From the NCBI GenBank assembly GCA_002720855.1, contig PBIN01000015.1:558001-622000 (forward strand): 64,000 nt of DNA. The letters run 5' to 3'. Below the pieces are notes generated by a model that was given only the letters and a program-made list of their open reading frames with translations, did not search any database and was not told where the DNA came from. The position numbers and the translations under genes are program-made. The stretch's first letter is position 1. The number at the start of each line of letters is the position of its first letter. Shown here one piece after another: positions 1 to 64,000 of this stretch. This stretch comes from Rhodospirillaceae bacterium (lineage in GTDB: Bacteria; Pseudomonadota; Alphaproteobacteria; MPNO01; UBA2964).

Positions 1-1
1 A

Positions 2-1522
2 ACAGTCATCGAATCGTGCATAGACCGGCTAAAGCATTGCACAATGATTGACGAACTCATTCTGGCGACGACAACTGCAGCAACAGACGCGGTGTTTGAG
101 AAAATTGCAGCGCAGGCGGACATCCAGATTGTACGTGGTAGTGAAGACGACGTTGTCTCCCGCATGATGGATGCTGTCGACGCCTTGTCCGATCAACCCG
201 ATATTATCGTCCGGGCTTGCTGCGACAACCCGCTGGTTATGCCCACTGAGGTGGACGCAGCTATACAGGCACTTTCAAAAAATAATGCTGATATTGTAAC
301 GCCCTTCGAGTTCAACACACTTCCGTTTGGCTACTCGATGGTTGCAATGACAATGAATTGCCTGGAAAGAATCAATCGAGACGCGACAGAAAAAACATAC
401 CGTGAGCATGTCGAAAATTTCTGCTTTGAACGACCGCACGAGTTCAAAATTCATTATCAGATTGCTCCAGCTGCGCTTTACGGTCCCGATATATCTCTCA
501 CGCTTGACTATGAATCCGACTATCAGCGCCTCCTACGAATTGCGGAATCAATAAAGGACGTTCCTATCGACGATCAACCAGAAAAGTTAATTGACCTCGT
601 CAAATCTCGGCGTGTCGGCGTAATAGTGGCACATGACCACACTAAGACTGTTGCATCTCAAATTATAACCCGGCTTGTCGGGACTATTGCATTGATTGTA
701 CTTATCAAAGACGAAAGGTCCATGGAAGACGCTGTGAGGAATCTTGCCGATTCCGGCGCTGAAGTTATCGTCTCTTCATGTCCAATATCTACCCGTCCAT
801 CCAAGTTTCCAGATCTCGAAATTGCCGCGGTCAATAGGGTGGAATCTGATCGACAGGCGAGCTACGCATTGAAATATGTCGATACAAAAACCTCCCATAA
901 AACGCTGATTACGCAGAACGCTCAAAGCAGCATCGATGCCGATGAATTTCTGATCTCATGCCTTCCACATATTTTGCTTCCACTGCTTGCGGGATCGATA
1001 CGTTTAGAGGAAGTCGCAAAACCCGAATTACCGCCACCTGAAAAACAGGGAAGTGGCGAACGGGATGGGTTTTCAAATGCGGCTGCAGCTTCGTTTCCCC
1101 CCGAAATAATTCTTCTCATGAATTCAATGGATGTTTCGGAGGCACAATTTCAAAACCTTTTTGTTAAACATCTTATTCGCGAACTAAAGTCGGCCGGGGC
1201 AACACGGCTTACAATTGTCACATCAAATAAACATACAGCAGGAAAAAGTTTGCAAGAATTTCGGGCTTCACTGGCTAAATCCAATCCCGACGTTACGGTG
1301 TACATAACCGAAGATTTTCCATCCGTGGCAAAAGAGAAGTTGGAAGTCACCGCATTTAGCGTCGTCGCCATTGACGAGAACGGCACCATCAGAATTGTCG
1401 AGGAAGGAGAGTTAAAGGAATCGGTGGGAAAAATCGGCGAAACAAGCATATCCGAGATTTGGCAAAATAAGCCCATGCGTCAAGCCAGAGCGCGAAGCTT
1501 AAATATGCGGTTGGCCGCATGA
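2..1522 (+). CDS. SpsF-like cytidylyltransferase with uncharacterised C-terminal half (5' partial)
   Basis: The reading frame is open to the left edge of the window, so the true start lies outside; the first internal ATG is at 44. The N-terminal ~200 residues look like the SpsF/CMP-KDO-synthetase family of nucleotidyltransferases: ILATT, then RGSEDDVVSR, then IIVRACCDNPLV, the pattern that binds CTP and metal in that family. The remaining ~290 residues match nothing I recognise; they end in SISEIWQNKPMRQAR, which resembles the tail of radical-SAM SPASM domains but without cysteines. The stop overlaps the next ATG (ATGA), so it is co-translated with the WbqC gene. Inference: activation of a sugar or alditol for the surface glycan. 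Confident about the N-terminal family, not about substrate. Confidence 0.7.
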   Translation, partial: TVIESCIDRLKHCTMIDELILATTTAATDAVFEKIAAQADIQIVRGSEDDVVSRMMDAVDALSDQPDIIVRACCDNPLVMPTEVDAAIQALSKNNADIVTPFEFNTLPFGYSMVAMTMNCLERINRDATEKTYREHVENFCFERPHEFKIHYQIAPAALYGPDISLTLDYESDYQRLLRIAESIKDVPIDDQPEKLIDLVKSRRVGVIVAHDHTKTVASQIITRLVGTIALIVLIKDERSMEDAVRNLADSGAEVIVSSCPISTRPSKFPDLEIAAVNRVESDRQASYALKYVDTKTSHKTLITQNAQSSIDADEFLISCLPHILLPLLAGSIRLEEVAKPELPPPEKQGSGERDGFSNAAAASFPPEIILLMNSMDVSEAQFQNLFVKHLIRELKSAGATRLTIVTSNKHTAGKSLQEFRASLAKSNPDVTVYITEDFPSVAKEKLEVTAFSVVAIDENGTIRIVEEGELKESVGKIGETSISEIWQNKPMRQARARSLNMRLAA

Positions 1523-2271
1523 AGGAAAAAGTGTGCGCAATTTTGCAGCCACATTATCTGCCGTGGTTGGGATATTTCGAAATGATTGATCGGGTCGATT
1601 TATTTGTATACCTCGACGACGTCCAATTTATTAAACGCGAATGGAAAAACAGAAACAAAATCCGTAAAACAGCCACAGCGACCGAGACGAAGTGGCTTAC
1701 CGTTCCAATCGACCGGGCAAGCCAACGGGGGCCCATAAACGAGGCCAAATTTTCGAATGCGGAGGACTGGGTTTCCAAGCACTTATCCGCGATCCGTGAA
1801 ACCTATGGTAAAACGCCTTACTACAATGACTACGGACCCAAGTTGGAAAATGCCTTGCGCAATTTTTCGACGTTATCCCTTGCGGAACTTAATATCGGTT
1901 TGTTGCGTGAGATTTGCGATTGGCTGGGTATCACGACGCAAGTGATTTGTTCATCAGAGCTGAACGTTACCGGAAAAAGAGAAGAAAAATTGAGAAATAT
2001 TTGTGTCGAGGTCGGCGCATCCAAGTACCTCGCCAATAATGCTACAGCGACCTATGTGGCGCCAGATTACTTTCAGGAGATGGGGATCGCATTTGAAACA
2101 CAAAGCTATTCGCATCCCAAATATGTTCAATCTCACCGTTCGGAACAGTTGCCCTTTTTGGAATTTCTGAGCATCGTCGATTTGCTGTTCAATCATGGCG
2201 ATGAAAGTCTTTCGGTAATTTGGCGGGGCCGGCCTCCAAAGGGCGCTGAATCAATTCAAGGTAATTCGTGA
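1519..2271 (+). CDS. WbqC family protein
   Basis: The 250-residue product starts with the WbqC-family signature: LQPHYLPWLGYFEMI, then FVYLDDVQF, then KNRNKIR, then WLTVPI. WbqC-like proteins occur in O-antigen and capsule loci next to unusual sugar-modification genes; their chemistry is not firmly established. The ATG overlaps the stop of the upstream cytidylyltransferase by 4 bp and its own stop overlaps the GTG start of the next gene by 4 bp, so the three are very probably translated as a unit. Length is typical for the family. Function beyond 'surface polysaccharide biosynthesis' is inference from context. Confidence 0.85.
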   Translation: MKEKVCAILQPHYLPWLGYFEMIDRVDLFVYLDDVQFIKREWKNRNKIRKTATATETKWLTVPIDRASQRGPINEAKFSNAEDWVSKHLSAIRETYGKTPYYNDYGPKLENALRNFSTLSLAELNIGLLREICDWLGITTQVICSSELNVTGKREEKLRNICVEVGASKYLANNATATYVAPDYFQEMGIAFETQSYSHPKYVQSHRSEQLPFLEFLSIVDLLFNHGDESLSVIWRGRPPKGAESIQGNS

Positions 2272-5200
2272 AAGCAATAGTTTTAGGTAATCGCCGGGGT
2301 GTCCGGCGCTTATCGGCGCAGCACAGCTATCCGTCCGCACTTAACGAGATTGGCGATAGCGGCCAGACTATGCTGGATTGGTCTTTGAGCGCATTTCGGA
2401 ATTGCAATGTAAAAGATGTGGTTTATGTCGGCGGTTACCATATCGAGAAAGTTGTAAAGGACTATCCGGATCTACATTTTTACTACCATGAAGACTGGGA
2501 AGCAGGATCAGACTTGCATGCGCTCCTAAAAGCGCGCGAGGAATTCAACGAAGACATTCTTGTCGTGACGACGGATATCGTCTTCCGCAAACCGGCAATT
2601 GACGCCATGGTCCAAGGGAAAACCATTACCACAGCAGCCAGTGTATCCTTCCAATCCCTTCCCTCAGGCCTTGTCGATGGGTTTCAAACCGTACCCGGTG
2701 CGTCAGACCGATTCTTCGGCGGCATGCTATTTATTCCCAAAAATCATACCGAGAACTTTATTGGTTTGTTGGAGGGTCTTTCCGAAACAGCGGAGAAAAC
2801 AACCCTACAGGATATAGCGGTCCGGTTACTGCAAAGTGCTACTGAGACATCTGACGTCGCGATTGACGGCCATTGGGCGGCACTTGTGGACAGTGCCAGC
2901 CTCGCTCAATTCGTTTTAGGGACAAAGGGACAGACGCTTGAACGTTTTAGGCCAATGGTGCGCCATAGCAAAATTTTGCCGCACATCACGTTCCCCATCG
3001 ATTCTTGGCAAAGCAACCCGCAAGAGATCTTAAAAAATGTTTCAAGCCAATGTGGTAATGGGCCACTTGTTGTCCGCAGTAGTACTTCGACAGAAGATTC
3101 CTGGAGCTCGTCCCACGCCGGAAGTTTTCATTCTGAATTGAACGTTGATGGCAGCGATAGCGCCAAAGTCGCGAAATCCATCGATAAGGTTTTTGCCAGC
3201 TACGCGAAAGCAGGGTCGCAAAGCGACAAAGACGAAGTATTGGTACAACCATATCTAAATAACGTTTCCGTCAGCGGTGTCTTGTTCACACGAGATGGCA
3301 CCACAGGCGCTCCCTACTATATCATCAATTTTGATCGCCTAAGCCGCCGAACGGATACCGTTACTTCAGGAACGGGAACACAGATCGAAACATTCGTGAC
3401 AGCAAAAGATTCTGACACGACGAAACTCGATGGTTGGCGTCAGGAGTTGATAATTGCCGTTCGCGAGATCGAAAGTTTACTGGCATACGACACGCTGGAT
3501 ATTGAATGGGCGATTAATGATGAGGGGGCTTTGTATTTGTTACAGGTCCGACCACTCATAATAAAACACGGTAAGACGATAGCAGATGACGATTTCAAAG
3601 CCGAAATCAAAACAGCAAAGGAATTTGTAGAAGCGATAAGTCGGCCAACCCCCTATGTGCTGGGGCAAAAGACTTTGTTAGGCGAAATGCCGGACTGGAA
3701 TCCCGTAGAAATGATTGGCGGCAGCCCCAAGCCTCTGGCTCTGTCGTTATATCAAACACTCATTACAGATTCAGCCTGGGCGAAAGCACGGCACCTTTGT
3801 GGCTATCGTGATGTACGGCCCGAACCTCTTTTATACGCCCTTAGCGGTAAACCGTTTATCGACGTGCGTGTCAGCTTCAACTCTTTACTTCCTGCCGACC
3901 TTCCAGATGAGTTAGCAGAGCCATTGATCGAAGGCGCTGTTTCCTATTTAGCCGACAACCCCGAACTCCATGACAAGGTGGAGTTTGAAGTCATTCCCAA
4001 TTGTTATCTTTCGAATTTGGCTGAGAAGCTAGACAGTCCTGTAGGTGCTTACCTTGACGATGCGGCCAAAAAGCGAATCACGGAATTATTCAAGGATTTC
4101 ACTAGCGATTTTATCGAAGACGCAATAGGGGTAATGGACGCTCAGCACCTAGCCTTCAAAGAATTGGCAAAGCGAAGAAACGCTCGATCAACACAGACGG
4201 GTATTTTTGGCGATATCGCGTGTATTCGGGGCTTAGTTGCTGATTGCGTTCGATATGGAACCGTTCCGTTTTCGGTTCTCGCGAGATATGGGTTCGTCGC
4301 AATTGCAATTCTTCGCGACCTCGCCAAGAACGGAATTCTTACAAATAGAGAACATGACGAATTTCTAAGTCATATTCCAACTATTGCGACTAAGATCAGC
4401 GCGGACCTGAGAGCGTTTCAATCGGGCGAATTGGAAGCTAAAGATTTTGTAAGTCGATACGGTCACCTGAGACCAGGTAGCTACGATATTACCGCTCCTA
4501 CGTACAAGGACATGGCGGAGGCGGGTAATTTCACAGGCAACTCAGTCAATACAGAGATGGAAGCGGAGACAGGCGATATCTCACATGCGCAGGCAATTTG
4601 GGACAACAGGTCATCGGAAATTGATCGGTTCTTGAAACAAAACGGAATGACTTTCACCTCAGCGACGCTGTTTAACTTTATTGTGAAAGCCGTGCCTAAC
4701 CGGGAATTAGGAAAATTTGAATTTACTAAAAGTTTAGCGGAAATACTTGAGCGAACGGCTTCATTCGGCGAAGCCCTTGGCTTTTCCAGGGAAGATATTG
4801 CCTATACTTCAATTGACACGCTCTTAAGACTTGGCTCATCCAATATGCATTCTGTCCTTAAGGAGGAATTATCCCGCTCAATAAATTATGAGAAAAAACG
4901 TCATAGCATCACGCAGGCGATAAGATTGCCACCGTTGATTGGCGCATCTGAGGACATTTCTGCGTTCAATATTCGGGAAGCGCGGCCCAATTTTGTCACC
5001 CAAAACAAAGCGGAGGGTGCGCCGGTTCTACTCAGCTCGGAAAGTAAGGCAATGGATTTGAACGGCAAGATCGTTGTACTGGAAGCCGCTGACCCCGGTT
5101 GCGATTGGATATTTTCTCATAGTCTTGCCGGCCTTATCACCAAGTACGGTGGTAGCGCATCACATATGGCAATAAGGTCCGCCGAATTTGACCTTCCTGC

Positions 5201-5297
5201 AGCGATTGGATGCGGTGAAATAATATACAATAGAGTACAGAACGCATCGTACGTTGTACTCAATTGCGAGAATCAGACGATACATGCGGAAAACTAA
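2268..5297 (+). CDS. Predicted L-glutamine kinase (Cj1418/PEP-synthase-like) fused to an N-terminal nucleotidyltransferase-like domain
   Basis: This 1009-residue protein has three parts. Residues 1-~235 have the shape of a sugar nucleotidyltransferase (MKAIVLG start, later YVGGYHIEKV and TTDIVF), but the glycine-rich NTP loop reads GNRRGVRR, so it may be catalytically altered. Residues ~255-440 are the ATP-grasp half of the PEP synthase family (VVRSSTSTEDS, VLVQPYL, LDIEWAINDEG, LLQVRPL). The last ~80 residues are the phosphohistidine domain, KYGGSASHMAIRS with His966. In Campylobacter jejuni a PEP-synthase homologue, Cj1418, phosphorylates the amide nitrogen of L-glutamine with ATP. The next three genes match the other Cj1415-1417 families, so glutamine kinase is preferred over true PEP synthesis. 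Starts at GTG overlapping the preceding stop. Confidence 0.75.
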   Translation: MKAIVLGNRRGVRRLSAQHSYPSALNEIGDSGQTMLDWSLSAFRNCNVKDVVYVGGYHIEKVVKDYPDLHFYYHEDWEAGSDLHALLKAREEFNEDILVVTTDIVFRKPAIDAMVQGKTITTAASVSFQSLPSGLVDGFQTVPGASDRFFGGMLFIPKNHTENFIGLLEGLSETAEKTTLQDIAVRLLQSATETSDVAIDGHWAALVDSASLAQFVLGTKGQTLERFRPMVRHSKILPHITFPIDSWQSNPQEILKNVSSQCGNGPLVVRSSTSTEDSWSSSHAGSFHSELNVDGSDSAKVAKSIDKVFASYAKAGSQSDKDEVLVQPYLNNVSVSGVLFTRDGTTGAPYYIINFDRLSRRTDTVTSGTGTQIETFVTAKDSDTTKLDGWRQELIIAVREIESLLAYDTLDIEWAINDEGALYLLQVRPLIIKHGKTIADDDFKAEIKTAKEFVEAISRPTPYVLGQKTLLGEMPDWNPVEMIGGSPKPLALSLYQTLITDSAWAKARHLCGYRDVRPEPLLYALSGKPFIDVRVSFNSLLPADLPDELAEPLIEGAVSYLADNPELHDKVEFEVIPNCYLSNLAEKLDSPVGAYLDDAAKKRITELFKDFTSDFIEDAIGVMDAQHLAFKELAKRRNARSTQTGIFGDIACIRGLVADCVRYGTVPFSVLARYGFVAIAILRDLAKNGILTNREHDEFLSHIPTIATKISADLRAFQSGELEAKDFVSRYGHLRPGSYDITAPTYKDMAEAGNFTGNSVNTEMEAETGDISHAQAIWDNRSSEIDRFLKQNGMTFTSATLFNFIVKAVPNRELGKFEFTKSLAEILERTASFGEALGFSREDIAYTSIDTLLRLGSSNMHSVLKEELSRSINYEKKRHSITQAIRLPPLIGASEDISAFNIREARPNFVTQNKAEGAPVLLSSESKAMDLNGKIVVLEAADPGCDWIFSHSLAGLITKYGGSASHMAIRSAEFDLPAAIGCGEIIYNRVQNASYVVLNCENQTIHAEN

Positions 5298-5302
5298 TTT
5301 GT

Positions 5303-5971
5303 ATGCGTTCTAAAATGAGGGTGGGTGTAACGATGCGCATTGTTGACGCGATCGATTACCACGACCCACGTGATGCGCTTAGCCATGAATGGATTCGCTT
5401 TATCGAAACTTTAGGGCACAGTCCAATCCTTATTCCCAGCGTGCTGGAAGATCCAGTTGCATTCTTTCAGTCCATAGAATGCGAAGGCCTAATTCTGACC
5501 AACGGGGAGAATGTAAAACTGGAGAGTTCAGCCGAAGGCTGGACGGGGTCGGAACGCGATATAACAGAAGCACGCCTATTGACCTTTTGCTTAGAGCGTA
5601 AAATTCCGGTGATTGGAGTTTGCCGCGGTTTGCAATTCATCAATATTTTTTACGGCGGTTCGCAACGCCCCGCGGAACAACCGCACGTTAACGTAGAACA
5701 CACAATCAATATAATAGACCCCGAATTCCGTGAAGCGTTGCAGATCGAGGAAGCGGTCACGAATTCCTATCATCAGATAGTTGTCGCGCCAGACGATATT
5801 GCGACGACATTAATTCCGTTTGCGATTTCGGATGGTGTTATCGAAGGGCTGTATTCAAAAAGTGACCGCGTACTAGCCGTCCAATGGCACCCAGAGCGTC
5901 AAAATCGAAGCCCCAACATCGATAGGATATTGTTCAATAATATTCTATCAACCGATGCCCGGTCGTTTTGA
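5303..5971 (+). CDS. Predicted gamma-glutamyl-CDP-amidate hydrolase (Cj1417-like, peptidase C26/class I amidotransferase fold)
   Basis: A class I glutamine-amidotransferase-fold hydrolase of the PuuD/C26 type. The nucleophile elbow GVCRGLQ carries the catalytic Cys (codon at 5621), and AVQWHPERQ supplies the His and Glu of the triad. The start is ATG 5303 or, more like relatives that begin K/R-V-G, ATG 5315; a longer frame from 5264 would overlap the upstream gene by 34 bp and is not preferred. In C. jejuni the homologous Cj1417 splits CDP-L-glutamine into cytidine diphosphoramidate and glutamate. Here it sits between the glutamine kinase and cytidylyltransferase homologues, which supports the same role. 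A gamma-glutamyl-GABA hydrolase role cannot be excluded from sequence alone. Confidence 0.75.
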   Translation: MRSKMRVGVTMRIVDAIDYHDPRDALSHEWIRFIETLGHSPILIPSVLEDPVAFFQSIECEGLILTNGENVKLESSAEGWTGSERDITEARLLTFCLERKIPVIGVCRGLQFINIFYGGSQRPAEQPHVNVEHTINIIDPEFREALQIEEAVTNSYHQIVVAPDDIATTLIPFAISDGVIEGLYSKSDRVLAVQWHPERQNRSPNIDRILFNNILSTDARSF

Positions 5972-6780
5972 ATTTACCTCGCCTTATTATTTTAGCAGCC
6001 GGACAGGGTACACGGTTACGACCGCTGACCGACTCGCGACCGAAATGCATGGTGGAGATTCACGGCAAGCCCCTCATTCAATGGCAAGTGGAAACCGCAA
6101 GGGCGGTGGGAATTCAGGATATCACAATCGTGTCAGGCTATCGCGCCGATTCGATAAGCGTTGAGGGTGTCCGGTATGTCCAGAATCCTCGATATGCAGA
6201 AACAAATATGGTTCGAACGTTGTTTTGCGCAGAGTTCCATTTTGGAGATCCGCTCATTGTTTCTTATGGCGACATTTTATATGAACCCAAGGCTCTGAAA
6301 CAGCTTATGGATTCGAATCACCCGGTCGGTGTCATCGTCGATACCGAATGGCTTTCATATTGGGAATCCCGATTTGAAAATGTTTTGGAGGACGCCGAAA
6401 CGTTGAGATTGGATGACGCAGGCGCAATTGTCGATATAGGTCAAAAACCGAAAACGATTGAAGAAATTAGCGGCCAATATATCGGCCTTATGAAATTTTC
6501 CGGAGACGGCCTCAAACAACTTTGCGATGCGTACACAAGTGAACTATCAGCATACGAGCGCGGTGAGAGTCACATTTGTAAAGAACGTAATCTCGATCAA
6601 CTCTATATGACAGATCTCTTGCAGGGGCTGATCGATTTGGGCAACACAGTTTCAGCGGTGCCAATTAGTGGTGGTTGGGTAGAAATAGATTTTCCGCAAG
6701 ATTTAACTTTAGCTCAAAAATACATTGATCCATCTGATGTGCCCTTAAAAATTTCACGATCGTACGCGACGGGCGACTGA
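5968..6780 (+). CDS. Predicted CTP:phosphoglutamine cytidylyltransferase (Cj1416-like nucleotidyltransferase)
   Basis: A 270-residue NTP_transferase protein. It has the full nucleotide loop LAAGQGTRLRPLT followed by RPKCMVEI, and a metal-binding Asp in VSYGDILYEP. The family includes LicC-type cytidylyltransferases and Cj1416, which adds CMP to phosphoglutamine. The start is TTG 5968, overlapping the preceding TGA in TTGA, an arrangement repeated in this cluster. The next gene begins 2 bp after the stop. The catalytic motif is intact here, unlike in the N-terminal domain of the 2268-5297 protein, so this is likely the active cytidylyltransferase of the pathway. Alternative: a sugar-1-phosphate or choline-phosphate nucleotidyltransferase. 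Confidence 0.75.
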   Translation: MNLPRLIILAAGQGTRLRPLTDSRPKCMVEIHGKPLIQWQVETARAVGIQDITIVSGYRADSISVEGVRYVQNPRYAETNMVRTLFCAEFHFGDPLIVSYGDILYEPKALKQLMDSNHPVGVIVDTEWLSYWESRFENVLEDAETLRLDDAGAIVDIGQKPKTIEEISGQYIGLMKFSGDGLKQLCDAYTSELSAYERGESHICKERNLDQLYMTDLLQGLIDLGNTVSAVPISGGWVEIDFPQDLTLAQKYIDPSDVPLKISRSYATGD

Positions 6781-6782
6781 GA

Positions 6783-7292
6783 ATGATAGTTTGGTTAATT
6801 GGTTTATCTGGCTCAGGCAAAACCACTATAGGTAATGCGTTATATGAAGAGCTGAAGACCAAACATAAAAATACCGTCTTCTTAGACGGGGATGTTTTTA
6901 GAAATATTATGGGAAACGACCTTGGTCACAGCGAAGAGGATCGATTAAAAAACGCGCACCGCGTTTCTCATTTTTGCAAATACATGGACGATCACGGAAT
7001 AAACGTGGTGGCCGCTATATTGTCTTCCTTTCCAGAATGGCAAAAATGGAATCGGGATAACTTTCATCAATATTTCGAGGTATTTGTCGATACATCGATG
7101 GATACGCTCGAGAAACGGGATATAAAAGACTTGTACAGAAGGGCCCATAAGGGCGAAATCAAAAACGTCGTAGGCGTCGATATTCAATTCCCGATACCAA
7201 ATGCGGACCTGACCATCGATAACAACGAGAACCTGCTCGATATCAGTCCACAGGTACGAAAAATTATTGCTGCTTTACCTGAATTTACGTAA
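6783..7292 (+). CDS. Predicted cytidine diphosphoramidate kinase (Cj1415-like; APS-kinase family)
   Basis: A short (169-residue) APS-kinase-fold protein: P-loop GLSGSGKTT at residues 7-15, FLDGDVFR at ~33-40, EVFVDTSMDTLEKRD, then LYRRAHKGEIKN. The length is near that of Cj1415, the C. jejuni enzyme that phosphorylates the 3'-hydroxyl of cytidine diphosphoramidate. The APS-kinase stretch RSDRD is replaced by FPEWQKWNRD, which hints at a different substrate, though I could not align it. No ATP sulfurylase (CysD/CysN) is in view. Alternative: a genuine adenylylsulfate kinase supplying PAPS to the three sulfotransferase-fold proteins downstream. Context favours the phosphoramidate role. Confidence 0.72.
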   Translation: MIVWLIGLSGSGKTTIGNALYEELKTKHKNTVFLDGDVFRNIMGNDLGHSEEDRLKNAHRVSHFCKYMDDHGINVVAAILSSFPEWQKWNRDNFHQYFEVFVDTSMDTLEKRDIKDLYRRAHKGEIKNVVGVDIQFPIPNADLTIDNNENLLDISPQVRKIIAALPEFT

Positions 7293-7298
7293 ACCAAG

Positions 7299-8564
7299 AT
7301 GATACTCTTGGGCTACGTTGCAATTTCCGTTATCGGAATTGTACTACTCGAAATTTCGACCGGCGCACTTATAAAGTACCTGCGAGCGCATTTTCAATGG
7401 CTTATCACAGGCGCTGATGAAAACCCGCGATTGGACAAAGACGCTCTGGAGAAATTTTTCAATAGCAGCTATGACCACGAACTCGGATGGGTTCGCCGAC
7501 CCAACACAACCGGCCATGAAAAAAGCCGTTCGGGCGATACGAGTTTTGAAATTGGACCCGACGGTTCTCGCGTTACACCCAATTTCAAAATGTTACCTGC
7601 ATCAATATCCTGTTACGGAGATTCATTTACATTTTGTCGACAGGTAAATGATGACGAGACCTGGCCGTACTTCCTATCAGGTAAAATTGGTTCTCGGATA
7701 CAAAACTTTGGCGTCGGCAATTATGGGATGGATCAGGCGCTGCTGCGGCTCAAACGGGAATACCCCCAAAACCCTACACCGGTCGTTGTTCTTGCAATTG
7801 TTCCCGAGACTATCACGCGTGTCTTGAGTGTTTGGAAACATTACTCAGAATACGGAAACACTTTCGCTTTTAAGCCCAGATTTTTTCTCCGGAACAACCA
7901 CCTTGAATTATTTTCGAATTTGGCAGATAAGCCCGAGAAATACTTCGAACTGGAAACACTGTTGCCTTCCGCGAGAAAGAACGACGAGTTCTATCTATCA
8001 AAGTTTCGTAAAGACATTTTGACATTCCCGTACTTGATATCCTTCACGCGTTCCATACGGCGTAGTCTGCCCTTAATCACGGCCTTATGTCTCAAACATA
8101 TATATAAGGCGTTTGATATTTATTCGAACTATGAAGCGGCGTTGTTCAAGAAATTTGTGCTAAATCGAAATATTGCGCTAAGCGCAAAGTTGTATCGCAA
8201 GATTGAAAATGAAAATCTGCTCATTGCTATTCTCAGGGGGTTTGTGGAGTTTTGTACCGCTCAAGGAGCGAAGCCGATCTTTATGATGCTGCCCCAGCTA
8301 ACAGATATCGAATATATCGTGGACACCGAGGACTATTATTACGAGAAATTTATGAAGCGGGCGTGTGAGATGTTGCCCTGCCTCGATTTGGCCCCCCAAG
8401 TATTAGCTTTAGAAAAGCATTCTCAGTTTTATTCCGATGACCGTTACGGAGGCCACTTCAACAAACACGGCAATGCACTAGTCGCAGACACTCTCTTTGA
8501 CTTCCTTCAATCTTTGGAGCTCTCTGAATTGACTATTCACCAAAATCAGGACGGGACAGCATGA
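7299..8564 (+). CDS. SGNH/GDSL-like membrane-anchored protein
   Basis: A 421-residue protein with an N-terminal hydrophobic helix (residues ~2-25) and an SGNH-hydrolase core. CYGDSFTF gives block I with candidate nucleophile Ser109, GVGNYGMDQ resembles block II (Gly/Asn), and GGHFNKHGN near the C-terminus supplies the His block. Proteins of this type in glycan clusters act as O-acyl esterases or acyltransferases at the cell envelope. It begins 6 bp after the APS-kinase-like gene and overlaps the following sulfotransferase-fold gene by ATGA, so it probably belongs to the same operon. Whether it hydrolyses or transfers an acyl or phosphoramidoyl group is unknown. Confidence 0.65.
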   Translation: MILLGYVAISVIGIVLLEISTGALIKYLRAHFQWLITGADENPRLDKDALEKFFNSSYDHELGWVRRPNTTGHEKSRSGDTSFEIGPDGSRVTPNFKMLPASISCYGDSFTFCRQVNDDETWPYFLSGKIGSRIQNFGVGNYGMDQALLRLKREYPQNPTPVVVLAIVPETITRVLSVWKHYSEYGNTFAFKPRFFLRNNHLELFSNLADKPEKYFELETLLPSARKNDEFYLSKFRKDILTFPYLISFTRSIRRSLPLITALCLKHIYKAFDIYSNYEAALFKKFVLNRNIALSAKLYRKIENENLLIAILRGFVEFCTAQGAKPIFMMLPQLTDIEYIVDTEDYYYEKFMKRACEMLPCLDLAPQVLALEKHSQFYSDDRYGGHFNKHGNALVADTLFDFLQSLELSELTIHQNQDGTA

Positions 8565-9673
8565 AACCGGAAAAGAGGCTTTTTCTGACCGGTACAATGA
8601 GAACGGGTGGATCGCTGTTAATCACGATGCTATCTGCCCATTCGAAGATACTAATATTAAATGAACGCGTTCACTTTTTTCGCTTTGTGTATGACAGGTA
8701 CAACCCGCTAAACGCCGAGAACACCGAACGATTATTACGCAAACAAGCTGCTAGGTTGCGGCACCGAAACAATGCGGATTTCGACGTGGACGGAATTTTT
8801 AGGGCCATCCAGAGACGCGGTTTTACATATAAAAATATATACGATGAAATGATGTGTCATTTCATGAAGATGGCAGACCGATCAATTTGGGGGGAATTTG
8901 CGGCCCTTCAATGGCGTGAAATTCCGATCTATTTGGATTTATTTCCCGCCGGAAAAGCGATCCATATGTATCGTGATCCGAGAGGTGTTCTCTCATCCTG
9001 GAAAAAGCTCAGCTCGATTCCAAACAACGCCTATCTGAATGCGATTTTTAACTGGGTCGATAGCGCCAACCACGTAAAGCACTATCAGGAAACACTCGGG
9101 AAAGATCGTTACTATGCCGTACGCTATGAAGACATAATGGCTGATCCCGAAAAGGAAGTGCGGTCTATTTGTCAGTTTATCGATGTCGAATTCGAACCGG
9201 AGCTTATGCAACCTGAAACATGGCCCGAGCGCTTCAACACCAGTCTCGTAAAAGTACCGCGATCGGCCCATGAGGGATCGGGAATTCTCGGGTTTAGCAC
9301 ACAGCGGACAGATAATTGGCGAAAACATCTCGAAAATTGGGAGCTCGCTCTCGTTGATGTTTTAGCAGGCTCGCAAATTGCAGATGCGGGATATTCACAG
9401 GCTCAGAAAGCCTACACTCCCGATGAATTCCAAAAGGGCCTTACTTTAATGCAGCAAAATCCGCTTTTGCTTGAAAACTTAATCACCTTTCTTACAACGG
9501 GACAGGGCGTAGACACCTATCCGATGGATCCCACTGACCCGAATAGTTGGGGCGCCCCTCACAATCCCAGTGAATGGTTTACAGAAAGTCCTGCGGCCGA
9601 GCCCTATTTCCGGGATTTGGAAAAAATCGAAGAATATCTAAACAAAAAGTACAACGAACAATCCGCTTTATGA
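8561..9673 (+). CDS. Sulfotransferase-fold protein 1
   Basis: A 370-residue member of the P-loop sulfotransferase superfamily. The 5'-phosphosulfate-binding loop appears as GTMRTGGSLL (residues ~11-20) and the 3'-phosphate-binding motif as YRDPRGVLSSW. VRYEDIMADPEKEV is the conserved segment that follows in this superfamily. It starts at ATG overlapping the SGNH gene by 4 bp. Known members move sulfate from PAPS to glycans. Because the cluster appears to make a 3'-phospho-CDP-amidate, a PAPS-like donor, transfer of phosphoramidate is a serious alternative. The acceptor is unknown. Confidence 0.75.
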   Translation: MKPEKRLFLTGTMRTGGSLLITMLSAHSKILILNERVHFFRFVYDRYNPLNAENTERLLRKQAARLRHRNNADFDVDGIFRAIQRRGFTYKNIYDEMMCHFMKMADRSIWGEFAALQWREIPIYLDLFPAGKAIHMYRDPRGVLSSWKKLSSIPNNAYLNAIFNWVDSANHVKHYQETLGKDRYYAVRYEDIMADPEKEVRSICQFIDVEFEPELMQPETWPERFNTSLVKVPRSAHEGSGILGFSTQRTDNWRKHLENWELALVDVLAGSQIADAGYSQAQKAYTPDEFQKGLTLMQQNPLLLENLITFLTTGQGVDTYPMDPTDPNSWGAPHNPSEWFTESPAAEPYFRDLEKIEEYLNKKYNEQSAL

Positions 9674-9727
9674 ATCCCGTTAAAGACATTTTGCGGATTA
9701 TTCTCGCTCTCAAAACATAGAACAGAC

Positions 9728-11566
9728 ATGAGTAAAAAAAGTTTTACCGTCCTTTCGATGTATGAGGTCCATGTGGCCTCCGCAGCGCTAATGGTGGATG
9801 GCGTTGTAAAAGCCGCAGCACATGAGGAACGATTTACTCGTATCAAGGCCGACGTCGGTTTTCCGCTCAAAGCGGCCCAGTTTTGTATCGAAGAAGCCGG
9901 TATTGACCCCGCCGAAATTGATGTAGTCGCCATATCGAACGAGTGGTTCGACATTAATGGGCTAACAAATATTTTATTCAAGCGACCGGCACTTTATTCG
10001 ATTGACGATTGGATTAGAGAGAATGAGTTGTTCTGGAAACCCCGCCTCATAGAGGGAAAATCTCTCGCCAGCTACTTCGACGTTATGGGCGGATGGGACC
10101 GGGTTGAGGACCATCACTACGATTTGCGCGATATCGACATGACGGCGTCGAACGACACTATAAAATCCACCTTCAATCAAATTCGGCGCGATACGGTTGA
10201 ACGGCTGTTGGGGGTACCCAAAGACAGGGTGACTTTCATGCCGCACTATATGTTGCATCACTATCACGCTTACTATTCGGGCAATCTGCGCGGCGACGAT
10301 GTCGTCGTTGTGCATCAGGAAGGGGATGGCGGTGCCTGCAACTCGGCTGTTTCGATTCCCACTAAAAATGGTCTCAAGCAGATAGGAGGGACAAACAAAA
10401 GCGATCTCGGGCGCCTTTACCAATGGTGTACGCTGCTCATGGGAATGAAGCCCTATCATCACGAATATAAGATCATGGGTTTGGCGCCGTATGCGACAGA
10501 GTATGAGGTCAAAAAATCTCTGAAGGTTTTTCAAAGACTTTTCAAAGTCGAAACCGAAACGCTTTCGGTCATTTATGATCAGAAACCGAAGGATCTTTAT
10601 TTCAATTTCCTCGATAAATTTCGCGGACATCGATTTGACGGAATCGCAGGGGCACTTCAGCAACTGATCGAGGAAAAATTGTCGGAATGGCTTTCGCTGG
10701 TACTACGAGAAACCGGCAAACATCAGGTCTGTTATGGCGGCGGTGTCGCCATGAATGTCAAAGCGAACATGCTTCTTTCACAGCTCGAGAACGTAGATGA
10801 TTTTTATGTTCCCCTATCGCCAGGCGACGAAACAAATGTTTTTGGCGCTGGCTATTGGGCCACAGAACAACACTTCATCAAAAATGGACGGGACCCTGAG
10901 GAAATTCCACCACTGGACAACGTATATCTTGGGCCGCGTTATAGTCGCCGCTCGATCATAGCTGCCGTCGATAAAATTAATATCAAGGCAAACGGATTTT
11001 CAGTAACTGAAGGAGTGAAAAATTCCGATATTGCAACTTCTCTGTCGGAGGGAAAAGTTATTGGCCGATTCCAGGGAAAAAGCGAATACGGCCAGCGATC
11101 ACTTGGAAACCGGTCGCTTTTGGCAAACCCTTCAGCGCCAGGTGTGGTCGATAAAATCAACAGCCAGATCAAATACCGTGACTTTTGGATGCCGTTTTGC
11201 CCGACGATTTTGGACAGTTATGCTGAAAAATGCCTCGAGAACCCGAAAAATATTTCGGCTAAGTTCATGACTATCTGTTTTCCGGTTCGAAACGAATATC
11301 GAGACCGCATGGCGGGCGGGATACATAGCGGAGACGGAACCGCACGACCGCAAATTATAGAAAAATCCACAAATGCCGAGTATTACGATCTTATCGAGCA
11401 GTTTTCGGAAATCACCGGAACGGGTGCATTAATCAACACATCTTTTAATTTACACGGTGAGCCGGTTGTAGGTTCTCCTGACGATGCTCTCCATACGCTT
11501 CAAGACTCCGACTTGGACGCCGTTTGGATGGAAGACATTTTAGTCTCAAGGCAATCGCTCCCTTAA
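9728..11566 (+). CDS. NodU/CmcH-type carbamoyltransferase
   Basis: The 612-residue protein has the two-domain layout of the NodU/TobZ carbamoyltransferases. The N-terminal ASKHA-like domain contains HEERFTRIK and the metal-binding His cluster LHHYHAYYSG, followed by VVHQEGDGG. The C-terminal YrdC-like half has GRFQGKSEYGQRSLGNRS and YRDFWMPFCPTIL. These enzymes transfer a carbamoyl group from carbamoyl phosphate, through carbamoyl-AMP, to sugar hydroxyls. ATG 9728 follows a 54-bp gap after the sulfotransferase-fold gene. The family call is firm; the acceptor is inferred to be the surface glycan built by this cluster. Confidence 0.9.
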   Translation: MSKKSFTVLSMYEVHVASAALMVDGVVKAAAHEERFTRIKADVGFPLKAAQFCIEEAGIDPAEIDVVAISNEWFDINGLTNILFKRPALYSIDDWIRENELFWKPRLIEGKSLASYFDVMGGWDRVEDHHYDLRDIDMTASNDTIKSTFNQIRRDTVERLLGVPKDRVTFMPHYMLHHYHAYYSGNLRGDDVVVVHQEGDGGACNSAVSIPTKNGLKQIGGTNKSDLGRLYQWCTLLMGMKPYHHEYKIMGLAPYATEYEVKKSLKVFQRLFKVETETLSVIYDQKPKDLYFNFLDKFRGHRFDGIAGALQQLIEEKLSEWLSLVLRETGKHQVCYGGGVAMNVKANMLLSQLENVDDFYVPLSPGDETNVFGAGYWATEQHFIKNGRDPEEIPPLDNVYLGPRYSRRSIIAAVDKINIKANGFSVTEGVKNSDIATSLSEGKVIGRFQGKSEYGQRSLGNRSLLANPSAPGVVDKINSQIKYRDFWMPFCPTILDSYAEKCLENPKNISAKFMTICFPVRNEYRDRMAGGIHSGDGTARPQIIEKSTNAEYYDLIEQFSEITGTGALINTSFNLHGEPVVGSPDDALHTLQDSDLDAVWMEDILVSRQSLP

Positions 11567-11659
11567 ATTGCCTGAAGCGATGAATATTGATTTCTTCACT
11601 TGGTTAACGGGGAAAATCAGGCGTGTAGCGAAAAATCTATATTTTTTAGGAATGTTCTA

Positions 11660-12664
11660 ATGAATCTCCCAGCTCGGATAAGCTCACGCGTGCGGCGAGT
11701 TTTCACCGGCCAACCAAGCACTCGTTTGGTAGATCAATTTACGCGTCCTTTGGAGATCAACTCTTCGCAGACAAATGGCGGACCCGACAGCACGGTAAAA
11801 CGTCCAATTATAGCCTTTGGTACAATGCGTACAGGGACGACATTGCTGATGGATATGCTCTCAGCCCATCCTGACATATTTATTACGACCGGATCACCGG
11901 AGGGTGAAGACGTCGTAATGTGGGTAGAACTCGCCGGTGCGCTAATGGCAGGGGTTGGCAAAAGAAATGCTATTGGGCCTGTCGGGCACATGCATTGTCT
12001 GCCTATGGATGCCTCGGCAATTTCCGACGAACGTGCGGCGTTTGTCCATCAAGGTCTGCTAGAAAGATACCCGGAGGCACGACGCGATGGCATTCGCCTT
12101 CTAAATGCGAATACGCATCTCGGAAATAAATTGGGATTTGTGAATAAGATTTTTCCCGACGCCGATTTGATCTTTTTAACGCGCAATCCCTATGCAGTCG
12201 CTTCCAGTCTCAAGCGAAAATTACAGCAATTTCCAAATCTGATGTTTGAAGTGCCAGATGCCAAGAGCGGATGTTTGAACGTCTATCCGAGATATGGATG
12301 GAGTGGACTTCCAAAAGCGGTCAACATGCAAAACCCAAATTTCTTCGATCCAGATGATCCCAACTGCGTAAAAATATTTGCACGGTATTGGAAAAACACT
12401 GTCCTATACATTGAGGAACAGGCTGAGGCCTTAAACCTGCCGATATATAAATTACGATACGAAGATCTGGTTTCCAACCATCAAGACTCAATGGATAGGT
12501 TTCTTGGTCATTGTGGACTTTCGCCGTTTTCAGAATGGAAAACTCTTCCCATCGGTGGGGTAAATGAAGAACGCCTTTCTCAAATTGATCGCCGGGATAA
12601 AGATTTAATAAGAGACGAAATAGGTGATGTAATTGAAGCTTACGGATATGAGCATCCGGAATAG
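11660..12664 (+). CDS. Sulfotransferase-fold protein 2
   Basis: A sulfotransferase-superfamily protein. FGTMRTGTTLLMDMLSAHP is the 5'-phosphate loop and LTRNPYAVASSLKRKL the 3'-phosphate-binding motif; LRYEDLVSNH follows. I prefer ATG 11660 because AGGA lies 8 bp upstream and the product begins in the usual place; the frame is open from TTG 11600, which would add 20 residues. It resembles the 8561-9673 protein in both motifs (GTMRTG and LSAH), suggesting the two are related by duplication. Donor and acceptor are unknown; see the phosphoramidate alternative. Confidence 0.75.
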   Translation: MNLPARISSRVRRVFTGQPSTRLVDQFTRPLEINSSQTNGGPDSTVKRPIIAFGTMRTGTTLLMDMLSAHPDIFITTGSPEGEDVVMWVELAGALMAGVGKRNAIGPVGHMHCLPMDASAISDERAAFVHQGLLERYPEARRDGIRLLNANTHLGNKLGFVNKIFPDADLIFLTRNPYAVASSLKRKLQQFPNLMFEVPDAKSGCLNVYPRYGWSGLPKAVNMQNPNFFDPDDPNCVKIFARYWKNTVLYIEEQAEALNLPIYKLRYEDLVSNHQDSMDRFLGHCGLSPFSEWKTLPIGGVNEERLSQIDRRDKDLIRDEIGDVIEAYGYEHPE

Positions 12665-12683
12665 AGGTGCAAATACGGATTAG

Positions 12684-13481
12684 ATGGCACAAAACTCGAG
12701 ACTCAGTGTAACCGCGATCATTCCAACCCACCTTCGGGATGAATTATTGAAACGTGCGATTCAAAGCGTTGTTGATCAAGATTTCCCGCCGCTTGAAATT
12801 ATTGTTGTCGACGATACCAGCAGCTCGGATACGCGATCTATCGTAAAAGCTTTCGATAAGAATTCGCCGATGGACGTGATCTATATGGAACGAACCAACT
12901 ATAAGGAATCGTCCTCTCCCGCATCTATCAATATGGCAGCGGAGTCAGCCCGGGGTAATGTACTGGCAATATTGGACGACGATGACTATTGGGCAAAAAA
13001 TTATCTCTCGACCGTTATTGATCAATTGGATGGCGAGCCCGCTGACTTTGTCGTAACGGCAATGACGTATTTCAATGAGAAGGGAGAAACCTGGAACGGG
13101 AAGCTACTCCCTGATGATTACGATAAACGCGACTGGCTAGTTCGCAATCCGGGGATGGGCTGTTCTAATCTGGTGATCCGCCGCGATGTTTTTCTTGATG
13201 TCGGAGGGTTCGACGGACGTTTGTTCGTTTCCGGTGATCGCGATCTATTCATGAGGCTGATGAAATTTGGTGCGCGGCTGCATATCAATAAAAATAGACA
13301 GGTCTTAATCCAGAAGTTCGATATTGGCTTAAGTCGAGGAAAACCCTGGAGAATGATCAAGTCAAACCTGCGCCTGTACCGGAAATACGCTCTGCAGATG
13401 CCCATCGATCTCCATTACCGCAACTGGGTTAAATTCTTGGGATATACCAAAGCTGGTTTGCTATCGAAGACAGACGACTAA
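12684..13481 (+). CDS. GT2 family glycosyltransferase
   Basis: A 265-residue GT-A glycosyltransferase. It starts with VTAIIPTHLRDELLKRAI, has the nucleotide-binding IIVVDDTSSSD, and the metal-binding acid cluster LDDDDYW (DXD). GDRDLFMRL near residue 180 fits the acceptor-site ED motif region of GT2 enzymes. No membrane segment is seen, so it should act on the cytoplasmic face. It lies between two decoration genes in the same direction. Sugar specificity cannot be read from the sequence. Confidence 0.85.
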   Translation: MAQNSRLSVTAIIPTHLRDELLKRAIQSVVDQDFPPLEIIVVDDTSSSDTRSIVKAFDKNSPMDVIYMERTNYKESSSPASINMAAESARGNVLAILDDDDYWAKNYLSTVIDQLDGEPADFVVTAMTYFNEKGETWNGKLLPDDYDKRDWLVRNPGMGCSNLVIRRDVFLDVGGFDGRLFVSGDRDLFMRLMKFGARLHINKNRQVLIQKFDIGLSRGKPWRMIKSNLRLYRKYALQMPIDLHYRNWVKFLGYTKAGLLSKTDD

Positions 13482-13491
13482 CCGCTTTTAT

Positions 13492-14460
13492 ATGACTATT
13501 TTCGGCAAAATCAGGGCTCTCACGGTCAAACACTTTCGGCGTACGTTTCCGTCCTTTACGCGTTTCATCATGACGCGTTTAGTGGATATCAACGCTGATT
13601 CGAGTCGGTTTATCCGGTCTGAAATTCTCAGAACCGAAGTCGCCCGCATGCAACACGTGTTAAGGGATTTGCATTTTGACCAAGGACTACACGTCACTAA
13701 AGACGAAATCCATGTTGAATTTGAGGGAATATTTCTAAGCGCAGCCCGGAGCACCCGATATTATAAAGTTCCCAGAGGTCGCGACGGAAATGAGGGCAAA
13801 GCACTGGCTGAGTTTCTGGCTGACCACAATATTGTTGTTAATTCAATGGTCGATCTGGGGGCTAATTTCGGAGAAATAAGCCTTTACTTTGCAAAGAATT
13901 TTCCCGAAGCGAGCATACTCGCCATAGAAGCCTCGCCCGAAAATTATTCTGTATTACAGGAAAATATCGCAACGCAATTTTTTCGGACGGAGAATATTAC
14001 CGCTATCAACAAGGCGGTTTCAGATAAGCCCGGGGAAATAAATATTACAGCGGGCATGGGATCAGAGAATACAATTCTATTTAATGAAAATTTCGAAAAA
14101 AACTATCGCGGATACGAGCGAGGTATGGAAAAGGTAGCGGCGGATACCCTCGTCGATATTCTTAGCGACCATAACGTCCAAAATATTGATTTTCTCAAAG
14201 TCGATATCGAAGGTGCCGAACCATTGCTCTATGAATCTCTAGATACACTTCTAGCAAAAATTCGAGCGATATATATAGAAGTTAGCTGGCGCAATGATGC
14301 AGAGAAATATCTTCGACTTCTGCGAATGATATATGACCGCTCCGACTGTTACACAGCTGACGGCGCAAAAGTTTCCACCTTCGAATTACTAGAATCGCGT
14401 ATACATGCATTGGATACGAAAATCGGATTTGATTTGTGGTTTCTACCCAACTCCAAATAA
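13492..14460 (+). CDS. FkbM family methyltransferase
   Basis: A 322-residue S-adenosylmethionine-dependent methyltransferase of the FkbM type. VDLGANFGEISLYFA is motif I, LAIEASPENYSVLQENI carries the acidic residue that binds SAM ribose, and FLKVDIEGAEPLLYE is the family signature. FkbM enzymes O-methylate sugars or polyketide-type hydroxyls. It starts 10 bp after the GT2 gene. In C. jejuni the phosphoramidate is O-methylated by separate methyltransferases, so this gene is a candidate for methylating either the sugar or the phosphoramidate; that choice is inference. Confidence 0.85.
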   Translation: MTIFGKIRALTVKHFRRTFPSFTRFIMTRLVDINADSSRFIRSEILRTEVARMQHVLRDLHFDQGLHVTKDEIHVEFEGIFLSAARSTRYYKVPRGRDGNEGKALAEFLADHNIVVNSMVDLGANFGEISLYFAKNFPEASILAIEASPENYSVLQENIATQFFRTENITAINKAVSDKPGEINITAGMGSENTILFNENFEKNYRGYERGMEKVAADTLVDILSDHNVQNIDFLKVDIEGAEPLLYESLDTLLAKIRAIYIEVSWRNDAEKYLRLLRMIYDRSDCYTADGAKVSTFELLESRIHALDTKIGFDLWFLPNSK

Positions 14461-14476
14461 GGGCAGGGACTGCTAA

Positions 14477-15391
14477 GTGAAAACCATCCTTAGTCGAATT
14501 TTACGCCGTGCCCTTCGTTATATTGACCCGCCTCCGCCACCTCTGAAGTGGCGTGGGTTAGAAGACAATTGGACGAAGCCGGTTGGAAAAAAGTTGATTA
14601 TTGTAACTGGTGTCGGGCGCAACGGTGCTCACTGGGTTTCGAAAATTTTTGGTGAGCACGAAAATACCATTGGGCTGTCAGATCCTTGTTCATTTCATAC
14701 GGCTTTTTTCCGATACTGCGTTTGGAACGATCTACCGATCGATAGCGTGGGCACTTTCGTATTATTGCGGGCAGTGCTCTACGAGGCATGGGAAGAACAC
14801 GACGTTGTATGCATCGCATCACCTTACTTGGGAATTGGTATAAATATCGTCGACCGGTACTTACAGCCTGATGCTTTTATTCTGTCACTGCGTTCGCCTG
14901 AGAAGGTCGTTAGCTCAATGGCGAACAAGGGGTGGTATAATGAACCGGTCGTCAACGGCGGATTGAAGCCGACCACAGGTTTACAGCCAGCCTTTATGCC
15001 GCAACACAGACAGTTTTCCAGATTAACTCCACGTGGCAGCGAACTAGCCGATTGGCAAGATCTGACACCCGTAGGAAAATGCAGCTGGTATTGGAGTGCG
15101 TTAAATAAGCGAATCTACGCCGAATTATCCGAATTGCATCAATCAAGATTTCATCTGTATAAGCTAGCGGATGTCGATCAGAATCCCGCTTTCAATAAGA
15201 AATTAGAGGAATTGTTCGATCTCACGCCCATAAATGACCAGCAGTTCTTGAATCTGAAAAAAACGGCATCCAATGCTGGCCGAAAAAAAAGTACGGATGA
15301 CGGTTGGACCGAAACGGAAAAGTCAGAATTCCATAAAGGCATATCTGAATTTCATGAAACTTTTCAGAGTTTAAAGACAACGGTTCTTTAG
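14477..15391 (+). CDS. Sulfotransferase-fold protein 3 (divergent)
   Basis: A 304-residue protein starting at GTG 14477. IIVTGVGRNGAHWVSKIF matches the 5'-phosphate-binding loop in position and shape, but with NGAHW in place of SGTTW, and FILSLRSPEKVVSSMANKGW fits the 3'-phosphate-binding helix. It is more divergent than the other two sulfotransferase-fold proteins of the cluster. It follows the FkbM gene by 16 bp and precedes the deacetylase gene by 7 bp, so it is in the same transcription unit. Role in transfer of sulfate or phosphoramidate to the glycan is inferred. Confidence 0.6.
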   Translation: MKTILSRILRRALRYIDPPPPPLKWRGLEDNWTKPVGKKLIIVTGVGRNGAHWVSKIFGEHENTIGLSDPCSFHTAFFRYCVWNDLPIDSVGTFVLLRAVLYEAWEEHDVVCIASPYLGIGINIVDRYLQPDAFILSLRSPEKVVSSMANKGWYNEPVVNGGLKPTTGLQPAFMPQHRQFSRLTPRGSELADWQDLTPVGKCSWYWSALNKRIYAELSELHQSRFHLYKLADVDQNPAFNKKLEELFDLTPINDQQFLNLKKTASNAGRKKSTDDGWTETEKSEFHKGISEFHETFQSLKTTVL

Positions 15392-15398
15392 AGGCGTT

Positions 15399-16409
15399 TT
15401 GAGAGTCGCTCGTCAAATATTAAATTGGATACCACTTTCCTTTGTTGCGAAGCTCGCGGCATTATTTCGCCAACGTATCATCCTAATCTTTGTCTACCAT
15501 CACACCGCCGACATATCAGAATTAGAGGCGCCGCAATCCATCGTCATAAGTCAAAGCCATAACGTTCCTCCTAAAGAGTTTGGAGAACAAATCTCGGCAC
15601 TGCAAAATGCTGGCATTTCTTTCATAAATTTAGCCAAAATTTTTGAAACTACACTCAAACCGGGCATTTCTGCAGCAATTACATTTGACGATGGATATCG
15701 CTCGGTCAGAGACTACGCCGCACCAATTTTAAAGAATGCGAATATTCCTTTTACAATATTTCTCACAACGAATCTTCTAGAAGGCGACGTATTCTGGCGC
15801 GACGTAATCGCCCATGCAGTTGGCGCACAGCAAAGCCATTTATTTCTGGAAGGGATTGAAGGAGACGTGAATTCAGAGAGCTTTTCCCGACTATCAACCG
15901 ATCTCAGAAAAGCCTCAAAAGATCCTAATATATACAAACAAAAGCTATTTGAACGGCTCGTTAATCGGTATACGCGCAATCATTTGAAAAATGGCACGGT
16001 GCTCAGGAGCCTGTATTTGAATGTCGATGACTTAAAGAAATTAGAGAAGGCGGGAGCTAATTTTGGAAATCACAGCTGCGGACATCCAATTATGAAATCC
16101 CTTTCCGAAGAGAACGCCAAAGAGGAGTTTCTTGGTGCCCATGAGTTTCTCATTGGAAACGATCTGCACGTGTCGGGGCAAGGTCTCTTCGCGTTGCCAT
16201 TTGGCGGACGCGACCTCCATGACAATCCCTTTTTACCCGCTTACGCACAGAGCCTAGGATATCGTCACTACTTGTATACTGATGGACAGGCCAACTCCTA
16301 TAGAAATGCCGAACTGACTTTAGATCGAATTCCGGCACCGACGGCTATCGATCAGTTCCTTTATTCCGCGAAAAGTGCGGTGACACGCGCAATACTTGGT
16401 CGAAATTAA
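15399..16409 (+). CDS. NodB-type polysaccharide deacetylase
   Basis: A 336-residue CE4 (NodB homology) protein. AAITFDDGYRSVRDYA carries the catalytic and metal-binding TFDDG motif, and GNHSCGHPIM is the metal-binding HSxxH motif. Such enzymes remove N- or O-acetyl groups from glycans. A hydrophobic stretch near the N-terminus (WIPLSFVAKLAALF) might associate it with the membrane, but there is no clear signal peptide. It starts at TTG 15399 and is the last gene of the + strand decoration run, converging on the ABC transporter gene with 12 bp between stops. Confidence 0.85.
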   Translation: MRVARQILNWIPLSFVAKLAALFRQRIILIFVYHHTADISELEAPQSIVISQSHNVPPKEFGEQISALQNAGISFINLAKIFETTLKPGISAAITFDDGYRSVRDYAAPILKNANIPFTIFLTTNLLEGDVFWRDVIAHAVGAQQSHLFLEGIEGDVNSESFSRLSTDLRKASKDPNIYKQKLFERLVNRYTRNHLKNGTVLRSLYLNVDDLKKLEKAGANFGNHSCGHPIMKSLSEENAKEEFLGAHEFLIGNDLHVSGQGLFALPFGGRDLHDNPFLPAYAQSLGYRHYLYTDGQANSYRNAELTLDRIPAPTAIDQFLYSAKSAVTRAILGRN

Positions 16410-16421
16410 ATTGCGGGCATA

Positions 16422-18185
16422 CTAAGATTCTGTTCCGGCTACATTATGCATTTCATATAATCGACCTTTCGCGGCCAGTAAGGCATCAAAATTACCATCT
16501 TCAACAACCTTACCATCGTCGAGAACGTATATATGATCGGCATTTCTAACTGTACTGAGGCGGTGCGCAATAACGATAATTGTCATCGAACCGCTAAGTG
16601 AATCAATGGCGTTTTGGACTTCGCGTTCCGCTTCATTGTCCAGTGCACTCGTGGCTTCGTCCAATATGAGAATATCGGGATCGCCAAGCAGTGCCCTCGC
16701 AAGAGCAATACGTTGTTTTTGGCCGCCCGATAGATTTGTACCCTGCTCGCCCATCAAACTTTCATATCCCTCCGGCAATGCGGATATAAATTCATGGGCA
16801 TGGGCATATTTCGCCGCTTTTTCTACACTATTGAAATCAACCCCCTGCCGATAAAACAGAATATTATTTGTCACTGTGTCGTTTATCAGAAAAATATCCT
16901 GCGATACGTAGCCGATTCGTCGACGAAAGGAACGTGCTTCATAGTCCGCAAGATTCGTACCATCAATATTCACTGATCCCGAATTTGGATAAATAAAGCC
17001 CTCGATCAAATCAACACATGTACTTTTTCCTGAACCAGAAGCTCCAACAAGTGCGATCATATTTCCTTTTGGAATTCGCAAATCGATTGGACCCAGAGAA
17101 AATGTGTCTTCATCCGTCGAGTAAGAATATGAAACATTGTGTAATGCAATTTCGTTTTTCAGACCCGAAAAGATCAATTGACCATCTGGCCGTTCCTGAT
17201 TGGCGATCAAATCGGCTTCAATTTTTTCATATACGTCAAGTGAAGCTACGTGTTGAGCAATTTTATAATGGGTGTTCTGGATTGTTTGAACGGAGCCATA
17301 CATGCGAGATAGCGCAACGACAAACGTCACCAACTCACCAAATTCGAATTCGAAAAAAATGTAGGCCATTACAACGAAAAATAAAATCAGCGGCTCTGAA
17401 ATCGAACGCAGGACTGATTCTGTGACAGTAAGTTCAACGGTATCGCGGCGATAGCGCGACATGTTTTCACGCATTTTCGTTTTCGACACAGATTCGCTAA
17501 CAAAACTCTTAACTACCCGATAACCGGAAAGTGTGTAATTGACGATTTCCTGCACCGAACCGTTGATGCTGGTAATCGAGCGTCCCAATTTTTCGGCCCT
17601 CTTGAAAATTTTTCGGGCAAGAAAATAAATTCCAAAAGCGAGTGCAGCGGTCATCAACGTCAATTGCCAGGAAACCAATAAGACAACCGCGATGAATACA
17701 AGCAGATGGATGACGCCCGTTAGCAAGCGCGTTGCATAGTCAACTAACTGACCAATCATTCCGGTTTCCCGAATGATGGCATTCGCAACTTCGCCAAATT
17801 TGGATTGATACAAATTATTCAGACTACTGTTCAAAAGCGTATCAAACAGTTTTTGTTTTCGGTTAACCTCCGTTTCTACGCGGATGCGCATCGACAGATA
17901 GTCGGTATAAACCGTTAAGATCGCTTTTATGAGAAAAATGAAAGCGATGAACAGAATTAGCGCCAAAACTGACAATTCGATCTGAAAGTACGAGAACGCT
18001 TTATGAAATAGCCCAACGATACCGTCGGGATTGCTATTCACTTCGCTTCCAAGTGAGGCCACCAGCGGGAAGAGAGCAACAACACCTAGGCCACTAAGAA
18101 TACCTGTCAAAAGAAGAACCGAAATTATTGCCAGCGTCCGCCACCGATATTGACGAAAAAGAATACTGAGAATTCTGGCGATCAT
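16422..18185 (-). CDS. ABC exporter, fused permease and ATPase (MsbA/PglK-like)
   Basis: The 587-residue half-transporter has an N-terminal six-helix permease (residues ~1-300) and a C-terminal ATPase with Walker A GASGSGKST, signature LSGGQKQRIALARA and Walker B DILILDEATSALD, then a switch His in IAHRLS. It is the only reverse-strand gene in the first 35 kb and is transcribed from the divergent region 18186-18341. No Wzx flippase is visible, so a PglK-like flippase role for lipid-linked oligosaccharide is attractive; lipid A or drug export are alternatives. Domain call is firm, substrate is inference. Confidence 0.9.
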   Translation of the reverse strand: MIARILSILFRQYRWRTLAIISVLLLTGILSGLGVVALFPLVASLGSEVNSNPDGIVGLFHKAFSYFQIELSVLALILFIAFIFLIKAILTVYTDYLSMRIRVETEVNRKQKLFDTLLNSSLNNLYQSKFGEVANAIIRETGMIGQLVDYATRLLTGVIHLLVFIAVVLLVSWQLTLMTAALAFGIYFLARKIFKRAEKLGRSITSINGSVQEIVNYTLSGYRVVKSFVSESVSKTKMRENMSRYRRDTVELTVTESVLRSISEPLILFFVVMAYIFFEFEFGELVTFVVALSRMYGSVQTIQNTHYKIAQHVASLDVYEKIEADLIANQERPDGQLIFSGLKNEIALHNVSYSYSTDEDTFSLGPIDLRIPKGNMIALVGASGSGKSTCVDLIEGFIYPNSGSVNIDGTNLADYEARSFRRRIGYVSQDIFLINDTVTNNILFYRQGVDFNSVEKAAKYAHAHEFISALPEGYESLMGEQGTNLSGGQKQRIALARALLGDPDILILDEATSALDNEAEREVQNAIDSLSGSMTIIVIAHRLSTVRNADHIYVLDDGKVVEDGNFDALLAAKGRLYEMHNVAGTES

Positions 18186-18341
18186 TTATTTTCTCAATGC
18201 AGTGCTTGAACGCTGGCAAGGGTTCAAAGACTTGTACATACCCCATACCCCTATTGTGCAGACGTTGTCTACAAACAGCAGCCAAAGACAAGTGTTGTAT
18301 TTACCCCTTTTGAAACCCTCGGAGCAAACAGGAAACCTTTT
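18186..18341. promoter_or_regulatory. Divergent intergenic region between ABC exporter and glycosyltransferase operon
   Basis: This 156-bp gap separates the reverse-strand ABC exporter from the + strand glycosyltransferase run, so promoters for both should lie here. I do not see a convincing -35/-10 pair in either direction. A 7-bp tandem ATACCCC occurs at about 18238-18251. AGGA at ~18330 is the ribosome site for the TTG start at 18342. Confidence 0.4.
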
Positions 18342-19475
18342 TTGAGCACCCAGTCACATATCGGGTTTCTGACAGTGAGTTCTATCCCAGGATATTCAGC
18401 AAATGCCATTCAGGTAATGAAAATGGCGGAGGCGCTCATACAACTGGATCCGAATTTATTCATGACGGCCGTACGCGGCGGCTCGGTTGCTACGCACGGC
18501 AACCTGCACGAACTCTATGGCGTCACTCATATCACGAAATCAATGAAGATTTATAAATCAGGGCGACGATTTGGTTTTTTGATCTACGCCATACGCGCGG
18601 CGTTGGGTGCAAAATGGCGTGGTGTAGACGTTGTCCTAACGCGATCGATTGTCATCGGAGCAATTACGGCCTGGTTAGGAATCAAAACCATTCTTGAATG
18701 TCATGCGCCGCCTCAAGGCCGAGAGCATCTGTTTTGGTTGGCCCTCCTTAGGTCAGGAAATTTCTCAAAGTTAGTTTTGATTTCAAATAAACTCAGAGAA
18801 ATTATTCAAGATCATTATCCCGATATAAAACAGCTTGACGTTGTCGTCGCACACGACGGCGTGGATCTAGCCCGATTTCAAAATTTGCCTAACGCCAAAA
18901 CCGCCAAGTTAAACGCAGGTCGTGATCTCAATAGACGGATCGCAGGCTATGCCGGTCATTTGTATGCCGGCCGTGGAATAGAAGTACTTTTTGATTGTGC
19001 GGAGGCTTTACCAGACTGGGATTTTGTGATTGCCGGTGGTACCGAAACTGATATCGAGAGACACCGAAACGAAATCCGTCGCCGCAAAATATCAAATATA
19101 GAGTTTTGGGGGTTTGTTCCGAATGCGCACTTGGCTGAAAAACTGTCTGTTGCCGACGTCCTGTTAATGCCCTACCAAAAACGCGTATCTATTAGCAGCG
19201 GAACATTAAATACCTCGCAATGGATGAGCCCGCTTAAGATGTTCGAATATATGGCAATGAAACGTGCCATTATAGCCAGCGATTTACCGGTTCTGCGCGA
19301 AGTCCTGAATGAGAAGAACGCCATCCTGGTAGAGCCCGATAAAGTCAATGATTGGGTATCCGCCTTGCAGAAATTGGAACAGGAAGATTCTCGACTACCG
19401 CTGGTAAATTCCGCACAGCGCACGGTTAGTCAGTATGACTGGCAGAAACGTGCCAACCTAATAATGGGAAACTAG
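18342..19475 (+). CDS. GT4-like glycosyltransferase
   Basis: A 377-residue GT-B fold protein. The N-terminal half begins IGFLTVSSIPGYSANAIQ; the C-terminal half has GYAGHLYAGRGIEVLFDCAE (donor domain start) and ends with the phosphate-binding region LLMPYQ, then SPLKMFEYMAMKRAIIASD, where MFEYMA supplies the usual catalytic Glu region. Starts at TTG 18342 with AGGA 8 bp upstream. First gene of a long + strand run of glycosyltransferases. Sugar donor unknown. Confidence 0.85.
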   Translation: MSTQSHIGFLTVSSIPGYSANAIQVMKMAEALIQLDPNLFMTAVRGGSVATHGNLHELYGVTHITKSMKIYKSGRRFGFLIYAIRAALGAKWRGVDVVLTRSIVIGAITAWLGIKTILECHAPPQGREHLFWLALLRSGNFSKLVLISNKLREIIQDHYPDIKQLDVVVAHDGVDLARFQNLPNAKTAKLNAGRDLNRRIAGYAGHLYAGRGIEVLFDCAEALPDWDFVIAGGTETDIERHRNEIRRRKISNIEFWGFVPNAHLAEKLSVADVLLMPYQKRVSISSGTLNTSQWMSPLKMFEYMAMKRAIIASDLPVLREVLNEKNAILVEPDKVNDWVSALQKLEQEDSRLPLVNSAQRTVSQYDWQKRANLIMGN

Positions 19476-19498
19476 GCGAATAGCTTTAATTTAAAGAT

Positions 19499-20155
19499 AT
19501 GAGAAACCTTCGCCACTTAACACCACGGTATATATGGAATCGTATATTCTGGAAGATTTACCATCGCCGATACCCGTTCGCGCCGTACTTGAATGCGGAA
19601 ATTACCCGGCATCTCGAAAATCTAATTCATCCCAATCATGTAGGTTTGGAACCAGGTTCGGGTGCATCTACGGTCTGGTTTGCCCAACGCTGTGGTCATC
19701 TGACCTCGATTGAACACGATCCCGCCTGGGCCCAGCGGGTTTCCGATTGGCTGAGAGAGCGAAATCTATTCGACAAGGTAGATATGAAACTATGCGAAAG
19801 AGGTCCGAAAGGAACACCAGAGAGTTACGTAGATAGTATCGCGGCGTTTTCTGATAATTCACTCGATTTCATTCTTATTGATGGCAAAAAAAGAGATTCA
19901 TGCGCTATTGCAAGTTTGCCACGTTTAAAACCGGGCGGACATATCATCGTTGACGATGTCCATAGGTATATTGCAAACGACACACCCTCTCATGCGCCAT
20001 ATTCCCGGGGACCTACCGACGGCGACGCTTCTCTCAAGTGGGAGAAATTTGTCGATCAGACGAAAATATGGCCTCGCTTGTGGAAATCCGATGGCATTTC
20101 GGATACGGCTATATGGACGAAACCAATTGCCAAAGATACGCAGCAAAGGCTCTAG
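19499..20155 (+). CDS. Class I SAM-dependent methyltransferase-like protein
   Basis: A 218-residue Rossmann methyltransferase-like protein. VGLEPGSGASTVWFAQRC is motif I with E instead of the usual D, SIEHDPAWAQRV carries the ribose-binding acid, and FILIDGKKRDSC then LKPGGHIIVDDVHRY are the later motifs. Proteins of this shape in glycan loci methylate sugars, although a protein-class annotation is all the sequence supports. It lies 23 bp after the glycosyltransferase and 56 bp before the aminotransferase gene. Confidence 0.7.
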   Translation: MRNLRHLTPRYIWNRIFWKIYHRRYPFAPYLNAEITRHLENLIHPNHVGLEPGSGASTVWFAQRCGHLTSIEHDPAWAQRVSDWLRERNLFDKVDMKLCERGPKGTPESYVDSIAAFSDNSLDFILIDGKKRDSCAIASLPRLKPGGHIIVDDVHRYIANDTPSHAPYSRGPTDGDASLKWEKFVDQTKIWPRLWKSDGISDTAIWTKPIAKDTQQRL

Positions 20156-20211
20156 GAGCATCACACTAAAAAACGACAGCGGATGATGCTTAACAAATTT
20201 ATCAGAAGAAA

Positions 20212-21354
20212 ATGAAACCAATTTCCCTTTTGGATCTAGCGGCGCAACGCGAGCGTATTGAAACTGATTTGGAAAATCGGCTTGCAGCGGTCATGGCGCA
20301 TCACAGATATATCTTGGGTCCCGAAGTTGGCGAGCTTGAAAAAGTGTTGGCAGAAAAAACCGGCATGCGTCACGCCGTAACATGTTCCAGCGGAACCGAC
20401 GCTCTATTACTGGCGCTTATGGCAAAAAATGTCGGTCCCGGCGATGCTATCTTCACAACACCTTTCACTTTCGTTGCGACAGCGGAAGTCATTGAGCTAC
20501 TCGGTGCTACACCGGTATTTGTCGATATTGAAATCGATTCCTTCAACATTTCTGCTGATGCGCTTTCAGCCCAGATAAACCGCATCGAGGCCGAAAGTGA
20601 GCTGAAACCCCGAGGCATTATAGCCGTTGATCTATTTGGGCTACCTGCTGATTACCAATCCATTAATCTGGTCGCTGACGCACATGATTTATTCGTCATT
20701 GCAGATGCTGCACAATCTTTTGGCGGCCGACTCGACAATAGCCCGGTTGGAGGTCTCGCAGAAATCTCTGCAACATCCTTCTTTCCCGCAAAACCGTTGG
20801 GGTGCTACGGCGATGGCGGTGCGGTATTTACTGACGATGACGAAGTCGCATCCGCTTTTACGTCCATACGGATGCATGGAAAAGGAACTGATAAATACGA
20901 CAATATTCGGCATGGGTTGAATGCAAGGCTGGATACGTTACAGGCCGCTGTTCTACTAGCGAAATTGCCTATATTCGAAGATGAAATTGCTGCTCGAAAC
21001 CGTATCGCAGAAGACTATTCTAAAGGACTTCCTGATGTTGTTAAAACGCCTTCTGTTCCTGCAAAAACAACGAGTGCTTGGGCACAATATTCCATTCTTG
21101 TCGACAATCGTGACAGCGTAATCGACAGTCTTACCGAAGCTGGAGTTCCCACAGCAATATACTATCCCAAGCCTCTTCACCTTCAGACTGCCTATGCCAG
21201 CCACAAACATCAGCCGGGAGATTTTCCGGTTTCGGAAGAAGCTAGCCAAAAAATTATGAGCTTGCCGATACATCCGTATCTGGATGACGATCAGGTGCAT
21301 TTTATTATCAACGCAGTGATTGATGCTTGCTCTCAAACCGGGGCCGTTTGTTGA
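20212..21354 (+). CDS. WbpE/WlbC-like UDP-3-keto-GlcNAcA aminotransferase (DegT family)
   Basis: A 380-residue PLP aminotransferase of the DegT/DnrJ/EryC1 family. SSGTDALLLAL binds the PLP phosphate, VIADAAQSFGG carries the ring-stacking Asp, and ATSFFPAKPLGCYGDGG holds the Schiff-base Lys (Lys194). In the Pseudomonas/Bordetella pathway, WbpE aminates UDP-3-keto-GlcNAcA to UDP-GlcNAc3NA. The next two genes encode the other enzymes of that route, so this substrate is likely. The stop overlaps the TTG start of the next gene in TTGA. Confidence 0.82.
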   Translation: MKPISLLDLAAQRERIETDLENRLAAVMAHHRYILGPEVGELEKVLAEKTGMRHAVTCSSGTDALLLALMAKNVGPGDAIFTTPFTFVATAEVIELLGATPVFVDIEIDSFNISADALSAQINRIEAESELKPRGIIAVDLFGLPADYQSINLVADAHDLFVIADAAQSFGGRLDNSPVGGLAEISATSFFPAKPLGCYGDGGAVFTDDDEVASAFTSIRMHGKGTDKYDNIRHGLNARLDTLQAAVLLAKLPIFEDEIAARNRIAEDYSKGLPDVVKTPSVPAKTTSAWAQYSILVDNRDSVIDSLTEAGVPTAIYYPKPLHLQTAYASHKHQPGDFPVSEEASQKIMSLPIHPYLDDDQVHFIINAVIDACSQTGAVC

Positions 21355-22904
21355 TTTCTCCTCCAAACATCGCAGTTATAGGTGCTGGGTATTGGGGTCA
21401 AAATCTGGTTCGAAATATGCACGAACTCGGCGCGCTGCATACAATCAGTGATGCCAATCCGGAAATCCGCGAGAATATGGCGGAAAAATACAAAGATGCA
21501 CGCATCACGGGATGTGCAAACGATGTCTTTAACGATCCAGCTGTCGATGCTGTCCTTATAGCAACCCCTGCTGTATCCCATTTTGACCAGGTAGAGTCAG
21601 CATTGAAGGCTGGCAAGGATGTAATGGTTGAAAAACCGCTCTGTTTGAACGTTGCCGACGGCGCAAAGCTGGTTGAACTTGCACAGCAGACAAAACGCAT
21701 TCTCATGATCGGCCACCTTCTCTGGTATCACCCTGCAGTAATAAAACTGCGCGACATGATCAAAAACGATGACCTAGGGCAACTGAGGTACATCTCATCG
21801 AACCGGCTCAATATGGGAAAGCTACGTCGTGAAGAAAATGTTCTTTGGTCATTTGCGCCACACGACATATCCGTCATCCAGGGCCTGATTGGCGAACAGC
21901 CCATTCAAGTTCAGGCAACAGGTGGTGCCTTCCTCGACCAATCGGTAGCCGACGTTACTCTAACGGAACTGACATTTTCAAATGGTATTCGTGGATTTGT
22001 GTTTGTGTCTTGGCTTCACCCGTTCAAGGAGCAAAAACTTGTCGTTGTAGGCGAACGCCAAATGGCGGTATTCGATGATCGGCTCGATTGGGACGAAAAA
22101 CTCTGCCTGTATCCGCATGATGTAACATGGGGCAACGGTATCCCAGAAGCACAACCCGCGGACGCGCTCGCGGTTCCCATGGAACCAGCGGAACCGCTTC
22201 GGAAGGAGTGCGAACATTTTTTGAATTGTGTTCGGACACGCGAGCAGCCACGAACAGATGGTAGAGAAGCACTGGCTGTCCTGGATACATTAGAAAGAGC
22301 GGAAATGTCGTTACAAAAATCCTCTACACACCATAAGCAACCCGAAGACGGTTCAATTCATGAAACGGCCATTGTCGACGAGGGCGCCACAATCGGCCGG
22401 GGTACGCGAATTTGGCATTTTAGCCATATCCTCGATGAAACTCACATTGGCAATTATTGCACGATTGGCCAAAATGTAATGATTGGTCCACGTGTTTCTT
22501 TAGGCGATGGCTGCAAAATCCAAAACAATGTTTCAATTTATGAAGGTGTAACTTTGGAAGACCACGTGTTTTGTGGACCGAGTTGCGTTTTTACTAATGT
22601 CAACAATCCAAGAGCTGATGTCCCTCGTCGGGACGAGTTCCTGGAAACCAATGTTGGAAAAGGCGCGAGTATCGGTGCAAATGCGACAATTGTTTGCGGA
22701 AACGATCTTGGTTCCTATTCCTTTATTGGTGCCGGTGCCGTGGTTACAAAAGACATTCTCGCAAATGCCTTGGTTGTCGGTAATCCCGCACAACAAATTG
22801 GCTGGATGTGCGATTGCGGAGAACGCCTCCCTGAAAATCTAACATGCAAAAGCTGTACCAAGTCATATCGAGAAACCGACAACGGACTTGTGCACGAATC
22901 CTAG
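21351..22904 (+). CDS. Fused WbpB-like oxidoreductase and WbpD-like N-acetyltransferase
   Basis: Residues ~1-325 are a Gfo/Idh/MocA oxidoreductase: IAVIGAGYWGQNLVRN binds NAD and MVEKPLCLN is the conserved EKP motif. Residues ~335-500 are a left-handed beta-helix acyltransferase with hexapeptide repeats (IGRGTRIWHFSHI, IGNYCTIGQNVMIG, FIGAGAVVTKD). The first matches WbpB/WlbA (3-oxidation of UDP-GlcNAcA), the second WbpD/WlbB (3-N-acetylation), usually separate proteins. The final ~35 residues carry a CDCG...CKSC cysteine pair, possibly a small zinc-binding tail. I prefer TTG 21351, overlapping the preceding TGA; the frame is open from TTG 21327. Confidence 0.85.
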   Translation: MISPPNIAVIGAGYWGQNLVRNMHELGALHTISDANPEIRENMAEKYKDARITGCANDVFNDPAVDAVLIATPAVSHFDQVESALKAGKDVMVEKPLCLNVADGAKLVELAQQTKRILMIGHLLWYHPAVIKLRDMIKNDDLGQLRYISSNRLNMGKLRREENVLWSFAPHDISVIQGLIGEQPIQVQATGGAFLDQSVADVTLTELTFSNGIRGFVFVSWLHPFKEQKLVVVGERQMAVFDDRLDWDEKLCLYPHDVTWGNGIPEAQPADALAVPMEPAEPLRKECEHFLNCVRTREQPRTDGREALAVLDTLERAEMSLQKSSTHHKQPEDGSIHETAIVDEGATIGRGTRIWHFSHILDETHIGNYCTIGQNVMIGPRVSLGDGCKIQNNVSIYEGVTLEDHVFCGPSCVFTNVNNPRADVPRRDEFLETNVGKGASIGANATIVCGNDLGSYSFIGAGAVVTKDILANALVVGNPAQQIGWMCDCGERLPENLTCKSCTKSYRETDNGLVHES

Positions 22905-22923
22905 CTGATCAACTCCACCCCTT

Positions 22924-24033
22924 ATGACTGAAGAGTTCTTTACGCATGTGGTTGGGGCGCGACCTCAATTCATAAAACTCTCCCCTGTTGTCCAAGCGAT
23001 GTCCAAACAAGGGCTACAATCGCGCATTGTCCATACAGGACAGCATTACGATCACGCTATGTCGCGATCATTTTTCGATGATCTAGGAATCCCCTTGCCA
23101 GACGAAAATTTCGAAGTCGGTTCGGGAAATCACGGTGAACAAACAGCAAAAATGCTTGTCGCTCTCGAGCAGGAGTTTTTGGTGCATTCGCCGCGCATGA
23201 TTATAATTTATGGTGACACAAATTCGACACTAGCGGCGGCGATCGCCGGTGCGAAACTGAATGTTCCTATCGCCCATGTCGAAGCTGGAATCCGCGCCAA
23301 TGACATCAGAATGCCAGAAGAAATAAACCGGATCGTTGCCGATAGGTTGTCCAGTTTGTTATTCGCCCCCTCCCAGAAGGCGTCTGAGCAGATGCTCGGC
23401 GAAAATATCCCGGCACAAAATATCGCAGTGGTCGGTGATGTGATGTACGATGTCGCAATTCGGTTCGGCGAAACCGCAAGAGAAAATAGTCAAATTCTTG
23501 AGAAAGAGGGTTTGCAAAAGAAAAATTATGTCTTGGCAACCATACATCGCGCAGAAAATACCGATGACAAGGAACGACTGAAAGCTCTTGTTGACGCGTT
23601 AAGCGTCGTCGCGAAATCAGTCCGGGTGGTTTTGCCGGTCCACCCGCGAACCCGGGCAGCTTTGAAGAAATTTGATATGGAAGCTCTTGCCGAAAAATCT
23701 CTAAAGTTGATCGAGCCTGTCGGTTATCTCGACATGGTTCAACTAACAGCCAATGCGCGTATAGTTGCAAGTGATTCTGGTGGCGTTCCCAAGGAGGCTT
23801 ATTTCCACAACGTTCGTTCCGTAATCTTGAGAGAAGATGCGCTTTGGGACGAACTTATTGAACTTGATTGGGCTGCATTGGCGCCGCCGACATCGTCCAA
23901 CAGTGTTTCAGATGTTATTAAGTACAACCTCGATGCGGCACCCGGGCAGGAAAGTTACCCATATGGAAAGGGCGACGCAGCACCGAAGATCGCCGAAGCG
24001 CTTGCCAACTGGCAGTTAGAGCGAAAAAGTTGA
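22924..24033 (+). CDS. WbpI/WlbD-like non-hydrolysing UDP-sugar 2-epimerase
   Basis: A 369-residue WecB-family epimerase: VVGARPQFIKLSPVV at the N-terminus, HTGQHYDHAMS, IYGDTNSTLAAAIAGAK, HVEAGIRANDIRMPEEINR, and SDSGGVPKEAYF in the C-terminal domain. Length matches the family. Directly after the WbpE and WbpB-D homologues, the likely reaction is conversion of UDP-GlcNAc3NAcA to UDP-ManNAc3NAcA rather than the plain UDP-GlcNAc epimerisation of WecB. Starts 19 bp after the fused gene. Confidence 0.88.
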   Translation: MTEEFFTHVVGARPQFIKLSPVVQAMSKQGLQSRIVHTGQHYDHAMSRSFFDDLGIPLPDENFEVGSGNHGEQTAKMLVALEQEFLVHSPRMIIIYGDTNSTLAAAIAGAKLNVPIAHVEAGIRANDIRMPEEINRIVADRLSSLLFAPSQKASEQMLGENIPAQNIAVVGDVMYDVAIRFGETARENSQILEKEGLQKKNYVLATIHRAENTDDKERLKALVDALSVVAKSVRVVLPVHPRTRAALKKFDMEALAEKSLKLIEPVGYLDMVQLTANARIVASDSGGVPKEAYFHNVRSVILREDALWDELIELDWAALAPPTSSNSVSDVIKYNLDAAPGQESYPYGKGDAAPKIAEALANWQLERKS

Positions 24034-24037
24034 CGAA

Positions 24038-25231
24038 ATGAAAATTATACATGTCGTTGACTATCTTATGCCGACCATGGGGTATCAGGAATTTCTTTTG
24101 CCTAAGTGGAATGCACGCCATGGACACGAAGTGCATGTAATTACTTCTGATCGTTACGCGAATGTACCGAGTTACAAAAAAACTTTTGAGCCTTTTTTGG
24201 GACCGCGATTGAGAGATGCCGGAATGGAATTAATAGATGATGTTACAGTCCATCGGTTACCCATTCGCTGGGAATTTCAGGGCCGGGTTTGGATGGCAGG
24301 TTTTAAGAAATATCTGGCGAGATTGGCTCCCGACGTTGTATTTGTTCACGGAACAGGTTGCCCTGCATCCTTCAAGGCTGCTTCTTGGTGTCAGCGAAGT
24401 GGTGTTCCTTTGGTTATGGACAATCATATGACATTCTCCTCTGTAAGAGAGGGTCTCGCTGCAAAGTTATATTACATCGCGTTACGAATTCTAACTCGGA
24501 CATATCTGCTTCCCGCAACACACCAGTTTCTTGGCGTAGCGCAAGAATGTTCTGACTTTCTTCATGAAAAGCAGAACATACCTCGAAATAAAATAGAGCT
24601 GCTGCCGCTAGGAATAGATACCGACTTACTGACACCGAACGTGACTGCTCCGCAAGAATTTCGCCGAAACTTGGGGTTATCAAAAGATTCAATTATCGTC
24701 ATGCAGACTGGGAAAATTACACCAGATAAAGGCGCCCATTTATTGGCCCAAGCAATGGCACCTCTTATGGCTGACGAACCTAACCTCCATCTGATTCTCG
24801 TGGGTGCTGGGCCCGACGATTATCGCCAACAGGTTCTTGCACCTCTAACAGAAAACAAAGTCTTGGATAATTTCCATATATTACCGTTCGTCACTACTGC
24901 TGAGCTCGCAAATTATTTTTCCGCTGCCGATATCTGTGTTTTTGCGAAAGCGGCCTCTCTAAGTTGCCTCGAAGCCGCTGCATGTGGCACGCCGGTGTTG
25001 ATGACAGACATGCCGATTGGAAAATGGCGCGCTGAAATGGGGGCGGGGGAAACTTTTCGAGACGGTGATGTCAACGATCTCAGGTCAAAAATTGGCGGAC
25101 TATTAAACTCAGCTGACGACCGGAGAGCGCTAGGGCAAGCCGCACGAACCAGTGTACAAGAACATTTTTCCTATGACAGTGTAGCTCTTCAGTCGGAAAA
25201 AATTCTGACCGAAGCGATCAATTCGATATAA
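24038..25231 (+). CDS. GT4 glycosyltransferase
   Basis: A 397-residue GT-B protein. It starts MKIIHVVDYLMPTMGYQEF, has a donor domain opening VMQTGKITPDKGAHLLAQAM and the donor-phosphate region CVFAKAASLSCLEAAACGTPV with the catalytic Glu. ATG 24038 follows the epimerase stop by 4 bp. It could be the enzyme using UDP-ManNAc3NAcA because of its position, but specificity is not readable. Confidence 0.87.
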   Translation: MKIIHVVDYLMPTMGYQEFLLPKWNARHGHEVHVITSDRYANVPSYKKTFEPFLGPRLRDAGMELIDDVTVHRLPIRWEFQGRVWMAGFKKYLARLAPDVVFVHGTGCPASFKAASWCQRSGVPLVMDNHMTFSSVREGLAAKLYYIALRILTRTYLLPATHQFLGVAQECSDFLHEKQNIPRNKIELLPLGIDTDLLTPNVTAPQEFRRNLGLSKDSIIVMQTGKITPDKGAHLLAQAMAPLMADEPNLHLILVGAGPDDYRQQVLAPLTENKVLDNFHILPFVTTAELANYFSAADICVFAKAASLSCLEAAACGTPVLMTDMPIGKWRAEMGAGETFRDGDVNDLRSKIGGLLNSADDRRALGQAARTSVQEHFSYDSVALQSEKILTEAINSI

Positions 25232-25234
25232 ACT

Positions 25235-26362
25235 TTGGCCCGTCGTCACCGAATCTTGCTCGTTATTGCCGGCCTCACGGCAGGAGGCGCTGAAAGACAA
25301 TTAGCGCTACTAACGCAACATGTTGATCATTGCGAATTCGACATTGGGTTATTGCTTTTCAATTCAAGAGACCGGATTCATTATCGCGGTGTAATTGATG
25401 AAAGAATATGGCTTCGAACCCTGGAGTTATCGCCAACCGAAGATGGTGTGAAACTCATCCCTCGCCTAATTTCGGGAATAAGAAATGCTATTGCCGAATG
25501 GTCACCCGACTTGATTCATACCAGCTTGAATATTGCAAACCACGCTACAAGATTTTCCGCGCTAATCAGCAGATGGAAAACCCCTATCGTGACTTCGATC
25601 CGAGCCGATTTTCGGGAAGGTTATAGTGCTCGGGATCGTTTTCTGGAACGGATGCTTTGGCGCCGAACTAACTATTTTATTTGCAACTCTGGTGTCAGCA
25701 AGCAGCAATTAATAGCGGACCTTGGTGTTAACGAATCGAATATAAAGACTATTCCGAACGGAGTAGAAGATAAATTCTTTCAGACGAACATTGTCGAGAA
25801 ACCAAAATGGTGGCCGCGGGGCCGGTCCTGCCTAACAGTCGCTAGACTCAAGGACGGCAAGAACTATCTCGAACTCGTTTTTGCCATTAAATACCTTGCT
25901 GACAACGACAAGTTAGGAGATTGGAATTTTGTCTTTGTTGGAGAAGGCCCCCAGAAAAAAGAACTATTAGAAGCCATAAAGAAAGCCAAAATTGAGAACC
26001 GTGTTGTTCTCGTTGAACCCGTGGAAGACCTATTGCCGATCTATCACTCAGCTGATGTGTTCCTGTTACCGTCTTTGCATGAAGGGCTATCTAATGTCTT
26101 GCTAGAGGCCCAAGCGATGCAGCTTCCGATCATTGTGACGAAGGAGGCAAATCGGGCAGCGGCCGTGGACGCAGAACACGCTTTCCTAATCGATGCGACA
26201 AACTTTGGGCCGCAGCTCGAATCCGCGCTCTCCTCCAATAAACACGAATTGGTAGAACGGGGAATACTAATGTCTCAGAGCATTCGCCAACGATATAGCG
26301 TCGAACGCATGGTCAGCGAAACATGCGAAATTTGGAGATCTTTACTCGCCAACCATGTCTGA
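25235..26362 (+). CDS. GT4 glycosyltransferase
   Basis: A 375-residue GT-B protein with LLVIAGLTAGGAERQLALL, the GGAERQ loop typical of this family, and LTVARLKDGKNYLELVFA opening the donor domain. VFLLPSLHEGLSNVLLEAQA is the EGLxNxxLEA nucleotide-sugar motif. It starts at TTG 25235 three bases after the preceding stop and its 3' end overlaps the following ATG by 8 bp, consistent with coupled translation. Confidence 0.88.
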   Translation: MARRHRILLVIAGLTAGGAERQLALLTQHVDHCEFDIGLLLFNSRDRIHYRGVIDERIWLRTLELSPTEDGVKLIPRLISGIRNAIAEWSPDLIHTSLNIANHATRFSALISRWKTPIVTSIRADFREGYSARDRFLERMLWRRTNYFICNSGVSKQQLIADLGVNESNIKTIPNGVEDKFFQTNIVEKPKWWPRGRSCLTVARLKDGKNYLELVFAIKYLADNDKLGDWNFVFVGEGPQKKELLEAIKKAKIENRVVLVEPVEDLLPIYHSADVFLLPSLHEGLSNVLLEAQAMQLPIIVTKEANRAAAVDAEHAFLIDATNFGPQLESALSSNKHELVERGILMSQSIRQRYSVERMVSETCEIWRSLLANHV

Positions 26363-27122
26363 TTCTATCCAAAGAAAATCCGATTTAGCGGAAGCATACG
26401 GTCGCCAGTGGATTGACGAATCGGAATATTGGGCATCGCTAAACTATCACGTTCGCTATCAAGATCAGTTTCTAGATCTGGTTAGACCCACAGCTTCTAC
26501 GAAAATATTGGAATGCGGTTCGGGAACAGGAGAAATTGCACAACGCGTGATGGAAAAATTTCTCATGAGCGATGGTCCGAACGTCGATTTTTACCTCGTT
26601 GATGTCTCGGAGACGTTGCTAAAGATCATAAGTAAACGGATCGTGCCCCCGGCGCGGGTGAGGGCCCATCTGATCCAGGCAACCGCACAAGAATTACCGT
26701 TCGCAGACGATTATTTCGACCGCATCTATGCACTTTCGGTTCTATGGTACGTTTCAGATCCCCTAAAAGCCGTTACAGACATGTTACGTGTTTTGAAGCC
26801 GGGAGGTATAATGTGCTTCGACTTGATAAGCCTTCTAAATCCGACAGGGTTTCTCGGCAATTTAAGTAACAAAATTCTATCCATCGGGAACAATAGACAA
26901 CGTGTAAGCTATTTTCTTCCATCTCAAATCAACAAATGCTTACGCGAACAAAACGTCGAATTTAATACTGTCGGCTATATGCCCATTTTGCCCACGACAT
27001 TGCCCGGTTTGGGAAACCTGTTTAATCTATTCAGAACCATAGACTGGTTACCAAGAACTAAAAATGGTTTTTTAATCCCAACCTGCAACAAGGTCGTTTA
27101 TTGCGTGAAAAAGAATGCTTGA
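26355..27122 (+). CDS. Class I SAM-dependent methyltransferase
   Basis: A 255-residue Methyltransf_11-type protein. ILECGSGTGEIAQRVME is motif I, FYLVDVSETLLKII holds the ribose-binding acid, FADDYFDRIYALSVLWY is motif IV, and MLRVLKPGGIMCFDLIS the post-motif. It overlaps the glycosyltransferase genes on both sides (8 bp each), so it is embedded in the glycan operon. Likely methylates a sugar or lipid-linked intermediate. Confidence 0.82.
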   Translation: MSDSIQRKSDLAEAYGRQWIDESEYWASLNYHVRYQDQFLDLVRPTASTKILECGSGTGEIAQRVMEKFLMSDGPNVDFYLVDVSETLLKIISKRIVPPARVRAHLIQATAQELPFADDYFDRIYALSVLWYVSDPLKAVTDMLRVLKPGGIMCFDLISLLNPTGFLGNLSNKILSIGNNRQRVSYFLPSQINKCLREQNVEFNTVGYMPILPTTLPGLGNLFNLFRTIDWLPRTKNGFLIPTCNKVVYCVKKNA

Positions 27123-28347
27123 TCAGAAGTTGAATGTTCGGAAAGACCGAAGCAACGGAGCAATCTTAGTTGGACCGTTGCCCCCTCCAACCATTGGCCA
27201 AAGTATATCTTTTGAAATGTTGCGCGATGAATTCTCCGCCCGCTCTTTGCCTTATTGGTTATTGGACATAAGCGGTGGCGCAACCAGCCGACGCGACGGA
27301 AGTTTCTCTTTGGGAAGGGTCATCGCTCTTATGGCTTCTTTATGCAGAGTCACGATTTTACCCTTCCTGCGAGATCGAAATTTTTATTTAACCATCGCGC
27401 AATCATGGAATGGGTTTCTTCGTGATTTGTGGTTTATTGCCTTGGCTAAAATCGGAAGGCATCGCATTGTCCTACATCTTAAAGGAGGCAGCTACGATAA
27501 TTTTTACGATAGTTTGGGAAACTTCCGAAAGGCAATTGTTCGAAAAACTCTAAGTTGTGCGGATTGCATTATCGTATTGGGTGACAGGCTCGCCCCAATG
27601 TTCGATTTCGTCCCTGACAGTGCCGAAAAAATTATTGTCGTTTCAAACGGTTGCCCACTGCCCCTGGAAGCGCTTCCGAAAAATTCGAAACATTTACCCA
27701 GTGCAGACAGTAATGAGCCCATCAATATTTTATATTTGTCAAACCTTATCGATTCTAAGGGATATCGTGATTTGTTGCAGGCGATTGCAATTCTAAAACA
27801 CGTACATAAGTTAAATATCCGCTGCCGTTTCTGTGGACAGTTTCTCATAGCGTCTGATACGCAACTATTTCACAATTCAGATGAAGCCGAAGCTGATTTT
27901 AAGACCCAATCAAAGTCATTAGATATCGAAGATGTCGTAACCTGGGATGGTGTCGTCACTGGAGAGAGGAAAATCGAAGCCCTGAAAGAAGCGCACTTTA
28001 TGGTACTGCCAACCCAATACAATAATGAAGGTCAGCCGGTTGCAATTATTGAAGCAATGGCCATGGGCGCCGTTGTCGTCGGAAGTCGATGGCGTACAAT
28101 TCCAGATATGTTGGATGAAGGCCGAGCGGGGATTCTAGTTGACTCTAGTTCACCATTGCAAATTGTAGACGCCATTACGGACGCTACGGCCGATCCGGAA
28201 GCATACAACAATATAAGTCAGGCAGGCATAAAACATTGCCAAGTTCGATACAGTCGAGAGAAACATTTAGACGAGTTAATCGCAGCAATAAATGCCGATT
28301 CCGTATTCGCCGCCGAAGGTGTCGAAAATCGGCTTGAAAGCGCGTAA
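27115..28347 (+). CDS. GT4 glycosyltransferase
   Basis: A 410-residue GT-B protein. GPLPPPTIGQSISFEML at the N-terminus contains the glycine-rich acceptor-domain loop; INILYLSNLIDSKGYRDLL opens the donor domain; LPTQYNNEGQPVAIIEAMAMG carries the catalytic EGQPxxIIEA motif. ATG 27115 overlaps the methyltransferase by 8 bp. Specificity unknown. Confidence 0.87.
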   Translation: MLDQKLNVRKDRSNGAILVGPLPPPTIGQSISFEMLRDEFSARSLPYWLLDISGGATSRRDGSFSLGRVIALMASLCRVTILPFLRDRNFYLTIAQSWNGFLRDLWFIALAKIGRHRIVLHLKGGSYDNFYDSLGNFRKAIVRKTLSCADCIIVLGDRLAPMFDFVPDSAEKIIVVSNGCPLPLEALPKNSKHLPSADSNEPINILYLSNLIDSKGYRDLLQAIAILKHVHKLNIRCRFCGQFLIASDTQLFHNSDEAEADFKTQSKSLDIEDVVTWDGVVTGERKIEALKEAHFMVLPTQYNNEGQPVAIIEAMAMGAVVVGSRWRTIPDMLDEGRAGILVDSSSPLQIVDAITDATADPEAYNNISQAGIKHCQVRYSREKHLDELIAAINADSVFAAEGVENRLESA

Positions 28348-28366
28348 CTATTATCGGATCAAGATT

Positions 28367-29491
28367 TTGAAAGTTCTAGTCAATGCCCTTTCCGCGAGAC
28401 GGGGTGGTATCGTTACGTATACTCAGAATCTAGCTCGCTCAATGGCAAACCTTCCGGTTGACGCCACCATTGTCGGCCCACCCGAACTGGCCCAAGGTCA
28501 AAAAACTATTGTAACGAGGGATGTGGGGCAATTCTCCCCATTGAAACGCATCGTGTGGGAACAAACATCCTGGCGCAAATACGTTAAGTCCTTCAATCCC
28601 GATATTCTTTTTTCGTCTGCAAACTTCGCTCTCTATTATAGCCCCGTTCCGCAGCTTCTTCTGATGCGCGAGGGTGGATTGTTTAATCCGTTCTACCTTA
28701 GAAACGTGTTTCCGTTCTTGGGAAGCAGAATTAAATTGCAGACCCGTATTCGCCGGAATTTTATGTTCCGGTCAATGCGCGCCGCATCAACCATAATGTT
28801 TCCATCCGAAACGCTTCGCAACTGGGTCGCTTCCTGGGTCCCCGATATAGCAAACAGGTTTGTCGTCAATTCTTATGGAATCGATCACGGTCATTTCGAA
28901 ACAAGCAAGGAAATTATTGCGCCGAAAAAAGATTCAGTGAAGCTATTATATGTTTCTGTTTATTACCCACACAAAGACCCCGCGACTTTGTCTGACGCTG
29001 TTCTACAGCTCAGCCAAAGAGGTATAGATGCTCATGCCCGCATTACAATGGCCAGTAATGAATTTCACCCCTGGCCATCGGGGGTCAACGATCTTGCAAA
29101 ATTGCAGTCAGCGGAAGCGAACGGTCAAGCGGAACTCGGATCAATCGTTTATAAGGACCTGCCAAGCGCCTACCACGATGCCGACATTTTTGTGTTTCCA
29201 TCAATATCGGAAACCTTCGGATTTCCATTGGTAGAAGCAATGGCAGCAAAATTGCCGGTAATCGCAGCAGATACTTTAATCAATCAAGAAATCTGCGGCC
29301 CGACCGCTCTCTACTACAACCCCTCTGACGCCGCGTCGTTGGCCAATCGCGTTGAGGAGCTATTGACTCGCCCAGGCCTCTATAACTGGATGGCAGAAAA
29401 TGGCGAGAAGCGTGTGAAAGAACGGTTTAGCTGGCAAGGACATGCCGATCGATTGATTTCTATTATGGAAAAAACCGCCAGGACAGGCTGA
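28367..29491 (+). CDS. GT4 glycosyltransferase
   Basis: A GT-B protein with LVNALSARRGGIVTYTQNLA at the N-terminus, LLYVSVYYPHKDPATL opening the donor domain, and FVFPSISETFGFPLVEAMA as the SExFGxPxxEAMA donor motif. The frame is open from ATG 28292, but that would overlap the preceding gene by 56 bp and add 25 residues unlike the family's start; TTG 28367 gives MKVLVNALS, the usual beginning, so I use it (374 residues). Confidence 0.82.
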   Translation: MKVLVNALSARRGGIVTYTQNLARSMANLPVDATIVGPPELAQGQKTIVTRDVGQFSPLKRIVWEQTSWRKYVKSFNPDILFSSANFALYYSPVPQLLLMREGGLFNPFYLRNVFPFLGSRIKLQTRIRRNFMFRSMRAASTIMFPSETLRNWVASWVPDIANRFVVNSYGIDHGHFETSKEIIAPKKDSVKLLYVSVYYPHKDPATLSDAVLQLSQRGIDAHARITMASNEFHPWPSGVNDLAKLQSAEANGQAELGSIVYKDLPSAYHDADIFVFPSISETFGFPLVEAMAAKLPVIAADTLINQEICGPTALYYNPSDAASLANRVEELLTRPGLYNWMAENGEKRVKERFSWQGHADRLISIMEKTARTG

Positions 29492-29555
29492 GAAAACTGT
29501 TTCTCTGATGTTTCTCATTTCTCCCGTTATCTAAATTCGCAGCGTCAAAAATATA

Positions 29556-30944
29556 ATGATACTCGTTAGTGCCTGCATTTGGGGTGTGGCCGTTTTGGCC
29601 TGTATCTGGACCGCTACTGAGTATATCTGGGCATTGCGATTGCTCATTTTAGGCCTTGCTTTGGGCACATCTATAAATCTCTTTCGCTCCCGTTGCGAGT
29701 TAGTTTTTTTAACCCCCGGATACTTATTGGGTTTTATCACGCTTATATTTTACGGAGTGGCTCCCGCCCTTTACTTGTCACTCCTGCCCAACTCTTTGCC
29801 TTATATCATGTTCCAAGGAGGAGAAACTCACAATCTAACAAAAGGATATGTGAACAGTCTGGGTGAATTATTCATTCTTCAATTTTCTGCAATGTGTTTC
29901 TTAGTAACCAATTTCATTTCCCAAATTCATAGAGACCGCATCATCAAATTTGGGCAATCCATCAAAATCGAATTAGCGCCCAATATCTGGAAAATTGCCA
30001 TCGCTTTAACAATTCTTTTCACCTGTGCGTACGCGGGAACTCGGTTACCATCGACACAACATCTATTTTCGAATTTGATTGGTCAGGAGTTTCATCATGC
30101 TTTGACACCTTCGCTATCAATAAGCCTGGTATTCCTCGCATTCAGTGCTTTAAACCAACCGACACGCATTCAAGCTATTTTGTTTACGGTTTTTGCGGCT
30201 TGTTTAGGGACGATGGTCGCCATAGACCTCGCCGCAACACCGACGCTTATTGCCCTTTCAGGAGTATTGTTATTTTTCGTTTTACGCCGATACGCCTTTA
30301 AAAGATTCGCAGCGATGGCACTTGTTTCCATCGCCATCGCGGTTTCTGCTGTCGCGATTTCTGCGATTAAAGGCCGCCCAATCCATGTGGATCAAACAAA
30401 ATTCCCCATTGTCGAGTATGGGCTTGCGAAGCTAACCTCCAAGTTCGTTTTGCGGCAAGGAGTGTCTGGGTTCTGCCTCAACAATATTATTGTCCATGAT
30501 TTAGGGCCAAAAGATCAAAGCCCACTATATTTTTTGAGCGCTATTGTGCCGCGATTTATATGGCCCGAAAAGCCGATTTTGTCCCTCGGATCCCAATTTG
30601 CTGAAAGCTATTGTCACCAGGGCCAAGCCTACAGATTAAAACATAGCGAATCGATTACGTTGCTCGGGGAACCGTTAATTAGAAGCAGTATTTTCGGTTT
30701 GCTCACTGCGCAGTTAGCCGTTTTTCTTATTTGTTATATGGTCGCATTTGGCGGCCTATCGGGTAACGTAATAAACCTTTTGGTTTTGACGGCACTCCTG
30801 CCGTGGTTAATCCCATTCGAACAGCACTTCGCTCAATACATTGGCAATATTTTCAAAAGCGCTCTGGTGATTTTACCATTTGCGGGCGTTCTATATTTAT
30901 GCCGATTCCACATATGGTCCCAAAGGGACCATAGAAGTCTATAA
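29556..30944 (+). CDS. Wzy-like O-antigen/capsule polymerase (multi-span membrane protein)
   Basis: A 462-residue, very hydrophobic protein with roughly ten to twelve predicted membrane helices (for example residues ~2-18, 24-40, 51-70, 145-165, 215-245 and 395-450) and a large hydrophilic loop around residues 270-375 containing RFIWPEKPIL. That topology, position inside the glycosyltransferase run and lack of transporter motifs fit a Wzy polymerase, a family with poor sequence conservation. A Wzx flippase would show a different repeat pattern; I consider it less likely. Confidence 0.65.
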   Translation: MILVSACIWGVAVLACIWTATEYIWALRLLILGLALGTSINLFRSRCELVFLTPGYLLGFITLIFYGVAPALYLSLLPNSLPYIMFQGGETHNLTKGYVNSLGELFILQFSAMCFLVTNFISQIHRDRIIKFGQSIKIELAPNIWKIAIALTILFTCAYAGTRLPSTQHLFSNLIGQEFHHALTPSLSISLVFLAFSALNQPTRIQAILFTVFAACLGTMVAIDLAATPTLIALSGVLLFFVLRRYAFKRFAAMALVSIAIAVSAVAISAIKGRPIHVDQTKFPIVEYGLAKLTSKFVLRQGVSGFCLNNIIVHDLGPKDQSPLYFLSAIVPRFIWPEKPILSLGSQFAESYCHQGQAYRLKHSESITLLGEPLIRSSIFGLLTAQLAVFLICYMVAFGGLSGNVINLLVLTALLPWLIPFEQHFAQYIGNIFKSALVILPFAGVLYLCRFHIWSQRDHRSL

Positions 30945-30954
30945 GCGAGTTCTT

Positions 30955-32226
30955 TTGAAAATTCTCTTTTTAACAGAGAACTTTCCGCCCGAAACAAATG
31001 CGGCAGCAACACGGGTTTTCGAGCGCGCATGTTACTGGGTGCGGGAGGGTCACGATGTTACCGTAATCACGCAAGCGCCTAATTTTCCATTCGGGAAATT
31101 GTATGACGGATATCGCAACAGCTGGCGGCAGATCGAAACGATAGAAGGTATACGTATCGTTCGGGTCAAAACCTATATCTCAGCGAATGAAGGGGTGGCC
31201 CTCCGAACCCTCGATTTTATAAGTTATATGGTTATGGCTGTATTTTTCGGTCTGTTTGAGCGCAAACCCGATATCGTCGTTTCTACATCACCGCAATTCT
31301 TTGCCGCAGTTGGCGGCTGGCTTATTAGCGCCTTTCGACGGATACCATTTGTTTTTGAACTCGGTGACCTGTGGCCGGCGTCAATCGTTGCCGTCGGTGC
31401 GATGAAACCCAGCTTCGCCATGCGCATGGTCGAAAAGCTTGAGCTGTTCCTGTACAGGCGTTCAGCGGTTGTCGTTGCTCTAACGAATGCTTTCAAAAAA
31501 AATCTCATCGAAAGGGGAATCGACGGAAACAAAATCGCGGTCGTCATTAACGGTGTCGATCTTCCCCGCTACGCACCGCAGGAACGGGATGCCGATCTCG
31601 CAGAAGAATGGGCGTTGGAGGATAAATTCGTTATCGGATATGTCGGTACTCACGGAATGGCACACGGCCTGGAGAACGTTCTGGAGGTAGCCGCACAGGT
31701 TTCTGACCGTACAAATTTAGTATTTATGTTTGCCGGCCCTGGCGCGGTACGTGAACAGCTCATTCAGGAAGCAAAAGAGCGTAATCTAAAAAACGTGATT
31801 TTTGTTCCACCCAAACCAAAAGACCAAATGCCAGCTGTCTGGAGCCTGTGCGATGTCGCTTTGGTTCATCTGAAGGATACGCAGGTATTTGCCGAAGTTA
31901 TTCCCTCCAAGATATTCGAGGCGATGGGTATGGGCTTGCCGATTTTAATTGCTGCGCCGCAAGGAGAGGCGACCGACATTATCCAAAAAGATAAAGTCGG
32001 TCTTGTCGTCCCACCCGAAAACCCCGAGGCACTCGCGAACGCAGCGTTACAGTTTTGCGATGATGAAGCCTTTAGAACGGAAGCCGCCAGAAATTCATAT
32101 GCCGCCGCACCAAAACACAGCCGCGCCTTTCAAGCGGAAGCGATGATGGCGGCCCTCATAGCGGCAATCGAGAACAAAGGCGATGAGGCAGCAGCACGTG
32201 TCGCTCAGGTTGAGGCCCCATCCTGA
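30955..32226 (+). CDS. WbuB-like GT4 glycosyltransferase
   Basis: A GT-B protein close to the WbuB family: ILFLTENFPPETNAAATRVF at the start, TQAPNFPFGKLYDGYRN, ELGDLWPASI, then IGYVGTHGMAHGLENVLEVA, and VIPSKIFEAMGMGLPI as donor motif. The frame is open from ATG 30880, overlapping the polymerase gene by 65 bp, but the family begins at MKILFLTE, so TTG 30955, 10 bp after the polymerase stop, is chosen (423 residues). WbuB enzymes often transfer L-FucNAc or related sugars, a hint only. Confidence 0.85.
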   Translation: MKILFLTENFPPETNAAATRVFERACYWVREGHDVTVITQAPNFPFGKLYDGYRNSWRQIETIEGIRIVRVKTYISANEGVALRTLDFISYMVMAVFFGLFERKPDIVVSTSPQFFAAVGGWLISAFRRIPFVFELGDLWPASIVAVGAMKPSFAMRMVEKLELFLYRRSAVVVALTNAFKKNLIERGIDGNKIAVVINGVDLPRYAPQERDADLAEEWALEDKFVIGYVGTHGMAHGLENVLEVAAQVSDRTNLVFMFAGPGAVREQLIQEAKERNLKNVIFVPPKPKDQMPAVWSLCDVALVHLKDTQVFAEVIPSKIFEAMGMGLPILIAAPQGEATDIIQKDKVGLVVPPENPEALANAALQFCDDEAFRTEAARNSYAAAPKHSRAFQAEAMMAALIAAIENKGDEAAARVAQVEAPS

Positions 32227-33182
32227 GCAATATTCTTGTAACGGGTGGAAGCGGTTTCATTGGTCAGGAACTTTGCAGAGCGCTGGCAAATGTAGGTTAC
32301 ACGCCAGTCATTACAAGCCGGTCTGCCCAAACAACCTCCTATGCATCCGAATGCCGACTTATCGAAGATATCACCAATACCGACGCCTTATGTGCCGCAA
32401 TGAAAGATATCGAGGTGGTAATTCATTTAGCGGCCCGCGCCCATGTAATGAGTGATCAATCTTCCGACCCGCTGAGCGATTATAGAAGAGTAAATGTGGA
32501 TGGTACGGTTGCGATCGCCAACGCCGCTCGCCAATCCGGTATCAAACGGTTGATCTTTCTAAGTTCCATCAAGGTGAATGGCGAAAGGACTTCGGAGAAG
32601 CCTTACACTGCTCATGATACCCCCGCACCCGAGGACCCTTATGGAATTTCAAAATCAGAAGCAGAATCCAGATTAATAGAGGTTTCGAAAGACAGCGAGT
32701 TGGAAACCGTTATAGTGCGAACACCGCTCGTCTACGGTGCTGGTGTCCGCGCCAATTTTCTTTCCCTGATGTCGATCGCTGATAGCGGTCTGCCTCTACC
32801 GTTTGGTGCCATCAACAAAAATCGCCGGAGTCTCATCTATATTGAGAACCTTGTTGATCTGCTCATAAAAACCGTTAGCCATCCATCCGCAAATGGCCAG
32901 ACATTGTTGGTGTGCGATGGTGAAGATCTCTCGACGACATCGCTTGTTGAGAACCTGCGTACATCATTGGGAAGGAAACGACGCCTAGTACCAATTCCCC
33001 CTGCGATCATACGTGCATCTTTGTCATCCATAGGAAAGAGCGGTATGGCTGATCGTCTATTGGGCTCACTCGTGATAGACGATACTGCGACCCGCGAACT
33101 CTTAAAATGGCAACCGCCATTCACGATAGCGGAAGGTTTAAGGCGAACTGCCGATTGGTACCGGGCCTCCAATGCTCAATGA
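32223..33182 (+). CDS. WbpV/WbpK-like SDR epimerase or reductase with apparent CTG start
   Basis: An extended short-chain dehydrogenase, about 319 residues. The frame reads LVTGGSGFIGQELCRAL immediately after 32223, the NAD-binding TGGxGFIG loop that any functional member needs, so the internal ATG at 32400 cannot be the real start. In that frame a TGA lies at 32211-32213 and the only plausible starts are ATC 32220 or CTG 32223; CTG overlaps the preceding TGA as CTGA, like the NTGA junctions elsewhere in the cluster. SSIKVNGE holds the catalytic Ser region and DPYGISKSEAE the YxxxK pair. Relatives act as UDP-GlcNAc 4-epimerase or reduce the WbpM product. Confidence 0.8.
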   Translation: MSNILVTGGSGFIGQELCRALANVGYTPVITSRSAQTTSYASECRLIEDITNTDALCAAMKDIEVVIHLAARAHVMSDQSSDPLSDYRRVNVDGTVAIANAARQSGIKRLIFLSSIKVNGERTSEKPYTAHDTPAPEDPYGISKSEAESRLIEVSKDSELETVIVRTPLVYGAGVRANFLSLMSIADSGLPLPFGAINKNRRSLIYIENLVDLLIKTVSHPSANGQTLLVCDGEDLSTTSLVENLRTSLGRKRRLVPIPPAIIRASLSSIGKSGMADRLLGSLVIDDTATRELLKWQPPFTIAEGLRRTADWYRASNAQ

Positions 33183-33314
33183 GGCAATCGGGAATGCGCA
33201 TTTACAGCACACGTTTCTAACACCCGATTCGTGACAACTACTTTTTGGACAGGCGCCCTGTGGTAAACTGCGTTAACTTTCGTTATAGGTCTCGCGAACC
33301 GTTGCTGGAACCTC

Positions 33315-35219
33315 ATGAGTAAACTACGTCAAAAAATTGCATTTGGTCATGATCTCATCATGGCCTTTTTGTCATTGCCCATCGCGATGTTTCTCCGGAT
33401 GGGCCGGGACATGTTCATATATGATGCCGATTTCGTTGTATTCGCTGCATTGGTCTTTGCCGCTGTAGCCGGTACATGTTTCTGGATTTTAAATTTATAT
33501 GGCGGTATTTGGCGCTACGCCTCATTGAACGATTTGATGGCCATCATGAAGGCCGTCACCTTGGCCATCCTGGTTTTCGTACCGCTGATGTTTATGCTCA
33601 ACCGGCTCGAGTGGATTCCGCGCTCGACACCAATGATCAATTGGCTCGTTCTCATAATGCTTTTGGGCGCGCCTAGGTTTATTTATCGTCAGTTTAAGGA
33701 CCGACGAGCAGGCAACAAAGCCCGAAGACAAGAATCGTCTCAAAAAGTGCCGGTTCTGTTAGTCGGCGCAGCCGACGGCGCAGAATTGTTTATTCGGGCA
33801 ATCGATAGAAACCCGTCCGCTGCCTATAAAATCGTGGGGATCGTCGGCGAAAATACCGGTCGCGTCGGACGGAGCATTCGCGGAATACATGTTCTGGGCA
33901 CAATCGACGACGTGCCTTCCGTTTGCAAAAAACTTACGAGTGACGGACAAAACCCCCAACGCATCATCGTTACCAAAGACGATATCGAAAAATCGTCGAT
34001 GCAAAAACTGATCGCACATGCAGACGAGCTGGGTGTTTCTCTGGCAAGAATGCCACGCCTTACCGATTTCCAAAGTAACGTCGAAGAAAATACGCCGGTT
34101 CGCCCCATCGCGATCGAAGATGTACTGGGAAGAGCCCAGCAAGTATTAGACCGGGCGAGTATGCAGGCTTTAGTTAAAGACCGGCGGGTTCTCATCACGG
34201 GAGCGGGCGGCACAATCGGTGGAGAGCTTTCCCGGCAGATTGCGGAATTTGGGCCATCCCACCTCTGTCTTTTAGAGTCTTCGGAATACGCGTTATACGC
34301 CATCGATCTGGAGATCAAAGAATCCTATCCTAACCTGCCACGTAATTCCGTGATCGCGGATGTTCGAACGAGAGCGCGCATGAACCGGATATTTAAAGAC
34401 GAGGCACCCGACTTGGTCTTTCATGCAGCAGCGTTAAAACATGTTCCGATCGTTGAAGATCATCCATCTGAGGGGATACTGACTAATATCGATGGAACCC
34501 GGATTATCGCCGATTGCTGTCGTGAGACGGGGGTCAGTGCAATGGTTTTAATCTCCACGGACAAGGCGGTTAATCCAACCAATATAATGGGCGCGACAAA
34601 GAGAATTGCTGAAACCTATTGCCAGGCATTAGATTTGGAAGAATCAACAAAAACACGATTCGTTACTGTGCGTTTCGGCAACGTTTTGGGTTCAACTGGT
34701 TCCGTCGTCCCGCTATTTCAGCGGCAACTGGCAAATGGCGGGCCGCTCACCGTTACCCATCCGGATATGAAGCGGTATTTCATGACCGTTAGAGAGGCCG
34801 TGGAACTCGTTCTGGAAGCAACCGTCCTCGGAGAGAAAAAGGAAAGTGCTTCAGGGCGTGTCTATGTTCTTGATATGGGCGAGCCGGTGAAAATCGCCGA
34901 TCTCGCACGTCAAATGATCCTTCTGGCCGGGCTTCAGCCAGATCAGGATATCAAAATTGAATTCACTGGCCCGCGGCCAGGCGAAAAACTCTTTGAAGAG
35001 ATTCTTCATGACTCAGAACCACCTGAGGGCACCGATTACGACGGTATTTTGCTTGCCGCTCCCCGGACCATCGATCTCACCACTTTATCCAAACAAATTG
35101 ATGAGATCGTTGAGGCCGCGAAAGCTGGTCATTCCGACGAAATATTTTCACTTATACGGGCTTACGTACCCGAATTTCAGCCAGAAGCGGGTGGCCCGAT
35201 AAGAGCCGTCGCCTCCTAA
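33315..35219 (+). CDS. WbpM/CapD-type membrane nucleoside-diphosphate-sugar 4,6-dehydratase
   Basis: The 634-residue protein has four N-terminal membrane helices (residues ~10-130), a CoA-binding-like Rossmann domain ([16 protein letters not shown], ~148-270), and a C-terminal SDR dehydratase with [30 protein letters not shown] and [17 protein letters not shown]. The position of Met (STDKA...NIMGATKR) rather than Tyr in the catalytic motif is typical of the WbpM/CapD group, UDP-GlcNAc 4,6-dehydratases that start FucNAc/QuiNAc synthesis. It follows the SDR gene after 132 bp and closes the glycan locus; purH follows. Confidence 0.9.
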
Positions 35220-35238
35220 TAGACAATCAAAAAATCGA

Positions 35239-36825
35239 ATGACAGATTCTCAATCAAGCAGAATTACCCGAGCTTTGATATCGGTCTCGGACAAACAAAA
35301 CCTCGAAAAGCTCGGTAAGTTTTTATCGGAAAGTGGCGTCGAAATCCTATCGACCGGTGGATCTGCCAAAGCGCTATCCGATGCCGGTATACCTGTGAAA
35401 GAAGTTGGTGATCATACCGGTTTCCCGGAAATCATGAATGGACGGGTGAAAACACTTCATCCAAAAATCCATGGTGGAATTCTGGCACGTCGGAGCGATG
35501 AGACACATCTCGCTGCAATGCGGGACCATGACATCGCGCCGATCGATATGATCGTTGTCAATTTGTATCCCTTTGAGGAAACAGTTGCTGCGGGCGCGGA
35601 CTTCGAGACCTGTATCGAAAATATCGATATCGGCGGCCCATCATTGATCAGGGCAGCAGCAAAAAATCACGAGAGTATTACTGTTATCACGGACACCCTC
35701 GATTACGACGCGGTAATCGCCGAGATGAAAGAAAATGAAGGTGCGACGACACCGGAATTGCGCCGCCAACTCGCTGCAAGAGCTTATGCAAAAACTGCCG
35801 CTTACGATGCAGCGATCGCAGATTGGTTCGCCAAGCAAAATGGCGACGAATTTCCTCAACGTCATACGCTGGCAGGTAATCGTGCACAAATTATGCGATA
35901 TGGCGAGAATCCTCATCAGAGCGCTGCCTTTTATCGTACTGCAGATGACCGTCCTGGCGTCGCAACAGCATCCCAATTGCAGGGTAAGGAACTTAGCTAT
36001 AACAATTTGAATGATACGGATGCCGCTTTCGAGCTTGTTGCCGAATTCAGTGAGCCAGCGGTTGCGATAATCAAACATGCCAATCCCTGCGGCGTTGCGA
36101 TCGGCAATTCCCTGTCCGATGCCTACAACCGTGCGCTCAAATGCGATCCCGTCAGCGCGTTCGGTGGTATAATCGCCGTCAATCGGGAATTGGATGCAGA
36201 TGCGGCGAAGGAAATGGCCGAGCTTTTCCTTGAAGTAATCATCGCTCCTGAGGTGACAGATGCCGCAAAAGAGATTTTGGCAGCAAAAAAGAACCTTCGC
36301 GTCCTGGCAACAAACGGCATGCCGGCATCCGATGAGCCGGGCATGACGTTGAAAATGCTCGCAGGCGGGTATCTCCTGCAGAGCCGCGATGCAGCGCATG
36401 TTACAGCGGGAGACTTGAAGACCGTTACAAAGCGTGAGCCATCAGAACAAGAGCTGGCCGATTTGATATTTGCCTTTACCGTCTGCAAACACGTGAAATC
36501 CAATGCGATTGTTTATGCCAAGGACGGTGCAACGGTTGGGATTGGCGCGGGACAGATGAGCAGGGTCGACTCCTGCCGTATTGCCGCTCAAAAATCGGCG
36601 GACGCGGCAGAAGCGGCGGGTGAAGGGGATCCATTAGCCATCGGCTCTGTCGTCGCTTCCGACGCTTTCTTTCCTTTCGCTGACGGGTTGCTGACCGCCG
36701 CCGCCGCCGGTGCCACCGCTGTTATCCAGCCAGGTGGTTCGATCCGTGATGATGAAGTGATTGCGGCAGCCGACGACAATGACCTCGCGATGGTACTCAC
36801 TGGTATTCGCCATTTCCGGCACTAG
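35239..36825 (+). CDS. purH: Bifunctional AICAR formyltransferase/IMP cyclohydrolase
   Basis: Full-length (528 residues) PurH. The N-terminal MGS-like cyclohydrolase domain begins [18 protein letters not shown], with [11 protein letters not shown] and [20 protein letters not shown]. The C-terminal formyltransferase has [35 protein letters not shown] and the terminal [18 protein letters not shown]. It performs the last two steps of IMP synthesis in the cytosol. The gene begins 19 bp after the WbpM homologue, so read-through from the glycan operon is possible. Confidence 0.97.
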
Positions 36826-36867
36826 AGCTATAGGATGGTGCCTAGAGCGGCATTAGCGGAGGCCAAT

Positions 36868-37398
36868 ATGACTTATACACTCGAAGAATTTTGCGCTGAC
36901 GCCCATAACGCAATGGAAAATGATTCTGGTAGCGCCGGCCGTGATGCGATTCGAGCGCATCTCGAAAAGCTCCTCGTCAATTCAGACTTTGTTCACGAAC
37001 ATCTATCTACGCAGAGTTCGGGGAAAACACTTCTCTACCATGACCAGGAGTTTGATTTTTACGTCATGGCCCACGGTACCGATGCGGGAAACCGCAAAGG
37101 CAAGCCGCATGATCATGGTGCTTCATGGGCTGTTTACGGACAGGCCACCGGAATGACCAATATGACAATCTGGCATCGTGTTGATGACGGCGACCAGCCT
37201 GGTCATGCCGAACTTGCTGAACACGAGACCTTCCCCTTAAAACCAGGCCATGCAGCACTGTTCGATACCGGCGTAATACATTCTACGGCACACCCGGAAC
37301 CAGCCCGTTGGGTGAGAGTCACGGGCACCGATCTCGATACTATCGAGCGCTACGCTTATGATCCGGGGCGTCAGGTCATGAAACGGATGACCCCGTAA
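36868..37398 (+). CDS. Cupin-fold protein of unknown substrate
   Basis: The product (~176 residues) has a cupin-like metal site: GKPHDHGASWAVYG with two His, followed by LKPGHAALFDTGVIHSTAH. This resembles the cysteine-dioxygenase-type cupins, but I cannot assign a substrate. ATG 36868 is chosen because GGAGG ends 5 bp upstream; the frame is open from ATG 36835, which would add 11 residues with no ribosome site. It lies 42 bp after purH on the same strand. Confidence 0.7.
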   Translation: MTYTLEEFCADAHNAMENDSGSAGRDAIRAHLEKLLVNSDFVHEHLSTQSSGKTLLYHDQEFDFYVMAHGTDAGNRKGKPHDHGASWAVYGQATGMTNMTIWHRVDDGDQPGHAELAEHETFPLKPGHAALFDTGVIHSTAHPEPARWVRVTGTDLDTIERYAYDPGRQVMKRMTP

Positions 37399-37459
37399 CG
37401 AGAAATATAACGATAAGCAAGCGAAAGTACTTTACAGGCGTAAGTTAAAGTGCCGTTCC

Positions 37460-38362
37460 TCAGCCGATATGGTCCTGATGATTATCAAGGTACCAGTCGG
37501 CGATTTCCTCTCGGGTCGGAAACCAGACCCCGTCAAAACCCTTCACATAATCTAGAAAGTCGCCAAGTGCCCTAATACGATAGGGCTGGCCAATCACGTG
37601 CGGATGAAGCCCAAAGTTCATTATCCGCATCGCTGTTTTTCCCTCCTCATAGAGAACGTCAAACTGTTCGCGTAACGCTGCCAGGCCCTGGTCCAGCGTC
37701 ATACCGCCGCGCGCAAACATGTTGAAATCGTTTACGTCATTTGAATAGGGTATGCACACAATTGGGCCGTTTTCGGTTCTGATCAAATAGGGTTGATCGT
37801 CATTAAGAAAATCGCAGAAAAATGTCAGGCCTGCTTCTTTAAGATAATCAATGGTCCTGGCCGTTGGCCTGAGAGACGATGAAAGCCAGCCTTTTGCGGG
37901 TCGACCAATAACTTCGTTATAAACATCCAGAGTACGATTTATAACGTCGCGCTCTTTCTCTGGTTCCTCCGCGTAAAATGTCAGAATATCGTTTTGTGCC
38001 CAGTTATGTGGTACGAGCTCCCAACCTCTTTCATTCACGGCATCTATAATTCTCCGGCGTTCCAACGCCATTTTTGCGTTCATAGTGCAGGAGGCCGGAA
38101 TGCCGGCTTTATCTAGCCGGTCCAAAACACGCCATACACCGACACGCTGCCCATATTCACGCCACGTCCAATTTACGTAGTCAGGAACATTTCCGGGAAC
38201 CGGAAACGGTATCGTTGCTGGGCCACCGGCATAAAGCGGTTCAGTTTGATTGCGGGTTTGCTCCCAATATTCGAGATTGATCGTAATAATTAGGGCGATG
38301 CGATGATCGCCGGGCCATTTCAGGGGTTTGCGATCAGGTAACGCAACAAAATCATATTCCAT
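37460..38362 (-). CDS. Polysaccharide deacetylase-family protein (PuuE/HpPgdA-like)
   Basis: A 300-residue protein with the fold of the PuuE/PgdA-like deacetylases: ALIITINLEYWEQ at strand 1, GWELVPHNWAQNDIL, GWLSSSLRPTARTIDYL and GLHPHVIGQPYRIRAL near the end. The canonical TFDDG is replaced by TINLEYW, so the metal site differs from ordinary chitin-type CE4 enzymes, as in the allantoinase-like branch that acts on C-N bonds. No signal peptide. Convergent with the cupin gene (61 bp between stops). Substrate not predicted. Confidence 0.75.
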   Translation of the reverse strand: MEYDFVALPDRKPLKWPGDHRIALIITINLEYWEQTRNQTEPLYAGGPATIPFPVPGNVPDYVNWTWREYGQRVGVWRVLDRLDKAGIPASCTMNAKMALERRRIIDAVNERGWELVPHNWAQNDILTFYAEEPEKERDVINRTLDVYNEVIGRPAKGWLSSSLRPTARTIDYLKEAGLTFFCDFLNDDQPYLIRTENGPIVCIPYSNDVNDFNMFARGGMTLDQGLAALREQFDVLYEEGKTAMRIMNFGLHPHVIGQPYRIRALGDFLDYVKGFDGVWFPTREEIADWYLDNHQDHIG

Positions 38363-38397
38363 ACAAGGGCCCCACTGTCTTCATGCCCTTACACAGT

Positions 38398-38439
38398 ACG
38401 ACAAACGCCGCCGGCAATGCCAGCGGCGTTTGTCGTTTT
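38398..38439. terminator. Strong hairpin with T tract between gdh and deacetylase-family gene
   Basis: A perfect 14-bp inverted repeat (38398-38411 with 38423-38436; core ACGACAAACGCCGC) surrounds an 11-base loop that can add a GGC/GCC pair, and is followed on the + strand by TTTT. The flanking genes are both reverse-strand, where the stem is preceded by A residues but not followed by T residues, so the orientation is unexpected. Termination of reverse transcription from the glutamate dehydrogenase gene is still the likely job. Confidence 0.65.
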
Positions 38440-38459
38440 AAAATGACCAGAGATTATCC

Positions 38460-41400
38460 TTAGACCAGGCTCCTCAGTTGACGGTTGATCACACTCAACT
38501 TGGCGAGATCGACCGCAGAGCCCGCCTTGATTTCCGTAATCATGTTTGTGGCCCTTTGGACAGCATGTGCATTGGCTTCCGCCCAGGCATCGATAATCGT
38601 CGGTGCCAATTCGGCTCCGCCCGATACATCCATGATTCTGGTAACCAAACGCGTCTGTGTAGCATAGAGATCATCGACGATTCCCGCCGTTGCGCTTTTT
38701 TGCCATTCATCACCACGTGCGATTTGCAATGCGGCAGCTCGAAGCCAGTCAAATCCAAAACGGTCTCCGATACCGTAGAAGACCCTGGCAACAGCTTCCG
38801 GTTCAAATCGACCACCTGCAGCTATGCGAACAATATCGCAGGCTGGCGCCAATGCATCCAGATTAGCGATGCGCTGGGCAAGCGTTTTCGGTGCGTGTCG
38901 CGTAATATAATGGTTTGCCTTTTCGTCTCGCGTAATTTTGAGTGCCGGAGACAAAATAGAATCCAATCCTTTGTCCATTCCCGCCACGGCAGGCTGAAAA
39001 GCATTTACTGTCTTTCCTATTTCCTGACCGCTGGCTTCATTTCTTGTAAACCAAATAGTGCCGCGTGTGATGAGATCGAGAATTTCGAGTTGCATCTCGG
39101 TCTGCACATCTGCAGGTACCGAGTTGTCCAATGACTCAACGCCGCTCCAAAGCTCCGCAAGGCCAAACACCTGTCGGCAGGCCAGGTAGGCTCGGGCAAT
39201 CGCCGCTGGTTTCTCGCCGGTCCGTTCCGAAATTGTATTTATGAAACTGGGACCGGTACGGTTCACCACTGTATTGGCTACATAAGTTGCAATGATTTCA
39301 CGACGAAGCCGGTGATTCCCAACCAGATTAGCGAAACGCCTTTGGATCAATTTGGGGAAATATAGACCGAGTGTGTTCTCAAGATAGGAATCGTCTGGCA
39401 GCGAGCTTCCCATGACGTCATCAAATAAAGCAATCTTGGCATAAGCCAATAGAACTGAAAGCTCTGGCCGCGTAAGACCTTTGCCCGCCGACAAGCGCAT
39501 CTCAAGATCTTCATCGGATGGAAGGAACTCCACGTCTCTATCGAGCTCGCCGCTGCGCTCCAACGCATGAATAAAGCGCAAGTGTTCATCCGCGAGCGCG
39601 AGGCTTTGATGTTCAGCATTGGTCAACGCCATGCTTTGGCGATAATTATCCATCAAGACCAGATCCGAAACATCGTCGGTCATATCAGCGAGGACTTTAT
39701 TGCGTTGTGCAAACGTAAGCTTGCCAGAACGCGTCGCCATACCGAGAAGAATCTTGATATTGACCTCATGATCAGAACAACCAACACCCGCGGAGTTGTC
39801 GATAAAATCAGTGTTGATACGACCACCCGATTGAGAATATTCGATCCTGCCCAATTGCGTGGCGCCGAGATTGGCGCCCTCGCCAACAATTTTGGCACGA
39901 ACCTGGTTCCCATTGATGCGAAGAGAATCATTGGCGCGATCACCAACCTCAATATTGTTCTCATCGCGGGACTTGATGTAAGTGCCTATGCCGCCAAACC
40001 AAAGAAGGTCAATCTCGGCGGTTAGAATGGCATGAATAAGCTCATTCGGCGTAACCGTATCACCGGGAAGATCGAACACCTTGTGCATTTGTGGCGTGAC
40101 TTTTATCGATTTTGCCGAACGCTCAAAGATACCACCACCTGCAGAAATCAGCTTGGCGTTGTAGTCGGTCCAGGAGGATCGGCCCTTATCAAACAGTCTC
40201 TTCCGCTCTTTAAAGCTCGATGCTGGATTCGGATCTGGGTCGACAAAAATATGGAGATGGTTAAACGCACCAACGAGTTTTGTGAACGGTGAATAAATCA
40301 TACCGTTGCCAAATACATCGCCCGACATATCGCCAACCCCGACACTGGTAAAGGGCGTCGTCATCACATCAACGCCCATTTCGCGGAAGTGGCGTTTTAC
40401 GGATTCCCACGCTCCGCGCGCGGTAATGCCCATGGCCTTGTGGTCGTAGCCAACCGAACCGCCGGATGCAAAAGCGTCATCGAGCCAGAAGCCGTATTCC
40501 TGTGAAACGCCGTTGGCAATGTCCGAGAAAGTCGCAGTACCTTTGTCAGCGGCAACAACAAGATACGGATCGTCATCGTCTTGTCGAACGACATTCTTCG
40601 GCGGAACGATCTTATCGCTTTTCAGGTTGTCTGTAATATCGAGCAAGCCACGCATAAAGGTTTTGTAGCAGGCAATTCCTTCTTCAAGAAAAGCCTCGCG
40701 GCCACCGGATTCGGGTGGTTGTTTGACAATAAATCCGCCCTTCGCGCCGACGGGCACAATAACGGCATTCTTGGTCATCTGGGATTTCATCAAACCAAGA
40801 ATTTCGGTCCGGAAATCCTCTTTGCGATCCGACCAGCGGATACCGCCACGGGCAACCTTGCCACCACGTAAATGTACTGCATCAACGCGTGGCGAATGCA
40901 CAAACACCTCGATTGCGGGTCGCGGCAATGGCAGCTCATCCACATTGCCACTATCGATTTTGAATGACACATAAGGTTTGGGTGATCCGTCTTCAGCGGG
41001 CTGGTAGAAATTGGTCCGCAGAGTGGATTCAATGATATTGACGTAGCGTCTGAGGATACGATCCTCATCTAGCGATACAACGTTGTCGAGCGCTTTGGAG
41101 AGCTTGTCTTTCAGCTTTTCGGTCCGTTTGCCTGACTTCGGCGCAAGCTCAGGATCAAATCTGAATTCAAACAGCTCAACAATCATTTTGGTTATGTCGA
41201 CCTGATTTGCCAGCGTGTCTTCAAGATAAGACTGACTGTAGAGAATCGCCGCCTGCAGCAGATACTTACAATAGCCGCGCAACATGACGATTTGACGCCA
41301 TTCGAGCTCTGCATCAAGCACGAGTTTATTGAAGCCATCATCTTCCATCTGGTTGTTCCAGACACGATGAAATGCTTCTTCAAAAAGAGGTTTAACCTCT

Positions 41401-43328
41401 TCGACATCGACGGCCGCGCCTGAGCGCGTAACCAAACCGAAGTCGTGCAGCCACACCGGTTTATCGGAACTCTCCGGGACAAGTTTATGGGGAACCTCAT
41501 CTATGACGCGAAGACCCATGTTCTCCAGAACCGGCAGTACATCAGATAGCGGGAGCGGTGCCCCCGGATGAAACAGTTTGAATCGAACCGCATTATCTTC
41601 AGCTTCCTGCCGACGATATAGATCGAGGACAATCGCACCATTTGAAAACGTTTCTTCAACACGTGCGATATCTGCTACAGCCGATTCCGGGCTGAAAATC
41701 TCACGATAGGCGGCAGGAAAGGCGTCGCGATAGTCGGAATGATATTGAATTCCATCATTTTCGCCGTGAGCGTCGATGAGTACACTTGCCAGCGCATCTG
41801 ACCAATCGCGTGCTGCCTCCGCCAAACGTTCCTCAATCTCAGAATCGCTTTGGGGTGCAGAAACGCCCGGCGTCGTTTTGACGATAAACTGAATGCGCGC
41901 AAGCGCTGAATCCGTCACCTGCGTATAGTAAGCAGTTACCGGACCCGCATATCCATCTTCCAATATTTCCTGAAGTTTTCGCCGTAGCGCCGTGTTGTAC
42001 CTATCACGTGGCACGAAAACCAGGCACGAAAGATGTCGCCCAAAGGGGTCGCGATGGACAAAAAGCGCGACACGCTGACGTTCGCGCAACCGCAAAATAC
42101 CAAGCGAGGTCGCCAGCAAATCTTCAACATCAACTTGAAGAAGTTCGTCACGTGGCAACGACTGCAAAGTGTGCATAAGAGCCTTTGCATCGTGGCTAGA
42201 GGGCTCAAAACCAGCACTTTCAACAATGGAGTCTACTTTGCCTCTGAGGACCGGAATCTCATTAACGGTGTGATTATAGAGATCGGATGTAAACAACCCG
42301 ACGAACAAACGTTCGCCCGAAACATTACCCTGCTTGTCAAACATCTTGATGCCAATAGTGTCGAGATGTACTGGGCGATGAACCGTAGATCGAGTATTCG
42401 CCTTGCTCACCATTAAAGCGGTGGGCTTATTCAGAAAGTCGGCAATTTCAGGCGGCAAATCCGAACCATTGGAAAGGCCTTCAAATATTTTAGTCTTTTG
42501 CGAACGCAGGATTCCAAGACCGCTCTTTCGATGGGTCTTTAAGATCGATTTTTTTCCTTTGGTCGAAATCCCGTATTCGCGATATCCAAGAAACGTGAAA
42601 TGATTGTCATCGATCCATCGCAAAAAGGCCTTGGTTTCCTCAATTTCAGCTCGGCTTAGCGGCACTTCGTCAGGCTGCAAATCTGCGATTGCTTCGGCAA
42701 CCTTGACCCGCATCGTCCGCCAATCGTCGACAGCGTTCCGAACATCCTTCAGAACATTTTCGAGTTGTTTGGAAATCGTGCGCAATTTGTCTTGACCGGC
42801 ATGCTCATTGATCTCGATGTGAATCACTGATTCCATACCGGTATCGACCGCTGCCTTTTCATCCTGGCAAATAGCAAGAAGTTTCCCGTTTTTATCCCGT
42901 TTCACGCGAATAATTGGGTGAACGATGACATGTATTGTCGCCTCAAGCTGATTGAGCGCAGCAGTAACGGAATCAACCAAAAATGCCATATCGTCATTGA
43001 CGACCTGAACAGCTGTGTGGTCTGTGTCCCATCCACCCTTTTCATTCTTTGGATTAAAGACTCGGATTGAAGGTTCATGAGGCGTGCGTTTCTGGAGTAA
43101 GTCCCACGCCGATAGAGCCGCCGCCAACAGCTGATCCGGCGCAGCGCGTAAAACGTCCTCCGGCGCAGTATTGCCGTAAAACGCATTAATAAAATCGCCA
43201 ACATCGGCTTTTCCCGACTTCCTGGCTTTTCGCCGTGCGGCGGTAGCGACCTTCTTAATTACTGTCTTTTTAGCGTCTTCGCTGCGCTGAAGCATGGCTC
43301 CGGCCTTTCGTTTCTGTATGGCGGTCAA
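38460..43328 (-). CDS. gdhB: NAD-specific glutamate dehydrogenase, large (GDH-180) class
   Basis: A 1622-residue protein of the ~180 kDa NAD-dependent glutamate dehydrogenase class found in proteobacteria and actinobacteria. The N-terminal ~700 residues are regulatory. The catalytic core includes KVARGGIRWSDRKEDFRTEI, VPVGAKGGFIVKQPP, SGGSVGYDHKAMGITARGAW, GDMSGDVFGNGM and, later, GEGANLGATQLGRIEYS. It deaminates glutamate to 2-oxoglutarate with NAD in the cytosol, mostly for catabolism. Start is TTG 43328 preceded by a GGAG at 8-11 bp. Many antisense frames inside it are shadows. Confidence 0.96.
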   Translation of the reverse strand: MTAIQKRKAGAMLQRSEDAKKTVIKKVATAARRKARKSGKADVGDFINAFYGNTAPEDVLRAAPDQLLAAALSAWDLLQKRTPHEPSIRVFNPKNEKGGWDTDHTAVQVVNDDMAFLVDSVTAALNQLEATIHVIVHPIIRVKRDKNGKLLAICQDEKAAVDTGMESVIHIEINEHAGQDKLRTISKQLENVLKDVRNAVDDWRTMRVKVAEAIADLQPDEVPLSRAEIEETKAFLRWIDDNHFTFLGYREYGISTKGKKSILKTHRKSGLGILRSQKTKIFEGLSNGSDLPPEIADFLNKPTALMVSKANTRSTVHRPVHLDTIGIKMFDKQGNVSGERLFVGLFTSDLYNHTVNEIPVLRGKVDSIVESAGFEPSSHDAKALMHTLQSLPRDELLQVDVEDLLATSLGILRLRERQRVALFVHRDPFGRHLSCLVFVPRDRYNTALRRKLQEILEDGYAGPVTAYYTQVTDSALARIQFIVKTTPGVSAPQSDSEIEERLAEAARDWSDALASVLIDAHGENDGIQYHSDYRDAFPAAYREIFSPESAVADIARVEETFSNGAIVLDLYRRQEAEDNAVRFKLFHPGAPLPLSDVLPVLENMGLRVIDEVPHKLVPESSDKPVWLHDFGLVTRSGAAVDVEEVKPLFEEAFHRVWNNQMEDDGFNKLVLDAELEWRQIVMLRGYCKYLLQAAILYSQSYLEDTLANQVDITKMIVELFEFRFDPELAPKSGKRTEKLKDKLSKALDNVVSLDEDRILRRYVNIIESTLRTNFYQPAEDGSPKPYVSFKIDSGNVDELPLPRPAIEVFVHSPRVDAVHLRGGKVARGGIRWSDRKEDFRTEILGLMKSQMTKNAVIVPVGAKGGFIVKQPPESGGREAFLEEGIACYKTFMRGLLDITDNLKSDKIVPPKNVVRQDDDDPYLVVAADKGTATFSDIANGVSQEYGFWLDDAFASGGSVGYDHKAMGITARGAWESVKRHFREMGVDVMTTPFTSVGVGDMSGDVFGNGMIYSPFTKLVGAFNHLHIFVDPDPNPASSFKERKRLFDKGRSSWTDYNAKLISAGGGIFERSAKSIKVTPQMHKVFDLPGDTVTPNELIHAILTAEIDLLWFGGIGTYIKSRDENNIEVGDRANDSLRINGNQVRAKIVGEGANLGATQLGRIEYSQSGGRINTDFIDNSAGVGCSDHEVNIKILLGMATRSGKLTFAQRNKVLADMTDDVSDLVLMDNYRQSMALTNAEHQSLALADEHLRFIHALERSGELDRDVEFLPSDEDLEMRLSAGKGLTRPELSVLLAYAKIALFDDVMGSSLPDDSYLENTLGLYFPKLIQRRFANLVGNHRLRREIIATYVANTVVNRTGPSFINTISERTGEKPAAIARAYLACRQVFGLAELWSGVESLDNSVPADVQTEMQLEILDLITRGTIWFTRNEASGQEIGKTVNAFQPAVAGMDKGLDSILSPALKITRDEKANHYITRHAPKTLAQRIANLDALAPACDIVRIAAGGRFEPEAVARVFYGIGDRFGFDWLRAAALQIARGDEWQKSATAGIVDDLYATQTRLVTRIMDVSGGAELAPTIIDAWAEANAHAVQRATNMITEIKAGSAVDLAKLSVINRQLRSLV

Positions 43329-43403
43329 TTTTTTTCTCCAAGTAAGACGCTTTTAACAAATGATAGATGAAATCATGGTTAACAAGTCTAAACCAAATTT
43401 TTT

Positions 43404-43793
43404 ATGACACTCGGAAAGACGGGATTTGCCATGCCCCAAGGCGCCATACCAAACGACAACATTCACGATCCATTCTTCGACCGATTGCCAAGGCCGGTTT
43501 CCGAACAACTATCAATAGATCAGAAATCCGCCATAGCAGCAGCATTGCCAGGCCGAATAGGCGTTAAACCACCGGTAAATATTCGTATGAGTGTGCCCAT
43601 GCTCCGATGGCGATTTTACTTTGCGATAAATGGGGGCAAGGAACGTCGAAGTAAACCCCGATTGGCCGCTGATAGAAAACACAATCCTTTGATGACGCGC
43701 GGAAATACTTTATCCGTGGTGCTGGGTGCAACGACGTTGTATCTAGCAACACTGGGGGGTTTTTTGGTTTACGCCTCTATTCTTCAGGTTTGA
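43404..43793 (+). CDS. Small uncharacterised protein with C-terminal membrane helix
   Basis: A 129-residue protein I do not recognise. The first ~100 residues are hydrophilic with a basic patch (GGKERRSKPRLAADRKH), and the last ~25 (TLSVVLGATTLYLATLGGF) form one membrane helix, suggesting a tail-anchored inner-membrane protein. It is divergent from the glutamate dehydrogenase gene (75-bp gap), which may hold both promoters, and is 83 bp before the membrane protein at 43877. Confidence 0.55.
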   Translation: MTLGKTGFAMPQGAIPNDNIHDPFFDRLPRPVSEQLSIDQKSAIAAALPGRIGVKPPVNIRMSVPMLRWRFYFAINGGKERRSKPRLAADRKHNPLMTRGNTLSVVLGATTLYLATLGGFLVYASILQV

Positions 43794-43876
43794 CAGCGAT
43801 AACGGTAATTTGACCTTGCTTTAAAGCCAGAGCGTAAGCTGATAAACAGGCGCACCTTTATTTTAGCGAGCTGAAA

Positions 43877-45202
43877 ATGCAGGGGCTCACGAGCCTGCCC
43901 TTAAACCAGATTTTACTAGCCACTCTGTGGGCTTTCGCGGTTATCCAGATTTTTTGGAGCCATCCTATCCTGGAGCTTGCGGGTGGAATTGCGCTTGGAC
44001 TTTATATAGTGCTCGTTATCTCAAAAATTCGGCGGCGCATGCAAATATTGATTTCTTGTCTCGCCGCTACTGCGATAACACTTGCTGCGATATTCGACGG
44101 CTGGACAGCTCTTTGGCAGGGGATGGAGAATTCCGTCATATTTGCAGCGTTTTTCGGAACGGTTGTCTTGCTGCGGGCAACCGCGGATCAACGTCCCGAA
44201 ATCAGCAGAGCGCGACAGTTTGTAGAACGGCTTGGCGCCCAAGAACGCGACAGCGGATTAATGGCCGGAAGTCAGTTTCTGGGCAGCGTCCTCAATGTTG
44301 GTGTTATGTCTATTTTTGCGCCTATCGTCGGCCGTGACACCAGTAGCGATATCCGTAAATTGGCTGCAGAAGCCTGTCAGCGCGGTATGTGTCTGTGCTG
44401 TTTATGGTCGCCGTTCTGGATAGCCATGGCGTTGTGCTACGAGCATTTACCCACAGTGATGCTGTGGCAGATCATGACTTTGGGGCTGGTATTTGTGTTG
44501 GTTGGCTTCGTAACCGCACATTTCCTGTATACCCGGAGTGTAGGCCTGGCCGGACTAATGCGTGCGGTGGCGGCTTTGATCCCCGTATTACCCCCCGTCG
44601 CTGCCGCTGCCTTTGTGGTGCTTCTTCTCAACTCGACAACATCTTTGTCCACCCTCCAATGTCTGGTGACCGGCATACCTGTTTTGTGTCTGTTCGGACT
44701 TGCGGCGCAGGGACTCAGCCATTTGAAAATCGCAGTTCAACAATCCGGCAACGGAATCGGTGCAGTCCATAGCGAAGTTGTTCTGCTGACAGCGGCAATC
44801 CTGCTCGGAAAAACGCTGACACTGGCGATTTCGGAAACCGGTTTTAACCAGGCTGTAGCGGCGTTGGGTCTTCCCGACTGGGGCGTAATCACAGCGGTCA
44901 TCGCTACTATTACTGTTTTAGCATTTGCAGGTGTCCATCAGATCGTAACCGCGACGCTGGTACTTGTTCTCTTCGGATCAATCGACACCGGCGTTTCACA
45001 TTTGATCATTATGGAAGCGGCGCTTATCGGCTGGGCCTTCTCGTCAATGACAGGTCTATCAGCAGTTTCCGTTGCGGTCGCAAGCAACATGTTTAACGTT
45101 TCACTCGAAGGATTGGCATACGGCCCAAATTTGCGTTTCGTCGCCGTATTTGGCGTGATCGCAGTCATAGGACTGACCGCCTTAAACCGGCTTCTTATTT
45201 AA
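43877..45202 (+). CDS. Uncharacterised multi-span membrane protein (permease-like)
   Basis: A 441-residue protein with about eleven to twelve hydrophobic segments and very few charged residues outside the stretch RATADQRPEISRARQFVERL. Helices include residues ~11-30, 57-75, 82-98, 130-150, 190-215 and, near the C-terminus, 325-365 and 375-435. The even, two-halved layout is reminiscent of ion-transporter-type permeases, but I see no diagnostic motif. Starts at ATG 43877; a minus-strand terminator follows its stop. Confidence 0.65.
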   Translation: MQGLTSLPLNQILLATLWAFAVIQIFWSHPILELAGGIALGLYIVLVISKIRRRMQILISCLAATAITLAAIFDGWTALWQGMENSVIFAAFFGTVVLLRATADQRPEISRARQFVERLGAQERDSGLMAGSQFLGSVLNVGVMSIFAPIVGRDTSSDIRKLAAEACQRGMCLCCLWSPFWIAMALCYEHLPTVMLWQIMTLGLVFVLVGFVTAHFLYTRSVGLAGLMRAVAALIPVLPPVAAAAFVVLLLNSTTSLSTLQCLVTGIPVLCLFGLAAQGLSHLKIAVQQSGNGIGAVHSEVVLLTAAILLGKTLTLAISETGFNQAVAALGLPDWGVITAVIATITVLAFAGVHQIVTATLVLVLFGSIDTGVSHLIIMEAALIGWAFSSMTGLSAVSVAVASNMFNVSLEGLAYGPNLRFVAVFGVIAVIGLTALNRLLI

Positions 45203-45211
45203 AGTCCAGAA

Positions 45212-45239
45212 ATAAAAAGGCGGCCATTTAAGACCGCCT
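45212..45239 (-). terminator. Rho-independent terminator, minus strand
   Basis: On the minus strand the sequence reads AGGCGG, a 10-base loop, CCGCCT (stem 45218-45223 with 45234-45239), followed by TTTTTATTT. On the + strand there is no T tract after the stem. It sits downstream of the decayed LonB-type remnant at 45444-45719 and so looks like the terminator left behind from that gene. Confidence 0.65.
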
Positions 45240-45347
45240 GAAGTTGGGGAAGAGAATGAGCGCAGCAACTAAGCGCAAATTCCACCCCAAATAATGCAAA
45301 AACCATGCCAAAATTATGTATATATGAAAATCAAGGGTTTAGTGGCC

Positions 45348-45365
45348 CCATACGCATCCGTATGG
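45348..45365. repeat. Perfect inverted repeat (7-4-7)
   Basis: CCATACG, CATC, CGTATGG forms a perfect 7-bp inverted repeat with a 4-base loop. It lies in the 241-bp stretch between the permease-like gene and the LonB remnant, which otherwise shows nothing recognisable. It may be a small hairpin or an operator half-site pair; no neighbour points to either. Confidence 0.35.
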
Positions 45366-45443
45366 CGCATTATTGTACAACTATCGACCCAAAACAGTGT
45401 CAAATTGCGTAAATCGCCACACCCCTGACCATGACCAGCGAGC

Positions 45444-45719
45444 CTATACCTTTTTAGTAATGGCAGCACCATAATCAGAGGCAATGGTTTCTTTATCCAA
45501 AGCTGAACGAATGAACTCGACTGTGGAGCTCAGCCGACCACTTCGAGGTTCGCCGAGAACGAATATATTGAAATGCGAATCCTATATTTCCAAACCCAGC
45601 GCCAAGGCATCACGCGCCCGTTGATGGCTTGTAAATGAGAAGATATCGCCATCATTTCCGTCGCCGATTGAAAAAACCGGAAAACCAACATCTTCTGCCG
45701 CCAGGTTCTTAATGGCCAT
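45444..45719 (-). pseudogene. Remnant of a LonB-type (COG1067, AAA-domain) ATP-dependent protease
   Basis: Reading the minus strand from ATG 45719 gives 45 residues ending RARDALALGLEI, then TAG (45582-45584), then DSHFNIFVLGEPRSGRLSST in the same frame, and a final TAG at 45444. The pattern 'RAxxALxxGLxI...FNIFVLGxPGSGRxS' is the N-terminal ATP-binding region of LonB-like proteases, where the Walker A is GxPGSGR-type. Here it is truncated to 92 codons, interrupted by an amber codon, and the glycine of PGSGR is changed to PRSGR. It is therefore a decayed gene fragment. A terminator fitting its direction remains at 45212-45239. Confidence 0.6.
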
Positions 45720-45979
45720 CTATGTCCTCTCATACGCAGATAGAAAGTTAATCATTTATCGCACCCTCACCCTTGATACCAATGGGTCTCGGCGTCAAGC
45801 AGGTTGTCTGGAATAGATCAGATGACAATTTCGATGTTCGTACCGAGCATTGGTCATCCAGGAGCATTATGGAGCATTATAATGAAATATGAATTACTCG
45901 GTGGCGCCACTGCAGTGGCTGCGCCATCACGAATTCGCGCCTTTGCGGAAGAAATCATACCAGCATTTGCGTGAGGAAA
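45720..45979. other. Gene-free spacer between LonB remnant and tRNA-Gly
   Basis: About 260 bp without a convincing gene. A 10-bp direct tandem repeat, GGAGCATTAT twice, lies at 45861-45880, directly before a 30-codon frame (ATG 45882 to TGA 45974) whose product I do not recognise and which could be chance. Nothing else is recognisable. Confidence 0.4.
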
Positions 45980-46054
45980 TGGAGCGGGCGATGAGATTCG
46001 AACTCACGACATCAACCTTGGCAAGGTTGCGCTCTACCCCTGAGCTACGCCCGC
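45980..46054 (-). tRNA. tRNA-Gly (anticodon GCC)
   Basis: The minus strand folds as a 75-nt tRNA. The acceptor arm GCGGGCG pairs with CGCCCGC, the D arm holds AGCTCAGGGGTAGAGC, the anticodon stem-loop is CAACCTTGCCAAGGTTG with GCC at the centre, and the T arm contains GAGTTCGAATCTC. The discriminator is U and the terminal CCA is encoded in the DNA (TGG at 45980-45982 on the + strand). GCC reads GGC/GGU glycine codons. A promoter lies just upstream at 46068-46095. Confidence 0.96.
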
Positions 46055-46067
46055 ATCCGGAGGCGCG

Positions 46068-46095
46068 ATAATAGTCAGACAGTCCAGCATTGCAA
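46068..46095 (-). promoter_or_regulatory. Sigma-70-type promoter for tRNA-Gly
   Basis: On the minus strand, TTGCAA (46090-46095) is followed after 16 bp by TATTAT (46068-46073), close to the sigma-70 consensus. The stretch between the -10 and the tRNA is CGCGCCTCCGGAT, a GC-rich discriminator of the sort linked to stringent control of stable RNA promoters; that regulation is inference. Confidence 0.6.
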
Positions 46096-46104
46096 GTCTT
46101 TGCG

Positions 46105-46127
46105 TGGGTTTCACGTATTGAAACCCA
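46105..46127. repeat. Perfect 8-bp inverted repeat upstream of prolyl-tRNA deacylase
   Basis: TGGGTTTC, a 7-base loop, GAAACCCA form a perfect hairpin 27 bp before the ATG at 46155, followed on the + strand by TAGTGTC and a run of six T. It could be a terminator for + strand transcription entering from the left, or a leader hairpin of the deacylase mRNA. It is also upstream of the tRNA promoter on the other strand. Confidence 0.45.
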
Positions 46128-46154
46128 TAGTGTCTTTTTTGTAGGGTGCGCGCC

Positions 46155-46700
46155 ATGTCCGAGACCACCAGTTCACCTGAGTTACAGATCGCAACGCCCG
46201 AAACACTGCTTTCGAGGTTGAGAGATCTCAAGATCAATTTCGAAGAATATACGCACCCGGCGGTATTTACAGTCGAGGAAGCAAAAGAACTGCGCGGCGA
46301 GCTACCTGGTGAGCATTGCAAAAGTCTGTTTCTCAAAGCCAAAGGCGGTGCGCTTTTTCTTGTCGTTTGCCTAGAGTGGCGGCGCATGGATATGAAACAA
46401 CTCGCGGATTTGTTGCCATCCCGCCGCCTATCCTTTGGCCAACCAGATCTATTGCTGGAAAAACTTGGCGTGACGCCTGGCTCTGTAACGCCGTTTGGCG
46501 TCATCAATGATTTAGGGCCAGAAGATGATCGCGTCACCGTCGTGCTCGACAAAAAAATGATGGAGGCGGAAATGGTCAACTATCACCCCCTGGTCAATAC
46601 GGCGACGATAGGATTATCACCGTCGGATTTGAATAGATTTTTGGTTGATTGCGATCACGTACCGCTTATTCTGGACTTGGATCCAGCAACACAAAAATAA
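46155..46700 (+). CDS. YbaK/ProX-type prolyl-tRNA deacylase
   Basis: A 181-residue YbaK/aaRS-associated domain protein of the free-standing ProX type. It has LKINFEEYTHPAVFTVEEA, GEHCKSLFLKAKGGALFLVV with the conserved Lys, and GSVTPFGVINDLG. These enzymes hydrolyse mischarged Ala- or Cys-tRNA(Pro). The start ATG 46155 has TAGGG at ~8 bp; GTG 46146 is an upstream alternative adding three residues. It lies next to tRNA-Gly but in the opposite direction. Confidence 0.88.
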   Translation: MSETTSSPELQIATPETLLSRLRDLKINFEEYTHPAVFTVEEAKELRGELPGEHCKSLFLKAKGGALFLVVCLEWRRMDMKQLADLLPSRRLSFGQPDLLLEKLGVTPGSVTPFGVINDLGPEDDRVTVVLDKKMMEAEMVNYHPLVNTATIGLSPSDLNRFLVDCDHVPLILDLDPATQK

Positions 46701-46816
46701 TGCTGGCCGGTGTTGGTCGTCGGGACCTTGTTTTTGCCCGCAAAATTCGCCATTTACTGTTACGCAGATCGCATTGTGGCGTCCTGCAACCAAAATAAAC
46801 AATAGAGTGATATCTC

Positions 46817-47740
46817 ATGAAGCCGATACTTGACCCTTCAACACCGCCTGGCGCGCCGGCCGGGGATTTGGTTAAAGAATCATCGGAAGCGTCATTTGTT
46901 CAGGACGTAATTGAAGCCTCGCAGGAGGTTCCGGTTATTGTCGACTTCTGGGCTCCTTGGTGTGGACCCTGCAAACAGCTGGGGCCGCTATTGGAAAAGG
47001 TCGTCACCGAAGCCAACGGCGCCGTGAAAATGGTCAAGATCGATATTGACCAAAACCAGAATCTTGCGCAGCAGTTGCGCATCCAATCCATTCCCGCTGT
47101 TTATGCTTTCCATCAAGGCAAACCGGTGGATGCGTTTCAGGGCGCTCTGCCTGAAAGCCAGCTTCGCGAATTTGTCGATAAACTTACGCAAGGGGCGGGT
47201 ACTCAAGAAAAGTCACCGATAGATGAGGCTATGGAGCAGGCTGAGGCCCTTATGGAGTCCGGAGAATTTGAACAGGCGGGAGCGGTTTTGTCCCAGGTTA
47301 TTCAACATGCACCTGATAATCTCGATGCAAAAGCGGGCCTAGCACGTTGCTGTATCGAAACCGGCAACAGTGAAGCAGCTAAAGAAATCATCGATTCCCT
47401 GAGTGACGAAGAACGGGAAAATACCGCCTTTGCGAGTGTGTTGAGCGCTCTGGAACTTGCAGAGAAAGCTGCATCTGCTGGAGATCTGGCCCCATTGCAG
47501 GCAGCGGTAGAAGCCAATCCTAAGGATCATCAGGCCCGTTACAATTTGGCCCTGGCACTTTATGCCGGTGGTGAAGCAGAAACCGCGGTTGATGCCCTAT
47601 TGGAAATCATTCGGCAGGATCGCGGCTGGAACGAAGACGCCGCCCGCGTTGAGCTCCTAAAGTTCTTTGAGGCGTTAGGCCCGACTGATCCGATCACGGT
47701 ATCGGGTCGCCGCAAGTTGTCCTCAATTTTGTTTTCATGA
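46817..47740 (+). CDS. Thioredoxin/TPR co-chaperone (CnoX/YbbN-like)
   Basis: A 307-residue protein. The thioredoxin domain (residues ~25-130) has VDFWAPWCGPCKQLGPLLE with both active-site cysteines (Cys49, Cys52) and the cis-Pro in IQSIPAVYAF. The C-terminal ~170 residues are TPR-like helices (ALMESGEFEQAGAVLSQVIQ, ARYNLALALYAGGEAETAVD). This is the CnoX/YbbN layout, which protects chaperone substrates under oxidation. E. coli YbbN has lost the CxxC that is intact here. Its stop overlaps the next start (ATGA). Confidence 0.9.
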   Translation: MKPILDPSTPPGAPAGDLVKESSEASFVQDVIEASQEVPVIVDFWAPWCGPCKQLGPLLEKVVTEANGAVKMVKIDIDQNQNLAQQLRIQSIPAVYAFHQGKPVDAFQGALPESQLREFVDKLTQGAGTQEKSPIDEAMEQAEALMESGEFEQAGAVLSQVIQHAPDNLDAKAGLARCCIETGNSEAAKEIIDSLSDEERENTAFASVLSALELAEKAASAGDLAPLQAAVEANPKDHQARYNLALALYAGGEAETAVDALLEIIRQDRGWNEDAARVELLKFFEALGPTDPITVSGRRKLSSILFS

Positions 47741-48429
47741 CCCGAAGTGTCTTCGACCCTTCATTTGAAGACCTCCCTCAGGTAATTCCGATCTTTCCTC
47801 TTACCGGTGTGTTGCTTCTGCCAACAGGAAAATTGCCACTTAATATTTTTGAGCCGCGATATCTGGCCATGGTGCGAGACGCATTGGCCGATGAACGACG
47901 AATGATCGGGATGCTTCAGCCGAGAGTCCCTGATCCCGATGACAATCGCGGAGCGGCAAATTCAGAAGAAGGAGAGCCCGATCTATACCAAACCGGTTGT
48001 GCGGGAAGAATAACCTCGTTTTCTGAATCCGATGACGGACGTTATATGCTTACGCTTTCGGGAATTTGCCGCTTTGATATTGCCGAAGAGATGACGGGTA
48101 AAGACGGATATCGGCGCGTGCTGGCTGACTATCGTCGATTTAGAGACGATATCGGCGACCCACCAGAAGCAGAGATCGACCGCGACCGCTTGCTTGCCGC
48201 AGTTAAAGAATACTTTGCGCTACAAAACATCGAAGCGAGTTGGGACGCTGTTCTAGCGACACCGAATCAACGACTCATTACGTCTTTGGCAATGACGTGT
48301 CCATTTGGGCCAAATGAACGGCAAGCGCTGCTTGAAGCCCAAACGCTGTCGGCACGCGCAGACATAGTTGTTACATTGTTGGAAATGGCCTTGATGGAAA
48401 ACGGTGAGGCCAGCGATATCAGCCATTAG
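47737..48429 (+). CDS. LON substrate-binding-domain protein
   Basis: A 230-residue stand-alone LON N-terminal domain: IPIFPLTGVLLLPTGKLPLN, then IFEPRYLAMVRDAL, GCAGRITSFSESDDGRYML and GICRFDIAEE. There is no ATPase or protease domain. Such proteins commonly follow the thioredoxin/TPR gene in alphaproteobacteria; their function is not established beyond likely protein binding. Translation is probably coupled to the gene before through the ATGA overlap. Confidence 0.88.
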   Translation: MTRSVFDPSFEDLPQVIPIFPLTGVLLLPTGKLPLNIFEPRYLAMVRDALADERRMIGMLQPRVPDPDDNRGAANSEEGEPDLYQTGCAGRITSFSESDDGRYMLTLSGICRFDIAEEMTGKDGYRRVLADYRRFRDDIGDPPEAEIDRDRLLAAVKEYFALQNIEASWDAVLATPNQRLITSLAMTCPFGPNERQALLEAQTLSARADIVVTLLEMALMENGEASDISH

Positions 48430-48451
48430 AACACTTGTTTAGGAAATATCA

Positions 48452-48652
48452 ATGACAGCGAAATCGACAGTCGATCCAAAATTATTGGAGATATTAGTGT
48501 GCCCCGTTACCAAACAGGCGTTGCGCTATGATGAGGATGCGCAGGAATTAATCAGCGAAGCAGCAGGATTGGCTTATCCCATCAGGGATGGCATTCCCAT
48601 CATGCTCGCCGATGAAGCGCGGCCCTTGGAAGGTGACCAGAAAAGCGATTAG
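48452..48652 (+). CDS. Trm112 family small protein
   Basis: A 66-residue Trm112/YcaR-type protein: [17 protein letters not shown], then [21 protein letters not shown]. The family is a small zinc-ribbon-like domain that in eukaryotes and archaea activates methyltransferases; in bacteria its partners are unclear. Only one cysteine of the usual CPxC is present (CPVT), common in proteobacterial members. AGGAAAT lies before the ATG. Confidence 0.88.
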
Positions 48653-48664
48653 TGGTCAGTTTTT

Positions 48665-49021
48665 ATGTCTCCGCGTCCCTCCAGGATCAAATTCAAAAAG
48701 GCGGAAAATACACTTGAAATCGCCTTCGACGATGGTGCTGAATTTTCAATTCCTGCAGAGTTACTGCGAGTAGAAAGCCCTTCCGCAGAGGTTCAGGGTC
48801 ACGGCATGGGACAGAAAAAAATTGTTTCGGGACGCCGTCATGTCAGCATTATGGAAATAGAGCCGGTTGGGAACTATGCCATAAGGCTAATATTTGATGA
48901 TCTTCATGACACCGGTATATTTTCATGGTCGTATTTGTACGAGCTCGGCAAAGAAAAAGTGCAGAAATGGTCAGAATACATAACCGCACTGGAAGAAGCC
49001 GGGCTTAGTCGGGATCCTTAG
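48665..49021 (+). CDS. DUF971 (gamma-butyrobetaine-hydroxylase-like N-terminal domain) protein
   Basis: A 118-residue DUF971 protein: RIKFKKAENTLEIAFDDGAEF, ELLRVESPSAEVQGHG and the strongly conserved LIFDDLHDTGIFSWSYLYEL. The domain also forms the N-terminus of gamma-butyrobetaine hydroxylases; stand-alone forms are linked by context to iron-sulfur metabolism, not shown here. It begins 12 bp after the Trm112 gene and so belongs to the same operon. Confidence 0.88.
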   Translation: MSPRPSRIKFKKAENTLEIAFDDGAEFSIPAELLRVESPSAEVQGHGMGQKKIVSGRRHVSIMEIEPVGNYAIRLIFDDLHDTGIFSWSYLYELGKEKVQKWSEYITALEEAGLSRDP

Positions 49022-49105
49022 ACACCTGTCGATCTTGCCGCGGCGCACCGTGCAGGGCAAACTCGTCACTAACTAAAATTTGAACCATCGTCTGAAAGCG
49101 CTTCT

Positions 49106-50674
49106 TTGAAACTAAACGATCGAATTACCCGATTTACCATTGTCGGCGGTGGCAGCGCTGGATGGCTTGCCGCGAGCCTTCTAACCGCAACGCTTAATCG
49201 CCGAAATGACGGACCTGACACCGAGATCACCGTAATTGAATCGCCCAACTTGCCGATTATCGGTGTCGGCGAAGCAACTACCCTGAGCACATTTGTGACA
49301 TTCGCGCAGCTCAAGATTGACGAACAGGATTTTCTGAATCACTGCGATGCGAGCTTTAAAGGTGCTGTCAGATTTAAGGGTTGGAATATCAATCCAGACG
49401 GTACTGACGGCGACTATTACCACCCATTTGATGTTCCTGAGCTCATCTACGGCGTCCTTCCCGCTTATCACTATCATCGCAGAAAGGCAGAGGGCATTTC
49501 TCAGCCATCCTTTGCGCATTCGATGAGTGTTTTGCCAACTCTCATGGACGCGAACCGCGCACCCAAGGCACTCGACGCTCAGCCGTTTGAAGGGCTGGCA
49601 AACTATAGTTTTCATCTAGATGCATCATTGATGGGCGAGTATCTAAAGGAGTACTGCACGACACTGGGCGTTACATATATCAGCGACGATGTTGTCGATG
49701 TGACATTGGATGAAAGAGGATTTGTAAGCGCCCTTGAGCTTAAAGAACTGGGAACACATCCTGTAGAGTTTGTAATCGATTGTTCGGGGTTCCGAAGCCT
49801 GATTCTGCAACAAGCACTTGGGGAAAAATTTATACCCTATAAAGACCATTTGCTTTGCGATCGGGCATTGGCGGTGCAAATTCCGCATCGAGAGGGGGCG
49901 CCGCTCGAGCCCTATACGACGAGTTCGGCGCTGGGTGCCGGCTGGTCGTGGAATGTACCGCTCTATTCAAGGCGCGGAACCGGATATGTTTTTTCGAGTC
50001 AGTTTCGCTCAGACGATGATGCAATTGAGGAGTTTTTGAATTTTCTCGGTGACGATGCAAAAGATGCTGAGCCACGTGTTATCCCAATGTCAATCGGCCG
50101 GGCACGCCATAGCTGGGTAAAGAACTGTCTGGGGGTTGGTCTGTCTGCTGGATTTATCGAACCGCTGGAATCAACGAGTATTCATCTCATTCAAGTCGCG
50201 ATCCGACGGTTCCTTGATCATCTGCCGGACCGGAATTGCGACCCCGCTTTGGTTGATCGGTACAATCATCTTGTTACGGATATGTATGAAGATATTCGCG
50301 ATTTTATTGCGATGCATTATGCCATTTCCAATCGGGACGGCGAGTTTTGGCAAACCGCGCGTAGCGAAAATGCGGTACCCGATCGTGTACGTGAGCGTTT
50401 AGCATTGTGGAAACATAAATTGCCGACAGAACTTGATATCGGGACAACAAATCCTTTGTTCACGGAATGGAGTTATCTCTACGTTCTGTTTGGAAAAAAC
50501 TACGTGGACAACGTAAATTATTCACTCGAGGCGGCACTTTCAGACGAAGATTACGAAGCTTTCGCAGCAGATATGAATCAGCGTCGCGACCAGCTGTTGT
50601 TACAAGCTCCAGATCACCGGCAGTATTTGGATAGCCTCCGTGCGAACGGTACGGAGGCATGGTACAGGCCCTAA
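49106..50674 (+). CDS. Flavin-dependent tryptophan-halogenase-family protein
   Basis: A 522-residue FAD halogenase of the PrnA family. FTIVGGGSAGWLAASLL binds FAD, GVGEATT follows, SFKGAVRFKGW contains the Lys that aligns with the catalytic Lys of tryptophan halogenases, and GAGWSWNVPLYSR fits the WxWxIP halogenase motif with V for I. FIEPLESTSIHLIQ closes the flavin site. Starts at TTG 49106. It lies alone between the DUF971 gene and a reverse-strand UbiH gene, with no peptide or polyketide synthesis genes nearby, so the substrate is unknown. Confidence 0.85.
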   Translation: MKLNDRITRFTIVGGGSAGWLAASLLTATLNRRNDGPDTEITVIESPNLPIIGVGEATTLSTFVTFAQLKIDEQDFLNHCDASFKGAVRFKGWNINPDGTDGDYYHPFDVPELIYGVLPAYHYHRRKAEGISQPSFAHSMSVLPTLMDANRAPKALDAQPFEGLANYSFHLDASLMGEYLKEYCTTLGVTYISDDVVDVTLDERGFVSALELKELGTHPVEFVIDCSGFRSLILQQALGEKFIPYKDHLLCDRALAVQIPHREGAPLEPYTTSSALGAGWSWNVPLYSRRGTGYVFSSQFRSDDDAIEEFLNFLGDDAKDAEPRVIPMSIGRARHSWVKNCLGVGLSAGFIEPLESTSIHLIQVAIRRFLDHLPDRNCDPALVDRYNHLVTDMYEDIRDFIAMHYAISNRDGEFWQTARSENAVPDRVRERLALWKHKLPTELDIGTTNPLFTEWSYLYVLFGKNYVDNVNYSLEAALSDEDYEAFAADMNQRRDQLLLQAPDHRQYLDSLRANGTEAWYRP

Positions 50675-50690
50675 AAGGAAATGTTTGAAT

Positions 50691-51926
50691 TCAAATGAGT
50701 TCGCCGCGCATAAGTCTTGGCCTATCGCCAAGCACTCCCATTGCATGACGCATAAATAGCCTTTTTAAAGGCGGTGTTCGATTTACCATCGCCAGGCCGA
50801 CATCTCGGGCAACTTTGATCGGCCCGACATTATTCGAGAAAAGCCGATTTAATCCATCGGTTGCCGCAATCATCATTGTGTTGTCGAAGCGGCGCCACCT
50901 CTCATAATTTTCCAAAATGTTGACGGAGCCTGGATCCAAGCCGAGCCGCATGGCATCCACGATAATTTCGGCGAGAGCCGCGGCATCGCGTACCCCAATA
51001 TTAAGCCCCTGTCCGGCTATCGGATGAATTGCATGCGCTGCATCGCCGGCGAGCGCTAATCTTGGGGCGATATAGGAGTCTGCGTGGAGAAGTCCGAGCG
51101 GATAAGAGAAAATTGGTCTGATAATTTCGAGTTCGCCAAGGTAGTCGCCAAAGCGCAAACTCAGTTCCTCGGCAAATTCCTTGTCAGGCAGATTAAGAAT
51201 GGCCGGGGCTAAGTCCTCCCGTTCTGTCCAAACGATCGACGAGCGGCGTTCTGTCATGGGTAGAATGGCAAAGGGACCAGAGGGCAGGAAATGCTCTTGC
51301 GCAACACCACAATGATCAAATTCGTGTTCAACAGTACATACGATACCTGTTTGCGGATAACGCCACTGGTTGACGCCAATATTCGCGTTCTGTCGCGTAG
51401 GCGACCCTCGTCCGTCTGTCGCAACGGCAAGTCGGGCTTTGACCGTCTCGCCGGTATCTAAATGCGCCTCAGCAAATGAGCCATCTCGATCAAGGGATTT
51501 AACGCGCCGCCCAAACAATAGTGCGACAGACGGCAAGTTTCCCAGACAATCGAGCAATACTGATCGAATAACGCGATTTTCAACGATGTGGCCAAGCGGG
51601 CCTTCCGCAACATCTTCGTGATTATAATGAAGAAACAGGGGTGAATGCCCGTCTGTTACCCGAATATCCAGGATGCTTTGCGCATCCTTTTGCATTTCTG
51701 CCCACGCTCCAATCGAATTGAGAGCCAATCGGGATCCGGCAGCGATTGCTGTCGTCCGTCCGTCAAAATCCGTATCCAATAGACTCTTGGGTAAATTTGG
51801 CTCCACGACCACGACGTCGACGCCTGCATTTCCAAGCGCCGTGGCCAAAATTAATCCTGCCATGCCGCCGCCGACGATCAGGACATCTGCCACAGTTTCA
51901 TCCGCGTTTTTTGAAGCTAAGGCCAT
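50691..51926 (-). CDS. UbiH/UbiF/COQ6-type FAD monooxygenase
   Basis: A 411-residue flavoprotein hydroxylase of the ubiquinone type: ILIVGGGMAGLILATALGN is the FAD-binding Rossmann motif, VATDGRGSPTRQNANI the DG motif, and LALAGDAAHAIHPIAGQGLN the GD motif that also contacts FAD ribose. These enzymes hydroxylate the ubiquinone ring. Which ring position (UbiH, UbiF, UbiI or UbiL activity) cannot be told. Converges with the halogenase gene (16 bp apart). Confidence 0.88.
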   Translation of the reverse strand: MALASKNADETVADVLIVGGGMAGLILATALGNAGVDVVVVEPNLPKSLLDTDFDGRTTAIAAGSRLALNSIGAWAEMQKDAQSILDIRVTDGHSPLFLHYNHEDVAEGPLGHIVENRVIRSVLLDCLGNLPSVALLFGRRVKSLDRDGSFAEAHLDTGETVKARLAVATDGRGSPTRQNANIGVNQWRYPQTGIVCTVEHEFDHCGVAQEHFLPSGPFAILPMTERRSSIVWTEREDLAPAILNLPDKEFAEELSLRFGDYLGELEIIRPIFSYPLGLLHADSYIAPRLALAGDAAHAIHPIAGQGLNIGVRDAAALAEIIVDAMRLGLDPGSVNILENYERWRRFDNTMMIAATDGLNRLFSNNVGPIKVARDVGLAMVNRTPPLKRLFMRHAMGVLGDRPRLMRGELI

Positions 51927-52274
51927 AACGATACGATGTTACCTGAGTTTTTTCATATACCTAAGATAATGAAAATTCGTACTGGATCAATATTGCTGAT
52001 TTTTTATGCAATACGATATTATTGGTTAATTTTTAATCAGTTTATGCGTCATGGCCAGCATTTTCCAAAATCGTATTGATATAGAAAAATAGTATAAACA
52101 ATTGTTTTATAGACATTATTCGTAATAGATCACCATCACGGCCAAATTGGCACATAGATTGCTTTTAAGTTTCAGTAAGACCTGTTCAAACGGTCTGCCA
52201 AGTGAATTTTCGCCCCGATTAAGGGCAATTCTTTTTTTGGGGAACGAAAGCAATCCGTAGAGGGAATACTGACA
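51927..52274. other. Intergenic region between ubiH-like gene and amtB
   Basis: About 350 bp, notably AT-rich from 51950 to 52130. It holds the sigma-54 promoter (52148-52163), a GAGGG ribosome site at ~52260 and the divergent start of the UbiH-type gene. No PII gene (glnK) is present here, although glnK commonly precedes amtB. Confidence 0.6.
52148..52163 (+). promoter_or_regulatory. Sigma-54 promoter of the ammonium transporter gene
   Basis: TGGCAC, five bases (ATAGA), TTGCT matches the -24/-12 sigma-54 consensus exactly in its GG and GC dinucleotides and spacing. Transcription would begin near 52175, giving a leader of about 100 bases before ATG 52275. Nitrogen-limitation control through NtrC is expected from the family; I found no clear NtrC site in the AT-rich upstream stretch 51930-52147. 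Confidence 0.85.
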
Positions 52275-53570
52275 ATGGTGCTCTTTAAAAAACCACTGCT
52301 CATAGTTTTGTCAGCAGTCTTGACGGGGATTGCTGCAACATCAGCATTTGCGCAAACGCCTGCCCCCAAAATCGATTCGGGCGATACAGCCTGGATGTTA
52401 ACTGCTACGGCACTGGTGCTCTTGATGACCATTCCGGGACTGGCGCTCTTCTATGGCGGCATGGTTCGGAAAAAAAACGTGCTTTCAGTTCTTATGCAGT
52501 GCTTTGCCATTTGCTGTTTGATGAGCATTTTGTGGATGGTTATCGGATATAGCCTCGCCTTTGATACTGGCAACGCCTATGTCGGCGGCTTGGATAAAGT
52601 CTTCCTCAAGGGCCTAACTGTTGAAGCGGTTAATGGGACAATCCCGGACTCGCTTTTTATGGTTTTCCAAATGACCTTCGCGATCATTACACCTGCCTTA
52701 ATCGTTGGCGCTTTTGCTGACCGTATGAAATTCAGCGCCATGCTGTGGTTTACCGCTATATGGTTATTGGTGGTCTACGCCCCCGTAACGCATTGGGTAT
52801 GGGGCGGCGGATTCCTGAGTAAAGATGGTGTCCTTGATTTTGCTGGTGGGACGGTTGTGCATATCAACGCTGGTGTCGCCGGTCTTGTTGCCGCCATTAT
52901 GATCGGCAAACGCAAAGGCCTCGGAACGGAGTCATTGGCACCGCATAATTTGGTGCTTTCCGTCATCGGCGCAGCCTTGTTGTGGGTTGGCTGGTTCGGA
53001 TTCAATGCGGGTTCCGCCCTTGCGGCAAACGGGGCCGCTGCGATGGCCATGGCCGTAACTCAAATCGCAACCGCCGCAGCCGCATTAACCTGGATGTTCA
53101 TCGAGTGGGGACTTCGCGGTAAACCAAGTGTCCTTGGCATCATATCCGGTGCAATTGCTGGCCTTGTCGCAATTACGCCGGCAGCCGGTTACGTCGATCC
53201 AATGGGCGCTCTGTTTATTGGAATTGGGTCCGGTGCGGCCTGCTATTGGGGCGCTACGTGGCTTAAACGCACCGCTGGCTATGACGATGCGCTCGATGTA
53301 TTCGGCATTCATGGCATCGGCGGGATTGTTGGCGCTTTGTTAACAGGCGTATTCGCTAGCAAGGCAATCGGCGGAACCGCTGGCCTGATAGAAGGCAATG
53401 CTCTTCAGGTAGCCACTCAGGCCTGGGGCATTGTAGCCACGATCGTTTGGTGTGCGATTGCCTCAGTGATCATACTCAAAGTAATTGATTTAATTATCGG
53501 AATTCGCGTCGATGAAGAGACCGAACGTGACGGGCTCGATCTGGGCCTGCATGGAGAGACTATCCAGTAG
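52275..53570 (+). CDS. amtB: Ammonium transporter
   Basis: A 431-residue Amt protein. An N-terminal signal-like segment (IVLSAVLTGIAATSAFAQ) precedes eleven membrane helices. DTAWMLTATALVLLMTIPGL, LFYGGMVRKKN, THWVWGGGFL, GGTVVHINAGVAGLVA with the first pore His, and FGIHGIGGIVGALLTG with the second, are hallmark Amt sequences. It conducts NH3/ammonium across the inner membrane. A sigma-54 promoter upstream predicts induction under nitrogen limitation. Confidence 0.97.
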   Translation: MVLFKKPLLIVLSAVLTGIAATSAFAQTPAPKIDSGDTAWMLTATALVLLMTIPGLALFYGGMVRKKNVLSVLMQCFAICCLMSILWMVIGYSLAFDTGNAYVGGLDKVFLKGLTVEAVNGTIPDSLFMVFQMTFAIITPALIVGAFADRMKFSAMLWFTAIWLLVVYAPVTHWVWGGGFLSKDGVLDFAGGTVVHINAGVAGLVAAIMIGKRKGLGTESLAPHNLVLSVIGAALLWVGWFGFNAGSALAANGAAAMAMAVTQIATAAAALTWMFIEWGLRGKPSVLGIISGAIAGLVAITPAAGYVDPMGALFIGIGSGAACYWGATWLKRTAGYDDALDVFGIHGIGGIVGALLTGVFASKAIGGTAGLIEGNALQVATQAWGIVATIVWCAIASVIILKVIDLIIGIRVDEETERDGLDLGLHGETIQ

Positions 53571-53709
53571 CTCAAAATTCGGCCAAAAGGGCCAATTAGT
53601 TGACATAGAGCATTCCGCTTGTACCGAGTCAGCCTTTCGCTGTAAGATTCTGTTGTTTTTAGAGTAACTTACGTCGCTTCTTACCAGCGGCAACTGAAGA
53701 AGTGCGCCT

Positions 53710-54900
53710 ATGATCAACGATCGGCTCGACCGAATCGGCGATTACCCGTTCGACCGTTTACGGGCATTACTGGATTCCCACAAGCCTCAAACCGAGGAGG
53801 CGCCTCTTTCGCTTGCATTGGGCGAGCCGCAGCACCCCGCACCCGATATCGTCCATCAGACATTGGCCGAGAGCGGCGATTTGTGGGGGAAATACCCGCC
53901 TATTTGGGGCACACCCGAATTTAGATCGGCAGTACACCAGTGGTTAGCTCAACGATATGGCTTATCGAACAACATGTTCGATCCTGACCGGACCATCATT
54001 CCCGTCTCGGGCACACGGGAAGCCCTTTTTATGATGGCATTTACTGTCATTCCGGAATCTGTTTCTGGAAAAACACCGGCTGTTTTGATGCCCAATCCAT
54101 TTTACCAGGTCTATCTTGGGGCTGCCGCCCTCGCTGGCGCAGAATCTGTTTTTGTCCCCGCAACTCCGGAAACGAACTTTCTGCCGGATTTTCATAGCCT
54201 TGACACCGAAACTCTGGACCGCACTGCGCTTGCGTATTATTGCACGCCAGCAAATCCACAAGGCACTTCGGCTTCCGTAGAAAAACTGGCGAGCATTGTC
54301 GAATTGGCGCGCAAGCATGACTTCGTCATCGTCTTCGATGAGTGTTACAGCGAAATTTACAACGAAACCCCGCCCGCAGGCGGCATTGAGGCCTGTGCCA
54401 AACTTGGCGGCTCGCTCAAAAACGTTCTGATCATGAATTCGCTATCGAAACGGTCAAGCGTTCCCGGGCTTCGCTCCGGTTTCGTCGCTGGTGATCCGGA
54501 GATAATGGCGCGCTTTAAACAGGTCCGTGACTATGGTGGCGCACCACCGCCGATGCCACTACTCGCTGTCGCGACAGCGCTTTGGCAGGATGAAAAACAC
54601 GTTGCAGAGAACCGTGCATTTTATAGCCGAAAATTCGATCTCGCAGACCAGAAGCTCTCCGGGAAACATGGCTATTATCGTCCGGATGGCGGCTTCTATT
54701 TGTGGCTGGACGTCGGCGACAGCGAAGCGGCAGCATTAAAGCTCTGGCAAAACGCCGCGCTGCGGGTAATCCCCGGCGCATACTTTGCCAAAACAGGACG
54801 AGATGGAAAAAACCCCGGCGCCGCATATATAAGGTGCGCGCTGGTTCATGATCTGGAAACCACTGGTCAGGCACTGGATCGCCTGGTCGCGACTCTTTGA
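53710..54900 (+). CDS. Class I/II aminotransferase (DapC-like)
   Basis: A 396-residue fold-type I PLP enzyme: LALGEPQHPAPD at the N-terminus, GKYPPIWGTPEFRSAV, YCTPANPQGTSASVEKL, IVFDECYSEIY with the PLP-ring Asp, and MNSLSKRSSVPGLRSGFVAG with the Schiff-base Lys. Close relatives in proteobacteria are annotated as N-succinyl-diaminopimelate aminotransferase, for lysine and peptidoglycan synthesis, but the activity is not certain from sequence. It ends 13 bp before the ftsK start. Confidence 0.85.
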   Translation: MINDRLDRIGDYPFDRLRALLDSHKPQTEEAPLSLALGEPQHPAPDIVHQTLAESGDLWGKYPPIWGTPEFRSAVHQWLAQRYGLSNNMFDPDRTIIPVSGTREALFMMAFTVIPESVSGKTPAVLMPNPFYQVYLGAAALAGAESVFVPATPETNFLPDFHSLDTETLDRTALAYYCTPANPQGTSASVEKLASIVELARKHDFVIVFDECYSEIYNETPPAGGIEACAKLGGSLKNVLIMNSLSKRSSVPGLRSGFVAGDPEIMARFKQVRDYGGAPPPMPLLAVATALWQDEKHVAENRAFYSRKFDLADQKLSGKHGYYRPDGGFYLWLDVGDSEAAALKLWQNAALRVIPGAYFAKTGRDGKNPGAAYIRCALVHDLETTGQALDRLVATL

Positions 54901-54913
54901 TGAGGAGGCAATT

Positions 54914-57358
54914 ATGGCCACCAACTCCCGAAACCTGACGCATAAACCATCGATTTTACCGCCTAGCGTTACAGCGTTTTTGCAAAACCGTGCCATCGAA
55001 GCAGCTGGAATTGTCCTCATCTTATCTTCGGTAGCAATCGTGGCTGCCTTATTGACCTACAACCCTGCCGACCCATCCTTAAACGCGGCTGCAGGGGGAG
55101 CAACGGCAAATCTCCTAGGCAATATTGGCTCCTGGACGGCTGACCTTCTATTCCAATCCATTGGTTTAGCCGCCTGGGTATTGCCATTAATCGGCCTCGC
55201 CTGGGGATGGCGGGTCGTAACCCATAAAGGCCTACGGCATCTTTGGCTTCGGTTGACGTTTCTTCCGCTCGCAGCGTTGACCGCAACGGTGGCTTTTGCC
55301 GGATTGGAAGCAGGCGCTGACTGGCCACTAAAAACCGGCTATGGCGGCGTCACAGGAGACATCGCGCTCGCCAAGCTGGTAACGCTCAGTATTGCTTTGA
55401 CCTCTTTCGGGGCGAACGCAGTTGCCGTTTTTGCTGGTCTGGTATCCATTGCGCTCATTATTGCGGCGCTTGGATTTTCCGCAGCGGAATGGCGAAAGTT
55501 TGGTAATGCTCTTTTATGGATCGGACATCACGGCGCGGCAGCTAGTGCCGCAGGCGGACGTGCAGGACTGAGGGCTGGCAAGTGGTCATTCAATGCCGCA
55601 AAGAAAGGACATGCCGCTGCAAGGCAACGGTTGGAACCAAAACTCTTTCCTGGAGATGAGGATACTGCGGCCGACATCGCAGGTTTGGATCGGTCATCCG
55701 ATGCAGCGGAGAAACGTGAGCCGCGACTCGGTGCGTCCACCCGCGAGTCCAAAAGAGAAATCGTCGCGCCTCGATCGACGAAAGCAAAACCGGGGAAAAA
55801 GGCGGAAGCGGCGCGTCAAACCAAGCTCGATTTGGGCGCTCCCGGAGAATACGAACTTCCCGATTTGGAGCTGCTTGAAACGATCATATCGGAAGACAAA
55901 TCCAGTAAATCGGACGAAGAAGCTCTTGCCGAAAATGCGCGGCTTTTGGAATCCGTTCTCGATGATTTCGGTGTACAGGGAGAAGTCGTCAAAGTGCGGC
56001 CAGGCCCTGTTGTCACCCTGTATGAATTTGAGCCGGCACCCGGCATTAAATCTTCCCGGGTAATCGGACTGGCCGACGATATAGCGCGTTCGATGAGCGC
56101 CATTTCAGCGCGCGTTGCGGTCGTTCAGGGACGTAACGCCATGGGAATCGAATTACCCAACGCAAATCGTGAAGTCGTTTCTCTCCGTGAACTCCTGGAA
56201 TCGGAAACGCTGGAAAAGAATCCATCAAAGCTCTCGTTGGCGCTTGGCAAAGACATCGGCGGTGGTCCGACGATCGCTGATTTAGCTCGCATGCCACATC
56301 TGCTTATCGCTGGGACAACCGGCTCGGGTAAGTCAGTAGCGATCAACACGATGATTATTTCTTTGCTGTACCGACTGTCGCCCGAGCATTGCCGGCTAGT
56401 AATGATTGATCCAAAAATGCTTGAGCTGTCAGTCTATGATGGCATTCCTCATTTGCTCTGTCCTGTAGTGACAGACCCAAAGAAGGCCGTTGTTGCCCTT
56501 CGTTGGACGGTGCGGGAAATGGAAGAGCGGTACCGCGCAATGTCCACCATGGGAGTGCGCAATATCGCTGGATACAATGCACGCTTGGACGAGGCCCGTA
56601 AGAACGGAGAAACACTTACGAGAACAGTTCAGACCGGCTTCGATTCCGAAACCGGCGAGCCTATTTACGAAGATCAACCGCTCAATATGAGCCCGCTGCC
56701 ATTCATCGTTGTAATTGTCGATGAGATGGCTGACTTGATGCTGGTGGCCGGCAAAGAAGTCGAGGCATCGGTCCAGCGCATTGCACAAATGGCTCGCGCC
56801 GCTGGAATTCATCTTATTATGGCAACGCAACGGCCCTCCGTAGATGTTATTACAGGCACGATTAAAGCAAACTTCCCAACACGGATTAGTTTCCAGGTTA
56901 CATCGAAAATCGACAGTCGGACGATCCTTGGCGAAGCTGGCGCGGAGCAATTACTCGGCCAGGGTGACATGCTGTTTATGGCCGGTGGTGGCCGCATATC
57001 GCGTGTCCATGGCCCGCTTGTTACCGATGAAGAAGTCGAACGCGTTGTAACAGCGCTGAAAGCCCAAGGCATGCCGGAATATATCGAAGAAGTCACCCAG
57101 GAAGATCCAGGTAACCCCGTTGGCGGCGCCAGCGGCAGCGACAGCAATAGTAGCGATGCGCTTTATGACCAGGCTGTCGCTTTGGTTTGCCGCGAACGCA
57201 AAGCATCAACCAGCTTTGTTCAACGGCATTTACAAATCGGGTATAACAGGGCGGCCCGCATTGTCGATCAAATGGAAGCAGAAGGCGTCATTAGCGCCGC
57301 AAACCATGTTGGCAAGCGGGAAGTATTGGCCCGCGATATCGAAAACCGCGAAACGTAA
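54914..57358 (+). CDS. ftsK: DNA translocase FtsK
   Basis: A protein of ~814 residues. The N-terminal ~200 residues contain four membrane helices (AAGIVLILSSVAIVAALLTY first), followed by a short linker rich in charges and the motor: LLIAGTTGSGKSVAINTMI is Walker A and VVIVDEMADLMLVAGKEVE Walker B. The C-terminal gamma domain, CRERKASTSFVQRHLQIGYN, binds the KOPS sequences. It pumps chromosomal DNA at the division septum. ATG 54914 is chosen because GAGGAGG ends 7 bp upstream; the frame extends to 54848 but overlaps the aminotransferase gene. Confidence 0.95.
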   Translation: MATNSRNLTHKPSILPPSVTAFLQNRAIEAAGIVLILSSVAIVAALLTYNPADPSLNAAAGGATANLLGNIGSWTADLLFQSIGLAAWVLPLIGLAWGWRVVTHKGLRHLWLRLTFLPLAALTATVAFAGLEAGADWPLKTGYGGVTGDIALAKLVTLSIALTSFGANAVAVFAGLVSIALIIAALGFSAAEWRKFGNALLWIGHHGAAASAAGGRAGLRAGKWSFNAAKKGHAAARQRLEPKLFPGDEDTAADIAGLDRSSDAAEKREPRLGASTRESKREIVAPRSTKAKPGKKAEAARQTKLDLGAPGEYELPDLELLETIISEDKSSKSDEEALAENARLLESVLDDFGVQGEVVKVRPGPVVTLYEFEPAPGIKSSRVIGLADDIARSMSAISARVAVVQGRNAMGIELPNANREVVSLRELLESETLEKNPSKLSLALGKDIGGGPTIADLARMPHLLIAGTTGSGKSVAINTMIISLLYRLSPEHCRLVMIDPKMLELSVYDGIPHLLCPVVTDPKKAVVALRWTVREMEERYRAMSTMGVRNIAGYNARLDEARKNGETLTRTVQTGFDSETGEPIYEDQPLNMSPLPFIVVIVDEMADLMLVAGKEVEASVQRIAQMARAAGIHLIMATQRPSVDVITGTIKANFPTRISFQVTSKIDSRTILGEAGAEQLLGQGDMLFMAGGGRISRVHGPLVTDEEVERVVTALKAQGMPEYIEEVTQEDPGNPVGGASGSDSNSSDALYDQAVALVCRERKASTSFVQRHLQIGYNRAARIVDQMEAEGVISAANHVGKREVLARDIENRET

Positions 57359-57417
57359 CTTTTGAGCTTCGGCACCCTGTCTTAAACGTGCCATAATTAA
57401 TCTGTTACACTGGACAG

Positions 57418-58089
57418 ATGATGTCTTTGATTAATCATCAAATTGTAAAGAGGGGCGCAATTCTTGTGCTGCTAGGGCTGGCCGCGATTTGCTGCGCAAC
57501 ATCCGGTGCAATTGCTCAGAAAGCTGGAAAGCACAGCACGGCAACTGACCCCTTACTTGCTTCTGCGGAATCTTTCATAAATTCCATAAGGACTTTAAAG
57601 GCCTCATTCGTACAGGCCGCAACAAACGGTGTTTTCGCCAAGGGCACAATATATATCGAGCGGCCGGGAAACCTGCGAATTGAATATGAAAAACCGGCAA
57701 CGCTTCAAGTGTATGCAGATGGAATTTGGTTAATCTACGTAGATGAAGAACTAAAAGAAGTTAGCCAGCTACCACTAAGCGCAACTCCCGCTTCATTTCT
57801 GGTTCGCGACAATTTTCGCTTTTCGGATGGGCTGACGGTCTTAAAAATCGAAAAGAGAAACCGGACTTTGCGTATAAAATTGGCGCGTAAGGGTGAAGAA
57901 GACAGTGGAACTCTCACGCTGATTCTATCGGAGCAGGCGAATGCTTTTCGTGGTTGGACCGTTACAGACACACAGGGGGTAAGGACAACGGTCTCACTCC
58001 TTTCGCCGATCATTAACCAGCCAATTTCCAAAAAGGTATTTGTTTTCACGCCGCCTGACTGGTCATCTCCGAGTGACGCCCAGGAATAG
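57418..58089 (+). CDS. lolA: Outer-membrane lipoprotein carrier protein LolA
   Basis: A 223-residue periplasmic protein. The N-terminal segment with ILVLLGLAAICCATSGAIAQ is a signal peptide. The mature part has SFVQAATNGVFAKGTIYIER, GNLRIEYEKPATLQVYADG and QLPLSATPASFLVRDN, the LolA beta-sandwich pattern. It carries lipoproteins from LolCDE to the outer membrane. The order ftsK-lolA-(hydrolase)-xthA is common in alphaproteobacteria. Two adjacent ATG codons (57418, 57421) could serve as start. Confidence 0.92.
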   Translation: MMSLINHQIVKRGAILVLLGLAAICCATSGAIAQKAGKHSTATDPLLASAESFINSIRTLKASFVQAATNGVFAKGTIYIERPGNLRIEYEKPATLQVYADGIWLIYVDEELKEVSQLPLSATPASFLVRDNFRFSDGLTVLKIEKRNRTLRIKLARKGEEDSGTLTLILSEQANAFRGWTVTDTQGVRTTVSLLSPIINQPISKKVFVFTPPDWSSPSDAQE

Positions 58090-58094
58090 CGCTT

Positions 58095-58904
58095 ATGTTG
58101 CGGGAAGGCCCCTCTCGTGATAGCCAAGGCGGGATGTCTGACAAAAATAAAAAACCGATCATTGGCGTACCCGTAAACCATACACCCGCGACAGAATCGA
58201 TGTCGGCGCTTTTTATGACGGCAGAAAAATATGCACGCGCATCGATGGAGATTTCCGATACGGCACCGATACTAATTCCGGCATTTGGCGAGGCGACGGA
58301 CATCGGATCGATGCTTGATTTGATCGATGGTCTGCTGCTCACGGGTGGCAGGGCTAATGTTGAACCTCACCACTTTGGTGGAAAGGCTTTTCCAGACGAT
58401 GAGATTATAGACCCCGAACGGGACAAAACAGTATTGCCGCTGGTCAGAGGTTGTGTAGAGCGTGGTATTCCGGTCTTTGGCATCTGCCGCGGTATTCAAG
58501 AAATCAATGTTGCAATGGGGGGCACGCTCCATTACCGCGCCCATCTTCTGCCCGGGAGAAATGATCACCGCATGCGGCAAGATACAGAACTTCAGGAAGA
58601 ACGGTTTGAACCACGGCATGCCATTTCCCTGACGCCAAACGGCTATCTACACAAATTGCTTGGCAAGACCGAGACAATGGTGAATTCACTTCACGCGCAA
58701 TGTGTCGATCGGGTTGCAGACGGTTTTGTTGTTGAAGCGATGTCTCCCGACGACATTATCGAAGCCATAAACATGCCATCAGCAGCGCGGTTTACAGTTG
58801 GAGTCCAGTGGCATGCGGAATGGAAAGCACAGGATCATGAGCTGGCGCGCAAATTGTTCGAAGCTTTTGGCGATGCCGCTTATGACCATGCGAAAAACAA
58901 ATAG
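58095..58904 (+). CDS. PuuD-type gamma-glutamyl-gamma-aminobutyrate hydrolase family protein (peptidase C26)
   Basis: A 269-residue class I amidotransferase-fold hydrolase: KPIIGVPVNHTPATESM, GLLLTGGRANVEPHHF, PVFGICRGIQEINVAMGG with the nucleophilic Cys, and VGVQWHAEWKAQDHE for the His/Glu pair. It begins 5 bp after lolA with AGGA before ATG 58095; ATG 58134 would remove 13 residues and gives a start more like relatives. Context is housekeeping, so a metabolic gamma-glutamyl hydrolase is likely and it should not be confused with the C26 protein in the phosphoramidate cassette. Confidence 0.88.
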   Translation: MLREGPSRDSQGGMSDKNKKPIIGVPVNHTPATESMSALFMTAEKYARASMEISDTAPILIPAFGEATDIGSMLDLIDGLLLTGGRANVEPHHFGGKAFPDDEIIDPERDKTVLPLVRGCVERGIPVFGICRGIQEINVAMGGTLHYRAHLLPGRNDHRMRQDTELQEERFEPRHAISLTPNGYLHKLLGKTETMVNSLHAQCVDRVADGFVVEAMSPDDIIEAINMPSAARFTVGVQWHAEWKAQDHELARKLFEAFGDAAYDHAKNK

Positions 58905-58925
58905 AAAATTGGCAGGGATCAGGAC

Positions 58926-59711
58926 ATGCGAATAGCCACTTGGAATATCAATTCTCTTCGATTACGGATGCCGACACTCGGAAAGATCGTCGATGCCCTG
59001 AAACCCGATGTTGTGTGTTTGCAAGAAACAAAAGTCGAAGATGGTCTGTTCCCAGCTGATGACGTACGCAAGCTCGGCTTTGATCACATTCTGTTCCGAG
59101 GCATGAAGAGTTATAATGGCGTGGCGATTTTATCGCGTGTCCCACTCACCGAGATGAAAAAACGGCAATGGTGCGGTAAAGATGATTGTCGTCACGTCGC
59201 GGCAAAACTGCCGGACGGCACAGAGCTTCATAACTTTTATGTCCCTGCCGGTGGTGATATTCCGGACCCCGCGGAAAACGAAAAGTTTGCGCATAAACTC
59301 GCTTTTATCGAGGAAATGGCGAGTTGGTTTGAGTCCAAGCGACAGGCAAAGCGAGTTCTGGTCGGGGATCTCAATATTGCGCCACTTGAAACAGATGTCT
59401 GGTCCCACAAGCAGCTGTTAAAGATCGTTAGCCATACTCCTGTCGAAGTCGATGGCTTGAATAAGATAATGACTGCACACAAATGGATTGATGCTGTTCG
59501 ACAGATTATTCCTCCCGAAGAACTTCTCTATAGCTGGTGGAGTTATCGCAACCGAACATGGCCGGGCAGTGATCGCGGAAGACGGCTTGATCACATTTGG
59601 GTAACACCCGCCTTGTCAGCAAAAATCCAGGATGCACAGGTTTTCCGCGAGGCGCGCGGCTGGGAAAAACCATCTGACCACGTACCCGTTACTATCGATC
59701 TCGACATATAA
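58926..59711 (+). CDS. xthA: Exodeoxyribonuclease III
   Basis: A 261-residue ExoIII/AP-endonuclease: RIATWNINSLRLRMPTL, VVCLQETKVEDGLF with the metal-binding Glu, NGVAILSRVPL, VLVGDLNIAPLETDV and the terminal EKPSDHVPVTIDLD with the catalytic Asp-His. It cuts at abasic sites and trims 3' ends during base-excision repair. It follows the PuuD-type gene by 21 bp. Sequence matches the family at full length. Confidence 0.95.
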   Translation: MRIATWNINSLRLRMPTLGKIVDALKPDVVCLQETKVEDGLFPADDVRKLGFDHILFRGMKSYNGVAILSRVPLTEMKKRQWCGKDDCRHVAAKLPDGTELHNFYVPAGGDIPDPAENEKFAHKLAFIEEMASWFESKRQAKRVLVGDLNIAPLETDVWSHKQLLKIVSHTPVEVDGLNKIMTAHKWIDAVRQIIPPEELLYSWWSYRNRTWPGSDRGRRLDHIWVTPALSAKIQDAQVFREARGWEKPSDHVPVTIDLDI

Positions 59712-59743
59712 ATATTTCAAGATCTTACAATTCCGTTGTTGCT

Positions 59744-59771
59744 CTTGAATCCCTAAGAATCGACCCCATAT
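59744..59771 (+). promoter_or_regulatory. Sigma-32 heat-shock promoter
   Basis: CTTGAA (59744-59749), a 14-bp spacer and CCCCATAT (59764-59771) match the sigma-32 consensus exactly in both boxes and in the spacing of 13-17. Transcription would start near 59778, where the first hairpin of the leader begins. Directs the hsp20 gene at 59871. Confidence 0.8.
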
Positions 59772-59778
59772 CGGTTAT

Positions 59779-59870
59779 GAAGACGCCAATGATTGGGTCT
59801 TCGGATTCTGAAACGGGTTTGGCCATCTGGCAGACCCCACAACTGATATTGCTCATAGGAGGGTATCGAT
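59779..59870 (+). promoter_or_regulatory. ROSE-like RNA thermometer in the hsp20 leader
   Basis: The ~92-base leader folds as three hairpins: GAAGAC/GTCTTC (59779-59784 with 59797-59802), GGGTTTG/CAGACCC (59815-59821 with 59831-59837), and a last one at 59845-59867 that pairs TTGCT with the AGGA of the ribosome site. ROSE elements use this UYGCU-AGGA pairing with a G-G mismatch, and they precede alphaproteobacterial small-heat-shock genes. Heating should melt the last hairpin and expose the AGGAGGG. Structure was judged by eye. Confidence 0.75.
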
Positions 59871-60326
59871 ATGACGACTTTTGATTTTTCCCCACTTTTC
59901 CGTTCCTCGGTCGGCTTCGACAGTATTCCGCGACTATTGGATACTGCGATGCGAACCGCTGACCGTAGTGACAGCTATCCGCCCTACAACATTGAGAAGA
60001 CCGACGAAAATACCTATCGGATCTCAATCGCGGTCGCTGGATTTAGCGAAGACGATCTAGAGGTCACAGCCAAAGAAGACACTCTGGTTGTGCGCAGCAA
60101 AGCGCAGGAAGTGGAAGACGACAGCAACTACCTATACAGGGGTATTGCTGGACGTGCCTTTGAACGCAAGTTTCAACTTGCGGATCACATCCGTGTAGTC
60201 GACGCAGATCTAACGAACGGTCTGCTGCACATTAATCTTGAGCGCGAGGTACCTGAGGAACTCAAGCCACGTACTGTTGAGATTAATTCTGGCAGCGCTA
60301 ACCGGCTGGTTGGCAAAGCCGCATAA
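59871..60326 (+). CDS. Small heat-shock protein (Hsp20/IbpA family)
   Basis: A 151-residue alpha-crystallin protein. NIEKTDENTYRISIAVAGF starts the alpha-crystallin domain, DDLEVTAKEDTLVVRSK and FERKFQLADHIRVVDADLTNG follow, and GLLHINLEREVPE ends with the VP-type C-terminal motif. It is an ATP-independent holdase for unfolded proteins. AGGAGGG lies before the ATG, in the last leader hairpin. A sigma-32 promoter and a terminator make it a one-gene unit. Confidence 0.95.
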   Translation: MTTFDFSPLFRSSVGFDSIPRLLDTAMRTADRSDSYPPYNIEKTDENTYRISIAVAGFSEDDLEVTAKEDTLVVRSKAQEVEDDSNYLYRGIAGRAFERKFQLADHIRVVDADLTNGLLHINLEREVPEELKPRTVEINSGSANRLVGKAA

Positions 60327-60350
60327 GTAAACTTCCCGTCCAAAAAGGAG

Positions 60351-60383
60351 CGGCGCCCCCTACGCCCGGGGCGCCGTTTTTTT
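60351..60383 (+). terminator. Rho-independent terminator of hsp20
   Basis: A perfect 9-bp stem, CGGCGCCCC (60351-60359) with GGGGCGCCG (60368-60376), loop of 8 bases, followed by seven T. On the minus strand the stem is followed by CTCCTTTTT, so it may also serve the reverse-strand gene ending at 60393. Confidence 0.88.
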
Positions 60384-60392
60384 ATCTTAAAC

Positions 60393-60839
60393 TTATCCGC
60401 TTCTTGCGTCGCGTAGCTGGGCGTTTGTCTGTTCGAGACGTTGTGCGAGTTCCCGCATAATCTCTATGCCCATATCGGGATATTCCCGTACCATCTGAAA
60501 AAACAGGTCTTTGGAAATCGCCAGTGTCGTCACCTGCTCAATAGCCCTTAAAGTCGCGGTGCGTGGCACATCGCACAGAATTGCGATCTCTCCAACGAGC
60601 TCATTCTTTCCAATTTTAGCGACTGCAAGTTCCCCGCTTGGGCTGTCGATGAGGACATCAGCACTGCCATCAAAAATGATATAGGCTGTATCGCCGGAAT
60701 CGCCTTGATGGAATAATTCCTGACCTTCTCCAAAGATGACCCGCTCACTGGCAAAAGCCAGGAGTTTTAGTTTTGATGGGTCGATCTTCGAAAATAAGGG
60801 GATATTCCGAAGCAGCTCGACTTCCTCGTTTAAACTCAC
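60393..60839 (-). CDS. Cyclic-nucleotide-binding-domain protein
   Basis: A 148-residue single CAP_ED domain: LLRNIPLFSKIDPSKLKLLA, VIFGEGQELFHQGDSGDTAYIIFDG, SPSGELAVAKIGKNELVGEIAILCDVPRTATLRA. GEIAILCDVPRTAT matches the phosphate-binding cassette of cNMP-binding proteins, including the Arg. There is no DNA-binding helix-turn-helix. It lies directly downstream of the ABC gene, and in alphaproteobacteria such domains commonly accompany this ABC family. Confidence 0.85.
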   Translation of the reverse strand: MSLNEEVELLRNIPLFSKIDPSKLKLLAFASERVIFGEGQELFHQGDSGDTAYIIFDGSADVLIDSPSGELAVAKIGKNELVGEIAILCDVPRTATLRAIEQVTTLAISKDLFFQMVREYPDMGIEIMRELAQRLEQTNAQLRDARSG

Positions 60840-60857
60840 AACAATCTCCTTTTACGC

Positions 60858-62846
60858 TTACTCAGCATTCATTAATTCCGTGAGGGCGCTGCCCTCGATT
60901 GATAAGGCCTCGTAGGTGCCCTCTTCCACGACGCGCCCAGCTTGCAATACAAGAATTTGGTCAAAACTTTCAGCGAGCGCGGCGCGATGGACGACCCAGA
61001 TTACACCGCGATCTTCAAACTCAGAGAGCAGGTTTTTCAGAATCCGACCCTGGCTGGCTCCATCAATTGTCGCCGTTGCTTCATTGAGAATGAGCACATC
61101 GGGCTTTTTAATAACCGCACGGGCCAATCCGAGTTTCTGGCGCTGCACGGAAGATAGACGGCCACCGCCCACGCCGACCTGATAATCCAAACCAACTTCA
61201 ATTATGTCGTCACGAAGCTCAAGCATCGTGACGACGTCAGCGATCGCCGCGCCAACTTGTTCCGTGCCGCGGGCGTGACCATAAGCCATCTTGCCGAAGA
61301 GGATATTGTCCTGGAGAGATGCCGATGCGGTGTAGGATTCCTGAACAAAATGTTCCACCGACCCCTTAAGTTCGTCGGGAAGATTGTCAGCGAAGATTTT
61401 TCTGGCAGCCAGAATTTGCTCCTTTAATGGCTCATCAATAATGCCAAGCCGATGACGCGCCGGTGTTAGGCGGAACGGGAGTGACAGAATCATTGTGCGC
61501 TCATCATCGCGCAATGCTTCAACGCCCTCCCGCCCCAAACGAGCGAGAAGCGCTTGATATGCCGGTAGATCCTCATGGCTAATAAATGCATACCTTTCGA
61601 AGAACTCATGTCCGGGTGGCAAATCTGCAAACAATTCAACCATGGTCGAGGCGACCTGCCGTCCGGCATCCATCATCGCTTCGGTTAAATTGGCTATTTC
61701 CAGAACCTCGAGGACATACGGGTGTTCAGCAAGGCGTTCCAGATCAAAAGCATCACCGACGGGACGTCCAAAGAGTAAATTCTCTCCGACAGTTGCGTTG
61801 TCGTTATATTTTTCTTTGTCAAATACTTCGACCAAAGGGCTCAACTCGGGGTCTTCAAGTTTCTTTTTAAAGGCCGCTCTGGCTTCGAGTATACGCGCAA
61901 CAAGCTCGGGTTTTGCCGCAGGGTCAATAGCCCCACGGAGGCCAAGTTCATAAATGTCCTCTCGTAGGTCAACCAGATCAAGGACTTCGAGCGCACGCCG
62001 GGTAAGATCGCTATTGTCATTGACGCCGGCAGCGGCGTAATCGATCCAATCTGCGCCGAGATCGTCGATTGAGTTACCTGATTGTTTCGCCTCTGCCTCC
62101 ATTTTACGGCGCTCGGCCCCGTCCTCATTCGAATATTCGGGTGCGATCAAGGGCAAATGTTTTAAACCCTATGTAAGGTTGTCCCGCACTGAAGTGGAAA
62201 AGATATAGGCCGTCGGCCCTACATAACCGATCCGGCGACCCGAAACCGCTTCAGGTAATTTATCAAGCGCTTCGCCATCAACCGTTAGCGATCCACCGGT
62301 TCCAACGACAAGGCGCGACAGCAGCATACCTAGTTGATCTTTTCCGCTGCCCCCCGCACCAACGATGGCAACGGTTTTGCCGGGCTCCAATTCAAATGAG
62401 GCGGAATCCACCAGCGCGTGACCGGTTTCATCTTCCAACCGGATACCGGACGCAGAAAATTTTCCACTGAGAGAGTTAACAGTATCAGGCTCGCCAAGCT
62501 GCTGATCCGCTTCCATCATTCCCATGGGTTCGAATTGCTCGATTACCTGATCATACTTGATCGCCGCATCGGCACGCCGCTGATAAAAATTCAGCAACTC
62601 TTTCCACGGTGCGGCCAAATCCTTATTTGCAGCGAGAACGGCAACCAGAGTGCCAATCTCAAGCTCGCCCTGGATGACCAAATACCCGCCAACGGAGTAG
62701 AAGAAAAAGGGGCCAAGATGATTGACGGTATTGTTAATGAACTTGATAACAAATTTCCACAGATACGCTTTGTAGCGTGTGAAAAATATGTCGTTAAGCC
62801 GGTTGGAAAATTCCGCGAGTTCCAAACGCGCTGCTGAGCTTGGCAT
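60858..62846 (-). pseudogene. ABC transporter (large alphaproteobacterial type) with lost 5' end and an in-frame amber codon
   Basis: The minus strand encodes, in one frame, ARLELAEFSNRLNDIF, the permease end (FFFYSVGGYLVIQGELEIG), Walker A GAGGSGKDQLGMLLSRL, then SVRDNLT, a TAG at 62169-62171, and GLKHLPLIAPEY continuing for 432 residues to a degenerate signature LSSVQRQKLGLARA and Walker B DVLILNEATAT. The family has a long insert between Walker A and signature; the expected residue at the TAG is Tyr. No permease beginning (~280 residues) exists upstream: homology stops near 62840. It is thus a broken gene, or one needing readthrough. Confidence 0.7.
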
Positions 62847-63048
62847 GGTCAAATGTCTTGTCGACGACGGCAATCGGGACCCCAGAATGATGGCAACTGC
62901 ACTACGTCATTTGCCACAGCAGACCAGGCCGTCCGAAATCGTTGTTCCGGGCCTTCTTGACGGATTGCAAAATGTAAATCGATTAACCGACCGCATATTG
63001 TCAAATCGCCCACTGCGACAGGTGATCCTGGCACATCAGAACGGATAA
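62845..63048 (+). pseudogene. Possible 3' fragment of an unidentified gene
   Basis: An open + strand frame, ending at TAA 63046-63048, whose beginning coincides with the point where ABC homology on the other strand stops. Its 67 residues (…RPSEIVVPGLLDGLQNVNRL…) do not match a family I know. It ends 6 bp before the GTG of the glycosyltransferase, the spacing of co-transcribed genes. I interpret it as the end of a gene joined to the broken ABC gene by a rearrangement. A chance frame cannot be excluded. Confidence 0.35.
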
Positions 63049-63054
63049 CACCGA

Positions 63055-64000
63055 GTGAGCTCGGTTGCAGTCATTCTGAAGGGCTACCCGCGACTTTCTG
63101 AAACCTTTATCGCACAGGAAATCCTCGGCCTCGAAGAAGCAGAAATAGATATACAAATCTATTCATTACGCAAGCCAACCGATAAAACCTCTCACCCAAT
63201 TCATCAGGAAATCAGGGCACCGGTCGTATATTTGCCGGAATATCTGTATAAAGAGCCGGTACGACTTTGGAGGGCCTGGAAGTATGTCCGGGCACTACAG
63301 TCATACCGAAAAGTATATTCATTATGGATCAATGACTTAAAGAGGGATTTCACGCCAAATCGGGTGCGGCGATTTGGCCAGGCGGTAGTGCTAGCAGCTG
63401 AAATTCCTACCCAAATTTCGCATCTATATGCCCACTTTCTACATACACCTGCGTCAGTTACACGTTATGCCGCACAACTTTTAGGTATATCATGGTCTGT
63501 TTCAGCACATGCTGTCGATATATGGACGACACCTGATTGGGAGAAGCGAGAAAAGCTAGATGACTGCAGCTGGGCCACAACATGCTCCGATATCGCGTCA
63601 AAGCACCTCAAAGAACTGGCCGCTAACCCGGAACAGGTTTCCTTAATTTATCATGGATTGGATCTGACGCGATTTTCAAAGCCCGCTAAGGCAAAATCGC
63701 CAAGGAACGGATCGTCTAAAAGCGACCCAATTAGGCTTCTAACGGTAGGACGCGCCGTCGAAAAAAAGGGTCATGACATTGTCATCGCCGCTCTGAGCGC
63801 GCTTCCACCATCACTAAATTGGCGATGGACACATATTGGCGGCGGATTACTTGTGAAAAAACTCAAGAAACAGGCCGCTTCTGCTGGCATCTCCGAAAAA
63901 ATCGATTGGCGCGGCAGTCTTCCGCAAAATGAGGTTATGGAGGCCTATAATTCAGCGGATTTGTTCGTTTTGGCCAATCGGGTCGCAAAAAATGGAGATC
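63055..64000 (+). CDS. GT4-like glycosyltransferase (3' partial at window edge)
   Basis: The frame runs from GTG 63055 off the right end, giving 315 residues. It starts VAVILKGYPRLSETFIAQEI, a common opening of exopolysaccharide glycosyltransferases, has HLYAHFLHTPASVTRYAA with AHF conserved in this group, then RLLTVGRAVEKKGHDIVIAA opening the donor domain, and SADLFVLANRV before the cut. The Glu motif would lie just beyond the edge. It is a second glycan gene, unconnected to the main locus in this window. Confidence 0.8.
   Translation, partial: MSSVAVILKGYPRLSETFIAQEILGLEEAEIDIQIYSLRKPTDKTSHPIHQEIRAPVVYLPEYLYKEPVRLWRAWKYVRALQSYRKVYSLWINDLKRDFTPNRVRRFGQAVVLAAEIPTQISHLYAHFLHTPASVTRYAAQLLGISWSVSAHAVDIWTTPDWEKREKLDDCSWATTCSDIASKHLKELAANPEQVSLIYHGLDLTRFSKPAKAKSPRNGSSKSDPIRLLTVGRAVEKKGHDIVIAALSALPPSLNWRWTHIGGGLLVKKLKKQAASAGISEKIDWRGSLPQNEVMEAYNSADLFVLANRVAKNGD

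Follow-up and report, generated by a model that had tools for sequence, protein, structure and literature searches.

Downstream of a phosphoramidate donor cassette we find three genes for sulfotransferase-like proteins (ST1, ST2 and ST3). At least one of these proteins, most likely ST1 together with ST3, quite probably transfers phosphoramidate from 3'-phospho-CDP-amidate, presumably onto sugars of the cell surface. The DUF2972 enzymes of Campylobacter would do likewise, and cassettes lacking the 3'-kinase may use CDP-amidate directly. Gene content, linkage, motifs and predicted folds are the observations from which we infer the donor, the chemistry and the acceptor. The original prediction was that these proteins may transfer phosphoramidate rather than sulfate. 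Its core is supported because of the predicted fold of DUF2972, the linkage to the 3'-kinase, the subtype of that kinase and the cassette-bound relatives of ST1 and ST3. The support is unequal among the three, because ST2 has no full-length cassette-linked relative in the loci searched. ST1 is the best candidate phosphoramidoyl transferase and ST3 is a candidate as well, while ST2 may be a third one or a true PAPS sulfotransferase.

The genes concerned lie as follows in the window, the whole stretch of 64,000 nucleotides that was analysed.

2268..5297, + strand: glutamine kinase-like protein, with a C-terminal part of about 790 aa and an N-terminal NTP-transferase-like stretch (NF004508, 837 bits; PPDK_N, PEP-utilizers)
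5264..5971, + strand: gamma-glutamyl-CDP-amidate hydrolase-like GATase (Peptidase_C26, 4.5e-25; NF045546, 81 bits, under the cut-off of 250)
5968..6780, + strand: MobA-like nucleotidyltransferase, the expected phosphoglutamine cytidylyltransferase (NTP_transf_3, 7.3e-16)
6783..7292, + strand: kinase of the CDP-amidate-kinase type, APS kinase family, which would make the 3'-phospho donor (PF01583, 1.1e-37)
7299..8564, + strand: protein with SGNH-hydrolase-like blocks and, at its N-terminus, a hydrophobic stretch (no family above cut-off)
8561..9673, + strand: ST1, Sulfotransfer_3 protein of 370 aa, ATG start (PF13469, 1.2e-25)
9728..11566, + strand: NodU-type carbamoyltransferase (PF16861, 9.1e-57)
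11660..12664, + strand: ST2, Sulfotransfer_3 protein (PF13469, 7.7e-20)
13492..14460, + strand: FkbM-family methyltransferase (PF05050, 5.7e-13; TIGR01444, 4.1e-26)
14477..15391, + strand: ST3, divergent sulfotransferase-like protein of 304 aa, GTG start (motifs; hhalign)

The four functions of the donor cassette (glutamine kinase, hydrolase, cytidylyltransferase and 3'-kinase) are present together ahead of the sulfotransferase-fold genes, as had been predicted, with the hydrolase scoring below its NCBIfam cut-off. The product would be 3'-phospho-CDP-amidate. The N-terminal stretch of the glutamine kinase-like protein matches NTP_transf_3 over residues 31-116 with 26.2 bits, slightly under the cut-off of 27, and profile relatives of the separate nucleotidyltransferase occur in Campylobacterales cassettes. 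The start of the GATase at 5264 overlaps the preceding gene, and the real start may lie downstream. The kinase shares 41-45% identity with the kinases of loci L132, L133 and L136, against 33% with the CysC domain and 31% with the second APS kinase of its own genome. It carries LSSF where these two APS kinases have ISPY or ISPF.

ST1 and ST2 account for both PF13469 matches in the 3.58 Mb genome. The start of ST2 is an in-frame ATG within a longer open reading frame beginning at TTG 11600. At a threshold as loose as E<=10 ST3 still matches no Pfam family, and its sequence search gave no sulfotransferase match. A two-sequence profile of ST3 and its relative aligned with the cassette sulfotransferase profile in hhalign (probability 92.9, E 3.7e-7) over 45 columns that cover the first motif only. 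The low-confidence model of ST3, from the same number of sequences (pLDDT 49.7), has human TPST2 as its top match (Z 7.8), and unrelated folds appear at Z 7.0 and lower. Thus three open reading frames were found where three sulfotransferase-fold proteins had been predicted; the family holds for ST1 and ST2, and ST3 probably shares the fold. Both phosphate-binding motifs, the 5'-side phosphate loop and R-x-P...S, are present in each of the three, in agreement with the claim that all retain motifs for a 3'-phosphonucleotide. In ST3 they read TGVGRNGAHW (residue 44) and LRSPEKVVSS (residue 138). We take them to be the sites for the 5'-side phosphates and the 3'-phosphate, as in sulfotransferases. 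PF11186 (DUF2972) has no match in ST1 and ST2 at E<=0.01 or in ST3 at E<=10.

In the proposed mechanism, ST1 and ST3 would hold 3'-phospho-CDP-amidate the way sulfotransferases hold PAPS, with R-[DS]-P...S gripping the 3'-phosphate and the GxxRxGxxx loop the diphosphate. Attack of a sugar hydroxyl on the terminal phosphorus would give a phosphoramidate ester and 3'-phospho-CMP. The Campylobacter DUF2972 transferases would follow the same mechanism with a very divergent sulfotransferase fold, and the 3'-kinase step would fit the donor to that fold. For cassettes without the 3'-kinase, more often accompanied by CDP-glycerol-type transferases, CDP-amidate could be the direct donor.

Full-length relatives of ST1 occur within cassettes at L055 (33.5% identity) and L045 (31.5%), and L100 has a partial one at its edge (48% identity over 85 aa). 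The L045 genome belongs to the CPR and no sulfate activation was found in it; the L055 genome, with the more identical relative, has sulfate activation. Nonomuraea encodes an ST1-like protein (24%, profile E 2.1e-30) whose surroundings, out to 9 kb, contain no glutamine kinase. Eleven plasmid records match ST1, all at 26% identity or less, and most are annotated sulfotransferase. Fourteen plasmid records carry a glutamine kinase; 10 were inspected and profiles were run on 7, and the ST1 profile matched none of these 7 cassette loci, although the 3'-kinase is present in two. For ST2, the cassette-linked matches among the loci searched are weak and partial. Its plasmid matches are all in Bradyrhizobium (6 of 6 records), at 27% and annotated sulfotransferase. 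ST3 has a single relative among 97 sources (L043:13070-13981, 34%), which sits between the hydrolase and the nucleotidyltransferase of another cassette, and no plasmid relative at 1e-5.

Relatives of the glutamine kinase occur in at least 558 genome stretches, the named loci being the best 80 of these at least 558. Counted in six frames over 102 cassette loci, a sulfotransferase is present in 25/70 loci with the 3'-kinase and 1/32 without (p 2e-4). This count includes both L035 and L080, whose contigs are equally long, and L082, L083 and L086 are alike in gene order; L099, L107 and L121 were removed as duplicates of L030, L028 and L027. Leaving out the window and the near-duplicates L080, L083 and L086 gives 24/66 against 1/32, and the 66 loci with more than 6 kb on both sides give 17/47 against 1/19 (p 0.013). 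An earlier count from open reading frames (90 loci) gave 19/47 against 4/43. The six-frame count was adopted because the picking of reading frames had lost genes under long antisense frames. CDP-glycerol-type transferases (PF04464) show the opposite distribution, in 17/32 loci without the 3'-kinase and 13/70 with it. On the glutamine kinase tree, 14 independent pairs gave 3.2 for and 0.7 against, the same direction and not significant; the tree-corrected pattern of kinase, sulfotransferase and CDP-glycerol-type transferase likewise kept its direction without significance.

By the profile used, 45 of the 70 kinase loci have no sulfotransferase. In the loci that do have one, none of the 25 kinases shows the SP[YF] seen in the APS kinases of the window's genome. 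PF13469 matches overlap cassette loci more often than expected (14 of 101 in 50 cassette genomes, 0.58 expected); the count covers 50 of the 52 loci of at least 19 kb (L083 and L086 omitted), with the contigs of the 14 matches assigned by coordinates. A fusion protein of Azospirillum has a C-terminal kinase of the CDP-amidate type and sulfotransferase-like motifs at its N-terminus, where Sulfotransfer_2 matches residues 83-140 only, below cut-off (E 0.014).

One of the closest known systems is that of the C. jejuni O-methyl phosphoramidate (MeOPN) transferases (Cj1421/Cj1422, 06810), whose donor pathway is the same as the cassette's, from glutamine kinase to 3'-phospho-CDP-amidate. One paper reports that deleting cj1421 and cj1422 abolishes the modification, and names CDP-phosphoramidate 3'-phosphate as the likely donor (PMC11800397). 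Another describes transferase 06810, which shares 83% identity with Cj1421/Cj1422 in residues 1-244 and has DUF2972 at its C-terminus (PMC5808241). DUF2972 was modelled by AlphaFold (L132:5843-7045, residues 215-614 of a 614-aa protein; pLDDT 79, pTM 0.75), the protein being termed Cj1422-like from its position and DUF2972 match, not from comparison with Cj1422. Foldseek gave nothing at E<=0.001 (best 0.01); in the VIA-align re-examination of its list, 50/50 of the matches listed are sulfotransferases (Z 8.9-10.4), with alignments that cover most of the 400-residue model. R114-D115 of DUF2972 is nearly invariant and lies within a majority RDPIS, which resembles the sulfotransferase 3'-phosphate motif. 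The hhalign comparison of DUF2972 with the sulfotransferase alignment gave 1.9%, too weak to stand alone, and a sequence search of the PDB returned an aldolase-labelled entry (0.0015) and a heparan sulfate 3-O-sulfotransferase (0.12). From its model the DUF2972 domain is predicted to have a sulfotransferase fold, which together with the RDP motif is its proposed likeness to ST1-ST3. In contrast, there is no significant sequence similarity between DUF2972 and ST1-ST3, and the scanned DUF2972 proteins, which do not include the Cj1421/Cj1422 sequences themselves, match no sulfotransferase family.

Across 149 Campylobacterales genomes, DUF2972 goes with the glutamine kinase (5/8 against 1/141, p 5.8e-7). 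PF13469 shows no significant co-occurrence with the cassette there (2/8 against 16/141, p 0.25). Two genomes (G416 and G512) have a Sulfotransfer gene inside the same kind of cassette as that of the MeOPN transferases, adjoining the kinase (L136) or the DUF2972 gene (L137). In the open-access literature we found no link between phosphoramidate transferases and sulfotransferases.

Among other known systems, the PAPS sulfotransferases (Sulfotransfer_3, tyrosylprotein, heparan sulfate) share the family match and both motifs with the cassette-linked proteins, whose profile matches TPST1 at 3.9e-23. The cassette-linked proteins differ in adjoining a kinase of the CDP-amidate type, and in four such genomes no PAPS synthesis was found. 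With the NoeE-type Nod factor sulfotransferase, ST2 shares a short motif match (35 bits, cut-off 500, best stretch 31 residues), but ST2 stands by a phosphoramidate cassette. CDP-glycerol glycerophosphotransferases (PF04464) occur near the same cassette and would set CMP free when using a CDP donor; they are of a different family and over-represented where the 3'-kinase is missing. We lean towards a second widespread use of the sulfotransferase fold, for phosphoramidate transfer from 3'-phospho-CDP-amidate in bacteria and archaea, Campylobacter DUF2972 included. The 3'-kinase would recruit the fold, kinase-less cassettes would use CDP-glycerol- or CDP-alcohol-type transferases, and ST1 and ST3 would be two separate branches.

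As for sulfate activation, it had been noted that no CysD or CysN is visible. This is true within the window, but a different contig of the genome encodes CysD (L026:4478-5293) together with a fused CysN/CysC (L026:5296-7164), and we therefore dropped the argument. PAPS is then made, and sulfation is possible, as the original prediction allowed should PAPS be made elsewhere. In addition, 16-20 kb upstream of the cassette, an APS kinase stands next to a protein that contains ATP sulfurylase. A second PF01507 match, which would be CysH, is missing from the genome, so a consumer of PAPS is needed. The four genomes in which no PAPS synthesis was found are those of L045, L065, L069 and L076. There CysN stayed below cut-off, Sat had no match at 1e-10 and PF01507 had none at 1e-8; in L065 and L076 the CysN model reached 245 and 304 bits with proteins presumed from their length to be EF-1-alpha. 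Of 22 sulfotransferase-cassette genomes examined, 17 carry one or more genes for sulfate activation or PF01507, the L055 genome among them. PF03567 had no match in the genome and four relatives, but the control was also silent, so this is no evidence of absence.

Sulfotransferases are common in polysaccharide clusters, and ST1-ST3 could all be ordinary PAPS sulfotransferases acting on the same glycan, with another protein of the cluster transferring phosphoramidate. We regard this as unlikely. The PAPS synthesis of the genome agrees with it, as do the missing CysH, which may leave PAPS to serve sulfation, the fact that ST1 and ST2 are the sole PF13469 proteins, and the ST1-like proteins outside cassettes. 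It is opposed by the dependence of sulfotransferase linkage on the 3'-kinase, by the kinase subtype, by the ST1 relative whose genome showed no sulfate activation and by the ST3 relative within a cassette. A specific version of our preferred explanation, to which we give slightly less than an even chance, combines the two activities: ST1 and/or ST3 would transfer phosphoramidate and ST2 sulfate from PAPS, both groups ending on one glycan. The available PAPS, the sulfotransferase annotation of the plasmid relatives of ST2 and its lack of full-length cassette-linked relatives in the loci searched fit such a division, although these missing relatives may reflect sampling.

The protein at 7299..8564, between the kinase and ST1, could also be the phosphoramidoyl transferase, which we consider very improbable. 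Relatives occur in 10/97 sources (a count that includes the protein itself and one duplicate contig), and in L066, L089, L100 and L043 they stand next to the 3'-kinase or to the glutamine kinase. On the other hand, its hydrophobic N-terminus and its hydrolase-like blocks, both spotted by eye and the latter presumably of SGNH type, suggest extracytoplasmic work, where a nucleotide donor is not expected. We know of no precedent for an SGNH-like phosphoramidoyl transferase.

For the capsule phosphoramidate of Campylobacter, the sources cited here give a likely donor and rest the transfer step on gene deletions; a 2025 paper calls the decoration step work now made possible (PMC12409886). A sulfotransferase fold of the transferases, if true, would explain the 3' phosphate of the pathway and make named active-site residues testable. 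Some "sulfotransferase" annotations beside a glutamine kinase would then be misnamed, and phosphoramidate-decorated glycans would reach far beyond Campylobacter, given how many genome stretches hold glutamine kinase relatives. Beside ST3, the FkbM-family protein might, from its family, methylate the sugar or the phosphoramidate.

The window opens a polysaccharide cluster, in which a four-enzyme set comes first and three sulfotransferase-type proteins (ST1, ST2 and ST3) lie downstream:

2268-5297, glutamine kinase-like protein (NF004508, 837 bits)
5264-5971, gamma-glutamyl-CDP-amidate hydrolase-like GATase
5968-6780, MobA-like nucleotidyltransferase
6783-7292, APS-kinase-family protein, here the kinase
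8561-9673, ST1, Sulfotransfer_3 match
11660-12664, ST2, Sulfotransfer_3 match
14477-15391, ST3, no Pfam family matched

Apart from ST1 and ST2, no Sulfotransfer_3 protein was found in the genome. According to PMC11800397, Campylobacter jejuni Cj1415-Cj1418 convert glutamine, ATP and CTP to CDP-phosphoramidate 3'-phosphate, termed the likely donor of the modification. The original prediction was that all three proteins may transfer phosphoramidate from this donor. It gained most support for ST1 and ST3, which have cassette-linked relatives; ST2 gave only weak, partial matches among the loci searched and may use either donor, PAPS being available to it. The likeliest role of ST1 and ST3 is transfer of phosphoramidate from 3'-phospho-CDP-amidate, and we consider it reasonably probable that at least one of them has this role. 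Linkage, motifs and predicted folds were observed; donor, reaction and acceptor are inferred.

The loci sampled were 80 named ones around glutamine kinase relatives (the best 80 of at least 558) and 16 from same-class genomes. With the window and duplicates counted in, an iterated ST1 profile hit 31 of the 97 sources. Full-length ST1 relatives among the loci searched occur in L055 (33.5%, the closest) and L045 (31.5%), and in both it comes after glutamine kinase, hydrolase, nucleotidyltransferase, kinase and two small genes, in that order; a partial relative lies at the edge of L100 (48% over 85 residues). Outside cassettes, ST1-like proteins with no more than 26% identity were seen in 11 plasmid records, one of them from Nonomuraea (profile E 2.1e-30, no glutamine kinase within 9 kb). 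As for ST3, its sequence contains TGVGRNGAHW and LRSPEKVVSS, and the first of these motifs is where its profile can be aligned to that of the cassette-linked sulfotransferases (hhalign 92.9%, E 3.7e-7, 45 columns). Its sole relative in the sources searched, in L043, is flanked by the cassette hydrolase and nucleotidyltransferase, and the same cassette contains a relative of the SGNH-like protein. For the SGNH-like protein (window 7299-8564), 10 of the 97 sources have a relative next to the cassette, counting the protein itself and one duplicate contig.

Searching 50 cassette genomes with PF13469 gave 101 matches, 14 of which (12 genomes) overlap cassette loci by coordinates, with 0.58 expected. 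Because polysaccharide clusters draw sulfotransferases in any case, the kinase provides a better control than this background rate. If dependent on the 3'-phosphate, the sulfotransferase fold should track the kinase. In a six-frame search of 102 loci, sulfotransferase frames within 10 kb were present in 25 of 70 kinase-bearing loci versus 1 of 32 kinase-less ones (p 2e-4), and CDP-glycerol-glycerophosphotransferase-like frames in 13 of 70 versus 17 of 32 (p 8e-4). Loci with one type seldom have the other (1/26 versus 29/76, p 4.5e-4). For the 66 loci whose two flanks both exceed 6 kb, the sulfotransferase count is 17/47 with the kinase and 1/19 without (p 0.013). Leaving out the window, L080, L083 and L086, the remaining 98 loci give 24/66 versus 1/32 for sulfotransferases and 11/66 versus 17/32 for the CDP-glycerol type. 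Independent pairs on the glutamine kinase tree run in the same direction (3.2 versus 0.7; 0.2 versus 3.1; 0.7 versus 3.5), though their number is too small for significance.

A sulfotransferase fold is predicted for DUF2972, the domain that ends a Campylobacter transferase. All 50 PDB matches listed for a modelled DUF2972 domain (pLDDT 79, pTM 0.75), from a protein likened to Cj1422 by its place and DUF2972 match only, are sulfotransferases (Z 10.4-8.9, most of the model spanned), counting Teg12 and Teg14, which we take to belong there. The top match is 3-O-sulfotransferase 3 (Z 10.4, rmsd 4.3, 216 residues). Foldseek alone returned nothing for this model at E 0.001 and a sulfotransferase family at E 0.01, with unrelated proteins among the rows. 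The alignment of 11 DUF2972 sequences shows an HGxGxxA loop and a nearly invariant R-D, in the majority RDPIS. The glutamine kinase occurs in 8 of 149 Campylobacterales genomes, DUF2972 in 6 and both in 5 (p 5.8e-7), some DUF2972 copies being broken frames or distant from the cassette. A Sulfotransfer gene adjoins the kinase in L136 and a DUF2972 gene in L137. For the known TRANSFERASES of Campylobacter jejuni, PMC11800397 describes loss of the modification from GalNAc and heptose when cj1421 and cj1422 are deleted; PMC5808241 gives transferase 06810 a DUF2972 at its end and 83% identity to Cj1421/Cj1422 over residues 1-244.

In terms of the kinase, the window protein shares 41-45% identity with the Campylobacterales cassette kinases of L132, L133 and L136 and 38-39% with those of L134, L137 and L138, versus, within its genome, 33% with the CysC domain and 31% with the second APS kinase. 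The ISPY/ISPF site of both genome APS kinases, where SP[YF] is presumably a mark of APS kinases, differs in the window kinase and in 68 of 69 other cassette-locus kinase frames, L085 being the single exception. In L072, L074, L078, L081, L097 and L119, the glutamine kinase has a CDP-amidate-type kinase fused at its N-terminal end. Two small families are also cassette-linked (L045:14401-15842 and similar loci), one of ~231 aa without Pfam match, in 34 of 90 loci, and one of ~249 aa, Formyl_trans_N-like, in 39 of 90; neither was found in the tested part of the window.

Sulfation is the reading to be weighed against phosphoramidate transfer. It had been argued that no CysD/CysN was visible, which fails genome-wide, with CysD and a CysN/CysC fusion on contig C7. 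The single PF01507 match in the genome is this CysD; thus no CysH was found by that search, and PAPS may serve sulfation. PAPS synthesis without CysH is the main evidence against all three being phosphoramidate enzymes, and PAPS is available to ST2. A group of three genes 16-20 kb upstream of the cassette (L025:1715-6149) encodes an APS kinase, a PEP mutase with a fused NTP-transferase-like domain, and a 732-aa protein that combines pyruvate-kinase-like and ATP-sulfurylase parts. Sulfate activation was searched in the 22 genomes where the first count gave a sulfotransferase-like neighbour (CysN at cut-off, Sat 1e-10, PF01507 1e-8). All three were absent at those thresholds in five, mostly metagenome bins where absence is soft: L045 (Nomurabacteria), L065 (Nanoarchaeota), L069 (Opitutia), L076 (an archaeon) and L101 (Legionella), the last with a weak sulfotransferase match and left out of later counts. 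The remaining 17, including that of L055, have at least one CysN, Sat or PF01507 gene. To our knowledge, PAPS synthesis is not expected in small CPR and DPANN genomes. In the open-access literature searched, no paper connecting phosphoramidate transferases with sulfotransferases was found.

Furthermore, we examined 10 of 14 plasmid records with a glutamine kinase. The kinase-less cassettes of Vibrio alfacsensis contain a PF04464 protein, and that of Roseovarius a PF04464 match under the cut-off (21.2 versus 22.1 bits). Contrary to the pattern, none of the 7 plasmid loci scanned with the ST1 profile gave a match, and Deltaproteobacterium Smac51 has the kinase with neither transferase type by profile. 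On a Vibrio alfacsensis plasmid, the stretch adjoining the cassette (L170:3671-7865) contains cysD, cysN and an SLC13 permease and gave no match to the kinase. A Cupriavidus taiwanensis plasmid has a glutamine-kinase-like gene near nifK (L172:8959-11301), with no cassette partners detected. In Agrobacterium vitis, a kinase-less plasmid cassette contains a CDP-alcohol phosphatidyltransferase (L173:13320-13982), perhaps a third phosphoramidoyl transferase type.

Lastly, annotated sulfotransferase genes lie near the cassette in Azospirillum lipoferum (two) and A. ramasamyi (one). In both species the kinase forms the C-terminus of a longer protein, of 838 or 846 aa (L168:5618-8134, L176:4617-7157). 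Its sulfotransferase-like N-terminus has a FIHFDLPRAAGDS stretch and a FVRNPFDWYVSSYYW stretch, followed by a 350-residue middle before the kinase; Sulfotransfer_2 matches residues 83-140 under the cut-off (E 0.014). If real, this fusion would unite a sulfotransferase fold and a CDP-amidate-type kinase in one chain.
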